Origin: a virus
Length of the DNA stretch: 37,259 nt
Virus record (IMG/VR): IMGVR_UViG_3300034630_000003
Span: 1-37,259 of that record
Reading direction: 5' to 3' (one strand)
Shown: positions 1 through 37,259 of the stretch, piece by piece
Layout of the letters: each line of letters starts with the position of its first letter
Position numbering within the stretch: the stretch's first letter is position 1
The notes under the pieces: model-generated
Databases searched by the model: none
Seen by the model: the letters and a program-made list of their open reading frames with translations, nothing else
Told to the model about the DNA's origin: nothing
Program-made: the position numbers and the translations under genes

Positions 1-684
1 CTAAAGCTTCCTCTGGACTGCGACGACGCGACCGATGATTTCGATCTCGCCGTCATAGGCGGTGAAAGGGGCGACTTCTTTCTTGTCTGACAATACCTCA
101 ATGCCGCCGCCGGGAACAGGGCGGAGGCGCTTGATCATGCCGCAATCGGCGTAGGTCAGCACCCAGATGCGGTCGGCGCTGGTGAGCTGGCGCTGATCGG
201 TGTCGATCAGGAGCAGATCGCTGTCGTGGAGGGTCGGTTCCATGCTGTCGCCGATGCCCTGGGCGAAGAACAGCTTGTCGGGCGCGGAGCGGGTGTAGCG
301 GCGCAGCCAGGCGCGGGGGAAGTGGTGGACTTCCTCGGTTACAGGGACATCAAGGTAGGTCGCGCCCATGCCGTAGCTGAGGTCGATCTCGCGGACCGGG
401 ACGTGATCCGGTTGCGACGAACCGAAGAGCGGCACCGGCTCTTGAGGGCGGTACGGGAGGCGTGTTTCGTTGGTTCCAGCCTTCTGCCAACCGGGGAACT
501 GGGGATAGGCCGCGCGCAGCTTTTCGACAGTGCTGAAGCTTAGCCGGGTTTCGGCGGTGCCATTGACGTGACGGTTGATCGTAGAGGCAGCAAGGCCCGC
601 TGCCCTCGCCACCTCAGCCGAGGTCCGGCCTGTAAAGCGCACGAGCTCGCGCACGAGCGCAGCATCCTGATCAAGCCCCTCCAT
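1..684 (-). CDS. C1/LexA-like phage repressor (HTH plus S24 peptidase)
   Basis: 227-residue repressor, the likely master regulator of lysogeny. An N-terminal helix-turn-helix lies at about residues 18-45 (TSAEVARAAGLAASTINRHV). The C-terminal S24/LexA-type peptidase domain has the nucleophile in GDSMEPTL (Ser147) and the general-base lysine in MIKRLRP (Lys185). Family knowledge: such repressors dimerise through the C-terminal domain and inactivate themselves by cleavage during the SOS response. The usual Ala-Gly cleavage pair is not obvious; SYGMGATY near residue 103 sits where it would be expected. The gene is transcribed leftward, divergent from the early operon, as c is in Mu, but Mu c lacks this peptidase architecture, so induction may be more lambda-like. 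The start at 684 leaves an 88-bp control region. Confidence 0.93.
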   Translation of the reverse strand: MEGLDQDAALVRELVRFTGRTSAEVARAAGLAASTINRHVNGTAETRLSFSTVEKLRAAYPQFPGWQKAGTNETRLPYRPQEPVPLFGSSQPDHVPVREIDLSYGMGATYLDVPVTEEVHHFPRAWLRRYTRSAPDKLFFAQGIGDSMEPTLHDSDLLLIDTDQRQLTSADRIWVLTYADCGMIKRLRPVPGGGIEVLSDKKEVAPFTAYDGEIEIIGRVVAVQRKL

Positions 685-772
685 GACGCCGCGCTACCAA
701 ATCCCCGATAGCAACAAAAATTGCATTCCTGCTATTGCGGGTTAGCGTGATTGCTAATAATGCTATCAACCT
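685..772. promoter_or_regulatory. Divergent repressor/early operator-promoter region
   Basis: AT-richer 88-bp gap between the leftward repressor and the rightward Cro/Ner-like gene. It holds repeated half sites: GATAGCAA (707-714), TGCTATTG (730-737), TTGCTAAT (751-758) and TGCTATC (761-767). Two dyads are visible: GCAA-6-TTGC (711-724) and TTAGC-6-GCTAA (742-757). GATAGCA at 707 is also the inverse of TGCTATC at 761. TTGCGG (735-740) and TAATGC (758-763), 17 bp apart, could form a rightward promoter, which would start transcription only a few bases before the ATG at 773. The operator role is inferred from position and symmetry. Confidence 0.65.
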
Positions 773-1021
773 ATGGACCAGCAATCGACCGTTCGAGACA
801 TCGAGAATCGCGCCCGGCGGGCGTATTCTTCGGTTCGCGCCGTCTGCCTGAGGGCGGGTGTGGCTCCTTCCACCGTGGCGCGGTGGAAGAGAACGCCGCG
901 CAATCCAGAGCCGACGAGCATCACGCTCAGCACCCTCGACAAGGTCGAGAATGCGCTGCGCGAGATTGAGGCCGAAGCTCGCAATGAGTTCAGCGCGCCT
1001 GCAAAGGCGGTGGCGGCGTGA
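773..1021 (+). CDS. Cro/Ner-like HTH regulator
   Basis: 82-residue protein, first gene of the rightward early operon. A helix-turn-helix is visible around residues 19-45 (VCLRAGVAPSTVARWKR), followed by a basic linker and a short helical tail. Divergence from the repressor and small size match Cro (lambdoid) or Ner (Mu), which shut down early and repressor transcription. No Shine-Dalgarno sequence is seen before the ATG, and the candidate -10 lies about 10 bp upstream, so the mRNA may be nearly leaderless. The stop overlaps a GTG start at 1018. The regulator role is well supported by context; Ner versus Cro affiliation is not resolved. Confidence 0.8.
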   Translation: MDQQSTVRDIENRARRAYSSVRAVCLRAGVAPSTVARWKRTPRNPEPTSITLSTLDKVENALREIEAEARNEFSAPAKAVAA

Positions 1022-1434
1022 GTGGGCTGGCGCTGGCCGATATCGGCTTTGCGGACCGGGCGGTGATCCGTCCGTTGATCCGGCGCATCGCGGTGAAGGG
1101 TGCGGTGGCGGAGGCGCGGGCCTCAATCGAGGCACTGCTGGACCTCCTGACAGAGGAGCGCGAGCCGCTGCGCCGCCACGGGGCGACCCCCGGCGAGGAG
1201 CTGATCGGCCTGCCCGGCGGCGATGAGCAGGGCGGTGTCAGTGGCGCTGCGATCGACCGCCGCAAAAGCGACGCAGTGCGCGAGGACGAGCTGCTGGAGG
1301 GCGTAGAGCTGATCGCGCAGCTGCTGGATCGGATCGAGATCGGCGTTCGGCATGGGCTGTTCTCCTGTGCGGGTGACGAGCAAGCTAACCGCGATGCCGA
1401 TCAGGCGCACCGTCTATGTGGGGGCGCGAAATGA
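1018..1434 (+). CDS. Hypothetical early protein (conflicts with an antisense ORF)
   Basis: 138-residue open frame starting at GTG that overlaps the previous stop (GTGA) and ending with an ATGA overlap onto the next gene. That is exactly the coupling used throughout this operon. The N-terminal part, residues 1-45, looks like an ordinary helical protein. The C-terminal part is less convincing and contains the strong reverse-strand ribosome site of the antisense candidate at 1123-1353. No family is recognised. Codon-position GC does not discriminate between the strands, because the codons are in register. It is listed because both junctions support it. Confidence 0.42.
   Translation: MSGLALADIGFADRAVIRPLIRRIAVKGAVAEARASIEALLDLLTEEREPLRRHGATPGEELIGLPGGDEQGGVSGAAIDRRKSDAVREDELLEGVELIAQLLDRIEIGVRHGLFSCAGDEQANRDADQAHRLCGGAK
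1123..1353 (-). CDS. Possible antisense small protein
   Basis: 76-residue leftward frame opposite the previous entry. It starts at an ATG at 1353 preceded, on its own strand, by an AGGAG eight bases upstream, a better ribosome site than the opposing frame has. The product is Leu/Gln/Ala-rich and helical (starts MPNADLDPIQQLRDQLYALQ) with two cysteines near the end. No family is recognised. If real it would be transcribed against the early operon. Only one of the two overlapping frames is likely to be the main product. Confidence 0.38.
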   Translation of the reverse strand: MPNADLDPIQQLRDQLYALQQLVLAHCVAFAAVDRSATDTALLIAAGQADQLLAGGRPVAAQRLALLCQEVQQCLD

Positions 1435-1619
1435 ACGCTCCTGCGACGGGCACCTGCGCTGACTGCAGGTTCTTCGATCCGTTTTTCGACCAAACACGCT
1501 TCAGCCTTCTGGCGGGCGTCTGCCGCCGCTTTCCGCCGAGTTCGAGCGGGCTAGCCATAACCGACGCCCACCAGTGGTGCGGCGAATTCGCCGTAAAGGA
1601 TGGCGCGAAATGAGCGCTC
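1423..1619 (+). repeat. Direct-repeat pair bounding a 60-aa gene
   Basis: GGCGCGAAATGAACGCTC at 1423-1440 recurs as GGCGCGAAATGAGCGCTC at 1602-1619, 17 of 18 identical and 179 bp apart. Each copy contains the end of one gene, the ATGA stop/start overlap and the first codons of the next. The interval equals exactly the small Cys-rich gene at 1431-1613. This suggests the gene arose or was inserted by recombination between junction sequences. Confidence 0.7.
1431..1613 (+). CDS. Small Cys-rich (probable zinc-binding) protein
   Basis: 60-residue protein with four cysteines: CADC at residues 9-12, a C in GVCRRFPP and a C in QWCGEF. The spacing suggests a small zinc-binding fold. Small proteins of this CxxC...CRRxPP...WCGEF type occur in many phages and proteobacteria without known function. 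The start chosen is the ATG at 1431, which overlaps the upstream stop as ATGA and has a G-rich stretch upstream; an in-frame ATG at 1416 is possible. The stop overlaps the ParB-like gene by ATGA. Confidence 0.7.
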   Translation: MNAPATGTCADCRFFDPFFDQTRFSLLAGVCRRFPPSSSGLAITDAHQWCGEFAVKDGAK

Positions 1620-2608
1620 GCGAACCGTTGCTCGCCAGCGCGCAGCTGCTTGAGCTTTCGCCGACCGATATCACGATCCCCGAGCGGATCGGGTTCCTGC
1701 ACGAGGACAAGGCAGCGGCGCTAGGGCGCCTGATGGCGGTCGACGGCCAGCGCGATCCCATCAAGGTGGCCCGCAATCTGCCGAGCAAGACGGTCGAGGC
1801 CTGCGTCGCAGAGGGCAAGACGCCGTGGCGGCTGGTCACCGGGATGCACCGGCTGATGGGGGCGACCTACGAAAGCATCACGGTATTCGCGATCGAGGTG
1901 AAGGGGAAGCCCGAAGACCTCGCCGATCTGGAGGCCTCGGAGAACCTGCACCGCCGCCCGCTGGGGCCAATCGAGCGGGCGAAGTTCACCGCTGCGCTGG
2001 TGACCGCCGCGCAGGAGCGGATTGCGCGGGCGCATGGCGATCTGGATCAGTATCAGCGGGGCGCGAAGGCACGCTGGGACCGCGTGAAACACTTCGAAGA
2101 GACCGCTGAGGCGGCTCTCAGAGACGAGACCGAGGATGCTTATGCCAAGATGGCACAAGCATACAGCTGGGAGGAATCAGTCGGCGAAGCGCTCGATATG
2201 TCGCGGCGCACGATTCATCGCGATCTGGCGCTTTATCGCCTCGTGATCGAGCCGTTTCCTGACCTGGCCGAAGCGCTCGCCAAGCATCCGGTGGTGGGGG
2301 AGAACGGCAGCCAGCTGAAGGAGCTGACCCGGCTCAAAGACGAGGGCGTCCGCCGCAAGGTGATAGACGCGCTGCTCGCCAATCCCGAAATCGGGGTCGA
2401 GGATGCGAAGATCGCGGCGGGGGTGGGTGCTACGACGCCATTGGCGACGCCGGTGGCGCACCAGAAGCACTTCGATGCCGTCCACAGCAACTGGAAGCGG
2501 CTCGATGCCACGCATCAGCGCCAATTCCTCCCCAAGCTGGTTGGAATGCTCACCCCCGACATGAAGCGCCGCGTGCGCGACATGATCAACGAGGAGCTGG
2601 GGCAATGA
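1610..2608 (+). CDS. ParB/KorB-like DNA-binding protein
   Basis: 332-residue protein with a ParB N-terminal domain. It shows the Q/R-rich segment (DGQRDPIKVARN, about 45-56), WRLVTGMHRLMGA (73-85, equivalent to the GERR box region) and ENLHRRPLGPIERA (111-124, the ENLQR-like box). A helix-turn-helix follows at about 190-210 (VGEALDMSRRTIHRDLALYR). Bona fide ParB proteins bind parS sites and hydrolyse CTP; no ParA partner is seen here, so plasmid-type partition is unlikely. ParB-like proteins sit in the early region of several alphaproteobacterial Mu-like phages, probably with a role in transcription or DNA handling. It is coupled to its neighbours by ATGA overlaps on both sides. Confidence 0.85.
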   Translation: MSAREPLLASAQLLELSPTDITIPERIGFLHEDKAAALGRLMAVDGQRDPIKVARNLPSKTVEACVAEGKTPWRLVTGMHRLMGATYESITVFAIEVKGKPEDLADLEASENLHRRPLGPIERAKFTAALVTAAQERIARAHGDLDQYQRGAKARWDRVKHFEETAEAALRDETEDAYAKMAQAYSWEESVGEALDMSRRTIHRDLALYRLVIEPFPDLAEALAKHPVVGENGSQLKELTRLKDEGVRRKVIDALLANPEIGVEDAKIAAGVGATTPLATPVAHQKHFDAVHSNWKRLDATHQRQFLPKLVGMLTPDMKRRVRDMINEELGQ

Positions 2609-3300
2609 GGGGCGAGATTTCCTCCGGGCGGCACTCCAAGCGGCACCCGCTCGACTGGTACGTCGATGAAATCTGGTGTGCGCGTCAGCTGGCGCTGGTG
2701 CTGGATGAATTCGCGCTGGAGAAAGCCGAGGGTCTTGCGATCTGGGATCCGTGCTGCGGCCTCGGGAACACGATGCAGGCGGCGTGGGAGCTGGGCCTCC
2801 AGACGTTTGGCAGCGATCTCGTCGACAACTTCGCCTGGTCAAGTTTCCCCGATGATTTCGAGGGGTTGGCGCAGCCAAAGTTGAGCTCGGGCGACTTCCT
2901 CGAACAGACCGTCGCGCCTGCCCCGTGCAGCATCGTCTGCAACCCGCCCTACAGCTACGTCAAGGGCATCGCCGAGGCGTTTGCGCGGCACGCTCTCACG
3001 CTCAGCTCGCGCCGGGTCTGCATCCTGATGCCGAGCAAGTGGCTCGCCAGCCAAGCGCGCTACCAGCTGTTCACCGATCATCCGCCGCAGGCGGTGCTGC
3101 ACCTGTGCCAGCGCCCCTCGATGCCGCCGGGCGACAGGATCGCGGCGATGGGCAAGCGGGCCTTCAGCGGCGGGATGACCGATTACTGCTGGATCGTGTG
3201 GGACGTGAAGCGGCCCACGCCGCGCGGCCAAACGCGCACGATCTGGCTGCCCCCGCTCCACCGCAATTCGGAAATTCGCTCGCTTGAGGAGGTGCTGTGA
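2605..3300 (+). CDS. DNA N6-adenine methyltransferase
   Basis: 231-residue SAM-dependent DNA methyltransferase. Motif I, which binds SAM, is DPCCGLG (48-54), and motif IV, the catalytic loop, is NPPY (113-116), typical of N6-adenine enzymes. FARHAL and ILMPSKWL further on fit the strand/helix order after motif IV. There is no cognate endonuclease, so it is an orphan phage methylase, probably shielding phage DNA from restriction or modifying regulatory sites. The start overlaps the ParB-like gene by ATGA. The target sequence cannot be read from the protein. Confidence 0.85.
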   Translation: MRGEISSGRHSKRHPLDWYVDEIWCARQLALVLDEFALEKAEGLAIWDPCCGLGNTMQAAWELGLQTFGSDLVDNFAWSSFPDDFEGLAQPKLSSGDFLEQTVAPAPCSIVCNPPYSYVKGIAEAFARHALTLSSRRVCILMPSKWLASQARYQLFTDHPPQAVLHLCQRPSMPPGDRIAAMGKRAFSGGMTDYCWIVWDVKRPTPRGQTRTIWLPPLHRNSEIRSLEEVL

Positions 3301-3392
3301 TGAAGGGATACGTGAGGCTGGCGCTCGCGCTGGTGCTGGGACTGGCCGTGTGGCTGGTGGTCGGCGCGATCGCCGCGCAGGTGACGATCTGA
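3300..3392 (+). CDS. 30-aa single-pass membrane microprotein
   Basis: Tiny frame, ATG at 3300 overlapping the methylase stop (TGATG), encoding 30 residues. The sequence is a short basic start (MKGYVR) followed by one hydrophobic helix (LALALVLGLAVWLVVGAIAA). Its stop overlaps the next start in the same TGATG manner. No homologue is recognised; a role at the inner membrane is inferred only from hydrophobicity. Exact coupling on both sides is the main support. Confidence 0.55.
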   Translation: MKGYVRLALALVLGLAVWLVVGAIAAQVTI

Positions 3393-3496
3393 TGTGGGCG
3401 CGGCTGATCGATGCGGCGCTCGTCGGGCTGGTGCTGGCGATCTGCGCGCCGGGCGTGATCTGGTGGGCGCTGACGCTGTGGGAGCTCGCGCAGTGA
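3392..3496 (+). CDS. 34-aa single-pass membrane microprotein
   Basis: ATG at 3392 overlaps the previous stop by one base, and the stop overlaps the next GTG by GTGA. The product is 34 residues, almost all one transmembrane helix (IDAALVGLVLAICAPGVIWW) with a Trp-rich end. It follows another one-helix microprotein, so the two may act together. No family is recognised. Confidence 0.55.
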   Translation: MWARLIDAALVGLVLAICAPGVIWWALTLWELAQ

Positions 3497-3687
3497 GCGG
3501 CCTGCCCAGCGAAGCCGCGATCGCGCGCGAAATGGCCGAAACCGGGTTCGACCGGCTGACGGCAATCCGACGGCTCAAGCAAGTGGCCGCGATCCTGCGA
3601 GAGCGCGACCGCGCGCTGATCGAGGGGCCGGGCGTCGCCGCCCCGACGGGAATTCTGCGCAGCAGCGCCAAGGTGGTGGGGCGATGA
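3493..3687 (+). CDS. Hypothetical early protein
   Basis: 64-residue helical protein starting at GTG 3493 (GTGA overlap) and ending with an ATGA overlap onto the wHTH gene. It reads SGLPSEAAIAREMAETGFDR near the start, then a basic helix rich in Arg and Leu. The pattern of an acidic helix followed by TGFDRLTAIRRLK resembles small helical DNA-associated phage proteins, but no family is recognised. Confidence 0.65.
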   Translation: MSGLPSEAAIAREMAETGFDRLTAIRRLKQVAAILRERDRALIEGPGVAAPTGILRSSAKVVGR

Positions 3688-3968
3688 TCGGGCTGACCCA
3701 GCGGCAGGCGGACGCGCTGCGTTTTATCGTCGGCTTTCAGGCGGCGAAGGGCTTCAGCCCCTGCGTGGCCGAGATCGCGGTCGGCATCGGCAACTCGCCG
3801 CTCAGCAAGCAAAGCACGCGGGAGATGCTTGTCGGGCTGGAAGAGCGCGGCGCGATCCGCCGCCTGCCCAACCGCGCGCGGGCGATCGAGGTGATCGCGC
3901 CCCTCCCGATTCCGCGCGCGCCGGATGGCGAGCCGCTGTATTTCGTGCGCGTGGGAGGGGCCGGATGA
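3684..3968 (+). CDS. LexA-type winged-helix DNA-binding protein
   Basis: 94-residue protein resembling the LexA N-terminal domain alone: LTQRQADALRFIVGFQAAKG (4-23), then FSPCVAEIAVGIG and a recognition-helix-like STREMLVGLEERGAI. LexA's peptidase domain is absent, so it cannot self-cleave. It may act as an accessory transcription factor or interfere with host LexA-type control; that is inference. It is coupled on both sides by ATGA overlaps. Confidence 0.7.
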   Translation: MIGLTQRQADALRFIVGFQAAKGFSPCVAEIAVGIGNSPLSKQSTREMLVGLEERGAIRRLPNRARAIEVIAPLPIPRAPDGEPLYFVRVGGAG

Positions 3969-4276
3969 CGACGTTCTCTCCCGGTGATCGCGTGCTTTAC
4001 CGCGATGGCGACCGGTTCCTCGTCGCCAAGATTTACCTCGTGCGCGATCGGCATCTGACCGGATTTCCGTTCGATCCCACGCGCCGGAGCTGGTCGCGCG
4101 TCAACCGCCGCATCGCCCGCGATTTCGTGATCGAGCGGCTGCCCGCCTCCACCAACACGCAGGCGCTGGCGCGGCGGATCGAAGTGCTGCGCAACCAACA
4201 CGAAGCGCAGCGGCAACAGGCGCGGCGCGCGTTCGAAGAGCAGGTTCGCGCGCTCGCCCGGCAGGAGGACGCGTGA
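3965..4276 (+). CDS. Hypothetical early protein with C-terminal helix
   Basis: 103 residues. The N-terminal half is beta-rich and starts MTTFSPGDRVLYRDGDRFLV, like a small SH3/KOW-type barrel. The C-terminal 45 residues form a charged helix rich in Arg, Gln and Glu (RRIEVLRNQHEAQRQQARRA), a likely coiled coil. It is coupled by ATGA to the gene before it and by TGATG to the gene after it. Not assigned to a family. Confidence 0.65.
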   Translation: MTTFSPGDRVLYRDGDRFLVAKIYLVRDRHLTGFPFDPTRRSWSRVNRRIARDFVIERLPASTNTQALARRIEVLRNQHEAQRQQARRAFEEQVRALARQEDA

Positions 4277-4497
4277 TGGGACTGACACCGGGAGAGAGCG
4301 CGGTGGTCGAGCTGTTCGAGGCAGGCCGGACCTTCGCCGAGATCGCCGCAGAGCTTGGCATTTCGGTGCGCAGGGCCGCGCGACTGGGCCGCATGTACGA
4401 TTGCGATCCGGTTCACGACCGGAGCCGCGACGCTGCGCTGCGGCTCGGTTCGCGCGAGCTGCTCAAGCGCCTGCAGGCCGCAGGAGGACACCGCTGA
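4276..4497 (+). CDS. Small HTH protein
   Basis: 73-residue protein with a clear helix-turn-helix: FAEIAAELGISVRRAARLGR (about residues 20-39), like sigma-70 region 4 or GcrA-type N-terminal helices. The ATG at 4276 overlaps the preceding stop (TGATG); an in-frame GTG at 4273 is equally possible. It is probably a DNA-binding accessory regulator. The target is unknown. Confidence 0.65.
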   Translation: MGLTPGESAVVELFEAGRTFAEIAAELGISVRRAARLGRMYDCDPVHDRSRDAALRLGSRELLKRLQAAGGHR

Positions 4498-4745
4498 TGC
4501 CCCGCTTCGCCAGCAAGGCCGAATACTACCGGCACCACCGCAAGGTGATGGAGCTCGCGATCGAGCTGGGCGTCACGCCGATCGAGGCCGAAGCGCGGAT
4601 GAAGGCGGTCGCCGCGCGCGAGGAACACCGGGCCAAGATGGCCCGGCGCGGGCGAGAATCGGCGCTGCCGCCGCTGAGCCTGCGGGGCGAGGGACAACAG
4701 AGCGGCTTCGAACAGTTCGATGCACGCTGGATGATGAGGGATTAG
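4497..4745 (+). CDS. Hypothetical basic helical protein
   Basis: 82 residues, ATG at 4497 overlapping the previous stop (TGATG). The N-terminus MPRFASKAEYYRHHRKVMEL is basic, followed by a helix ELGVTPIEAEARMKAVAARE, then a flexible C-terminus. It ends with TAG and leaves a 3-bp gap, one of the few non-overlapping junctions in the early operon. No family is recognised. Confidence 0.6.
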   Translation: MPRFASKAEYYRHHRKVMELAIELGVTPIEAEARMKAVAAREEHRAKMARRGRESALPPLSLRGEGQQSGFEQFDARWMMRD

Positions 4746-4748
4746 GGG

Positions 4749-4910
4749 ATGCGTCAGGTCCACTGGCTCGCCGAATGCCTTACCTGCGGCAAGCGCTGGG
4801 GTGACCGCAATGCTGTTGCGTGCGGCGCGCGCCACAGCCGCGCCACGGGGCACGAAGTCGTCGCGGAGATTTACCTGTCCGGACGCTGGGTCGGAGGGAA
4901 GCCGCAATGA
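4749..4910 (+). CDS. Small zinc-finger-like protein
   Basis: 53 residues starting at ATG 4749. ECLTCGKRW gives a CxxC knuckle; a further Cys (VACGARH) and His residues follow (HSRATGHEV). The CxxCGxxW...ATGHEV layout is common in small phage and actinobacterial zinc proteins of unknown function. The ribosome site (TTAGGGG) lies immediately upstream. It is coupled to the next gene by ATGA. Confidence 0.62.
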   Translation: MRQVHWLAECLTCGKRWGDRNAVACGARHSRATGHEVVAEIYLSGRWVGGKPQ

Positions 4911-5164
4911 ACCTCGGCCCGCTTACCAAGGTCGAATTCGAGGCATCGCCCGGCGCGATCGGCGAACTGTGCGAGTTCTTCCGGGTTCAGCCCGAAGGCA
5001 CGCCGCGCCTTGCCGGTTACTACGACGCGCAGGGCAAGCTGCGCCGGGTGGTCGCACAGTATCCCGATGGTTGGCGGCTTCAGGTGAATTGCAGCGCCAG
5101 CGGCTACATCACCAGCTCGCACGCGAAGCTGCGTTTCTCGGCGAAAATCAGGGGCGCAGCATGA
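4907..5164 (+). CDS. Hypothetical early protein
   Basis: 85 residues starting with ATG 4907 (ATGA overlap) and ending in an ATGA overlap. It is mixed alpha/beta with two cysteines (LCEFF and VNCSAS). No motif of known function is visible. Coupling on both sides and typical codon use support a real gene. Confidence 0.6.
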   Translation: MNLGPLTKVEFEASPGAIGELCEFFRVQPEGTPRLAGYYDAQGKLRRVVAQYPDGWRLQVNCSASGYITSSHAKLRFSAKIRGAA

Positions 5165-5433
5165 GTGTCTGGAGAGCTGCCGCCCGCGCCCGGATTGCCG
5201 AGCTGGTCAGAGACCTGCCCGCCGACGCGACGCTCCAGCAGCGGCGCAAGGCGCTGTGGGGCAAGGGCTGGCAGGCGCACCAGGGAACGGTCTGGGGCCG
5301 CAAGATGTGGGGGCAGGAGGTCCGCGCCTACCTCGCTCGTCACGGCGCTGAGTTTGACCCCAGCAAGGCCGCGCGCGAGTTCCAGTTCCCCGAGCACGTC
5401 CACTTTCCGTTCCGCGAGGGCAGCAATGCCTGA
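5161..5433 (+). CDS. Hypothetical early protein
   Basis: 90-residue protein, start ATG 5161 in an ATGA overlap. It is rich in Arg and Trp; the segment LPADATLQQRRKALWGKGWQ (about 19-38) and following tryptophans suggest a small nucleic-acid-binding helical protein, but no family is recognised. It overlaps the next gene by 8 bases. Confidence 0.6.
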   Translation: MSVWRAAARARIAELVRDLPADATLQQRRKALWGKGWQAHQGTVWGRKMWGQEVRAYLARHGAEFDPSKAAREFQFPEHVHFPFREGSNA

Positions 5434-5665
5434 TCTCCGCATCACCGCACACGCGGTCGACAGGTACCGGGAGCGGGTCGCCGATTTGCCCGATGCCGAC
5501 ATTCGCCGCGCGATCGATTGCCCGGCGGTGCGCGCCGGGGTTGAGTTCGGCGCGTGCTACGTCAGGCTCGGTGGCGGGCAAAGAATTGTGCTCGAAGGCA
5601 ACGTCGTCGTGACGGTTCTGCCGCGATTCAAGCCGCTACACCAGAAATGCGACGCCGATGGGTAA
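5426..5665 (+). CDS. Hypothetical early protein
   Basis: 79 residues, ATG at 5426, overlapping both neighbours by 8 bases. It begins MPDLRITAHAVDRYRERVAD, a His/Arg-rich helix found at the start of many small phage and toxin-like proteins (HAxxRYxER type), followed by a beta-rich half. The HAVDRYRERV motif hints at an RNase-like fold but there is too little to assign one. Confidence 0.62.
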   Translation: MPDLRITAHAVDRYRERVADLPDADIRRAIDCPAVRAGVEFGACYVRLGGGQRIVLEGNVVVTVLPRFKPLHQKCDADG

Positions 5666-6113
5666 AGCGCGCTCCCACCCCGACCAGCTCGGCTTCGATT
5701 TCGCGGCGCTGATCGTGCCTGCGGGCGAGGCCGCGCTCGCGGGCTTTGAACGCCGCACCAACGTGCTCGTCGGCGAAATGCTCAATTCGGACGGGCGCGA
5801 CCGCTACCTGCTCGCCGCCGAGGTCAGCCGCCTGCTGGACGAGGATATCAGCAAGGCGATGCTCGATGCCTACTCCAGCCCCGCGCGCGAGGATCACCGC
5901 GTCCCGTTTTCGCGGCTGATGGCGATCGTCATCGTCACCGGGCGCTTCGATCTGTTCGATCGGCACCTGCGCAGCTGCGGCTGCGCGGTGGTGACCGGGG
6001 CCGAGATCGACCTCGTCGAGCTGGGCAATGCCGAGCAGGAGAAGCGGCAGCTCGAAGAAAAAATCAGGATGCTGCGCCGCACCGCGCCGACAATCCGCAG
6101 AGGGGGCGAATGA
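5658..6113 (+). CDS. Hypothetical protein preceding the transposase
   Basis: 151-residue protein directly upstream of the transposase and coupled to it by ATGA. It is mostly helical, with acidic and leucine-rich stretches and a C-terminal charged helix (NAEQEKRQLEEKIRMLRR) that looks like a coiled coil. It holds two cysteines in SCGCAV. The position suggests a role in replication or transposition control; no family is recognised. Confidence 0.65.
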   Translation: MGKARSHPDQLGFDFAALIVPAGEAALAGFERRTNVLVGEMLNSDGRDRYLLAAEVSRLLDEDISKAMLDAYSSPAREDHRVPFSRLMAIVIVTGRFDLFDRHLRSCGCAVVTGAEIDLVELGNAEQEKRQLEEKIRMLRRTAPTIRRGGE

Positions 6114-8074
6114 TGGGGCGCGCGGCGCAGATGATCCCGCTGGAAGCGGACGCGTGGTTTACCGCCGCCGAGCTGGAGGCGCTGGGCCTGCCCGGCCTGC
6201 CGGGAGACAAGCGTTCGATCAATCGCCGGGCGGCGGCGGAGCGCTGGGCCGCGCGGCTCGGCCCGGACAATCGCCTGCTGGTGCGCAAGACCAAGGGCGC
6301 GCGGGGCGGCGGGGTGGAATTCCACGCCAGCCTGCTGCCGGGCGAGGCGCGGATCGAGCTGGCGCGGCGCGGGATCATCCGCCTGCATCCGGTCGCGGTG
6401 TCCGCGCAGGCCACCGCCTGGGACTGGCTCGACCGGCAAAGCGCCAAGGTGAAGGCCGAAGCGCAGCGGCGGCTGGAGGCGGTCACCGCGATCGAGCTGC
6501 TGTGCGAGGCGGGATCGACCCGCAGCGCGGCGGTGGCGGCGGTGTCCGACCAGTCGGGCGTCGGTCGATCGACCTTGTGGAACTGGCTGCGCAGCGTCGA
6601 GGGCCTTGCGCGCGGCAACTGGCTCCCCGCGCTTGCCCCGCGCCGTCAGGGCGGCGGGGCCGAGGCCGAAATCCACCCCGATCTGTGGGAAATCTACAAG
6701 TCCGATGCGCTCCGGCCCGAAAAGCCGCCGCTCGCGGCATGTTATGACGAGGTGAAGCGGACCGCGAAGGCGCGCGGCATCGCCATTCCGCACGCTCGCA
6801 CCTTCCAGCGGCGGTTCGAAAAGGAAGTGCCGCCATCGGTGCGGCGGCTGGCGCGCGAGGGGGCCGATGCGCTGATCCGCACGGTGCCCGATCAACGCCG
6901 CGACGTGACATCGATGCACGCGCTGCAGGCGGTCAATGTCGATGGCCACCAGCTCGACGTGTTCGTCGCCCACCCGCGCACCGGGGAAAAGGTGCGCCCG
7001 GTGGTGATCGCGGTGCAGGACATCTTCAGCCGCAAGATCATCGGTTGGCGGGTGGACCTGTCCGAAAACGTGCTGGCGACGCGGCTGGCCTTTGCCGACG
7101 TGTTCCGCAATTTTGGCATCCCGGCGATCTACCTGTCGGACAACAGCCGCACCTTCGCGGGCAAGCAGCTCTCCGCCGGGGCGGAGACGCGCTATCGATA
7201 TGCCGTGGCCGATGATGAGCCTGCGGGGCTGTTTGTGTCGCTGCAGATCGAAGTGCGCTTCACCCGGCCTTTCGCAGGCCAGTCCAAGCCGATCGAGCGG
7301 GCGTTCCGCGAATTCGGCGATCGCATCTGGCGCGGGCCGGAATGCGCCGGGGCCTACACCGGCAACAGCCCGGTCAATAAGCCCGCGAATTACGACAGCC
7401 GCGTGCTCGGCTGGGACGAGGTGCAGGCGATCGTCGCGCGCGGGATCACGCTCTACAACGCGCGTGAAGGGCGGCAGGCCGGGGCCTGCGCGGGCCGCAG
7501 CTGCGACCAAACCTTCGCCGAAAGCTACGCCGTCGCGCCGATCCGGCAGGCAAGCGCGGGCGAACTGCGGATGGCGCTGCTCGCGTCGGAAGTGAAGAAG
7601 CTCGACAGCCGCACCGGCGAGGTGAAGCTCTACGGCAACCGGTATTACGCCGAACAGTGCATCGACCGGCTGGGTGAGCGGGTGACGGTGCGCTTCGATC
7701 CCGACGATCTGCACCGCGAGGTCTACCTCTACGACCGTGAGGGGCGCTTCATCGCCGAGGCTCCGGTGATCGCCGATCACGGCTTTTTCGACAAGGCCGG
7801 GGCCGAGGAAGTGGCCAAGCGCCGCCGCAACGCGCGCCGCAAGGCGAAGGAATCGCTGGAGGCGCACCGCACGCTCGATGCGGCGGAGGTCGCCGCCACG
7901 CGCGTGGCCATCGATCTGCCCGATCTGCCCGAACCCAGCGTGATCGCGCCGGTGCGCCACCGTGCCAGCGTCGGCGCGGCCGCACTGAAACCCCAGCCCG
8001 CCCCTACGCCGAGCGAGGCGGAGACCGACATCATCGCCGCCCTGGGCAAGGTCAATCTCAGGATCGTCGAGTGA
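6110..8074 (+). CDS. Mu-type DDE transposase (MuA-like)
   Basis: 654-residue transposase, close in length to MuA (663). The N-terminal Mu-type DNA-binding domain covers about residues 10-85. Helical end-binding domains follow. The catalytic RNase H fold carries the DDE triad: Asp278 in VNVDGHQLD, Asp344 in YLSDNSRTF and Glu396 in KPIERAFREF, matching MuA D269/D336/E392 in order and context. The C-terminal part (beta barrel, then a basic tail) should contact the ATPase partner. It cuts and joins phage ends during integration and replicative transposition. It is preceded by an ATGA overlap and followed by a strong hairpin before the ATPase gene, unlike the rest of the operon. All three catalytic residues are present. 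Confidence 0.97.
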   Translation: MMGRAAQMIPLEADAWFTAAELEALGLPGLPGDKRSINRRAAAERWAARLGPDNRLLVRKTKGARGGGVEFHASLLPGEARIELARRGIIRLHPVAVSAQATAWDWLDRQSAKVKAEAQRRLEAVTAIELLCEAGSTRSAAVAAVSDQSGVGRSTLWNWLRSVEGLARGNWLPALAPRRQGGGAEAEIHPDLWEIYKSDALRPEKPPLAACYDEVKRTAKARGIAIPHARTFQRRFEKEVPPSVRRLAREGADALIRTVPDQRRDVTSMHALQAVNVDGHQLDVFVAHPRTGEKVRPVVIAVQDIFSRKIIGWRVDLSENVLATRLAFADVFRNFGIPAIYLSDNSRTFAGKQLSAGAETRYRYAVADDEPAGLFVSLQIEVRFTRPFAGQSKPIERAFREFGDRIWRGPECAGAYTGNSPVNKPANYDSRVLGWDEVQAIVARGITLYNAREGRQAGACAGRSCDQTFAESYAVAPIRQASAGELRMALLASEVKKLDSRTGEVKLYGNRYYAEQCIDRLGERVTVRFDPDDLHREVYLYDREGRFIAEAPVIADHGFFDKAGAEEVAKRRRNARRKAKESLEAHRTLDAAEVAATRVAIDLPDLPEPSVIAPVRHRASVGAAALKPQPAPTPSEAETDIIAALGKVNLRIVE

Positions 8075-8080
8075 AGAAGT

Positions 8081-8116
8081 GATGCGCGGGGCCAATTCCA
8101 CTCGCCCCCGCGCATC
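8081..8116 (+). terminator. Strong hairpin between transposase and ATPase genes
   Basis: Perfect 11-bp stem, GATGCGCGGGG (8081-8091) with CCCCGCGCATC (8106-8116), and a 14-nt loop, in the only sizeable gap of the early operon. No T-run follows, so it may be an attenuator, Rho-assisted pause or mRNA-processing/stability element rather than a classical terminator. It could set the ratio of transposase to ATPase. Confidence 0.6.
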
Positions 8117-8147
8117 TGTCCCAAGCAAGGAACAGGAGAACGAATAC

Positions 8148-9146
8148 ATGGCTACCCGAGCACAGGAAACCCTCAGCGACGCGATCGGCGCGAAGGAGAG
8201 CGAGGCGGAGCGCGCCTTCGTCTCCGAACAGTTCGCGTGGCTGAACGCGCACAAGGAGGAAACCGGGATGAGCTGGGCGCTGCTGGCGCGCGAAACCGGG
8301 ATTTCCGAAGGCACCATCAGCCAGCTCAAGCCCGATGGCGGTTACACCGGCAACCGGCGCAAATATGCCGATCAGATCGCGCTTTTTCGCCAGACCAAGG
8401 CGACCCAGCAGAGCCTGGTCGCCGATCTGCCGGAAAAGCCGGGCTACTTCGAAACGCCGACGAGCAGCGCGATCACCCACTACCTGCACTGGGCGCAGCG
8501 CGGGCGGCTGGTGCTGATCGTCACCGGCGCAGGCCTGGGCAAGACCGAGACGGCGAAGCACTTCCTGCGCGACAATCACGCCAGTTACATGGCAACGATG
8601 ACGCCCTCGACCAGCGGGATCATGCCGATGCAGCAGCGGGTGCTGCGGGCGCTGGGTGAGAAGAACGTGATCGGTTCCCCCGCCGCGCTGACCGAGATGA
8701 TCATCGAGAAGCTGGCGGGCCGCAAGCACGCGGTGCTGATCGTGGACGAGGCGCAGCACCTTTCGATCAAGGCGCTGGAGGAGCTGCGCAGCATCTACGA
8801 TGCGACCGGCGCCGGCATGGTGCTGATGGGCAACGAGAAGGTCCAGCAGTCAATCGATGGCGTCGCGCGCGCGGCGGAGTTCGCGCAGCTGTTCAGCCGG
8901 ATTGGCCTCAGGCTGCCGCGCCCGCGCGCGGTGGCGGGCGATGCCGAGGCGCTGGCGGCGGCGTGGCAGGTGACCGACGAAAAGATGATCGCGTTCCTGC
9001 GCGAGATCGTGGACAAGCCGGGCGCGATCCGGGGCGCGACCTTCGCGCTCGAAGTGGCGCACATGCTGGCGGTGGCGCAGGGCGCGCCGGTGAGCCTCCA
9101 GCACCTCAAGAAGGCGTGGAGCCAAAACTCCGCGAGGGCGCTGTGA
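8148..9146 (+). CDS. MuB-like AAA+ transposition ATPase
   Basis: 332 residues. An N-terminal HTH is at about 44-61 (ALLARETGISEGTISQLK), as in MuB. The AAA+ core has Walker A GAGLGKT (127-133) and Walker B VLIVDEAQ (196-203). A C-terminal helical domain is also present. Family role: binds target DNA with ATP, delivers it to the transposase, stimulates strand transfer and gives target immunity. The start at ATG 8148 is chosen for its upstream AGGAG; an in-frame GTG at 8079 lies inside the hairpin region and has no ribosome site. It is slightly longer than MuB (312). Coupled to the next gene by GTGA. Confidence 0.95.
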   Translation: MATRAQETLSDAIGAKESEAERAFVSEQFAWLNAHKEETGMSWALLARETGISEGTISQLKPDGGYTGNRRKYADQIALFRQTKATQQSLVADLPEKPGYFETPTSSAITHYLHWAQRGRLVLIVTGAGLGKTETAKHFLRDNHASYMATMTPSTSGIMPMQQRVLRALGEKNVIGSPAALTEMIIEKLAGRKHAVLIVDEAQHLSIKALEELRSIYDATGAGMVLMGNEKVQQSIDGVARAAEFAQLFSRIGLRLPRPRAVAGDAEALAAAWQVTDEKMIAFLREIVDKPGAIRGATFALEVAHMLAVAQGAPVSLQHLKKAWSQNSARAL

Positions 9147-9358
9147 GCCGCCGCAAAGCCTTTGAGGAGCTGGCCCACACCCGGACCAAGCGCCGCATCG
9201 CCGTGATCCGCAAGCAGATCGAGCTGATCGGATACGACTGGTACGACAGCGAAATTCATGTGCTCAGCTCAGAGGCCGACACCCTGCGCGATGCGCTCGA
9301 TAACTTCGTGGACGAGCTGCACGTGAACTTTGCCTACTGGAAGGAGGATCGGGAATGA
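9143..9358 (+). CDS. Hypothetical early protein
   Basis: 71-residue charged helical protein starting at GTG 9143 (GTGA overlap). It contains RTKRRIAVIRKQIELIGYDW and then an acidic helix, with Trp and Tyr scattered. No family is recognised. It lies between the ATPase and GemA genes, where Mu keeps small non-essential early genes. Confidence 0.6.
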   Translation: MSRRKAFEELAHTRTKRRIAVIRKQIELIGYDWYDSEIHVLSSEADTLRDALDNFVDELHVNFAYWKEDRE

Positions 9359-9513
9359 CCCACCTCCTCATCCTTATCCGCACCGTCGTGCGCGATTACG
9401 ACGCGGTCTACGGCCCCGGCGCTGCCCGGGTCGAAGCGGTCGCGATCACCCTCACCCTGTGCCTCGCGACGATCTGCGCGATCGGGCTGGCCGCCATCAC
9501 GGGAGACGCATGA
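9355..9513 (+). CDS. Small membrane protein
   Basis: 52 residues, ATG 9355 in an ATGA overlap. One transmembrane helix at about 28-48 (VEAVAITLTLCLATICAIGL) follows a short charged N-terminus. The stop overlaps the GemA start. Function unknown; an inner-membrane location is inferred. Confidence 0.6.
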   Translation: MTHLLILIRTVVRDYDAVYGPGAARVEAVAITLTLCLATICAIGLAAITGDA

Positions 9514-10229
9514 TGGGACTTTCGCTTGCTTCCACCGCTCCGGCGCAGCCTGCCCGGTTCGACCGGTCCAAACAGCGCCGCAACGCGATGCTCGGCAAGA
9601 TCCACGTCGCCAAGAAACAGCTCGCGCTCGACGAGGATGATTACCGCCAGATCATGCTCGATGCGACCGGGCGCAGCAGCGCCGCCGATTGCACCGACGC
9701 CGAGCTGGAGCGGGTGATCCGCGTGTTCGAGGGCAAGGGCTTCAAGCCGCTGCCTGCCAAGGGCGCGGCCGCCGCTGCCCGCCCCGCGCAGCATCCGGTG
9801 GCGAGGAAGGCGCGGGCGCTGTGGATCAGCCTCCACCACCTCGGCGCGGTGCGCAGCCCTTCCGAACAGGCGCTCGAAGCCTTCGCGAAGCGCCAGCTCA
9901 AGTGCGAGCGGCTGGTCTGGGCCGATCAGCGCCAGGGCTACAAACTGATCGAGGCGCTGAAGGCGATGGCCACCACTCACGGCTGGCCGCAGGTCGATGC
10001 GGGCGGCGCGGCGCTTTCGGTGCGCGCGCTCAACGAAGGGCTGTGCCAGGCCATCCTGTGGAAGCTGAAGGGCGCGGGCGAGGTGCCTGCCGACTGGACG
10101 ATCGACATTGCCGCGTGGCGGCTGTGCGGGATCGAATGCGGCGCGGCAGGCCCGATGGACGCCGAAGCCTACCAGAGCCTCGCCCAGGCGCTGGGCAAGA
10201 AACTGCGCGCAGCGGGAGGTGCGGCATGA
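9510..10229 (+). CDS. GemA-like regulatory protein (Mu gp16, DUF1018)
   Basis: 239 residues; a second in-frame ATG lies at 9513. The N-terminal DUF1018 signature is visible: MLGKIHVAKKQLALDEDDYR, then IMLDATGRSSAADCTDAELE and GKGFKPL. In Mu, GemA modulates host gene expression and DNA topology; its exact mechanism is unsettled. The C-terminal half (ARKARALWISLHHLGAVRS and beyond) is typical of the longer versions in other Mu-like phages. The gene ends in a 26-nt junction sequence (LRAAGGAA) that is repeated at the end of the following gene. Confidence 0.88.
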   Translation: MMGLSLASTAPAQPARFDRSKQRRNAMLGKIHVAKKQLALDEDDYRQIMLDATGRSSAADCTDAELERVIRVFEGKGFKPLPAKGAAAAARPAQHPVARKARALWISLHHLGAVRSPSEQALEAFAKRQLKCERLVWADQRQGYKLIEALKAMATTHGWPQVDAGGAALSVRALNEGLCQAILWKLKGAGEVPADWTIDIAAWRLCGIECGAAGPMDAEAYQSLAQALGKKLRAAGGAA

Positions 10230-10399
10230 GCATGACACAGATTGAGCTGGCCGCTGAGGCCGATCGCCTGCGGGCCTGCATCTGCGCGATCATCGAGGCT
10301 GCGGACGAAGGCGATTATGACGCGCTGTTCGATGCGATCGACGACGCACGGGCGGAGGCTGCGATTTCGGCGGTGCGCGCGGCGGGAGGTGCGGCATGA
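10204..10399 (+). repeat. Direct-repeat pair bounding a 57-aa gene
   Basis: A 26-nt sequence at 10204-10229 recurs at 10374-10399 with one difference (A10211 versus G10381), offset 170 bp. The shared core is GCGGGAGGTGCGGCATGA: a strong ribosome site, the start and the overlapping stop. Both flanking proteins therefore end in RAAGGAA. The interval corresponds to the small gene 10226-10399, as if it had been added by recombination at the junction. Confidence 0.75.
10226..10399 (+). CDS. Small helical acidic protein
   Basis: 57 residues, ATG 10226 with a GGAGGTG ribosome site, in an ATGA overlap. It is a helical, alanine- and aspartate-rich protein (AADEGDYDALFDAIDDARAE) ending in VRAAGGAA, the same tail as GemA because of the repeated junction. 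No family is recognised. It may be a recently acquired or duplicated piece. Confidence 0.55.
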   Translation: MSMTQIELAAEADRLRACICAIIEAADEGDYDALFDAIDDARAEAAISAVRAAGGAA

Positions 10400-10686
10400 A
10401 CGAGAACTGGCAAGTGGGCGATCTGGCGCTGTGCATCTACGACGATGAATGGGCTTGCGTAGAAACCGGCCTCGACGAAACGCAGGTTCCGCGAGCCGGG
10501 AAGACTTATCTTGTGACGGAGATCGACGCCGATCTGCCGGGCTTCCTGTGTCTCGTTCTCGCAGGCTGGCCGGGCAAAGCGTGGTGGGCTGAGTGCTTCA
10601 GCAAAGCTGCCCCGCCCGCCGCCGACGAATTCGACCGCGAGGTGATCGCCGAATACCTCCGTCAGCCTGACGAGGTGGCGGGATGA
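10396..10686 (+). CDS. Hypothetical early protein, SH3-like
   Basis: 96 residues, ATG 10396. The beginning WQVGDLALCIYDDEW and the later PRAGKTYLVTEI look like a small all-beta barrel of the kind seen in many phage and proteobacterial hypothetical proteins (VGDLALC...G..Y.V). Strong GGAGGTG ribosome site; coupled by ATGA at both ends. Function unknown. Confidence 0.68.
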   Translation: MNENWQVGDLALCIYDDEWACVETGLDETQVPRAGKTYLVTEIDADLPGFLCLVLAGWPGKAWWAECFSKAAPPAADEFDREVIAEYLRQPDEVAG

Positions 10687-10880
10687 ACGCGCCCGCCGCC
10701 CTCACCAGCGCCGCGCCGCTGCTCTACTGGCCCGGCGAGACCAACCGCTGTCCGCAGTGCAGCGGCAAGAGCTGGCACGTCGGCCGCGCCGCCGCCGAGT
10801 GCGCGGGCTGCGGCCACCCGCTGCCGCTCGCCCGCCAGCCCGAAACCGGCGAGCCGGTGTGGGAGCCCGCCGCCCAGTGA
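10683..10880 (+). CDS. Small zinc-ribbon protein
   Basis: 65 residues with two zinc knuckles, CPQC (about 23-26) and CAGC (about 40-43), flanking a short beta hairpin: a zinc ribbon. It could bind nucleic acid or serve as a protein adaptor. The start overlaps the previous gene by ATGA and the stop overlaps the Mor-like gene's GTG start. Confidence 0.68.
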   Translation: MNAPAALTSAAPLLYWPGETNRCPQCSGKSWHVGRAAAECAGCGHPLPLARQPETGEPVWEPAAQ

Positions 10881-11296
10881 CCCAGCCCGCCGCCCCGCTG
10901 CCCGATGCGCTGTCCGACATCGCCCTGATCGCGGGTGAGGCGGCGGCGCGCAGCGTGGCGGGCGCGGTCGGCGGGACGCGGGTCTACATTCCACCCAGGC
11001 CCGAAGCCGATCACTGGCTGGTGCAGCTGGTCGGATCGGACGCCGCGCAGCGAATCGCCGATCACTTCACCGGCGGCTTCGGCGGGATCCGCATCGAAAT
11101 CCCGCTGGCCGACACCGGCTTCATCGCGCAGGCGCAGGCGCGCGCCGATGCGATGATCCGCGCCGGGCGCAGCGAACGTGACATCGCCCGCGCCTGCGGC
11201 TACACGATCCGCACCATCCGCCGCCGCCGCGCCGCGTTGAAGCGCGCAGGCCTGCGGATCGGCGATCCCCGCCAGGGCGACCTCTTCACCGGCTAG
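10877..11296 (+). CDS. Mor/C-like middle-late transcription activator
   Basis: 139 residues from GTG 10877. It follows Mor-family architecture: an N-terminal helix, then the strand-turn LVQLVGSDAAQRIADHF (49-65) and GGIRIEIPL that forms the dimer strand, and a C-terminal helix-turn-helix at about 96-120 (SERDIARACGYTIRTIRRRR). In Mu, Mor turns on middle transcription and its paralogue C turns on late genes; they bind dyads centred near -43. Only one such gene is present here, last in the early operon, so it may drive all late promoters. A perfect dyad follows directly after its stop and is repeated before the capsid gene. Confidence 0.85.
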   Translation: MTQPAAPLPDALSDIALIAGEAAARSVAGAVGGTRVYIPPRPEADHWLVQLVGSDAAQRIADHFTGGFGGIRIEIPLADTGFIAQAQARADAMIRAGRSERDIARACGYTIRTIRRRRAALKRAGLRIGDPRQGDLFTG

Positions 11297-11318
11297 GCCC
11301 GGACATCTGTCCGGGGCG
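11296..11318. promoter_or_regulatory. Dyad CCCGGACATCTGTCCGGG upstream of lysis genes (copy 1)
   Basis: 18-bp perfect inverted repeat at 11298-11315 (8-bp arms, 2-bp centre) within a 23-bp block that is identical at 19732-19754. Here it lies between the Mor-like gene and the lysozyme, centred 46 bp before the ATG. If an activator bound as Mor does, transcription would start about 3 bp before the start codon. A transcription terminator is a less likely reading: there is no T-run, and copy 2 follows no rightward gene end. Confidence 0.65.
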
Positions 11319-11352
11319 CGAGACCCGCCGAATTCCCCCATCCAGCGTCGCC

Positions 11353-11931
11353 ATGAGCGTCGCACTTCTCACCCCCCGGACCGTTCTCGAAATCGCCGAG
11401 CACGAAGGCCTTGTGCTGGAGACCTACCTCTGCAGCGCGGGCGAGCCGACGTGGGGCCTCGGCGTCACTGACGCGAGCGGGCACAAGGTCGCGCGCTACT
11501 GGGGCGCGCCCTCCACCGTCGAGCGCGCGGTCGAAGTGTTCGAGTGGCTGCTGCGCACCAAATACCTGCCGCAGGTCACCGCCGCGTTCCGGGGCCGCGA
11601 GCTGACCGAGGCGCAGACCGCCGCCGCCCTTTCCTTCCACTGGAACACCGGCGCGATCGGCCAAGCCGACTGGGTGCAGAGCTTCCTCCTCGGCCGCCGC
11701 GACAAGGCCTGGACCGAATTCATGAACTGGTCGCGCCCGCGCGAGATCATCGCCCGCCGCAAGGCCGAACGCGATCTGTTCTTCGACGGGCGTTGGAGCG
11801 GCGACGGCGTGGTGATGTTCTACGAACGCGTCCGCAAGAACGGCGAGCCTGACTGGAGCAGCGCCCGCCCGCTCGACATCAAGGATGAAGTCCGCGCCGC
11901 ACTGGCCCGCAACGCGCCGGGGATCGGCTGA
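11353..11931 (+). CDS. GH24 lysozyme (endolysin)
   Basis: 192-residue phage lysozyme that cleaves the glycan strands of peptidoglycan at lysis. The catalytic layout is E18-x8-C27-x5-T33 (HEGLVLETYLCSAGEPTWGL), the E-8-(D/C)-5-T triad of T4/P22-type enzymes in the Cys variant. FHWNTGAIG and REIIARRKAERDLF match the later conserved parts. No signal peptide or SAR helix is evident, so it should need a holin for release. It is the first late gene, just after dyad copy 1; no clear ribosome site precedes its ATG. Its stop overlaps the spanin start (TGATG). Confidence 0.92.
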   Translation: MSVALLTPRTVLEIAEHEGLVLETYLCSAGEPTWGLGVTDASGHKVARYWGAPSTVERAVEVFEWLLRTKYLPQVTAAFRGRELTEAQTAAALSFHWNTGAIGQADWVQSFLLGRRDKAWTEFMNWSRPREIIARRKAERDLFFDGRWSGDGVVMFYERVRKNGEPDWSSARPLDIKDEVRAALARNAPGIG

Positions 11932-12569
11932 TGTTGCTGGGGCTGAAGCTGCTGTTCTCGGGCGCGTTTGATGCGCTTCTGAGAGGCGTCTCAGCGGCGC
12001 TTAAGTGGCTGCTGGCGGACTGGCGCAACGCGGTTGTCGGCACGGTGCTTCCCGCGTTCATGTGGATGGCGCTGGTGACCGCGCCGGGCCTGCGCGACGA
12101 GATCGCCGAACGCGACCGCAAAATCGTGCGCGTCAACCTTGATCTCGTTGCCGAGCGGTCCGCGCATCTCGGCACCGTCAACACTTTCCTCGAAGCCTCA
12201 CGACAGGCGCAAAAAGACGCCGAGGCCAACGCCCTGCGGGTCGCCCGCGAACAGGAGATCATCACCGATGCGAGTGTCGCAAACTACCGCCGCGATCTGG
12301 CTGCCCTGCGCGCTCGCGCTGGGCGGCTGCGCGCGCGAGACGCCGCCCGAACCGATCCCGGCCACGCCGACGCGGCTGATCTGCCCGGACTTTCCGGCCC
12401 CGCCGCCCGAGCTGATGCAGCGCCCGGTGAAGACCGACTTCCTGCCGCCGGAGAGCTGAGCGCCAGTGACGCGCTGATCGCCAGCGAGCAGGCGCTGCAG
12501 CTCGATGCGCTGATCGACTGGATCGAGGCGCAGCAGACGGTCCGCTTCAACCCGGAGCCTGCCCAATGA
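11931..12569 (+). CDS. Rz-like inner-membrane spanin
   Basis: 212 residues. A hydrophobic segment at about 33-52 (AVVGTVLPAFMWMALVTAPG) anchors it in the inner membrane. A long charged, periplasmic coiled coil follows (about 54-135), then a proline/alanine-rich part. This, plus a lipoprotein gene nested in another frame, identifies a two-component spanin that fuses inner and outer membranes at lysis. It is longer than typical Rz (about 150), and the N-terminal 30 residues form an extra amphipathic helix. Confidence 0.75.
   Translation: MLLGLKLLFSGAFDALLRGVSAALKWLLADWRNAVVGTVLPAFMWMALVTAPGLRDEIAERDRKIVRVNLDLVAERSAHLGTVNTFLEASRQAQKDAEANALRVAREQEIITDASVANYRRDLAALRARAGRLRARDAARTDPGHADAADLPGLSGPAARADAAPGEDRLPAAGELSASDALIASEQALQLDALIDWIEAQQTVRFNPEPAQ
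12268..12459 (+). CDS. Rz1-like outer-membrane spanin lipoprotein, nested in Rz
   Basis: 63-residue frame wholly inside the Rz gene in a different reading frame, with ATG 12268 and AGGAG ten bases upstream. The N-terminal signal peptide ends in a lipobox, LGGC (Cys21), so the protein should be lipidated and placed in the outer membrane. The mature part is proline-rich (ETPPEPIPATP, FPAPPPE), typical of Rz1. It should bind the coiled coil of the Rz partner across the periplasm. Confidence 0.82.
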   Translation: MRVSQTTAAIWLPCALALGGCARETPPEPIPATPTRLICPDFPAPPPELMQRPVKTDFLPPES

Positions 12570-12781
12570 ACGACAACATCGATCGCGGGCTCGAACGGCA
12601 CGAGGCGCTGCAGGAGCGCCAGCGCGAAGCTGCGGTGGCGCGCGTGCGCAGCAACCTTGCCGGGCTGGGCGAGGAATTCTGCCTCACCTGCGGGGAACGG
12701 ATCGAGGAGGCGCGGCGCGCGGCGCTGCCTTCGGCCAAGCGCTGCGTCGGCTGCCAGACGGCGGCGGAGGCGCGGCGATGA
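12566..12781 (+). CDS. TraR/DksA-family zinc-finger protein
   Basis: 71 residues. An N-terminal helix with alternating charge is followed by a C4 zinc finger: FCLTCGERIEEARRAALPSA and then RCVGCQ. TraR/DksA proteins insert into the RNA polymerase secondary channel and change promoter choice; phage versions in Mu-like genomes also lie near the lysis/packaging genes. Overlaps both neighbours by four bases. Confidence 0.88.
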   Translation: MNDNIDRGLERHEALQERQREAAVARVRSNLAGLGEEFCLTCGERIEEARRAALPSAKRCVGCQTAAEARR

Positions 12782-13254
12782 TCCCGCCGATCGCCTGGCC
12801 GCTCAGCGCCAAGCAATTCCTGGGCGGCTGGGTGCCCGCGCTGGCGGTCAGCGCAGTGGTGCCCGCGCCCGCGCTGCCGCTGGGCGAGCGGTTCCTGATC
12901 GATCTGGCGGGCCTGCCGGTGCCGGTGGTGACCTGCGCGCTGGGCGCGATCGGGATCATCGCCGCGCGGCCGTTCACGGTGCGCGCCGAGGCCGATCTGG
13001 GCTGGAAGCTGCGCCTGCTGGTCAGCTTCATCATGCTGGTGATCGTCGAGCTGTGGATCGTCGAGAGCCGCCCCGGCTGGTTGTTCGCTTTCGTGGTGGC
13101 GATCGGGCTGGGCTTTTCGGGCTACTCGCTGCTCGAGCTGTTCGGAAATCAGGTGAAGGACTTCGTGCGGCGCACCTTCTCGTTGGCGACCGACACAATC
13201 AAGCCCTCAAGCAGCGAAGCGGTAGGGCCGCAGGAAAGGCCGGACGGGAAATGA
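12778..13254 (+). CDS. Membrane protein, candidate holin
   Basis: 158 residues with about three transmembrane helices (roughly 49-63, 79-95, 101-121) and a charged cytoplasmic tail. GLGFSGYSLLELFGNQ resembles the last-helix region of several phage holin families. Its place beside lysozyme and spanins supports a holin role, that is, pore formation timing lysis; direct proof is lacking. The C-terminus contains the peptide PSSSEAVG encoded by the 24-bp repeat at 13204-13227, which is unrelated to the rest of the protein. Confidence 0.68.
   Translation: MIPPIAWPLSAKQFLGGWVPALAVSAVVPAPALPLGERFLIDLAGLPVPVVTCALGAIGIIAARPFTVRAEADLGWKLRLLVSFIMLVIVELWIVESRPGWLFAFVVAIGLGFSGYSLLELFGNQVKDFVRRTFSLATDTIKPSSSEAVGPQERPDGK
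13204..13227. repeat. 24-bp interspersed repeat, copy 1
   Basis: A 24-bp sequence starting CCCTCAAGCAGCGAAGCGG and ending TAGGG is identical at 25836-25859. It has inverted ends (CCCT and AGGG) around a GCGAAGC core, a sequence known to form an unusually stable mini-hairpin. It lies near the 3' end of the holin candidate and is translated there as SSSEAVG. It may be a REP-like host element or an RNA structure separating adjacent genes. Confidence 0.75.
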
Positions 13255-13646
13255 CTTCGGGCAATATCATTGAACTGCTGATCATCGCGGTGATCGTGAT
13301 CGGGATCGGCGCGGCGATCTGGCGCGGCGGCGCGCGCAATCCGGTCGGCACCGGCGGGCTGGAGAAGAAGGTCGCAGCGCTGACCGCCAAGGTCGGCTCG
13401 CTCGATACGCGGCTGGGCGAGATCGAGAAGAACACCGCCAGCCCCGCCGATGTCCGGCGCGTGGAAAAGGCGATCGACAAGCTGGCCGGATCGCTGCCCG
13501 ACATCGAGGCGCGCCAGCGCGCGCTGTCCGACAAGCAGGGCGAACACGCGGCGACCAGCGCGGCGACGGCGGCCAAGGTCGATCACATCGATCGCAGCAT
13601 CCAGCTGATCATGTCGGTGGTGGTGCCGAAGGGGATGAGCAAGTGA
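13251..13646 (+). CDS. Mu gp25-like protein (DUF2730 type)
   Basis: 131 residues: one N-terminal transmembrane helix (IIELLIIAVIVIGIGAAIWR, about 5-24) followed by a long coiled coil with Leu/Lys/Asp heptads. Size, topology and the place just before the gp26/27/28 homologues match the DUF2730 proteins of Mu-like phages, whose function is unknown. Starts with an ATGA overlap. Confidence 0.65.
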   Translation: MTSGNIIELLIIAVIVIGIGAAIWRGGARNPVGTGGLEKKVAALTAKVGSLDTRLGEIEKNTASPADVRRVEKAIDKLAGSLPDIEARQRALSDKQGEHAATSAATAAKVDHIDRSIQLIMSVVVPKGMSK

Positions 13647-13951
13647 GCTTCACCGCCGATCTGGCCGAAGCGCTCGCCCGCGAAGTGCGCCTGAAGATCC
13701 TGCGCGCGCTGGCCGAGCAGGCCGACGGGCGGCTGTCCGACCTGCTGGTCAAGCGCGTGCTCGACATTTACGGCTACCGCCGCTCGCGCGACTGGATCAG
13801 GACGCAGATGCGCAAGCTCGCCGAACTGGGCGCGGTCAGCCTGCACGAGGCCGACGAGGTGCTGTTCGCGCGGATCGAGGCTCCGGGCCGCGATCACCTG
13901 GAGGAGCGCAGCGTCATCGACGGCGTGATGCGCCCGGCGGAGCTGGGCTGA
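13643..13951 (+). CDS. Mu gp26-like winged-helix protein
   Basis: 102 residues from GTG 13643. It is a winged-helix-like protein: REVRLKILRALAEQADGRLS, then RRSRDWIRTQMRKLAELGAV and a short wing. It matches the small phage family that lies just before DUF3486 in Mu-like genomes (VpaChn25_0724-type). Probably connected with DNA packaging, by position only. Confidence 0.7.
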   Translation: MSFTADLAEALAREVRLKILRALAEQADGRLSDLLVKRVLDIYGYRRSRDWIRTQMRKLAELGAVSLHEADEVLFARIEAPGRDHLEERSVIDGVMRPAELG

Positions 13952-13952
13952 G

Positions 13953-14531
13953 ATGGCGCGCAAGGCCAACCGCCGCGAGGGCCGGGGGCACCTGTCGTCG
14001 ATCGACCGGCTGCCCGACGAGGCCGAGCTGGCGATCGCCTGGGCGAACGAGGCCCTGCGCGAACGCAAGCTGCCCAGCGCGGTGATCCTGACCGAGTTCA
14101 ACGAGAAGCTCGCCGATCTGGGCCTCGATCCGATCAGCAAGAGCGCGTGGAGCCGCTACGCGGTGAGGAAGTCGATCCAGTTCCGCCGGCTGGATGAAAT
14201 CCAGCGGATGGGCAGCGAGCTCGCCCGCACGATGGACGCGAGCGCGCCCGACGAGGTGACGATCGCGGTGGCCGAGATGCTGAAAGTGGCGGCGTTCGAA
14301 ATCCTCGAAGGCGGCAACGTCTCGACCGCCGGGATCATGCAGCTCTCGCGTGCGCTGCAAAGCGCGGTGAGCGCGCAGAAGATCAGCGCCGAGTACCGCG
14401 AGCGGCTGGAGAAGGAAGTGCAGGAGCGCCTCGCCGAAGCGGCGAAGGAAGCGGGCGAGATCGGCAAGCGCAAGGGCGTTTCCCCCGAAGCGATGGCTGA
14501 GATCAACCGCGCGCTGACGGGGCAGGTTTGA
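13953..14531 (+). CDS. Mu gp27-like protein (DUF3486), probable small terminase
   Basis: 192 residues. The N-terminus SSIDRLPDEAELAIAWANE and the later HTH-like SKSAWSRYAVRKS match DUF3486, the protein before the large terminase in Mu-like phages and the presumed small terminase that recognises the packaging site. The C-terminal half is a long charged helix suited to oligomerisation. One base separates it from the previous stop; its own stop overlaps the terminase start (TGATG). Confidence 0.85.
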   Translation: MARKANRREGRGHLSSIDRLPDEAELAIAWANEALRERKLPSAVILTEFNEKLADLGLDPISKSAWSRYAVRKSIQFRRLDEIQRMGSELARTMDASAPDEVTIAVAEMLKVAAFEILEGGNVSTAGIMQLSRALQSAVSAQKISAEYRERLEKEVQERLAEAAKEAGEIGKRKGVSPEAMAEINRALTGQV

Positions 14532-15931
14532 TGGGAAACGCGAAGCGCATCCCGGCCAGCCCTGGCGCGATCTTCCTGCCCTACCAGGCGGCGTGGATCG
14601 CGGACGAATCGCGGTTGAAGCTGATCGAGAAATCGCGCCAGATCGGCCTCAGCTGGGCGACCGCCTACGCCGCTGTCTCGCGCACCGCGCTGGCCACCGC
14701 GCGGCACGATCAGTGGGTCAGCAGCCGCGATGATATCCAGGCGCAGCTGTTCCTCGAAGACTGCAAGTTCTGGGCGGGCAACCTGTCGATCGCCGCCGAA
14801 GACCTCGGCGAGCAGGTGCTCGATCCGCGCGACCGCCAGACCGCCTACGTGCTGCGCTTCGCCAGCGCGCGGCGGATCAACTCGATGAGTTCCAACCCCA
14901 ACGCGCAGGCGGGCAAGCGCGGCGGGCGCATCCTCGATGAATTCGCGCTCCACCCCGATCCGCGCAAGCTGTGGACGATCGCCTATCCGGGGATCACCTG
15001 GGGCGGCGCGATGGAGCTGATCAGCACCCACCGGGGCAGCAACAATTTCTTCAACCAGCTGGTCCGCGAGATCCGCGAACAGGGCAACCCGAAAGGGATC
15101 AGCCTGCACACCGTGACGCTGCAGGACGCGCTCGACCAGGGCTTTTTGTGGAAGCTGCAGCAATCGCTTCCGCCCGAGGATCAGCGCCAGGCGATGGACG
15201 AGGCGGCGTATTTCGACTTCATCAAATCGGGCGCGGCGGACGAGGAAAGCTTCCAGCAGGAATACATGTGCCGCCCGGCGGATGATGACGCGGCGTTCCT
15301 CGAATATGATCTGATCGCGCGCAGCGAGTACGCGCAAGGCGTCGACTGGCAGACGCCCGAGGGCGGGACGCTGTTCGCCGGGGTCGATATCGGTCGCAAG
15401 AAAGACCTCACCGTGCTGTGGGTGGTCGAGAAGCTGGGCGATGTGTTCTACACGCGCCACGTCGAGACGCTGCAGAACATGACCAAGCCCGATCAGGAAA
15501 AGGTGATCTGGCCGTGGTTCGAACGCTGCCAGCGGGTCGCGATCGACAACACCGGGCTGGGGATCGGCTGGGTCGACGATGCCAAGCGCAAGTTCGGCGA
15601 GTACCGGATCGAGGGCGTGAACTTCACTGCCAAGAGCAAGGAGGCGCTCGCCTACCCGGTCCGCGGGCTGATGGAGGACCGGCGGCTGCGCATTCCGTAT
15701 TCGGGCGCGATCCGCGCCGATCTGCGCTCTGTCACCAAGGCGGTGACCGCCAGCGGCAACATCCGCTTCACCGCCGAACGCACGCCCGATGGCCACGCCG
15801 ACCGCTTCTGGGCGCTGGCGCTCGCCGTCCACGCGGCGGGCGATGGCGGGGCGGTGCCGTGGCGGATCGTCGCCAGCAGCATCGGCGCAGGCGAGCGCAG
15901 CCCGATCGAGGAAGGATGGATCCCGGCATGA
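14531..15931 (+). CDS. Terminase large subunit (Mu gp28-like)
   Basis: 466 residues. ATPase domain: adenine-binding PYQAAWI (18-24), divergent Walker A EKSRQIGLS (33-41), Walker B RILDEFA (133-139). C-terminal RNase H-like nuclease: AGVDIGRKKDLTVLW with Asp286, then DNTGLGIGW. It translocates phage DNA with some flanking host DNA into proheads and cuts it when the head is full, as in Mu-type packaging. The start at ATG 14531 is preferred over an in-frame TTG at 14528. Coupled to the next gene by ATGA. Confidence 0.94.
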   Translation: MGNAKRIPASPGAIFLPYQAAWIADESRLKLIEKSRQIGLSWATAYAAVSRTALATARHDQWVSSRDDIQAQLFLEDCKFWAGNLSIAAEDLGEQVLDPRDRQTAYVLRFASARRINSMSSNPNAQAGKRGGRILDEFALHPDPRKLWTIAYPGITWGGAMELISTHRGSNNFFNQLVREIREQGNPKGISLHTVTLQDALDQGFLWKLQQSLPPEDQRQAMDEAAYFDFIKSGAADEESFQQEYMCRPADDDAAFLEYDLIARSEYAQGVDWQTPEGGTLFAGVDIGRKKDLTVLWVVEKLGDVFYTRHVETLQNMTKPDQEKVIWPWFERCQRVAIDNTGLGIGWVDDAKRKFGEYRIEGVNFTAKSKEALAYPVRGLMEDRRLRIPYSGAIRADLRSVTKAVTASGNIRFTAERTPDGHADRFWALALAVHAAGDGGAVPWRIVASSIGAGERSPIEEGWIPA

Positions 15932-16092
15932 AAACTGGCACGCACAATCTGGGTGACAACGTGTTCGCCAACATCACGCTGGCGAAGGTGGAGCCGGGCA
16001 AGCTGGTGCTGCGCCAGAGCAGCGCGGGCAGCGCAAAGGAAGTGATCCTGTCGGCCAGCCAGATCGAACTGCTGAAGGAGCTGCTGGCATGA
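15928..16092 (+). CDS. Small beta-rich protein between terminase and portal
   Basis: 54 residues, ATG 15928 in an ATGA overlap, stop overlapping the portal start. It reads as a short beta-rich domain then a helix ending SASQIELLKELLA. No family is recognised. The conserved position suggests a packaging or head accessory, but the function is open. Confidence 0.6.
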   Translation: MKTGTHNLGDNVFANITLAKVEPGKLVLRQSSAGSAKEVILSASQIELLKELLA

Positions 16093-18281
16093 GTAACGCC
16101 AGCTTCCTCACCAAGGCGCTCGCGCGCGTCACCACCTCGCTCACGCGGATGTGGCACCCGGTGCAATCGCTGTTCTTCGGCCAGCGGCTGGGGCGCACGC
16201 GGTTCGATTACGTCGGCGCGGTCGGCGACATGCTCGATGCCTCGGTGGTGATGGCCCCGGTGATGTGGCTGCAGCGCGCGCTGCCCGAAGCGCGGCTGGC
16301 CCTGCGCCAGCGCAAGCGCGACGGATCGCGCGAAGATCTCGACGATCACGAAATGCTGGCGCTGATCCGCACGCCGAACGCGTTTTACGGCGACATCGCG
16401 CTGTGGTCGGCGACGATTCTCAGCCTGCTGATCGCGGGCAACGCCTACTGGATCAAGGTGCGCAGCACCTCGGGCAGGCCGGTGGAGCTGTGGTACGTCC
16501 CGCACTGGATGATCGCGCCCAAGGCCGGGTACGACGGCAGCGAGTTCCTGTCGCATTACGAATACACGCCGGGCACCGGGTTTGGCCGCCAGTATCTCGC
16601 GCCCGAGGACGTGGTGCATTTCCGCCTCGGCCTCAACCCGCGCGACATGCGGCTGGGCCTCTCGCCGCTGCAGGGCGTGATCCGCGAAATCTTCGCCGAC
16701 ATGGAAAGTTCCAACTTCGTGGCGAGCCTGCTGCGGAACATGGGCGTGCCCGGCACGATCATCAGCCCCAAAGGCAGCACGATCTCCACGCCCGAGGATG
16801 TCGAGGCGCTGAAGGCGTGGTTCCGCGAGAACTTCAGCGGCGACAATCGCGGCGGGACGATGGTGATGGGCGCGCCCACCGAGGTCGCCTCGTTCGGGTT
16901 CAACCCGCAGCAGATGAACCTCTCCGAAGCGCGCGACGTGGCCGAGGAACGCGTCTGCGCGGCGGTGGGCATCCCGGCGGCGGTGGTCGGGTTCGGCGCG
17001 GGGCTGCAGCAGACCAAGGTCGGCGCGACGATGGAGGAGCTGAGGAAGCTCGCCTGGCACAACGGCGTGCTGCCGCTGGGCCGCGCGCTGGCGGACGAGC
17101 TGCAGCGCAGCCTGCTCCCCGATTTCGGGCGGCGCGGCGAGACCGGCAGCCTCGAGCTTTACTGGAACGTCGATGACGTGCTGGCGCTGGCCGAGGACGA
17201 GAACCGCCAGATCGAACGCAAGCTCAACGAGCTGAAGGCGGGCGCGATCACGCTCCACGATTACCTCATCGAAACCGGGCGCGACGCGGACGAGAGCCAC
17301 AAGTACTACCTGCGGCCGATCTCCACGATCGAGGTGCCGCTCGGAGAGGCTGGGAAGCCGCGCGAGGCACTGGCCCTGCCCGCGCCCGAGGCTGACCCGG
17401 CGCTGCCTGCGCCTGCTGCGGCCAAGGCGCTGCCAGAGGCGGGAACCAAAACCGTCCCCGAGGACTGGCTCCCCGCAGGCGCGCGCGATGCCAGCCCCGA
17501 GGCGATCGCGCGGGCCGAGCGGGTCGCGCTGATGCTGCGCCGCGCCGAGAGCGGCCAGCGTGAGGCCTTCGCCGCCGCGCTCCGCCCGCTGTTCGAAAGC
17601 TGGGGCGACACCGCAGGCCGGATCGCGAGCGACGTTCTGAGGGCGCGCGGCTTCGATCCCGGCAAGTCCGGCCCCGGCTTCGAGACCAAGGCCGAGCCCG
17701 ATCCCGCGCTCGTCCAGCAGATCATCGACCTGCTCAACATCGAGGCCTGGGAAGAGGGCCTGTCGAGCCGCTACCAGGCGCAGTACGTCCAGATCGCGCG
17801 CGAGACCGCCGCCGCGCTGGAGGAAGCGGGCTTCGGCACCGGGCTGCCCGATCCGGTGATGCGCCAGATCCTCGCCACCGGCGGCACCCGCGCCGGGCTG
17901 GTCGATCTCGACGCGCAGACCCGCGCGGCGATCTTCGATGCGCTGGCCGCAGGCGTGGCCGAGGGCGAAGGCATCCAGGCGCTCGCCAACCGCATTTCCA
18001 ACCAGGTCGAAGGCGGGCACTGGGGCAACGCCGAAACCCGCGCCCGCGTGATCGCCCGCACCGAGACCAAGCACGCGCAGAACATCTCGACGCTGGAGGC
18101 CGGGGCGGCGGCGGGCGTCGATGAATACGTGATCTTCGACGGGCGCTTCGGCGAGCCGCGATCCGAACTCAGCCACATCGCCCGCGACGGCAAGATCGTG
18201 GCGGCGGCGGACGCGCGGATCATGGCCGATACGATGCGCCCCAATTGCACCCTCGGCTTCGTGCCGTATTTTGATCTCTGA
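16089..18281 (+). CDS. Portal protein fused to MuF-type minor head protein
   Basis: 730 residues, about twice the length of an HK97-type portal. Residues 1 to about 410 are portal: SLLIAGNAYWIKVRS, LWYVPHWMI, GLSPLQGVIREIF, and GIPAAVVGFGAGLQQ. A proline/alanine linker (about 425-460) follows. Residues about 480-730 are a MuF/SPP1 gp7-type domain, ending with IARTETKHAQN (near 655), RFGEPRSELSHI and ADTMRPNCTLGFVP. The portal forms the twelve-subunit DNA gate at the capsid vertex; MuF proteins aid head morphogenesis. In Mu these are separate genes (gp29 and gp30), and the portal half here is HK97-like. Confidence 0.9.
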   Translation: MSNASFLTKALARVTTSLTRMWHPVQSLFFGQRLGRTRFDYVGAVGDMLDASVVMAPVMWLQRALPEARLALRQRKRDGSREDLDDHEMLALIRTPNAFYGDIALWSATILSLLIAGNAYWIKVRSTSGRPVELWYVPHWMIAPKAGYDGSEFLSHYEYTPGTGFGRQYLAPEDVVHFRLGLNPRDMRLGLSPLQGVIREIFADMESSNFVASLLRNMGVPGTIISPKGSTISTPEDVEALKAWFRENFSGDNRGGTMVMGAPTEVASFGFNPQQMNLSEARDVAEERVCAAVGIPAAVVGFGAGLQQTKVGATMEELRKLAWHNGVLPLGRALADELQRSLLPDFGRRGETGSLELYWNVDDVLALAEDENRQIERKLNELKAGAITLHDYLIETGRDADESHKYYLRPISTIEVPLGEAGKPREALALPAPEADPALPAPAAAKALPEAGTKTVPEDWLPAGARDASPEAIARAERVALMLRRAESGQREAFAAALRPLFESWGDTAGRIASDVLRARGFDPGKSGPGFETKAEPDPALVQQIIDLLNIEAWEEGLSSRYQAQYVQIARETAAALEEAGFGTGLPDPVMRQILATGGTRAGLVDLDAQTRAAIFDALAAGVAEGEGIQALANRISNQVEGGHWGNAETRARVIARTETKHAQNISTLEAGAAAGVDEYVIFDGRFGEPRSELSHIARDGKIVAAADARIMADTMRPNCTLGFVPYFDL

Positions 18282-18318
18282 TCGGCCTACCGCTCAGAGC
18301 GTTTTGAGGACCAGAGAA

Positions 18319-19029
18319 ATGCAGACCAAGAACCTGACCGTCACCGAGATGGGCGAGGCTGGAAAGGGCCTCGCGATCCTCGCCCGCCTGTCCGAAGTCG
18401 ATCACGACGGCGAGACGTACCTGCGCGGCGCGTTCAGCTGGAAGGACGGCGGCGAGCAGTGGTGCCCGCTGATCCATCACCACGATCGCCGATCTTTCCC
18501 GTTCGGCAAGGCGCGGGTCTACGAAGAGGGCGACATCGCCTACGCCGAGCTGCACCTCAATCTCGAAACGCAGGCCGGGAAGGACTGGCACGCCGCGCTG
18601 AAGTTCGATCTGGCGAACGGCAAGGCGGTGCAGGAGTACAGCTACGGTTTCGACGTCATCGATGCGGACTTCCAGGTGCGCGGCGATGATCGGGTGCGGG
18701 TGTTGAAGCGGCTCGACGTGCACGAAGTCTCGACCGTGGTGCGCGGCGCGGGGCGCAACACCGGGACGGTCAGCATGAAGGGCCTGAAAGAAGCGGCGTT
18801 CGCTCCGCTGATCGCGGGCCTGGGCGAGCTGACCGAGGCGCTGGGCGGCGATCCGGCGGCGCTCACCGCGACCGGGCGCAAGCAGCTCGAGGCGATCCAC
18901 GCGGCGCTGGGCAAGGCGCTGGCGGGCGATGGCAGCGCGGAGGATCAGGCGAAAGCGCGCGACATCATCGAGCACGCACTGGCGGCCGATGCGGTGCGCG
19001 GCGCGCGGCGGTTCCTAGACCCCCGCTAG
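18319..19029 (+). CDS. HK97-type prohead protease
   Basis: 236 residues. The conserved blocks are HHHDRRSFPFGKA (53-65, catalytic His), YSYGFDVID (107-115, catalytic Ser108) and VHEVSTV (134-140). Family role: cleaves scaffold/delta domains of the capsid protein and itself during head maturation. The ATG at 18319 is chosen because GAGGA lies 8-13 bases upstream. The C-terminal helical tail (about 150-236) may act as a scaffold. It is separated from the capsid gene by leftward genes. Confidence 0.9.
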   Translation: MQTKNLTVTEMGEAGKGLAILARLSEVDHDGETYLRGAFSWKDGGEQWCPLIHHHDRRSFPFGKARVYEEGDIAYAELHLNLETQAGKDWHAALKFDLANGKAVQEYSYGFDVIDADFQVRGDDRVRVLKRLDVHEVSTVVRGAGRNTGTVSMKGLKEAAFAPLIAGLGELTEALGGDPAALTATGRKQLEAIHAALGKALAGDGSAEDQAKARDIIEHALAADAVRGARRFLDPR

Positions 19030-19032
19030 AAT

Positions 19033-19065
19033 GCCCCAGAATTGACGCGAGGCGCTTTCTGGGGC
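19033..19065. terminator. Hairpin between convergent genes
   Basis: 9-bp perfect stem GCCCCAGAA (19033-19041) with TTCTGGGGC (19057-19065) and a 15-nt loop containing a further GCG/CGC pairing. It starts three bases after the prohead protease stop and lies ahead of the leftward nuclease operon's end, so it can terminate transcription from both sides. No long T-run follows on the plus strand. Confidence 0.65.
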
Positions 19066-19138
19066 TCGCCTAGCCAAAAGCGCAGCGGCAGGGTTCTTAT
19101 GCCTTCTTAAATCGCGCCTGAGCGGTGTTTGAGAACGA

Positions 19139-19273
19139 TCAGCCCCGGCGTTCGAGAAATTTCTCGACCGCAGCGCGCAGATCGAGCCAGCGGGCGCGTT
19201 CGTCGGGCAGGAATTCGGGAAACTCTTTCACCCGGTCGAACGCTGCGCGCAGGGCGGCGATGTCATCATCCAT
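19139..19273 (-). CDS. 44-aa charged protein, second gene of the leftward cassette
   Basis: 44 residues starting at ATG 19273, overlapping the end of the nuclease gene by 8 bases. It is helical and charged (MDDDIAALRAAFDRVKEFPE, then LPDERARWLDLRAA). It has no signal peptide, so unlike the nuclease it should stay in the cytoplasm. It might be a partner or protective protein for the nuclease, but nothing in the sequence shows this beyond the coupling. Confidence 0.6.
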   Translation of the reverse strand: MDDDIAALRAAFDRVKEFPEFLPDERARWLDLRAAVEKFLERRG

Positions 19274-19643
19274 TGCCACACCAATCGATCCGGCCCGGCC
19301 AGCGGCCTGCCAGCCCTTCGCGCACCAGCTGGTCGCCGATCGGGCTGATCACCGCCAGCGTGCGTCCGAAGCGATCGGTGCCGGTGCGGCGGATGGTGAC
19401 GCGGCGTTCGTTCAGCAGCACTATCAGCCGGTCGCGCGCTGACAGGGCCAGCGCGCGTTCGCGCGGGCAGCTGGCGGTGAGTTCGGGCGCGTCGATCTCT
19501 GCCAGCCGGATCTTCTCGCCGTGCCACCACAGTGTGTCGCCATCGTGGACGCAGTGGTGGCGCGGGGCGCTGGACGAACCGGGGGCCGGGCAGGCGGCGA
19601 TCGCGGCGGAGCCAAGGAAGAGCGGGGTAAGAGCGAGCAGCAT
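19266..19643 (-). CDS. Secreted staphylococcal-nuclease-like protein
   Basis: 125 residues. Signal peptide MLLALTPLFLGSAAIAA, then a compact SNase (thermonuclease) domain: HDGDTLWW, IRLAEIDAPEL and DRFGRTLAVI. Arg46, Asp51, Glu54 and Arg94 match the catalytic Arg35, Asp40, Glu43 and Arg87 of Staphylococcus nuclease. It should hydrolyse DNA/RNA outside the cytoplasm with calcium. It lies backwards between prohead protease and capsid genes, with its own upstream region, the usual look of a moron expressed in the lysogen. Ribosome site AAGGTG lies just upstream of the ATG. Confidence 0.87.
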   Translation of the reverse strand: MLLALTPLFLGSAAIAACPAPGSSSAPRHHCVHDGDTLWWHGEKIRLAEIDAPELTASCPRERALALSARDRLIVLLNERRVTIRRTGTDRFGRTLAVISPIGDQLVREGLAGRWPGRIDWCGNG

Positions 19644-19848
19644 CCGATCACCTTAGCGCACCGCGTTCCATTTGCCCAATCGCGCCTACCGCGCTAGTCA
19701 GTGCGCCAATCCCCAAACGCCGCGTTCCGCTGGCCCGGACATCTGTCCGGGGCGAGAAGCGCCGCGCGCGCGGCCAGAACGTCTCCACCGGTTTTCGCCG
19801 GACCTCAGGCTCTTTCGCCTTTGGCCCGGCCCAGTGGAGAAACGCACA
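19644..19848. promoter_or_regulatory. Divergent control region: nuclease cassette / capsid operon
   Basis: 205 bp without a convincing gene. It should hold a leftward promoter for the nuclease and a rightward late promoter for the capsid operon. Dyad copy 2 is in the middle (19734-19751). The capsid ribosome site GTGGAGAA lies about 10 bases before the ATG at 19849. No clear sigma-70 promoter is visible, which fits activator-dependent late transcription. Confidence 0.55.
19732..19754. promoter_or_regulatory. Dyad CCCGGACATCTGTCCGGG upstream of capsid (copy 2)
   Basis: The 23-bp block is identical to that at 11296-11318, including the perfect 18-bp dyad at 19734-19751. It lies 94 bp before the capsid ATG. 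Two exact copies, each upstream of a late transcription unit, one directly after the Mor-like activator gene, make an activator-binding site the favoured reading. Confidence 0.68.
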
Positions 19849-21171
19849 ATGTCCGATATCAAGAACCTGACGCGCAAGGAGGCGCAGGAGAAGCTTCAGA
19901 CCCGCCAGGACGACATGGCCAAGGTGATCGCCGAGGCCAAGACCGACAGCGGCGAGCTGGATTTCCGCAACGTGAAGTCGCTCGGCACGCCTGCCGGTGA
20001 CAGCATCGCGGTGGCCGAGAAGTTCAAGGCGCTCAATGACGAGGCCGACGCGCTCTGCAAGCACATCGAGACGCTGGGTGCTGCCGAAAAGGCCGCTGCC
20101 GATCACGCCGATCGTGAAAAGGGCATCCGGGGCTTCACCTTCCCCGGCCAGGGCGTCGGCAACGGCGGGCGGCCTGCGAACGAGGGCCAGTTCAAGTCGC
20201 TCGGCCAGCAGATGACCGAGGCCAAGGAGTTCAAGGCCTGGCGCGACAACTCCAAGAGCGGCGGGGTCGACATCGCGCTCGATGCGTTGCCCTCCGATTT
20301 CCTTGCCAAGGCGGCGCAGTTCCAGACCCTGGGCAACAAGGCGCTGATGACCACGGCGGCGGGCTTTGCCCCGGAAAGCCTCCGCCTGCCCGGCTTCGTC
20401 GACGCGGTGACCCGCCCGATCCAGCTGCTCGACATCTTGCCGATGGGGCAGGTCTCGCAGGCGGCGGTGCCCTACATGGAAGAAACCACCCGCACCCACG
20501 CGGCTGCGGAAGCGGCTGAAGGCGCGGCGTTTGCGGAAAGCACCTTCGTCTTCACCCAGCGCTCGATCCCGGTGGTCAAGATCACCGACAGCCTGCCGGT
20601 GACCGACGAGCAGCTCGAGGACGTGGCGCTGATCGAAAGCTACGCCAACGGCCGCCTCGCGTTCGGCGTGCGTCAGCGGCTCGACCAGCAGGCGATGTCG
20701 GGCAACGGCACCGCGCCGAACATGCGCGGCATCCTCAACACGGCGGGCATCCAGACGCTGGCGCGCGGTGCCGATCCGCAGATGGACGCGCTTTACAAGG
20801 CGATGGTGCGGATCCGCACGATTGGCCGGGCGCTGCCGACCCACCAGTGCATCCACCCGCTCGACTGGCAGGACATCCGCCTGACGCGCACCGCCGACGG
20901 CATCTACATCTTCGGTTCGCCGATGGAGGCCGGGCCGGAGCGGCTGTGGGGCCTTCCGGTGGTGCAGAACGAAAGCATCGCCGAGAACACCTCGCTGGTC
21001 GGCAGCTTCGAGCCGAGCTGGATCACGTTGTTCGAACGGCGCGGGATCGATCTGCAGGTCGGCTACGTCGGCAACCAGTTCGGCCAGGGCATCCGCACGA
21101 TGCGCGCCGACATGCGCGCCGCGCTGGTGCTGTTCCGCCCGGCAGCGTTCCACACCGTCACCGGCATGTGA
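19849..21171 (+). CDS. HK97-family major capsid protein
   Basis: 440 residues. The N-terminal about 110 residues form a charged coiled coil (delta/scaffold domain) expected to be removed by the prohead protease. The rest is the HK97 fold: VDAVTRPIQLLDILPMGQV, PYMEETTRTHAAAEAAEGAA, KITDSLPVTDEQLED (spine helix region), VRQRLDQQAMSGNGTAPNMR, and MEAGPERLWGLPVV. It ends LVLFRPAAFHTVTG, typical of the last P-domain strand. Three strong hairpins follow the stop. Confidence 0.94.
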   Translation: MSDIKNLTRKEAQEKLQTRQDDMAKVIAEAKTDSGELDFRNVKSLGTPAGDSIAVAEKFKALNDEADALCKHIETLGAAEKAAADHADREKGIRGFTFPGQGVGNGGRPANEGQFKSLGQQMTEAKEFKAWRDNSKSGGVDIALDALPSDFLAKAAQFQTLGNKALMTTAAGFAPESLRLPGFVDAVTRPIQLLDILPMGQVSQAAVPYMEETTRTHAAAEAAEGAAFAESTFVFTQRSIPVVKITDSLPVTDEQLEDVALIESYANGRLAFGVRQRLDQQAMSGNGTAPNMRGILNTAGIQTLARGADPQMDALYKAMVRIRTIGRALPTHQCIHPLDWQDIRLTRTADGIYIFGSPMEAGPERLWGLPVVQNESIAENTSLVGSFEPSWITLFERRGIDLQVGYVGNQFGQGIRTMRADMRAALVLFRPAAFHTVTGM

Positions 21172-21178
21172 TGAACCC

Positions 21179-21295
21179 GGCCAGCGCGGCTTGCATGGCA
21201 GCCGCGCTGGCCTGTCGGGGCCGGTCTGCCCTGATCCCCGCAGACCGGCCCCGGCTTTCCCGGCGGCTCCCCTCACCCGAGCCGCCCGGCAAGCC
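21179..21295 (+). terminator. Three consecutive hairpins after the capsid gene
   Basis: Hairpin 1: 13-bp perfect stem GGCCAGCGCGGCT / AGCCGCGCTGGCC (21179-21191, 21200-21212), 8-nt loop. Hairpin 2: 13-bp perfect stem GGGGCCGGTCTGC / GCAGACCGGCCCC (21217-21229, 21240-21252), 10-nt loop. Hairpin 3: 21253-21269 with 21279-21295, 15 of 17 pairs, 9-nt loop. They fill nearly the whole 144-bp gap. There are no T-runs. They could be a partial terminator that lowers downstream transcripts, or a 3'-end stabiliser for capsid mRNA. Confidence 0.75.
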
Positions 21296-21315
21296 CAGAC
21301 TTCAGGAGCACTGCA

Positions 21316-21573
21316 ATGTCCGTCACCCAATCCGGCTTCACCCGCACGGTCGCCACCGCCGTCGTTCGCGGCGGGCCGATCGGCAACATTCCCGTCCCCG
21401 GCATCCGCGACGGCGACACGCTGATCAGCGTCGTCTCGCTCACCGCTGCGTTCGTGCGCACCGATCGCTTCGCCAACGCCTCGATCCCCGCGAACAGCGA
21501 GGGGCGGATCGCGATGGCGACCGTCGACACCAGCACCGAGTGGCTCGTCGTCACCTGGCGCAAGGCCCAGTGA
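21316..21573 (+). CDS. Small protein after capsid, possible head decoration protein
   Basis: 85 residues, ATG 21316 with CAGGAG upstream. It is beta-rich (IPVPGIRDGDTLISVVSLTA and VDTSTEWLVVTWRKA). Position directly after the capsid gene and small all-beta composition fit a capsid-stabilising or decoration protein, but no family is recognised. Confidence 0.65.
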   Translation: MSVTQSGFTRTVATAVVRGGPIGNIPVPGIRDGDTLISVVSLTAAFVRTDRFANASIPANSEGRIAMATVDTSTEWLVVTWRKAQ

Positions 21574-21625
21574 CGGGCGGCGTGAGCCTGAGCCGATGAT
21601 CACCTTCAATCAGGAGAAGAAACCA

Positions 21626-21979
21626 ATGTCCCAGAACATGATCGCAGCTGCAAAGCTGTTCCTTGTCGCCGACAAGTCCGAGCTGGTCGCCGAGGGCGAT
21701 CCGCGCGCGGCGTTCCTCTACGCGACGCCGGGCGATGAAATCCCCGCCGAAGCCGCCGAAATGTTCGGCCTGGTCGACGGCGATATCGACCCTGCTTTGG
21801 CCGAGCGCCTTGCCGCTGATCGCGAGGAGGCCGCTGCCGCTGAAGCCGCCGCCGCCGAAGCCGCTGAGAAGGAAAAGGCCGCCGCTGAAGCCGCTGCCGC
21901 TGAAGCCGCTGAGAAGGAAAAGGCCGCTGCCGCCGACAAGGCCAAGCCCGCCTCGGCCAACAAGGCTGCGACCAAGTGA
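21626..21979 (+). CDS. Head-region protein with alanine/glutamate-rich tail
   Basis: 117 residues; the ATG at 21626 is chosen because AGGAG lies nine bases upstream (another ATG at 21596 has no such site). The N-terminal 60 residues form a small domain (AKLFLVADKSELVAEGDPRA). The C-terminal half is low-complexity Ala/Glu/Lys helix made partly of a 45-bp tandem repeat and ends NKAATK. Similar N-terminal domains with extendable tails occur after capsid genes in alphaproteobacterial siphophages. Function unknown. Confidence 0.65.
   Translation: MSQNMIAAAKLFLVADKSELVAEGDPRAAFLYATPGDEIPAEAAEMFGLVDGDIDPALAERLAADREEAAAAEAAAAEAAEKEKAAAEAAAAEAAEKEKAAAADKAKPASANKAATK
21836..21925 (+). repeat. 45-bp tandem repeat, two copies
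   Basis: GAGAAGGAAAAGGCC with its Ala/Glu-coding surroundings occurs at 21866 and again at 21911, a 45-bp (15-residue) offset. The unit encodes about AEAAAAEAAEKEKAA twice. Because it is a multiple of three, copy number can change without breaking the frame. Confidence 0.7.
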
Positions 21980-22115
21980 CCATCCGCGTCAACACTGAGC
22001 AAGCCGCTGCTGGGGCCGTTGCGAAGGAAGCCGCTGCCAAGGAAGCGCCTGCTCCGGCCAACAAGGCCAAGCGTGCCGCTGAGAACAAGGCTGCGACGAA
22101 GTGACCATCCGCGTC
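21959..22115 (+). repeat. Direct-repeat pair bounding a 42-aa gene
   Basis: 32 bp at 21959-21990 recur at 22084-22115 with one difference, offset 125 bp. Each copy encodes the end NKAATK, the GTGA stop/start overlap and the start MTIRV. The frame lying between is therefore flanked by the tail of the upstream protein and the head of the downstream one, the mark of a tandem duplication at the gene junction. Confidence 0.8.
21976..22104 (+). CDS. 42-aa duplication-derived microprotein
   Basis: GTG 21976 to TGA 22104, 42 residues. It begins MTIRVN, like the next protein (MTIRVR), and ends ENKAATK, like the previous one (ANKAATK). Between lies Ala/Lys/Glu-rich low-complexity sequence (AVAKEAAAKEAPAPANKAKR). 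GTGA overlaps couple it on both sides. It looks like a hybrid frame made by unequal recombination. Whether it is functional or merely tolerated cannot be told. Confidence 0.5.
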   Translation: MTIRVNTEQAAAGAVAKEAAAKEAPAPANKAKRAAENKAATK

Positions 22116-22361
22116 CGCGTCACCACCGGCGATTTCCCGGCTGCCGTTCTGTCGTATCCGCGCGACGGTGATCCGGTGCATGGTGCCGAGTGGACGGAAG
22201 TTGCGCGCGTTCCTGCGAATTCCGAGCAGGAGTTCACCGTGGGCGCGAGCATGGACCTCTTGGTCGCCGAGCTGCCCGAGGCGCAGGCCCCGGCTGAAGT
22301 CCAGCCCCAGAAAGAGGCTGCGTCTTTGTCGCCTACCGCTTCGCTGCATGAGGCTGCGTGA
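22101..22361 (+). CDS. Hypothetical head-region protein
   Basis: 86 residues from GTG 22101. It has a beta-rich first part (MTIRVRVTTGDFPAAVLSYP, EQEFTVGASMDLLVAELP) and a flexible Ala/Pro/Glu-rich tail. It lies between capsid-region and connector genes. No family is recognised. Overlaps the next gene by TGATG. Confidence 0.6.
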   Translation: MTIRVRVTTGDFPAAVLSYPRDGDPVHGAEWTEVARVPANSEQEFTVGASMDLLVAELPEAQAPAEVQPQKEAASLSPTASLHEAA

Positions 22362-22936
22362 TGCCCGATTTCGCGCTTCTCGACCGGGTCAGGCTCCGCG
22401 TCCCCAGCGACCTGCCGGACGGCGAGCTGCTGGCCATGATCGATGCGATCGCCGCCGAGCTTGACGCGCGGTTCGGCCCGGCGGGGGCGCAGACGATCGA
22501 GCTGGGCGATCCGACCGATCCGGCCTCGCGCCTGCTGCGCACCCACCGGCTGATGCGTCCGGCGGACACGACGCAGCCGGTCGCGGTGGTCGAGATCGAT
22601 CCGGGCAACACCGGGCTTGCCGCGAACGAGGTGACGCTGGCGGCGGGGGATTTCCGCCTGCTGCACGGCGGGCGCACGCTCCAGCGGCTCACCGGCGGGC
22701 CGAACCCGCGCGAATTCTGGGCACCGCTGGTCCGCGTCACCTACACGCCGCAGGGCCTCGCCGCCGCGCGGGGCGAGGTGACGATCAAGCTGATCGCGCT
22801 CGATCTCAGCTATCGCGGCGCGCTGCGCAGCGAGCGGGCGGGCGATTACCAGTTCACGCTGAGCGGTGACATCGCCGCCGATCGCGAGGCGATCTTGCAG
22901 ACGCTGGCCGACCGGCGCGGGATGGTTTTCGCGTGA
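22361..22936 (+). CDS. Putative head-tail connector protein
   Basis: 191 residues from ATG 22361 (GTG 22358 also possible). The N-terminal helices (ALLDRVRLRVPSDLPDGELL, MIDAIAAELDARFGP) resemble gp6-like head-tail adaptors, followed by a beta-rich domain. Its place after the capsid gene and before the HK97 gp10-like and tail-terminator genes supports a connector role. The exact family is not recognised. Confidence 0.6.
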   Translation: MPDFALLDRVRLRVPSDLPDGELLAMIDAIAAELDARFGPAGAQTIELGDPTDPASRLLRTHRLMRPADTTQPVAVVEIDPGNTGLAANEVTLAAGDFRLLHGGRTLQRLTGGPNPREFWAPLVRVTYTPQGLAAARGEVTIKLIALDLSYRGALRSERAGDYQFTLSGDIAADREAILQTLADRRGMVFA

Positions 22937-23121
22937 GTTTGTTGCGCCCTCAGACGCCGGGCGGCGGGCGTCCGCCCGCCTTGGCTTCCTCCGCGCAGAG
23001 CGCTCCGGGCGCGCGTTCGCGCTTGCGGCGCTTCGCGCCGAGGCGGGTGCTGCTGATGGTTGGCGTGGCTCTTGGCGCGATCGCCGCCGAGATCGCGCTC
23101 GATCTGCGGGGCCGCAAATGA
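22933..23121 (+). CDS. Small Pro/Arg-rich protein with one membrane helix
   Basis: 62 residues from GTG 22933 (GTGA overlap), stop overlapping the next ATG. The first 38 residues are Pro/Ser/Arg-rich and low complexity; the remainder is a hydrophobic helix (VLLMVGVALGAIAAEIAL). The 5' part contains the perfect DNA dyad GGCGGGCGTCCGCCCGCC (22963-22980), so this stretch may be a repeat element that was captured as coding sequence. Coupling supports translation. Confidence 0.45.
   Translation: MSLLRPQTPGGGRPPALASSAQSAPGARSRLRRFAPRRVLLMVGVALGAIAAEIALDLRGRK
22963..22980. repeat. Perfect 8-2-8 GC dyad inside a small gene
   Basis: GGCGGGCG-TC-CGCCCGCC is a perfect inverted repeat within the first third of the 62-residue gene. 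The surrounding GC-rich, repeat-like sequence (to about 23045) encodes low-complexity peptide. It may be a REP-like hairpin; only one copy is seen in the window. Confidence 0.5.
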
Positions 23122-23465
23122 TCGCGGGTCGCCTCACGCACCGCGCGCGGGTGGAGCGCAACACCGCGACCGGCACCGACGCGTTCGGCGGGCCGGTGGC
23201 TCCGGTGTTCACCGTGCTGCACGCCAGCCTCAAGTGCTTCGTGTTCTCGAAGACCAGCCGTGAGCTGACCGACGGGGCCAAGACTGCGATGATCGAGGAT
23301 CTGCGCGTGCTGCTGCCGCTCAATGTCGATCTGGCCGAGGGCGACGAATTCGTCAGCGTCACCGATGCGCTGGGCAACGCGGTGATCGCCGGGCGGCTGA
23401 AGGTCGAAGGCCCGGTGCAGTTCAAACACAACCACCGCGAAGCCGCGCTGCAGAGGATCGGATGA
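23118..23465 (+). CDS. Head-tail adaptor/closure protein
   Basis: 115 residues, ATG 23118. The N-terminus MIAGRLTHRARVERNTATGT followed by FGGPVAPVFTV is the pattern of SPP1 gp16/HK97 gp9-like head closure proteins (RxRVxRxxxxxDxxGgxxxxW). An all-beta body follows. It should connect the portal-adaptor ring to the tail. ATGA coupling at both ends. Confidence 0.7.
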   Translation: MIAGRLTHRARVERNTATGTDAFGGPVAPVFTVLHASLKCFVFSKTSRELTDGAKTAMIEDLRVLLPLNVDLAEGDEFVSVTDALGNAVIAGRLKVEGPVQFKHNHREAALQRIG

Positions 23466-23632
23466 GGGAAATCTTGCCGCCTCCTGGATACGATGGCGAC
23501 TGGCCGCCGCCGCTTCCATCGCCGCCCCGCGAGCGTTTGGTGTTTGAGGGCTTTCGCCCCGGGCCGAAGGATTTCCTGATTTGTCTGCTCGCGGTGCTGC
23601 TTGGCATCGCACTTGGGCTTTTGGCGTCATGA
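23462..23632 (+). CDS. Small Pro-rich protein with C-terminal membrane helix
   Basis: 56 residues, ATG 23462 to TGA 23632, ATGA overlaps on both sides. A proline-rich N-terminus (PPPGYDGDWPPPLPSPPRER) is followed by one transmembrane helix (FLICLLAVLLGIALGLLAS). Its layout mirrors the 62-residue protein at 22933, on the other side of the adaptor gene. No function can be assigned. Confidence 0.6.
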   Translation: MREILPPPGYDGDWPPPLPSPPRERLVFEGFRPGPKDFLICLLAVLLGIALGLLAS

Positions 23633-24063
23633 CCTCCCAGTCCCTGACCTGGACAGGCGGCGCGCTGACCGAGCGGATGCGGCGGGCGCAGATCACCGGC
23701 ATCAACGCGACGATGGCCGCCTGCGCCGAGCACGCGCGGCGCAATCACAACTGGCAGAACCGCACCGGGCGGCTCGAAGGATCGCTGGCGATCGCCAAGT
23801 TCGCCGCGCCCGACGCGACCGGCGTCAGCGGCACCTGGGGATCGCAGGACGTGCGCTACGCGCTGATCCATGAACTCGGCGGCGTGATCGTGCCGGTGCG
23901 CGCCGCCGCGCTGGCGATCCCGCAGGCCGACGGCTCGGTGCGTTTCGCCAAGAGCGTGACGATCCCGGCGCGCCCCTACCTGCGGCCCGCCGCCGACGCG
24001 ATCTACCCGCAGCTCGCCGCGAACATCCGCAAGACGTTCGAGAAGGAGGGCGCAGGCAAATGA
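23629..24063 (+). CDS. HK97 gp10-like tail/head-tail joining protein
   Basis: 144 residues from ATG 23629. A helical start is followed by NWQNRTGRLEGSLAI and YALIHELGG, the conserved features of HK97 gp10-like proteins (NRTGxLxxSI...YaxxvExGt), and IPARPYLRPA (late ARPFLxPA motif). It acts at the head-tail junction in siphophages. ATGA overlaps on both sides. Confidence 0.82.
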   Translation: MTSQSLTWTGGALTERMRRAQITGINATMAACAEHARRNHNWQNRTGRLEGSLAIAKFAAPDATGVSGTWGSQDVRYALIHELGGVIVPVRAAALAIPQADGSVRFAKSVTIPARPYLRPAADAIYPQLAANIRKTFEKEGAGK

Positions 24064-24485
24064 GCGCCGCCAATCTCGAGGCCGGGCTGGTCGCCTTCCT
24101 GCGGGCCGACGCGGCGCTGGCCGCGCTGGTCGGGACGCGCGTGTTCGGGTCCGAGCTGCCGCCTGCCGAGACCGCCGCGATGCCGCGCCGCGCGCTGGTG
24201 CTGCGCGCATCGGGCGGGGTCTCGCTCACCGGCGACAGCTTTCTTGAACACGACACGCAGCGGATCGATGCCTTCGCGTTCGGCGCGACGCCGCTGGAGG
24301 CCGCCCAGGTGATGCGCGCCGCCGCCGCCGCGCTGCGCAATCTGCGCCGTTCGGTGCACGCGGGCGTGCTGATCCACTGGGTCAATTCCGCAGGCGGCAG
24401 CGCCGCCGGGCGCGAGCCGACCACCGAGTGGCCGCGCCAGTTCCAGAGTTTTCAGGTCTTTTTTGCGCTTAACGAAGTGGAGTAG
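24060..24485 (+). CDS. Tail terminator-like protein (DUF3168)
   Basis: 141 residues. ANLEAGLVAFLRADAALAAL at the start, LVLRASGGVSLTG and IDAFAFGATPLEAAQVMRAA match DUF3168, which is related to lambda gpU tail terminator. It should cap the tail tube and set the head joint. Six bases separate it from the tail tube gene. Confidence 0.78.
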   Translation: MSAANLEAGLVAFLRADAALAALVGTRVFGSELPPAETAAMPRRALVLRASGGVSLTGDSFLEHDTQRIDAFAFGATPLEAAQVMRAAAAALRNLRRSVHAGVLIHWVNSAGGSAAGREPTTEWPRQFQSFQVFFALNEVE

Positions 24486-24491
24486 CCAGCA

Positions 24492-25091
24492 ATGTCCTTC
24501 TTTGAAATCATCGGTGCCCCGCTCACCGTGTTCCTCGCGCCGATCGGCACTGCCTTCCCCACCATCGGCGCGGCCCCGGCGGTCGCGTGGAACCGGCTCG
24601 GCACCAACGGCGATCGCAACTACGACAATTCGGGCGTCCAGGTGCAGCACGCCAAGACCTACCAGAAGGTCCGCACCGCAGGCGCTTCCGGCCCGGTCAA
24701 GATCTTCCTCACCGAGGAAGACCTGATGTTCCGCCTGACGCTGCTCGACATGACGCTCGAACAGTACGTCTACGCGCTCAACAACAACGGCATCACCACC
24801 GTCGCGCCTGCATCCGGCCAGCCGGGGCACCGATCGGTGGGGTTGTCGGAAGACGTGGGCCGCACCAGCGAATTCGCGCTGCTGGCGCGCGGGCTTTCGC
24901 CCTACAATCCGCAGCTGTTCATGCAGTTCGAGATCCCGCGCTGCGTGCAGACCGGCGCGCCTTCGCCCACCTTCAACAAGGGCGTGCCTGCCGGGCTGCA
25001 GCTGCAGTTCGATGTGATCGAGAACGCCGCTGCCGCCAACGCCCAGCAGCGCTTCGGCGTGCTGCGCGCCGCGCACCTGCCCGCGATCTGA
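24492..25091 (+). CDS. Major tail tube protein
   Basis: 199 residues, ATG 24492. It is all-beta and follows the tail terminator and precedes the tail chaperones, the usual site of the tube gene. It contains IGAPLTVFLAPIGTAFPTIG and VKIFLTEEDLMFRLTLLDMT, features common to alphaproteobacterial siphophage tube proteins. There is no contractile sheath gene next to it, so the tail should be of the long flexible kind. Confidence 0.78.
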   Translation: MSFFEIIGAPLTVFLAPIGTAFPTIGAAPAVAWNRLGTNGDRNYDNSGVQVQHAKTYQKVRTAGASGPVKIFLTEEDLMFRLTLLDMTLEQYVYALNNNGITTVAPASGQPGHRSVGLSEDVGRTSEFALLARGLSPYNPQLFMQFEIPRCVQTGAPSPTFNKGVPAGLQLQFDVIENAAAANAQQRFGVLRAAHLPAI

Positions 25092-25098
25092 GGCGGCG

Positions 25099-25590
25099 AT
25101 GGCTGAGCCTGCCACCAAGCCGCTGCTCGATCTGAGCACGCTGATCGCGCGCCCGTTCATCGTCATCGATGACGAGCGGGTGGAGATCCTTTCGCCCGAC
25201 GAACTTTCGGTGATCGAGAGCCACCGCTTCGGTGTCTGGGGCAAGCGGATCGAGGCGCTGACCGGACAGACCGGGGCGGAGGTCGAGGCCGAGCTGGAGG
25301 AGCTGGTGCGCACGGTGGCGCGCAAGATCTGCGTCGGCGCGCCGGACGCGTTGTTCGACAAGCTCCCCGGCTCGCAGCGATGGGCGATCATCGACCTTTT
25401 TACCGGGCTCCTGCTGCGATCGAAGCTGAAGGTGGCAGGAGCGATGACCGCAGCGACGGGCGAGGTGCCCGAGGCGATCAGGGCGTCGATTGGGGCGAGC
25501 TCGTTCCCCGGCTCCAGCGGTTTTACGGCGGGCGGCCGCAGGACTGGCTGGCGGCGGTTCCTGCCGGGCTGGTCCGCGCCTTCGCGGTGA
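25099..25590 (+). CDS. Tail assembly chaperone, upstream frame
   Basis: 163-residue frame. Its first about 125 residues look like a genuine helical chaperone (LSPDELSVIESHRFGVWGKR and SQRWAIIDLFTGLLLRSKLK). After about residue 128 the sequence becomes Ser/Gly/Arg-rich and unlike coding sequence, while the -1 frame takes over. In long-tailed phages the G and G-T chaperones are made from such a pair by -1 frameshifting and help the tape measure assemble. It lies directly between tube and tape measure genes, as expected. Confidence 0.78.
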   Translation: MAEPATKPLLDLSTLIARPFIVIDDERVEILSPDELSVIESHRFGVWGKRIEALTGQTGAEVEAELEELVRTVARKICVGAPDALFDKLPGSQRWAIIDLFTGLLLRSKLKVAGAMTAATGEVPEAIRASIGASSFPGSSGFTAGGRRTGWRRFLPGWSAPSR

Positions 25591-25874
25591 TGCTGCCCCG
25601 GATCGAGGCGCGCGAGAAGCTTTCCGCGATCGAGGTCGCCGCGCTGGCGGCGGGCGCGGGCCAGCCGCTGGAGCGCGAGAAGATTTTCGACGCGCTGCGG
25701 GCAAGCGCCAGCGGTGCGGATGCGCGCCCGGCGCAATCGCTCGATCCGGGCGAGCTGGCGGAAATGGGGATCGGCGCGGGCGAGACCGGGGTGATCGAGA
25801 CCGCCTCGATCGAGGAGTGGCTGGGGGTGGAAGTCCCCTCAAGCAGCGAAGCGGTAGGGGACGAAAATGGCTGA
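25479..25874 (+). CDS. Tail assembly chaperone, downstream (-1) frame
   Basis: Continuation in the -1 frame, with coding quality from about 25479 (VDWGELVPRLQRFYGG) to the stop at 25874. GC-rich third positions switch from the upstream frame to this one between about 25462 and 25490. A fused product of about 258 residues is expected. No canonical X-XXY-YYZ slippery site is visible at the switch; a T5 run (25397-25401) lies too early. Alternatively, re-initiation at TGATG (ATG 25590) would give a 94-residue protein. The tail carries SSSEAVG from repeat copy 2 and overlaps the tape measure by 8 bases. Confidence 0.68.
   Translation, partial: QGVDWGELVPRLQRFYGGRPQDWLAAVPAGLVRAFAVMLPRIEAREKLSAIEVAALAAGAGQPLEREKIFDALRASASGADARPAQSLDPGELAEMGIGAGETGVIETASIEEWLGVEVPSSSEAVGDENG
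25836..25859. repeat. 24-bp interspersed repeat, copy 2
   Basis: Identical over 24 bp to 13204-13227. Here the inverted ends extend to CCCCT and AGGGG (25835-25860). It lies at the 3' end of the chaperone frame, 7 bp before the tape-measure ATG, and again encodes SSSEAVG. Same placement relative to gene ends in both copies. Confidence 0.78.
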
Positions 25875-28092
25875 GACACTCGGCGATGCTCTCCTCACGC
25901 TGCGCACCGATGACACGCAGTTCGCGTCCGGTGTGGCGCAGGCAGAGGGGCGCGCGCAGAAGCTGGGGCAGACGCTGGACAAGACCAGCGGGTCTTCGGC
26001 CAAGCTGGCGGGCGAGATGGTCGCCACCGGGCGATCGGCCGCGCAGATGGGCGCGGGCTTCGAACAGGCGGGGCAGCGCGTCGTCCAGTCGGCGGGGCAG
26101 CAGCGCGCCGGGATGCAGCAGCTGAGCTTCCAGCTCGGCGACATCGCGACGATGTATTCGCTCGGCGCGCGGCCGATGCAGATCTTCGCCAGCCAGTCTG
26201 GCCAGGTGATCCAGTCGATCCAGATGATGACCGGCGGGACCAGCCGGTTGGCGGCGTTCCTGGGCGGCCCCTGGGGCATTGCGATCAGCTCCGCCGCGAT
26301 CGTGCTCGCCCCGTTCGTGGGCAAGCTGTTCGAGGCCGAGGACGCGCTGCAATCGGTCGAATTCGCCAGCGACAAGCTGGGCGAGGCGCAGGGCATCCTC
26401 GGCAACGTGATCGATGCGACCACCGGCAAGATCAACACCCAATCGCAGGCGATGCTGGCGCTGGCCCGCGCGCAGGCGGCGGCCGGGATGGTCGGCGCGA
26501 TGCAGCGCCAGGCGGCGGCGCGCAGCGAGATGCAGTCGATCCGGCAGGGCGGGCTGGGTGATCTTCAGTTCGGTTGGGGGCCGATGGGACCAACCCAGAC
26601 CACGCGCGCGGACAACGGTCAGGACGTGGTCGATCTGGTGATGCGCGGGCGGCTGTCCGCCACCGCTGCCGAGCAGCAGCTGCGCGCGCGGATGCGATCG
26701 GGCCTGCTGAGCGAGGACGCGTATTTCCGCGCCGCCAGCGCGATCACGAGTTTCGGGGTCGAGGGCGAAAACGTCGCGCTGTTCGAGGACACGCTGGCCG
26801 GGTTGGACGGCGACAGCGCGGCGGCGCGCCGCATCCTCGGCCCGCAGCCGGGCAGGCGGAACCGCTCCGGGCGCGAGCGGCAGGGGCCGAGCCAGGCGGA
26901 GATCGACAGCCGCTACGAAAGCGACCTCGTCGCGGTCACCCAGCAGATCCTGCGCGCGCGGATGCAGATCGCGCTGAGCGCCGAGGAACGCGCCGATCTG
27001 GCCGAACGCGGGGTCGAGTGGGACCGGCGCGAGGCGATCAAGGAAATTGCCACGCGCACCGATCTCAGCGCCGCGCAGCGCGCCGAGCTGGAGGCGGCGA
27101 CCACCCGGCTTGCCGATGCCGAGATCGAGGCGATCCAGTTCAACAAGCGCGTCGAGCTGGCGCGCGAGGCCGAGCAGCTGGCCGCGACCCGCGCCGAGGG
27201 CGAGCTGGAGGCGCTGCAGATCGCGGGCGAGCTGGCCGACACCGAGGCCGAGAGAAAGGCGATCGCGCTGCGGCTGCTCGAGGCCGAGGAGCGGCTTGAG
27301 CGGCTGCGGCTGTCGACGATCATCTCCGCGCAGGAAACCGACGCGGCCGAGCGCGCGCGGGCGCAGGCGGCGCTCGACAATCTCAACGCCAACGCCGCCG
27401 GTCGCCGCGCCAGCGTCAGCCGCCAGAACGAGACCGAGGCCGAGCGGTACCTGCGCGGGATCAACGCGACTTCGGGGATGATCAACGAAGCGATCGACGG
27501 GATCCGCATCGACGGGCTGGAGGCCTTGAACGACGGGCTGGTCGACGCGATCACCGGGGCAGAGAGCCTGGGCGATGTGTTCAGCCGGGTCGCCGACCAG
27601 ATCATCGCCGATCTGCTGCGGATCGCGATCCAGCAGGCGATCATCAAGCCGCTCGCCAACAGTCTGTTCGGCGGCGGCGGGGGCGGCGGGGGCCTCGGCG
27701 GGTTTTTCGGCAGTCTGTTCGGCGGCGGCGGCGGCGGAGGCGGGCTGGAGGGCGCGATCGGATCGATCGGCAGCTGGTTTGCGGGCGGGTTTGCCACGGG
27801 CGGCACGATCCCCACCGGCCAGTTCGGGATCGTCGGCGAGAAAGGCCCGGAATTCGCTTTCGCCGGGCCAGGCGGGCTCGGTGTGCTTTCCAACAGCGAC
27901 AGCAAGGCGTTGATGAGCGGTGGCGGGCTGGGCGGCACCAACGTGACGATCCCGATCAGCATCGATGCGACCGGGGCGGATGCCGCCGCGATCGCGCGGG
28001 TCAACGCGCAGCTTGACCGGCTGCGCGCCGAGCTGCCGGGCCGGATCGTCGCCACCGTGCGCGAGGCGCGCGAGAGGCGGGTGCTGCGATGA
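25867..28092 (+). CDS. Tail tape measure protein
   Basis: 741 residues. The N-terminus MAETLGDALLTLRTDDTQFA is that of lambda-type tape measure proteins. A hydrophobic segment follows (GGPWGIAISSAAIVLAPFVG), then a long charged helical region rich in Ala/Glu/Arg (about 340-540). Two glycine runs separate FGGGG blocks, and the C-terminus FATGGTIPTGQFGIVGEKGP is the classical tape-measure C-domain. It sets tail length, scaffolds the tube and may pass into the host membrane at infection. At 741 residues the tail would be roughly 110 nm if the usual 1.5 Å per residue applies. Confidence 0.92.
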   Translation: MAETLGDALLTLRTDDTQFASGVAQAEGRAQKLGQTLDKTSGSSAKLAGEMVATGRSAAQMGAGFEQAGQRVVQSAGQQRAGMQQLSFQLGDIATMYSLGARPMQIFASQSGQVIQSIQMMTGGTSRLAAFLGGPWGIAISSAAIVLAPFVGKLFEAEDALQSVEFASDKLGEAQGILGNVIDATTGKINTQSQAMLALARAQAAAGMVGAMQRQAAARSEMQSIRQGGLGDLQFGWGPMGPTQTTRADNGQDVVDLVMRGRLSATAAEQQLRARMRSGLLSEDAYFRAASAITSFGVEGENVALFEDTLAGLDGDSAAARRILGPQPGRRNRSGRERQGPSQAEIDSRYESDLVAVTQQILRARMQIALSAEERADLAERGVEWDRREAIKEIATRTDLSAAQRAELEAATTRLADAEIEAIQFNKRVELAREAEQLAATRAEGELEALQIAGELADTEAERKAIALRLLEAEERLERLRLSTIISAQETDAAERARAQAALDNLNANAAGRRASVSRQNETEAERYLRGINATSGMINEAIDGIRIDGLEALNDGLVDAITGAESLGDVFSRVADQIIADLLRIAIQQAIIKPLANSLFGGGGGGGGLGGFFGSLFGGGGGGGGLEGAIGSIGSWFAGGFATGGTIPTGQFGIVGEKGPEFAFAGPGGLGVLSNSDSKALMSGGGLGGTNVTIPISIDATGADAAAIARVNAQLDRLRAELPGRIVATVREARERRVLR

Positions 28093-28787
28093 TCCTGACC
28101 CAGCCCGACACGCCCAGCGGCATCGCCCGCGTGCGGTTCCGGATCGAGCGGATCGATTACGCCGCGCCCGAGGCGAGCGGGCGGCAGGGCGGCGTGCAGG
28201 CGGGCTGGCCGCTCTGGTTTGCGCGCTTCGAGATCGACCGTTCCGATCCCGACAGCGCGGATCTGTGGCAGGCGTTCTTTGACCGGCTGCGCGGGCGGCA
28301 GCGGCGGTTCTACGCGATCGATCCGACGCGGCGCTTCCCCAAAAACTACCGCTTCGGCTTTGCCGGGCTGGTGCGCGCGGGCACGTCCACGCCGTTCGAT
28401 GGCACCGCGACCAGCTGGAGCCAGGCGATCGACGCCAACGGCAACGCGCTGATGACGCTCAACGGCCTGCCTGCGGGCTTGCAGATCGCGGTCGGCGACA
28501 TGATCGGCCTGAGGTGGGACGCGGCGGGCGCGGGCGCGGGGAACATGATGCGGCGCACGATCGCGCGCGCGGTGCTGCCCGCCACCGCCAACGGCGCGGG
28601 GCAGGCGCAGGTGACGATCGAGCCGCCGATCAACACCGCGCTGGTCCCCGGCGGCGCGATCGCGCATTTCGACAACCCGGCCTGCGTGATGCAGCTGGTG
28701 CCAGAGGAAAGCGATCTGGGGCCGATCGGCCCGGCGGCGGTGCTTTCCGGCGGAGCGATCACCGCTGTCCAGGACCTGCGCGCATGA
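28089..28787 (+). CDS. Distal tail-type protein
   Basis: 232 residues, ATG 28089. Beta-rich; WFARFEIDRSDPDSADLWQA then FFDRLRGRQRRFYAIDPTRR recall distal tail/hub-adaptor proteins that follow the tape measure in siphophages and gene transfer agents. Family not assigned with certainty. Overlaps neighbours by ATGA. Confidence 0.7.
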   Translation: MILTQPDTPSGIARVRFRIERIDYAAPEASGRQGGVQAGWPLWFARFEIDRSDPDSADLWQAFFDRLRGRQRRFYAIDPTRRFPKNYRFGFAGLVRAGTSTPFDGTATSWSQAIDANGNALMTLNGLPAGLQIAVGDMIGLRWDAAGAGAGNMMRRTIARAVLPATANGAGQAQVTIEPPINTALVPGGAIAHFDNPACVMQLVPEESDLGPIGPAAVLSGGAITAVQDLRA

Positions 28788-29428
28788 AGTCGATCGCGCC
28801 CGCCGCGCTCGACGCGCTGGCTGCCGGGACGGCAATCGTCACCGGCGCGGTGGAGATCCTCTGCACGCCGCCGGTGCGGGTCTGGGGCGGGTGGCACGCG
28901 ATCACTCTGGCGGGCCAGACCTTCGAGCCGATCGGCGATCGCGGGCTGGTGGAGGTGAGCGGCGGGGCGCTGGGCGATGCGGCGCAGAACATCACGCTCA
29001 ACCTCTCCGGGATCGAGCCTGCGACGCTGGCGCTGCTCGATGCGGCGGGCGTTTCGGGCGCGCCTGCGACGCTGTGGCGGCTGATCTTTTCGGGCGACGG
29101 GAACACGCTGCTCGATGCCGATATCTGGGCGCGCGGGCGGATCGACACGCTGGAGCGGCGCGAGGAAATCGGCGGGACGGCGGCGATCACCGCGCAGCTG
29201 GAGACCGCGGCCAAGGGCCTCGGGCGGCGCGGCGGGCGGATGCGCAGCGATGCGGATCAGCGGCTGTTGGACGCCTCTGACGGGTTCTTCAAGAACGTCT
29301 CATTCGCCGGTGAGAAGACGCTGTACTGGGGCGGCAGGCGGCCTGCGCGGGCCGGGACGGCGCTGGGTGGCAGCAGTTCGGGCTTCCTTGGCGGCGTGGT
29401 CAACAGCATCGTCGAGGCGCGGCGATGA
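28784..29428 (+). CDS. Tail tip hub-type protein
   Basis: 214 residues, ATG 28784. All-beta with the late segment SDADQRLLDASDGFFKNVSF and KTLYWGGR, a pattern shared by the proteins between distal tail and NlpC/P60-like genes (DUF2163-like position in gene transfer agents). Probable component of the tail tip; no enzymatic motif is visible. Confidence 0.68.
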   Translation: MKSIAPAALDALAAGTAIVTGAVEILCTPPVRVWGGWHAITLAGQTFEPIGDRGLVEVSGGALGDAAQNITLNLSGIEPATLALLDAAGVSGAPATLWRLIFSGDGNTLLDADIWARGRIDTLERREEIGGTAAITAQLETAAKGLGRRGGRMRSDADQRLLDASDGFFKNVSFAGEKTLYWGGRRPARAGTALGGSSSGFLGGVVNSIVEARR

Positions 29429-29832
29429 CCCGCGACATCCCCGCCCTGCTCGCGCTGATCGCGGCGCGCGGCGACCGCCGCTTTGGCTGGCAGCGCGGGC
29501 GCGACTGCGTGAGCTTTGCCGCTGCCTGCATCAAGGCGCAGACCGGCGCAGACCTGCTCGAGCACGTGCCGCGCTGGCGCAGCCGGGCCGAGGCGCTGCG
29601 GATGGCGCGTGAGCGTGGCGGGCTCAAGCAGGCGCTGGACAAGCGATTAGACCGGGTCGCACCGGCGCTGGCGCGGCGCGGCGACATCGCCGGACTGCCC
29701 GATCCGCTGTTCGGCATCCGGCTGATGGTGGTCGAGGGCGAGACGCTGGTCGGGCCGGGGCGCAGCGGCCTCGAACGCCTGCCGAGAGCGGCGATGACCA
29801 TCGCCTGGTCGGCGGAGAGCACCGATGAGTAG
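29425..29832 (+). CDS. NlpC/P60-like tail peptidase candidate (DUF6950 type)
   Basis: 135 residues. RRFGWQRGRDCVSFAAACIK has the Cys28 nucleophile context (DCxxFaa) of small papain-like tail proteins, and ARRGDIAGLPD fits the later RGD-type loop. The catalytic His is not evident, so the enzyme may be degenerate. In siphophages and gene transfer agents this position holds a cell-wall peptidase that opens peptidoglycan during DNA entry. Overlaps the tail tip gene by 8 bases. Confidence 0.72.
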   Translation: MTRDIPALLALIAARGDRRFGWQRGRDCVSFAAACIKAQTGADLLEHVPRWRSRAEALRMARERGGLKQALDKRLDRVAPALARRGDIAGLPDPLFGIRLMVVEGETLVGPGRSGLERLPRAAMTIAWSAESTDE

Positions 29833-32800
29833 AGTGATCCGCTCCGTCGTGCAGATCGGCGCGTCGATCATCGGCGCGACCATCGGTTTTGCGATCGGCG
29901 GCCCGACCGGCGCGCTGATCGGGGCGACGCTGTTTTCGTTCGGCGCGCGGGCGCTGCTGGGATCGGGCGGAGGCGGGCCGCGCCGCGCGGCAGCCGCCGC
30001 GACCCTGCAGCTGGGCGAACAGCCGCGTCAGGCGGTGCTGGGCCGGTCAGCGGTTTCCGGCAGCCTGGTCGACGCGTTCAATTACGGCGGGCGCTACGGC
30101 ACCGACTGGGAGGTGCTGGTGATCGCGCTGGCCGATCACCGCTGCGACGCGCTGGAGGGATTTTTCGTCGACGACAAATACGTCGCCTTTGCCGCCGACG
30201 GCAACGTCGCGGGCTTCAACAACCAGCTGCAGGTGTTCTGGCGCAGCGGCACCTGGACGCAGTCGCCGCCGTCGATCCTGACCACCAACGGGCCGGGCTG
30301 GACCGCCAATGATCGCGGGCGCGGCGTCGCCTACGTGGTGGTCGCCTACAAGGCCGATGCCTCGGACGCGAGCAATCCGGTCTGGCCGAGCGGGCGGCCC
30401 CGGTTCCGCTGGGTGGTGCGCGGGCTGCGCTGTTACCAGGCGAGGAAGGACAGCACGGTCGGCGGCAGCGGCGCGCACCGGCGCAGCGATCCGGCGACGT
30501 GGCAGTGGACCGAGAACCCGATCGACATCCGTTACAACTGGGTGCGCGGGATCTACGCGGGCGATCTGGTCGCGCAGCCCGAAATGCTGCTGATCGGGCG
30601 CGGATTGAGCGCCATCGAGGCTCCGCCCGCCAACGTCTTTGCCCGCGCCAATCTGTGCGACGAGCTGGTCGGCGGGGCGGCGCGCTACCGGATCGGCGGC
30701 GTGGTCGCCGCGACCGAGCCGTTCATCGATGTCGAGAGCGATTTCGCAGCCGCCGTCGCGGGCACGATCAGCCAGCCCGAGGGCGCGGTCGAGGTCAATC
30801 CCGGCGAGGCGAAGGCCCCGGTCGCGACCTTCACCGATGATGACCTGATCGTCGGCAGCGAGGTGATCTTCAGCGACTTCCTGGGCGCAGGTGACGACAA
30901 CTGGATCAACACGGTGGTGGCGCGCTACGTCGATCCCGCCCAGCGCTGGAACCAGCACAGCGCGCCGGTGCGCCGCGACATCGCCGATGTGACCGCCGAT
31001 GGCGGGCCGAGGGAAGCGCAGCTGGGCCTCGATTTCGTCACCAACGGGCCGCAGGCGCAGCGCGTGGCCGAGATCGCCCGGCGGTTCGGGCGGCTGTGGG
31101 GTCGCGCGCAGCTGACCCTGCCGCCGCGCTTCGCCTTCATCGAGGAGGGCGACTGGGTGACCTGGCAGAGCCAGCGGCACCTGGGCGGCGCGACCTTCAC
31201 CTTCCGGGTCGAGGCGTGGGGATCGGGCCGCGACTGGCACCATCAGCTGACCCTGCGCCAGATTTCCGCCAGCGTCTATTCCGACACCGCCCCGCTGACC
31301 GACGGATCGGTGGCGAGCGACCAGCCCGCCCCGCCCGCGATCGCCGCGCCGGGGGCAGCGGCGTGGAGCGTGGCGGCGGTGCTGATCGACGGGACGGTGA
31401 GGGTGCCCGCGCTGCGGCTGAGCGGCGCGGCCGACGATCCGGCGGCGCGTTTCGTGATCGCGGAAATCGTCCAGCAGGTCGCCGCCCCTGACGTGAACAC
31501 CGTCTGGACCTTCGCCGCCAGTCTGCAACCCGACGTGACGCTGTTCGATATTCCGGTGGTTTCGGGCGGGACGTTCTGGGTGGCGATTTCCTACGAGGTT
31601 GACGGCGTGATCGGCCCGCGCCGGGTGCTCGGGCCGGTGGTCGCGGGCGCGCTGACCTACCCGGACGGCACGCCGGTCGCCCCGGTCGCCCCGGCCAACG
31701 CGAACCGGGTGCCGTTCTCGCGGATGGAGGGCAATCAGGGCTGGGCGGTGCTGTTCAACCCGGTGCCGATCGCGCTGACGCTTACCTACGGCGCGACCAA
31801 CACGATGCGATCCTTCCGCGCGGCGGGGACAGCGGCGGCGGCGGGTAACAGCTTCTCGGTGGGCACCGGCAGCACGCCCGCGTTCCCGCTTTCGCCGGGG
31901 CAGCGGGTTTCGGTGCAGAGCCGGATTGAGCGGATCGGGGCGGCGGGCGGCACCTGGCAGCTTGAACTGTGGATGTTCGCAGCAGACGGGGTGACACAGG
32001 ACAGCGTGGTGGTGGCGAGCGGCAACACGTCGCGGCTGCTGACTGATCCCCCTGCGCAGGGCTTTGTCGATGTGCCCACCAACCGCTTTTCCGGGCGGCT
32101 CGAACTGCGCTGGATCGGGGCGGCGGCGGGCGCGATCGAACTGGCGCTGGCCGAGCCGATGGTGGCGAGCGCAGCCATCGGCCAGACCGTCCACCCGACC
32201 TTCTCCCCCGGCCCCAACGCGGAGAACGGTGCCGATGTCACCGCCACCGCGCAGCGCAGCATCGAGCCGCAGTTCCCGGTGATCGAGATCAAGCAGGGCG
32301 AGGCGGGGCACACCGGCAACCGCACCGTCACCCACACCGCCAAGCGCGGGACCGCGACGCTGACTGGCGGCACCTGGTCGCTGCCTTCCGAGAACCTCGG
32401 CACCGGCGATGCGACGATCAACAGCGGCACCGGCACCGTCGCGCTGAGCGGGATCGTCCAGTCGGGTGCCTATTCGGTGCGCTACACGCACACTGACGGG
32501 CTCGCGACCGATCTGCCGGTGAACGTCACCTACGTTCCGACCCCGCCCGGCGGCGTGGTTTCAGCCAAGACGGCGCGGCAGACTTCAAGCGCGGGCACAG
32601 CGAACAACAACCTCTGGCAGAACATTCTTACGCTGGCGATGACTTCGGCCCCGACCGGCCGGGTCAGCTTCGGTGGCTTTGAAGGACTGTCATTTCTTGA
32701 ACCTTTAACCGGCACCGGCACCGCTGATTTCGAAGCGCGGCTGCAACTGGACGGCGTCACGCTGACCAGCGTGCTTTCGCAGAACGTGGTCACCGGCGGG

Positions 32801-32956
32801 GTCATTTCTGCGGTTGAATTTTCCGAGATGTTCAGCGGCAGCTACGCGGTCACCTCCGGCAACCGCAGCTTCACGATCGACCTTCGCCGCACGTCGGGCA
32901 CCGGCCAGATTTCCAGCACCAACACGGCGCTCGAAGCCACGATCATCGCAACCTGA
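29825..32956 (+). CDS. Tail tip / host specificity protein (J or GTA gp15-like)
   Basis: 1043 residues, the largest gene. The N-terminus has a glycine-rich hydrophobic stretch (IIGATIGFAIGGPTGALIGA), common to these proteins. Central hub domains follow: TLQLGEQPRQAVLGRSAVSG, DHRCDALEGFFVDDKYVAFA and RRFGRLWGRAQLTLPPRF. From about residue 490 come Ig/fibronectin-like modules and, near the end, a beta-rich domain likely facing the receptor. It forms the central tail tip that anchors fibres and senses the host. Confidence 0.87.
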   Translation: MSRVIRSVVQIGASIIGATIGFAIGGPTGALIGATLFSFGARALLGSGGGGPRRAAAAATLQLGEQPRQAVLGRSAVSGSLVDAFNYGGRYGTDWEVLVIALADHRCDALEGFFVDDKYVAFAADGNVAGFNNQLQVFWRSGTWTQSPPSILTTNGPGWTANDRGRGVAYVVVAYKADASDASNPVWPSGRPRFRWVVRGLRCYQARKDSTVGGSGAHRRSDPATWQWTENPIDIRYNWVRGIYAGDLVAQPEMLLIGRGLSAIEAPPANVFARANLCDELVGGAARYRIGGVVAATEPFIDVESDFAAAVAGTISQPEGAVEVNPGEAKAPVATFTDDDLIVGSEVIFSDFLGAGDDNWINTVVARYVDPAQRWNQHSAPVRRDIADVTADGGPREAQLGLDFVTNGPQAQRVAEIARRFGRLWGRAQLTLPPRFAFIEEGDWVTWQSQRHLGGATFTFRVEAWGSGRDWHHQLTLRQISASVYSDTAPLTDGSVASDQPAPPAIAAPGAAAWSVAAVLIDGTVRVPALRLSGAADDPAARFVIAEIVQQVAAPDVNTVWTFAASLQPDVTLFDIPVVSGGTFWVAISYEVDGVIGPRRVLGPVVAGALTYPDGTPVAPVAPANANRVPFSRMEGNQGWAVLFNPVPIALTLTYGATNTMRSFRAAGTAAAAGNSFSVGTGSTPAFPLSPGQRVSVQSRIERIGAAGGTWQLELWMFAADGVTQDSVVVASGNTSRLLTDPPAQGFVDVPTNRFSGRLELRWIGAAAGAIELALAEPMVASAAIGQTVHPTFSPGPNAENGADVTATAQRSIEPQFPVIEIKQGEAGHTGNRTVTHTAKRGTATLTGGTWSLPSENLGTGDATINSGTGTVALSGIVQSGAYSVRYTHTDGLATDLPVNVTYVPTPPGGVVSAKTARQTSSAGTANNNLWQNILTLAMTSAPTGRVSFGGFEGLSFLEPLTGTGTADFEARLQLDGVTLTSVLSQNVVTGGVISAVEFSEMFSGSYAVTSGNRSFTIDLRRTSGTGQISSTNTALEATIIAT

Positions 32957-32965
32957 GAGGCAGAC

Positions 32966-33106
32966 ATGAACCACGATCTCCAAGCCGCCATCGCCGATGT
33001 CAAAGCGGGCCATGCCGAGCGCATCTGTTCGCCCGGCGAATGGGTGGTCTGGCGCGAAGGTGACGTGGTGATGAGCAAACTGCTGGGCACCGCCCCGGCG
33101 AACTAA
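32966..33106 (+). CDS. 46-aa protein after the tail tip gene
   Basis: ATG 32966 with GAGAGG upstream, TAA at 33106. MNHDLQAAIADVKAGHAERI then EWVVWREGDVVMSKLLGTAP. Small proteins of this kind often follow tail-tip genes, but no function is known. Confidence 0.6.
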   Translation: MNHDLQAAIADVKAGHAERICSPGEWVVWREGDVVMSKLLGTAPAN

Positions 33107-33123
33107 GTCAACGAAAGGAACGA

Positions 33124-33528
33124 ATGATGGCTTTCCAGTTTTCCGATGCGGCACGCAACGCATCGCTCGACGCGATCGAGACCGCGATCGGCACCGGCCC
33201 GACCCTGCGCATCCGCACCGGCGCGCCGCCGACCAACTGCGCCGCTGCGCGCACCGGGACCGTGCTGGCGACGATGGCGCTGCCCTCTGATTGGATGGCG
33301 GCGGCAGCGAGCGGATCGAAGGGGCTGGCGGGACTGTGGCAGGATCTCGCGGCCGACGCTGCGGGCACTGCCGGGCACTTCGAGATCATGCAGGGCGCGA
33401 CCTGCCACATGCAGGGCACCGTCAGCGCGACAGGCGGCGGCGGCGACATGGAAATCCAGAACACCAGCATCGCGGTGGGCCAGCAGATCACGGTGACTGC
33501 CTTCAACATCAACGCTGGCGGCGCGTAG
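33124..33528 (+). CDS. Tail-associated beta-structured protein
   Basis: 134 residues (tandem ATGs at 33124 and 33127, with AAAGGAACGA upstream). Contains ARNASLDAIETAIGTGPTLR, ALPSDWMAAAASGSKGLAGL and TVTAFNINAGG, the pattern of a widespread phage tail-fibre-region family of unknown function. Probably a virion component near the fibres. Confidence 0.68.
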   Translation: MMAFQFSDAARNASLDAIETAIGTGPTLRIRTGAPPTNCAAARTGTVLATMALPSDWMAAAASGSKGLAGLWQDLAADAAGTAGHFEIMQGATCHMQGTVSATGGGGDMEIQNTSIAVGQQITVTAFNINAGGA

Positions 33529-33539
33529 GGGGCGGAGCG

Positions 33540-34547
33540 ATGTCCGGGCCGTTCGTCAATCTCATCAAGAGCACCACCGGCTCCGCGCCGGGGAGCGGGG
33601 CGTTCACGCCGAACGCTGCTGCGCCCGGCTTCATCGGGTGGGGCGACAGCATCTGGGGCGTGGCTGCGGGCTGGATGGGGCTGGTCCGGTTCGACGATGG
33701 CACCGCTTGGGAGCTGCGCTACGCCTACTGGAACGGCACCACGATCAGCCGTGGGGCGAACGCTTTCGTCACCAGCTCAACCGGCAGTGCGCTGTCACTC
33801 AGCGCGGCGGCGACAGCCACGCTGATACCCGATGGCTTGATGGTGCAACCGCACCTTGGAAGCGGCCTGGCACGAGGTTATGTGGGCCTGCCCGGAGCGA
33901 CGACGACGCCTTCGGCGCTGGGGGCTGCGGGCGTCACCGTCACCGGCACTGCGGGCACGGCCAGCATAGCGACCACCGCTGCCCTGACCGAGCGGGGCAG
34001 CAGTCAGACTGCGTCGGCCACCACCGCCAATGCACAAGCTGGCTACACCACCCCGATTCTCGTCACCAACAACACAACGGCGGAGCGGGGAGGATTTGAG
34101 TTCACTGCCCGGTTCGCGTCTGCGACTGCTCTGCCGACCGGGCGGCGGTTGTATGTTGGGGTCAACAGCGGCACGTTCATAACCGTCACCTCTGATCCCA
34201 GCGCCTTCACCGGGCATCTAGCAGGCTTCGCGCTGGATGGGTCGGACACCAACCTGCACCTTCTGACCAACAGCAACGCGGGTGGTGGCACGAAGATCGA
34301 TACCGGCATCCCGTTTGTTCAAAATGGTTACTACCACGCTCAAATCTGGATGAAGCCCGGCGGCGGGCGGGTCTACGCCCTGCTGATGCGGCTCGACACC
34401 GGCGAGATCTGGTTCGGGACCACCACGACGGACATTCCGGGCACGGCCGCCCTGCGCGGGCAGATATTGGGCTGGCTCGGCGCGACCACCGGCACCGCGT
34501 TCACCGTCAACCTGGGGGCGATCATGCTCCGCTCTGGCGGCATGTAA
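33540..34547 (+). CDS. Tail fibre / receptor-binding-type protein
   Basis: 335 residues, ATG 33540 with GGCGGAG upstream. Short head-binding-like N-terminus (GPFVNLIKSTTGSAPGSGAF), a Thr/Ala/Gly-rich middle, then a lectin-like beta-sandwich (FEFTARFASATALPTGRRLY, HLAGFALDGSDTNLHL) and IWMKPGGGRVYALLM. Composition is less GC-extreme than the structural genes upstream, often seen in exchangeable receptor-binding modules. Role inferred from position and fold-like pattern. Confidence 0.65.
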   Translation: MSGPFVNLIKSTTGSAPGSGAFTPNAAAPGFIGWGDSIWGVAAGWMGLVRFDDGTAWELRYAYWNGTTISRGANAFVTSSTGSALSLSAAATATLIPDGLMVQPHLGSGLARGYVGLPGATTTPSALGAAGVTVTGTAGTASIATTAALTERGSSQTASATTANAQAGYTTPILVTNNTTAERGGFEFTARFASATALPTGRRLYVGVNSGTFITVTSDPSAFTGHLAGFALDGSDTNLHLLTNSNAGGGTKIDTGIPFVQNGYYHAQIWMKPGGGRVYALLMRLDTGEIWFGTTTTDIPGTAALRGQILGWLGATTGTAFTVNLGAIMLRSGGM

Positions 34548-35477
34548 GTGTGGGGGTTTTCGCCTTGGGCGGCTGACGCCTGGGCGGCGGAGGTCGAGCA
34601 GAACGCTGCGAGCGGCAACACCGCAACCGCAAGTGCTACGCTAGACCTTTCGGGCGCGGCGAGCACCACGGTTTCAACCGGGGCGGTAGCGAGCGGCGCG
34701 CTAGGCCTTTCAGGATCGGCCACCGCCTCAATCGCCATCTCGGCGACGGCCACCGGAAGCCTTGCGCTCGGCGGCTCTGGCGTGGTCACTGTGGGATCGC
34801 AGGCGCAGGCGAGCGGCACGATCGGGCTGAGCGGCACGGCGACGGCGACAGTCGGGGCGAGCGGCAACAACGCGGTGGCTTCGGGCACGCTAGGGCTCGG
34901 CGGGACCGCGCAGGCTTCGGTCGCCAGCGCAGCCAACACAAGCGGAACGATCAGCCTGGCGGGCAGCGCCAGCGCCAGCGTGCGGATCGCTGCCAGCGGG
35001 GCCGGAACGCTACCTCTCGCTGGCAGCGCGGCTGCGCGTTCCGATCTTTCCACCAGTGCGAGCGGCTCGCTGCCTCTGGGCGGTGCAAGCGCGGCCTCGG
35101 TGCGGATCACGGCGGCGGGGGCGGGGTCGCTTCCACTGACTGGGAGCGCAGGCGCGACCGTCGTCCTGCTCGCCTCGGGCGGCGGCACAATCGCCTTCAC
35201 CGGCGCGGCGCTCGCGGCGGTCGATCTGCGGGCGATTGCGGCGGGCCAGCTCGGCCTTTCCGGCAGCGCGCAGGCGGGCGGCGCGGCGCCGGTGGTGCCC
35301 TGCCCGGTGCGCGGCTTCGCGCTGGAGGCGGTGCTGCCCGGCTTCGCGCTCCATGCGCCGCTCGCGGGCTTTGCGCTCACGCGTGCGGCTCCCCGCCTCG
35401 CCCTCGCTCCCGCGCCGCGCGGCTTCGCCCTCACGCCAGCGCGTGCGGGCTTCATCCTCGAACCGGAGTTAAGCTGA
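34548..35477 (+). CDS. Repeat-built fibre-like protein
   Basis: 309 residues from GTG 34548, immediately after the previous stop. An N-terminal WGFSPWAADAWA cap is followed by eleven repeats of about 20 residues (28-250), consensus ASGxLxLxGSAxAxVxxxAx. A second array has about six units of about nine residues starting GFAL (GFALEAVLP, GFALHAPLA, GFALTRAAP, GFALTPARA, GFILEPELS). Almost no charged residues occur in the first array. The alternating small/hydrophobic pattern suggests a beta-solenoid or trimeric fibre shaft. No known family is recognised. Confidence 0.72.
   Translation: MWGFSPWAADAWAAEVEQNAASGNTATASATLDLSGAASTTVSTGAVASGALGLSGSATASIAISATATGSLALGGSGVVTVGSQAQASGTIGLSGTATATVGASGNNAVASGTLGLGGTAQASVASAANTSGTISLAGSASASVRIAASGAGTLPLAGSAAARSDLSTSASGSLPLGGASAASVRITAAGAGSLPLTGSAGATVVLLASGGGTIAFTGAALAAVDLRAIAAGQLGLSGSAQAGGAAPVVPCPVRGFALEAVLPGFALHAPLAGFALTRAAPRLALAPAPRGFALTPARAGFILEPELS
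34629..35297 (+). repeat. Array of about 60-bp coding repeats (11 units)
   Basis: DNA for the eleven 20-residue repeats of the fibre-like protein; ten units are 20 residues and one (the fourth) has three extra. DNA copies are diverged, so the array is old or under diversification. Each unit contains a codon pattern for G-x-L-x-L-x-G-S/T-A. Confidence 0.65.
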
Positions 35478-35770
35478 TGACTGTGCCGAGCTACCTCAAC
35501 GAGCCGATGGACCCGGCTGATGTTGATGACCACTTCTGGTTCGTGGGTGACTGGATGCGCAGCGGTGAGACGATTGCCGAACATTCGGTGACCTCGGCCG
35601 ACGCGGCGTTTCAAATCACCGGCGTCACCTTCGACGTTCCCAGCCGCGAGCTGCGCTGGCGCTACGCGGGCGGGGTGGCCGGACAGGACTACCTCGTCAC
35701 GCTGTTCGTGCGCACCAACACCGGCCGCAGCGCCGAGCGCACCGTTCGCTATCCCGTCCGCAACCTTTGA
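35477..35770 (+). CDS. Ig-like fibre-associated protein
   Basis: 97 residues, ATG 35477 overlapping the previous stop (TGATGA). Contains a short N-terminal linker and an Ig/fibronectin-like beta domain (ITGVTFDVPSRELRWRYAGG, DYLVTLFVRTNTGRSAERTV). Similar small proteins adapt fibres to the tail in phages. Function inferred only. Confidence 0.65.
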   Translation: MTVPSYLNEPMDPADVDDHFWFVGDWMRSGETIAEHSVTSADAAFQITGVTFDVPSRELRWRYAGGVAGQDYLVTLFVRTNTGRSAERTVRYPVRNL

Positions 35771-35784
35771 TCAGGAGACCCTTG

Positions 35785-36342
35785 ATGACCCGCCGCAAGC
35801 AAACCGCCGCCCCCGCCCCTGCCAGCGCCGAGGAGGCGGTGCTGATGATCGGCCAATTCGTCGGCATCGAGCGCGACCGGATGCTCGAACGCCTCGCCGC
35901 CGAGGCCGCGATCGACCGCATCAAGCAGCAGCGTGACGAACGCCTGCGCGAGCTGGAGGCGCAAGGCGCGCCGCTGTTCGCGGGCCTGAAAGCGTGGTGG
36001 GAAGCGGGCGGGAAGGACGAGCTCGCGCGCGGCAGGCGCTCGGCCGAGATCGCGGGCGCGAAGATCGGCATCCGGCTTTCGACCCCGGCGGTGAAGCTCA
36101 AGCGCGGTGTGAAGCTTGGCGACGTGGTGAGCTGGCTCACCGGCCTGCGCTGGGCGCGCGCGAAGGATTTTCTGCGCACCAAGGTGGAGTTGGACCGGCA
36201 GGCGGTGATCAAGGCGGTGCAGGCCGACGCGAAGATCGGCAAAACCTTCGCCGCGCACCTCACCGTCGAACAGACCGACGAGTTCTTCATCGACGCAGGG
36301 CTGGAGGAAGAGGTGCTGCGGAAGGAAGTGGCCGCCTCCTGA
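35785..36342 (+). CDS. Host-nuclease inhibitor Gam-like protein
   Basis: 185 residues, ATG 35785 with AGGAG nine bases upstream. It matches MuGam layout: an N-terminal coiled coil (VGIERDRMLERLAAEAAIDR, RIKQQRDERLRELEAQ), LFAGLKAWWEAGGKDELARG, then the beta core GAKIGIRLSTPAVKL and a long helix. Gam binds double-stranded DNA ends and blocks RecBCD-type exonucleases. In Mu it lies in the early region just after B; here it is at the far right end behind the tail genes, beside a DNA methylase, which suggests relocation into a defence-evasion module. Confidence 0.85.
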   Translation: MTRRKQTAAPAPASAEEAVLMIGQFVGIERDRMLERLAAEAAIDRIKQQRDERLRELEAQGAPLFAGLKAWWEAGGKDELARGRRSAEIAGAKIGIRLSTPAVKLKRGVKLGDVVSWLTGLRWARAKDFLRTKVELDRQAVIKAVQADAKIGKTFAAHLTVEQTDEFFIDAGLEEEVLRKEVAAS

Positions 36343-36470
36343 AAACGGGGGTGGCCGGGCTGACGCAACAGCCCGAACCGCGAGCGGGTCGCACTCGCAC
36401 CTTGGGCCGTCATGACCGGCCCGTCGGCTCCCCCGGCCGCAAGCGGCGGAGCGTTGTTAAGGTGCCAACT
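36343..36470. promoter_or_regulatory. Gap between Gam-like and Dam-like genes
   Basis: 128 bp with no credible gene. A 6-bp stem CGGGCT / AGCCCG (36356-36361, 36370-36375) could end the tail/Gam transcript. An imperfect palindrome around GGGCCGTCATGACCGGCCC lies near 36404-36422. The methylase ribosome site AAGG is at about 36459-36462. A separate promoter for the methylase is plausible but no clear -35/-10 pair is visible. Confidence 0.45.
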
Positions 36471-37259
36471 ATGAAAGAAGAATTGATGCCCGTCCGCCCG
36501 GTCCAGCCGGTCGCCCCATGGCTGGGCGGCAAGCGCGCTCTGGCCCGCCGCATAGGGGAGCGGATCGCGGCGGTGCCGCACGCGCGTTATGTCGAGCCCT
36601 TCGTCGGGATGGGCGGCGTGTTCTTCCGCCGCGCCGCGAGGCCGGGGCTGGAGGTGATTAACGACGTGAATCGTGATGTGGTGAACCTGTTCCGCATCCT
36701 CCAGCGGCACTATCAGCAGCTGCTCGACGTACTGCGCTTCCAGCTTTACAGCCGTGCCGATTTCGAGCGGCTGCGCGCCACCCCGGCCGATCAGCTCACC
36801 GATCTGGAGCGCGCGGCGCGGTTCCTCTACCTGCAGAAGACCAGCTTTGCCGGGATGGGGCGGACGTTCGGGATCGATTACGGGCGGCCGCGCTGGAGCC
36901 TCAGCAAGCTCGAACCGATGATGGAAGCGGTGCACGAGCGGCTCGAGGACGTGCTGATCGAGTGCCTCGACTTCGGCACCTGCATCGCGCGATACGACAG
37001 CCGCCCTGGGACGCTGTTCTACTGCGATCCGCCGTACTGGGGGCACACCGACGATTACGGCAAGGACATCTTCTCAGAGGCCGATTTTGACCGTCTGAGA
37101 GGGCTCTTAGTCGGGCTCCAGGGGCGCTTCATCCTGTCGCTGAATGACCGGCCCGAGGTGCGCGAGATGTTCGCCGGGTTCGCGATGGAGGAGGTGAGCC
37201 TGAACTACCGGGCAGGTGGAGGGGTGACACCGGCGCGCGAGCTGATAATCAGCGGCTGA
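36471..37259 (+). CDS. Dam-type DNA adenine methylase (D12 class)
   Basis: 262 residues from ATG 36471 (ATG 36486 is an alternative giving 257). Motif X PWLGGKR (16-22), motif I VEPFVGMGG (41-49) and catalytic motif IV DPPYW (186-190) identify the D12/Dam class of N6-adenine methylases. KTSFAGMGRTF fits the target-recognition region; GATC specificity is possible but unproven. It is an orphan enzyme at the right end, the location of mom in Mu, and likely protects phage DNA from restriction. The frame is complete and ends at the window edge. Confidence 0.92.
   Translation: MKEELMPVRPVQPVAPWLGGKRALARRIGERIAAVPHARYVEPFVGMGGVFFRRAARPGLEVINDVNRDVVNLFRILQRHYQQLLDVLRFQLYSRADFERLRATPADQLTDLERAARFLYLQKTSFAGMGRTFGIDYGRPRWSLSKLEPMMEAVHERLEDVLIECLDFGTCIARYDSRPGTLFYCDPPYWGHTDDYGKDIFSEADFDRLRGLLVGLQGRFILSLNDRPEVREMFAGFAMEEVSLNYRAGGGVTPARELIISG

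Follow-up and report, generated by a model that had tools for sequence, protein, structure and literature searches.

Two identical 23-bp blocks ahead of the lysozyme and capsid genes of the virus IMGVR_UViG_3300034630_000003 are, with a probability that we put at roughly 0.9, operators of the phage's own Mor/C-family activator (10877-11296), each lying in a putative activator-dependent late promoter. The window, i.e., the whole stretch of DNA analyzed, covers positions 1 to 37,259 of that record (37,259 nucleotides). The pairing of the blocks, their conservation, their co-variation with the recognition helix of the activator, their fixed spacing and their absence from the host background were all obtained by computation. 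A first-pass annotation had proposed that one activator serves the same operator ahead of both late units. This interpretation is well supported by the sequence comparisons, in which the operators, including the distal one, co-vary with the helix.

Two copies of a dyad-containing block

The 23-bp block GGCCCGGACATCTGTCCGGGGCG was found on the plus strand at 11296-11318 (candidate operator 1) and 19732-19754 (candidate operator 2) and nowhere else in the whole window. It contains the dyad CCCGGACATCTGTCCGGG, which has two 8-bp arms around a 2-bp center; the midpoints of the two copies fall at 11306.5 and 19742.5. A scan of the window returned exact copies of this dyad only at 11298-11315 and 19734-19751, as first reported. 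Allowing up to three mismatches added solely the same two sites on the opposite strand; the chance expectation was 0.07 matches, and four matches were reached in none of 100 shuffles. The core GGAC-ATCT-GTCC occupies 11301-11312 in operator 1 and 19737-19748 in operator 2, and among relatives the elements of importance are GGAC-N4-GTCC and, to its right, the asymmetric flank GGGGCG. The operator 1 block begins at the last base of the activator stop codon, and the capsid ATG (19849) lies 94 bp beyond the end of the operator 2 block. These coordinates confirm the placement given earlier, between the Mor-like gene and the lysozyme gene and 94 bp before the capsid gene. The window also holds further exact repeats of at least 23 bp (13204/25836 and 21857/21902), which makes repetition in itself unremarkable; the distinguishing features of the block are its dyad symmetry, position and conservation.

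RNA transcribed from the dyads can fold into a hairpin (7-bp stem, 4-nt loop), and the dyads might therefore be terminators or RNA hairpins, the first closing the early transcript downstream of the activator and the second insulating the capsid unit. Terminators are predicted after mor and C in Mu, and TTTT follows the first dyad in Rhodobacter phage RcapMu. In the window, however, a T tract is absent after both sites and a terminator scan called none there. An Rfam search gave no hits. The stability of the hairpin was ordinary, being no better than that of shuffles (z about -1.2), and site 2 lies in the gap between divergent genes, with no near upstream plus-strand gene to terminate. Moreover, terminators would not co-vary with a DNA-binding helix at two places 8 kb apart. 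This reading was rejected as highly improbable.

A single Mor/C-family activator

A scan of the window with the Mor HMM gave one match, in agreement with the single Mor/C-family gene noted in the first pass. The gene (10877-11296, plus strand) encodes a protein of 139 aa, which matched the PHROG 836 family 'late transcriptional activator' over residues 5-137 (E 4.8e-25) and Pfam Mor (PF08765) with an E of 2.4e-5 and 24.7 bits, 0.2 under the curated cut-off of 24.9. By sequence similarity the product is assigned to the Mor/C family. The AlphaFold2 model predicts a C-terminal helix-turn-helix formed by helices 100-107 and 111-123, with a local pLDDT of about 88-89. Both this model and the co-variation described below point to residues 111-123 (codons at 11207-11245, plus strand) as the recognition helix. 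The co-variation further marks R112 (11210-11212), R115 (11219-11221) and R116 (11222-11224), all on the plus strand, as candidate specificity residues. A Foldseek search with the activator model gave Mu Mor (1rr7) as the best hit, which was weak (E 0.32), and was otherwise uninformative.

Predicted late promoters and leaders

Ungapped alignment of the sites from the window and its relatives placed a -10-like element at a constant distance from both dyads. The candidate hexamers in the window, both on the plus strand, are CATCCA (11339-11344) and CAGAAC (19775-19780), each at +32 from the respective dyad center. These elements are weak; relatives have CATCCA/CATTAx/CANANx at the dyad 1 spacing and CATATG, CACATG, CATACG, CAATAC or CATTAC at the dyad 2 spacing. 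A scan of 10800-20200 found no promoter-like -35/-10 pair. Transcription would start near 11351 and near 19787.

The first gene of late unit 1 encodes a phage lysozyme/endolysin (11353-11931, plus strand; Pfam Phage_lysozyme, PHROG 7). Its ATG at 11353 lies 46 bp past the center of dyad 1 and, as had been claimed, no ribosome-binding sequence precedes it. The first start codon was found 44-47 bp from the center of the first dyad in 22 of 28 relatives, which makes a nearly leaderless lysis mRNA probable. This spacing points to leaderless translation as a regular trait of the first late gene in the group; it is not a universal one, because in six relatives the first start was found about 87-106 bp from the dyad. 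The earlier expectation of a Mor-like geometry, with the dyad at about -43 and a nearly leaderless lysozyme mRNA, fits the predicted position of the dyad near -44 and this start spacing.

Late unit 2 begins with an HK97-type major capsid protein gene (19849-21171, plus strand; Pfam Phage_capsid E 5e-36, PHROG 10). The capsid leader is flanked by an inverted repeat read from the plus-strand sequence (19783-19839), with arms CTCCAC (19783-19788) and GTGGAG (19834-19839), the latter of which probably includes the capsid ribosome site. The repeat is kept in close relatives. A putative hairpin hiding this ribosome site was also considered; the CTCCAC arm straddles the predicted start, and several relatives are without the repeat.

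We infer binding, dimerization, activation and the start sites as follows. The activator would come from the early operon and presumably act as a dimer, by likeness to Mu Mor, and the symmetry of the operator is consistent with an activator dimer on the DNA. The C-terminal recognition helix would read GGAC-N4-GTCC, with specificity coming from residues 112, 115 and 116. From a position about 44-46 bp ahead of the start point, the activator would stand in for the -35 element and recruit the host RNA polymerase to a poor -10 element or activate it there. Promoter 1, the putative equivalent of Mu Plys, would start at or a few bases from the lysozyme ATG and produce the nearly leaderless lysis mRNA. 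Promoter 2, the putative equivalent of Mu PI, would start near 19787 and serve the capsid and downstream genes, with a leader that carries a ribosome site.

The two-site layout in relatives and host genomes

Exactly two dyads on the same strand were found in at least 23 phages, i.e., the window and 22 related loci, in a comparison with relatives of the kind that the first-pass annotation had suggested. The first dyad lies just past the single Mor/C-family gene, and in one locus (L017) 184 nt from the activator stop. The second lies 7.7-8.9 kb downstream, ahead of the capsid gene or, in more distant phages, ahead of the head protease. One of the loci, L008, is carried by Erythrobacter sp. WG, a lysogen. 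A clear dyad was absent in some relatives in a palindrome search after the activator stop, no repeat or operator pair was found in phage B3, and no site was found in Enterobacter phage Arya, a family member whose genome is not Mu-like.

The window-type (GGAC) operator occurred in three places in 399 Sphingomonadales genomes, all of them in activator-bearing prophages; the dyad is thus not scattered through host genomes, an outcome that had been named beforehand as one that would speak against the proposal. The same result bears on a reading that assigns the dyads, as operators, to a different regulator, for example a host factor or the S24-type repressor encoded by the phage (1-684, minus strand). 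A repressor gene is indeed present and late promoters are repressible in principle, but the window scan found no copy of the dyad near it, the operator follows the Mor-family helix residue by residue, and in these host-order genomes its window type is confined to activator prophages. We regard this reading as extremely improbable, and its host-regulator form was rejected because the operator is missing from the host background.

Co-variation of the operator with the recognition helix

Palindromes were called blind after the activator stop, and the counts were then compared with the helix residues. The operator sequence varies in step with residues 112, 115 and 116 of the predicted recognition helix. 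The outer base is G with R115 and T with aromatic residues or His at 115; the inner base is C with R116 and A with K, L, M, T, N, Y, Q or E at 116; and a change of R112 to S accompanies A to T in the operator. In simple counts, which are inflated by relatedness, an outer G was present in 33/35 loci with R115 and 1/29 otherwise (Fisher 1e-14), and an inner C in 40/43 loci with R116 and 5/21 otherwise (3e-8). A matching distal copy was present in 43 loci, and both rules hold in 40 of them. The other three two-site loci each break a rule: L209 has K116 yet an inner C, and also S at residue 112, while L221 and L224 resemble GC-rich chance pairs. A further exception is L228, with an outer T despite R115. 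The idea that residue 113 (T or G) sets the inner base was tried and rejected: L207 combines G113 and R116 with GGAC, and L170 combines A113 and K116 with GGAA.

If the activator uses both sites, operator and helix could still match without direct reading, through common descent or the joint transfer of linked DNA. The helix codons lie within about 100 bp of operator 1, which makes joint travel possible, and the inflation of the simple counts by related sequences points the same way. Operator 2, however, about 8 kb off, matches the helix too. In L009 and L016 the flanks of site 2 are near-identical (137/150 and 67/75 bases), and within them operator 2 has switched jointly with the helix, from which it is separated by 8.5 kb; the helices read GVRK in L009 and TVRR in L016, and the operators GGAAC and GGACA, respectively. 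When the helix was left out of the tree, 14 changes of residue 116 were counted, and the base switched as expected in 6-7 of 9 well-supported independent pairs and in the opposite direction in none. Distant named phages fit as well, six out of six in an out-of-sample comparison (RcapMu, RR1-B, YPCBV-1, D3112, POA1180 and EBPR siphovirus 4). Shared ancestry or linkage alone is thus a very unlikely explanation of the match.

Since both operators change along with the DNA-reading residues of the single activator, activators and operators are largely matchable from sequence alone. On balance, we favor the broader view of a small, largely modular code in the Mor/C family, in which residues 112, 115 and 116 read three bases per half-site. 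Activator residues and all distant operators would then repeatedly switch together, possibly shielding the late genes of one phage from the activator of a co-resident or co-infecting one. Both the helix-operator code and the recurrent switching look new. Apart from Mu, we found no paper in the open-access literature that defines late-gene control in transposable phages. For dozens of phages, among them the isolates RcapMu, D3112, RR1-B and YPCBV-1, the operator and its cognate residues were assigned on sequence grounds, and their late promoters are therefore directly annotatable. If the modular code is true, operators become predictable from the activator sequence across transposable phages. 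Natural pairs such as L009/L016 allow protein-DNA specificity switching to be tested directly on sequences that already exist.

Comparison with known systems

Like the window, RcapMu (NC_016165), whose lysogen is R. capsulatus SB1003, has a single annotated late activator, with the helix HVRR, and exactly two CCCGGACCTGTGTCCGGG sites, after the activator and before the protease, which are unannotated in its record. Its activator is distant, and the second site precedes a Mu-type head protease instead of an HK97-type capsid gene. Rhizobium phage RR1-B likewise has a single annotated activator and carries four repeated operators before late units, but with the core GGAAC-N3-GTTCC. Pseudomonas phage D3112 has a single annotated activator and two operators before late units; here the core is TGAA-CCCC-TTCC with an imperfect right half.

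One Mor/C-type gene each is annotated in RcapMu, D3112, B3 and RR1-B, and two in Mu. The window has no two-step cascade of Mor and then C, as it holds one Mor-family gene, identical dyads and no third copy. The idea that a single activator replaces the Mu cascade therefore stands as to the one activator; it does not stand as a special replacement, since the four phages above are also annotated with one.

By comparison with the Mu layout (AF083977), operators 1 and 2 correspond in position to the C-dependent promoters Plys and PI, which suggests that the protein works like Mu C and not like Mu Mor. As in the Mu C system, an activator of the same family would act at a dyad shared by several late promoters (PMC4287176; PMC4461284), and the first site directly follows the activator gene and precedes the endolysin gene; the second site in Mu precedes the head protease. 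In Mu, by contrast, Mor is needed to make C, there are four C promoters instead of two, the C half-sites are AT-rich whereas the core in the window is GC-rich (GGAC-N4-GTCC), and the first late genes have ribosome sites, unlike the probably leaderless lysozyme mRNA. When the four late promoters of Mu were scanned for symmetry, no common dyad emerged at the threshold used.

At Mu Pm, a Mor dimer occupies a 16-bp dyad centered at -43.5 (PMC4287176, PMC4390567), with a -10 but no -35 element, and the Mor element consists of two 5-bp repeats and a 6-bp GC-rich spacer (PMC4390567). The Mor recognition helix differs, with N, Y and K aligned to R112, R115 and R116, respectively. Complexes of Mor and C are available as PDB entries 9l0y, 9l0x and 9vw8. 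An outer T with Tyr at the R115 position fits both Mor and C in our own dyad assignment for Mu, which is not counted as evidence. Mor serves one middle promoter only, while the activator in the window would serve two predicted late promoters. The two systems are alike in family and in predicted geometry, with the dyad center in the window about 44-46 bp before the predicted start.

A repeated dyad lies ahead of both late gene units

The CCCGGACATCTGTCCGGG dyad was found exactly twice in the window, at 11298-11315 and 19734-19751, each copy within an identical 23-bp block, and the first-pass annotation was right in placing it before both late units. Allowing up to 3 mismatches added only the opposite-strand reading of the same two sites (chance expectation 0.07). 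The block of site 1 (11296-11318) begins where the gene at 10877-11296 ends, on the last base of its stop codon. That gene encodes a Mor/C-family late transcriptional activator (PHROG 836; Pfam Mor slightly under the cut-off) and is the sole member of the family in the window. Site 1 is followed first by a lysozyme gene (11353-11931) and then, further downstream, by the terminase subunits, a portal protein fused at its C terminus to a Mu-F-like head morphogenesis domain (16089-18281), and a protease. The block of site 2 (19732-19754) occupies the gap between a staphylococcal-nuclease-like gene on the minus strand (19266-19643) and the HK97-type capsid gene (19849-21171, ATG at 19849), the first gene after this site. 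The nuclease-like gene, reversed relative to the protease and capsid genes on either side of it, has the appearance of an accessory insertion immediately before operator 2. A Mu-type transposase is encoded at 6110-8074. Other direct repeats, exact over 23 bp or more, were present outside the operators at 13204/25836 and 21857/21902, the latter pair being spaced by only 45 bases.

Most likely, early transcription leads to production of the activator, which would bind both operators and thereby turn on the lysis-packaging and capsid-tail units at once. The window contained no third copy of the dyad, so there is no sign that the activator regulates its own gene via this operator.

Promoter geometry

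The sites of the window and its relatives were aligned without gaps on the dyad centre. In both site sets a -10-like CANANN element begins 31-33 bp downstream of the centre, reading CATCCA, CACAAG or CAGAAC at site 1 and CATATG, CACATG, CATACG or CATTAC at site 2. Placing this element at -12 to -7 puts the dyad centre at about -44 to -46; for Mu Mor at Pm the dyad centre is at -43.5 (PMC4287176, PMC4390567). In 22 of 28 relatives a distance of 44-47 bp separates the dyad centre from the first start codon past site 1; in the window it is 46 bp, and no ribosome site precedes that codon. This spacing and the missing ribosome site make a leaderless or almost leaderless first late mRNA probable, in line with the earlier proposal for the lysozyme mRNA. 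At the second unit, a CTCCAC...GTGGAG inverted repeat (19783-19839) flanks the capsid leader. Its right arm contains the probable ribosome site, the hairpin inside it varies, and its left arm runs across the inferred transcription start; the repeat is kept in seven close relatives (L003, L007, L008, L010, L017, L018 and L021).

Conservation of the two-site layout

Activator-based searches returned 5, then 37, then 80 viral loci, to which one Erythrobacter sp. WG prophage (L008) and about 16 activators from sampled Sphingomonadales genomes were added. Among loci with enough downstream DNA, 23, including the window, had exactly two same-strand sites, the first usually 3-23 nt past the activator stop (184 nt in locus L017) and the second 7.7-8.9 kb downstream. 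Loci L004 and L014 showed a single site because their contigs end too early. The gene after site 1 was an endolysin in the relatives tested. After site 2 comes an HK97-type capsid gene in the clade of the window and, in phages further removed, the Mu-type head maturation protease. A Sphingomonadales prophage (genome G160, contig C11) has three GGAA-class operators (994024, 1001172 and 1007135), which would give some relatives a third late promoter, about 13 kb past the activator. In one subgroup (L218, L220, L034 and L238) an extra conserved dyad, GTTTCAC-rGGAAAC, lies between the activator stop and the TGAC operator.

The window is a viral record from IMG/VR with no host genome attached. In the host genomes searched, the dyad was not scattered. 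GGACN4GTCCGGGGCG occurred in only 2 copies in the 3.3-Mb Erythrobacter sp. WG genome, both within the prophage, and a slightly longer GGAC pattern was found across 399 Sphingomonadales genomes at 3 places in 2 genomes, each place lying in an activator prophage. The GGAA pattern was present in 9 genomes, including G160, whose three sites start directly past its activator.

Correspondence between recognition helix and operator

In an AlphaFold2 model the recognition helix comprises residues 111-123 and bears R112, R115 and R116. Half-sites were written as b1 b2 b3 b4 followed by N4 (GGAC in the window). Throughout the family, Arg115 accompanies G at b1, and His, Tyr, Phe or Trp at this position accompany T. 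At b4, C is found with Arg116, and A when residue 116 is Lys, Leu, Met, Thr, Asn, Tyr, Gln or Glu; b3 is T when residue 112 is Ser (L023, L209). Operators were also called blind to the helix, choosing the best palindrome no more than 75 nt from the activator stop, for 64 non-identical activators. Here b1 was G in 33/35 cases with Arg115 versus 1/29 otherwise (Fisher 1e-14), and b4 was C in 40/43 with Arg116 versus 5/21 otherwise (3e-8). To allow for relatedness, which these raw counts leave out of account, a tree was built from the protein sequence preceding the helix. Residue 116 changed 14 times on this tree. Independent pairs with good branch support numbered 9, and b4 was concordant in 6-7 of them and opposite in none (sign test, median p 0.03). 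Residue 115 offered 4 independent pairs, 3 concordant and 0 opposite, too few for significance. One host genome (G025) carries two activator genes (L255, L274) whose neighbouring dyads, TGACACGTGTCA and TGAACCACTTCA, belong to separate classes, as would be expected if prophages sharing a host were insulated from each other.

A search 5-10 kb downstream found a second copy in 43 loci, 40 of which obeyed both rules (residue 115 with the outer base, residue 116 with the inner base). Since the half-site match of both copies was part of the search criterion, the informative finding is that second copies are present where expected and agree with the helix. Operators of the distant loci L036, L037, L038 and L040 were as predicted, GGAA with R115 and M or T116, and TGAA with F115 and Q116. 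The closely related loci L009 and L016 have activators with GVRK versus TVRR (the helix stretch ending in residues 115 and 116) and second operators GGAACGCGTTCC versus GGACATCTGTCC, in flanking DNA identical at 137/150 positions upstream and at least 67/75 downstream. This distal switch cannot be put down to linkage with the activator gene.

Comparison with known systems

Named phages were examined after the rules were set. In the 39,000 bases of RcapMu (HVRR) that were examined, GGACCTGTGTCC is present in two copies, one past the activator and one ahead of the protease, and EBPR siphovirus 4 (HVRR) has a single site past the activator on a 10-kb fragment. YPCBV-1 (QVYT) and D3112 (WIWE) have CGCTGAAGTCCTTCGCCT and TGAACCCCTTCC, respectively, twice each, although with an imperfect right half. 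POA1180 (SAYR) carries TGACACTGTCA past the activator and ahead of the tail sheath gene, and the Rhizobium phage RR1-B (WVRE; L284) has GGAAC-N3-GTTCC four times, but the spacer length in both is off by one base. In B3 the operator search gave no site. In D3112, unannotated ATG starts lie 43 bp past the dyad centre at both sites (near 10750 and 19790), about the same spacing as in the probable leaderless genes of the window's group.

A single activator gene is annotated in each of RcapMu, D3112, B3 and RR1-B, and structures of Mor and C are available (PDB 1rr7, 9l0y, 9l0x and 9vw8). In the open literature no description of an operator code or of repeated switching was found; the helix-operator code, together with the evidence that helix and operators have repeatedly switched in concert, is the step beyond the first-pass annotation. 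Its proposal that a single activator serves both late units through a shared operator is well supported, with the correction that the system is the Mu C arrangement in the common single-activator form. In Mu, Mor, C and their dyads are established, and C serves four late promoters (PMC4287176, PMC4461284). The four CCGGAACCGAGTTCCGG-like operators of RR1-B (11535, 18999, 26076 and 31113), each before a late unit, recall these, and the C-dependent promoters Plys and PI hold the same positions as sites 1 and 2.

Follow-up and report, generated by a model that had tools for sequence, protein, structure and literature searches.

A chimeric 42-codon reading frame between two phage head-region genes, attributed to an old tandem duplication across their junction

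How does a frame of 42 codons come to lie between two genes, overlapping the stop of one and the start of the next by the same four bases? Tiny coupled genes whose origin is unknown are numerous in phage genomes, and the frame described here, M, occurs in a 37,259-base virus record (the window, i.e., the whole stretch that was analysed) belonging to an HK97-type tailed phage. All features lie on the strand shown (+). The gene for the major capsid protein (ATG at 19849, end at 21171; Pfam Phage_capsid, E = 4.9e-36) is followed by B (21316–21573), A (21626–21979, 117 aa), M (21976–22104), C (22101–22361, 86 aa) and D (22361–22936), a homologue of the Sinorhizobium phage StopSmel and Aussie genes annotated as head-to-tail adaptor. 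Gene A, which has an AGGAG ribosome site, consists of a conserved N-terminal domain (about residues 1–54) and a variable Ala/Glu/Lys tail, while C is predicted to form a five-stranded β domain (residues 1–57) followed by a disordered tail. A, M and C had no Pfam family matches, and the best PHROG matches were at E = 0.28 for A and E = 0.094 for M, with none for C. The interval between the capsid gene and B (21172–21312) contains three strong adjacent hairpins (minimum free energy −91 kcal/mol, z = −6.8; none of 200 shuffles was as stable). These had no match in Rfam, which gave 0 matches across the window and five loci.

M starts with GTG and is composed of a C-like start, MTIRVNTEQA, and an A-like tail (..ANKAKRAAENKAATK) that ends in NKAATK. 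It shares a GTGA with each neighbour: the stop of A overlaps the start of M at 21976–21979, and the stop of M overlaps the start of C at 22101–22104, as read in the sequence. Both overlaps lie within a 32-bp core repeat. Copy 1 (21959–21990; AACAAGGCTGCGACCAAGTGACCATCCGCGTC) comprises the last six codons of A, the overlap and the start of M; copy 2 (22084–22115), offset by 125, comprises the last six codons of M, the overlap and the start of C. The copies are identical at 31 of 32 bases. Among all 32-mers in the window, compared at offsets of 15–1000, this level was reached at only two places, the core pair and a 45-bp repeat in the tail of A. The initial annotation had described this repeat, the frame from MTIRV to NKAATK and the coupling geometry on both sides, and its coordinates were exact.

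It had also given 32 bp as the size of the repeat, which holds for the near-perfect match and fails for the full extent. The 93 bases 5′ of core copy 1 equal the 93 bases between the cores at 63 positions, in the same 125-nt register, indicating that a whole block of about 125 bp was duplicated, with the tail of A, the overlap and the start of C. Copy 1 of this unit (21866–21990) contains the tail of A, the GTGA and the first codons of C, and copy 2 (21991–22115) matches it in register; the outer ends are uncertain by about 12 nt. Similarity across the copies is 79% over 113 bases. Judged by these comparisons, the core is merely the best-kept part of a tandem duplication of ≈113–125 bp. Codon shuffles of the 93-base match gave a mean of 39.3, and 0 of 20,000 reached 63; the next-best of 87 in-frame registers against gene A gave 53 of 93. 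Local alignment in which the register was not fixed gave a weaker result (4 of 2,000 shuffles), as expected of a low-complexity tail. In such an alignment, the tail from one relative, L073, scored 50, compared to 55 for the window's own tail, so it is the fixed register, and not the raw score, that carries the argument for duplication. A and C are both whole on either side of M, being full length compared to their relatives. From sequence comparison, then, an origin of M by tandem duplication across the junction, as the initial annotation had proposed, appears well supported.

The duplication was apparently not recent. Mismatches amount to 1/32 in the core and 30/93 in the flank (Fisher p = 6e-4), and a divergence of 32% in the flanks does not fit the earlier description of M as a fresh "visible intermediate". 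The junction is also the better kept part among relatives, with 69% retained compared to 44% for the tail (ungapped; nine relatives, 36 pairs). The natural reading is that of an old duplication in which the region of the translation start has been kept. Even the closest relatives share only about 80% identity with the window in the adaptor, and close dating is therefore not possible.

The undoubled state of the junction was sought in related loci. Of 145 loci fetched, 50 besides the window carry A and C on the given strand; counted once per distinct 120 nt around the stop of A, these reduce to 17 distinct junctions. (L069, L077, L113 and L114, in which C is present with no A nearby, were left out of this census.) In every one of the 17, the start of C lies −4 to +4 nt from the stop of A, and in L076, where the junction is on the other strand, A and C overlap by GTGA and M is absent. 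M is thus missing from 18 of 18 other A–C junctions, and the gap in the window is 121 nt, compared to −4 to +4 nt. These represent fewer than 18 independent lineages, since L057, L112, L078, L076 and some others are close kin. This was the comparison that the initial annotation had suggested, and the 125-bp unit was absent from all 18. When 17 relatives were searched for a second copy of the junction within 600 nt, the best matches were 16–19 of 32. A tblastn search of phage records yielded no match to M, which is not conserved in any of the relatives' junctions examined. Searching viral_contigs with the GTGA core as a pattern returned 10 stretches, none of which had homology to A, C, D or the capsid protein at E = 1e-3.

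A tree of D was built from 25 rows, 18 of them C-bearing and 7 chosen C-less. The window falls in a clade of 12 rows (support 100/99), the other 11 of which lack M, and six more C-bearing rows without M lie outside this clade. With M-less, C-bearing phages both inside and outside the clade, the simplest reading of the tree is that M was gained on the branch leading to the window. We had first read the alignment as showing that the GTGA overlap was derived from a TGA-spacer-ATG arrangement by a deletion of 10–11 nt, but gave this up: of the six C-bearing loci that lie farther off in the tree, five also have a 4-nt overlap and one an overlap of 1 nt, so that the change may have run in either direction.

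Three C-less relatives have a well conserved, GC-rich and apparently non-coding stretch after A (L004, 3312–3410; L034, 2898–2990; L074, 3216–3310), and L033 and L059 have another common stretch 3′ of A, unlike the former. Single-sequence folds of the stretches in L034, L074, L033 and L059 were no better than shuffles. The head-gene block of L004 (MZ436628.1), a phage recorded from Microcystis, is related to those of Sinorhizobium phages and loci in sphingomonad genomes, and the recorded host may consequently deserve checking.

The tail of A is a repeat-prone setting. It contains the 45-bp in-frame tandem repeat (21836–21927, 2.0 copies, 95% matches) that had been noted beside the junction, and tandem repeats with a period of at least 24 nt occur in 20 of 37 distinct A genes, including that in the window; in L050, for example, the period is 90 nt, and in L023 it is 66 nt. 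The suggestion that the locus is recombination-prone is borne out by this distribution. Tails of A seem to gain and lose length through tandem duplication, and in the window the duplicated block would have overrun the stop codon. Several other peculiarities were seen in this region. In L029, a separate 36-aa tail-like frame (2887–2997, ending in AENKGG) lies between D and an A that ends differently; it may be a tail of A released by another route, or it may be a broken A. In L018, the 3′ end of C has its own tandem duplication (2930–3004, WPTASLREA twice) just before the start of the adaptor. The A proteins of L029, L033, L056 and L057 contain an inserted "GIGxATAKAL"-like segment, which resembles a helix-hairpin-helix motif.

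The other parent, C, was modelled with a mean pLDDT of 76 for the predicted β domain. Fold searches of PDB and BFVD with C gave nothing at E = 0.001, no Pfam family was found for any of 12 members, and searches of plasmids and of phage records gave no match to C. The C profile matched in 3 of 397 genomes from the family of the Erythrobacter locus. A DNA search in the genus of that locus matched 71 of 114 genomes, mostly through short low-complexity stretches as judged from the listing; G001 and G501 alone among the 71 were examined further.

M retains only the first of the five predicted strands of C, and for this reason is not expected to fold like C. Its product is probably an incidental, disordered 42-mer. 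The earlier description of M as a gene, in a functional sense, does not hold up well. Nei–Gojobori (NG86) counts over 33 codons gave pS = 0.375 and pN = 0.197, an intermediate ratio, from just two copies of which one is inside A, that is no more than suggestive of purifying selection. In simulated drift, the frame stays open in ≈50% of cases with 31 changes and in 66% with 15, and no homologue of M was found. The best reading is that M is a by-product of the repeat-prone tail.

We consider it likely that a duplication of the A/C junction gave rise to M, that A, M and C are translated as a reinitiation chain, and that the job of M, should it have one, is being translated. In the ancestor, A would have been followed directly by C, as in every relative found. 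As the sequence shows, a segment of about 125 bp was duplicated head to tail; it began in the low-complexity tail of A, took in the GTGA and ended perhaps ten codons into C. The mechanism was presumably slippage or short-homology recombination in the repeat-prone tail. A and C stayed whole, with M between them combining a C-like start and an A-like end; since phase was preserved at the junction, the frame of M runs without a stop between the two GTGA overlaps. Ribosomes finishing A would restart on M, and those finishing M would restart on C. The job of M, if any, would then be to be translated, not to give a particular peptide.

A role for M as a ribosome relay from A to C is plausible because C lies 121 nt past the stop of A and has a weak ribosome site. 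The sites of M and C, at −2.6 and −2.7 kcal/mol, came out as the weakest pair among 12 starts (the others range from −4.8 to −11.5), in a scoring that used an assumed 16S end and placed the capsid start three bases too far downstream. In native gene pairs of E. coli and H. volcanii, reinitiation is almost abolished at gaps of about 20–38 nt, while for coupling the upstream gene's final 15 nt suffice (PMC10666635). The conserved core contains those last 15 nt. With such a loss at gaps of that size, C would be poorly coupled to A if M were absent; with M in place, each junction would bear a full coupling cassette. Programmed −1 frameshifting from A to M to C was considered and rejected, as no slippery heptamer was seen by eye at either stop.

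The same duplication might instead have left M as a passive spacer, untranslated or an irrelevant relic, with C starting from its own weak site. We consider this a minority reading, if a serious one. An AAGG is found about 10 nt 5′ of each GTG, from which C might be started independently, and this counts against a relay, as does the fact that chance alone leaves the frame open in about half of simulated drifting copies; nor was there RNA structure at the junction beyond that of shuffles (z = 0.75 to 1.49). On the other hand, the site of C is among the two weakest, the invariable proximity of C to the stop of A in relatives suggests that coupling matters, and mismatches are much sparser in the GTGA core than in the flank. 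About as tentative is a neutral ratchet, in which the duplicated stop/start cassette displaced C from A and the leftover, in-phase frame became indispensable merely since ribosomes must read through it. If this were true, a microgene would become essential via translation itself, ahead of any peptide function.

Unequal recombination between two related phages, joining the A–C junction of one to the A tail of the other, seems rather improbable. It would suit a nearly identical core between diverged flanks, and the sequence after core copy 1 (21988–22017, VNTEQA) is nearer to the way C begins in other phages (VITEEA) than to the beginning of the window's own C (TTGDF), with shuffle counts of 5/3000 for L016, 27/3000 for L063 and 1,100/3000 for the window's own C. 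This likeness is suggestive only, since L016 was the best of thirteen starts tried and its fit is weak once corrected; moreover, the window's own C may have changed since, and an unbroken 125-nt register across the unit is the outcome of tandem duplication. Still more doubtful is that M is a selected new protein, for example an extra A tail serving as a small virion or assembly peptide. M has gained no residue outside a polar/small set, and simulated copies stay open with the same set in only 5% of cases with 31 changes (25% with 15), but the set was picked after M was seen. The separate frame before D in L029 might be a parallel, were it not possibly a broken A, and neither the failure to find homologues among relatives or phage records nor a dN/dS that is not clearly low favours selection. 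We give almost no credence to a chance likeness of Ala/Lys-rich, low-complexity DNA or to an assembly artefact, the latter raised at the outset as what would undo the claim. The tail of A is indeed of low complexity, and the record is of the IMG/VR type, its read support not being given. Yet the core reaches beyond the tail to take in where C starts, the best second copies in relatives are far poorer, and the register tests rule out chance; nor would a false doubling of reads yield copies with 31 differences over 125 bases.

The duplication followed by a reinitiation chain, which we prefer, has parallels in known systems. In S. aureus, short-junction tandem duplications created nusG′-′sigH and rplK′-′sigH (PMC3486894); in one clone, B1, the unit is 1210 bp, flanked by 8-bp repeats and recent, and the chimera was detected on a Western blot. 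As in that account, both parents of M are whole, and the chimera takes its beginning from the downstream gene and its end from the upstream gene. Unlike it, the phage unit is about 125 bp, old and placed across a 4-nt overlap, and the product of M is a prediction. The overlaps at the two ends of M are of the most common type for coupled genes, that of termination–reinitiation at ATGA or GTGA (PMC6728339, PMC10666635); M differs from such 4-nt overlaps in having two near-identical cassettes in series, made by duplication, with predicted coupling.

The in-gene repeats of A resemble the growth of low-complexity protein tails by tandem repetition, except that here the duplicated block overruns the stop into the next gene, so that the added sequence formed a frame of its own and did not lengthen the tail. 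Since the parents, the unit, the register and the unduplicated relatives are all visible, one route to tiny coupled genes can be traced, and it becomes a testable question whether being translated, rather than the peptide made, can be the reason for a frame to persist. That tandem duplication can make a chimera between whole parents is already known, and M, as read from its sequence, is a smaller and older phage example; it illustrates clearly, though without proof, one way in which small new genes may begin.
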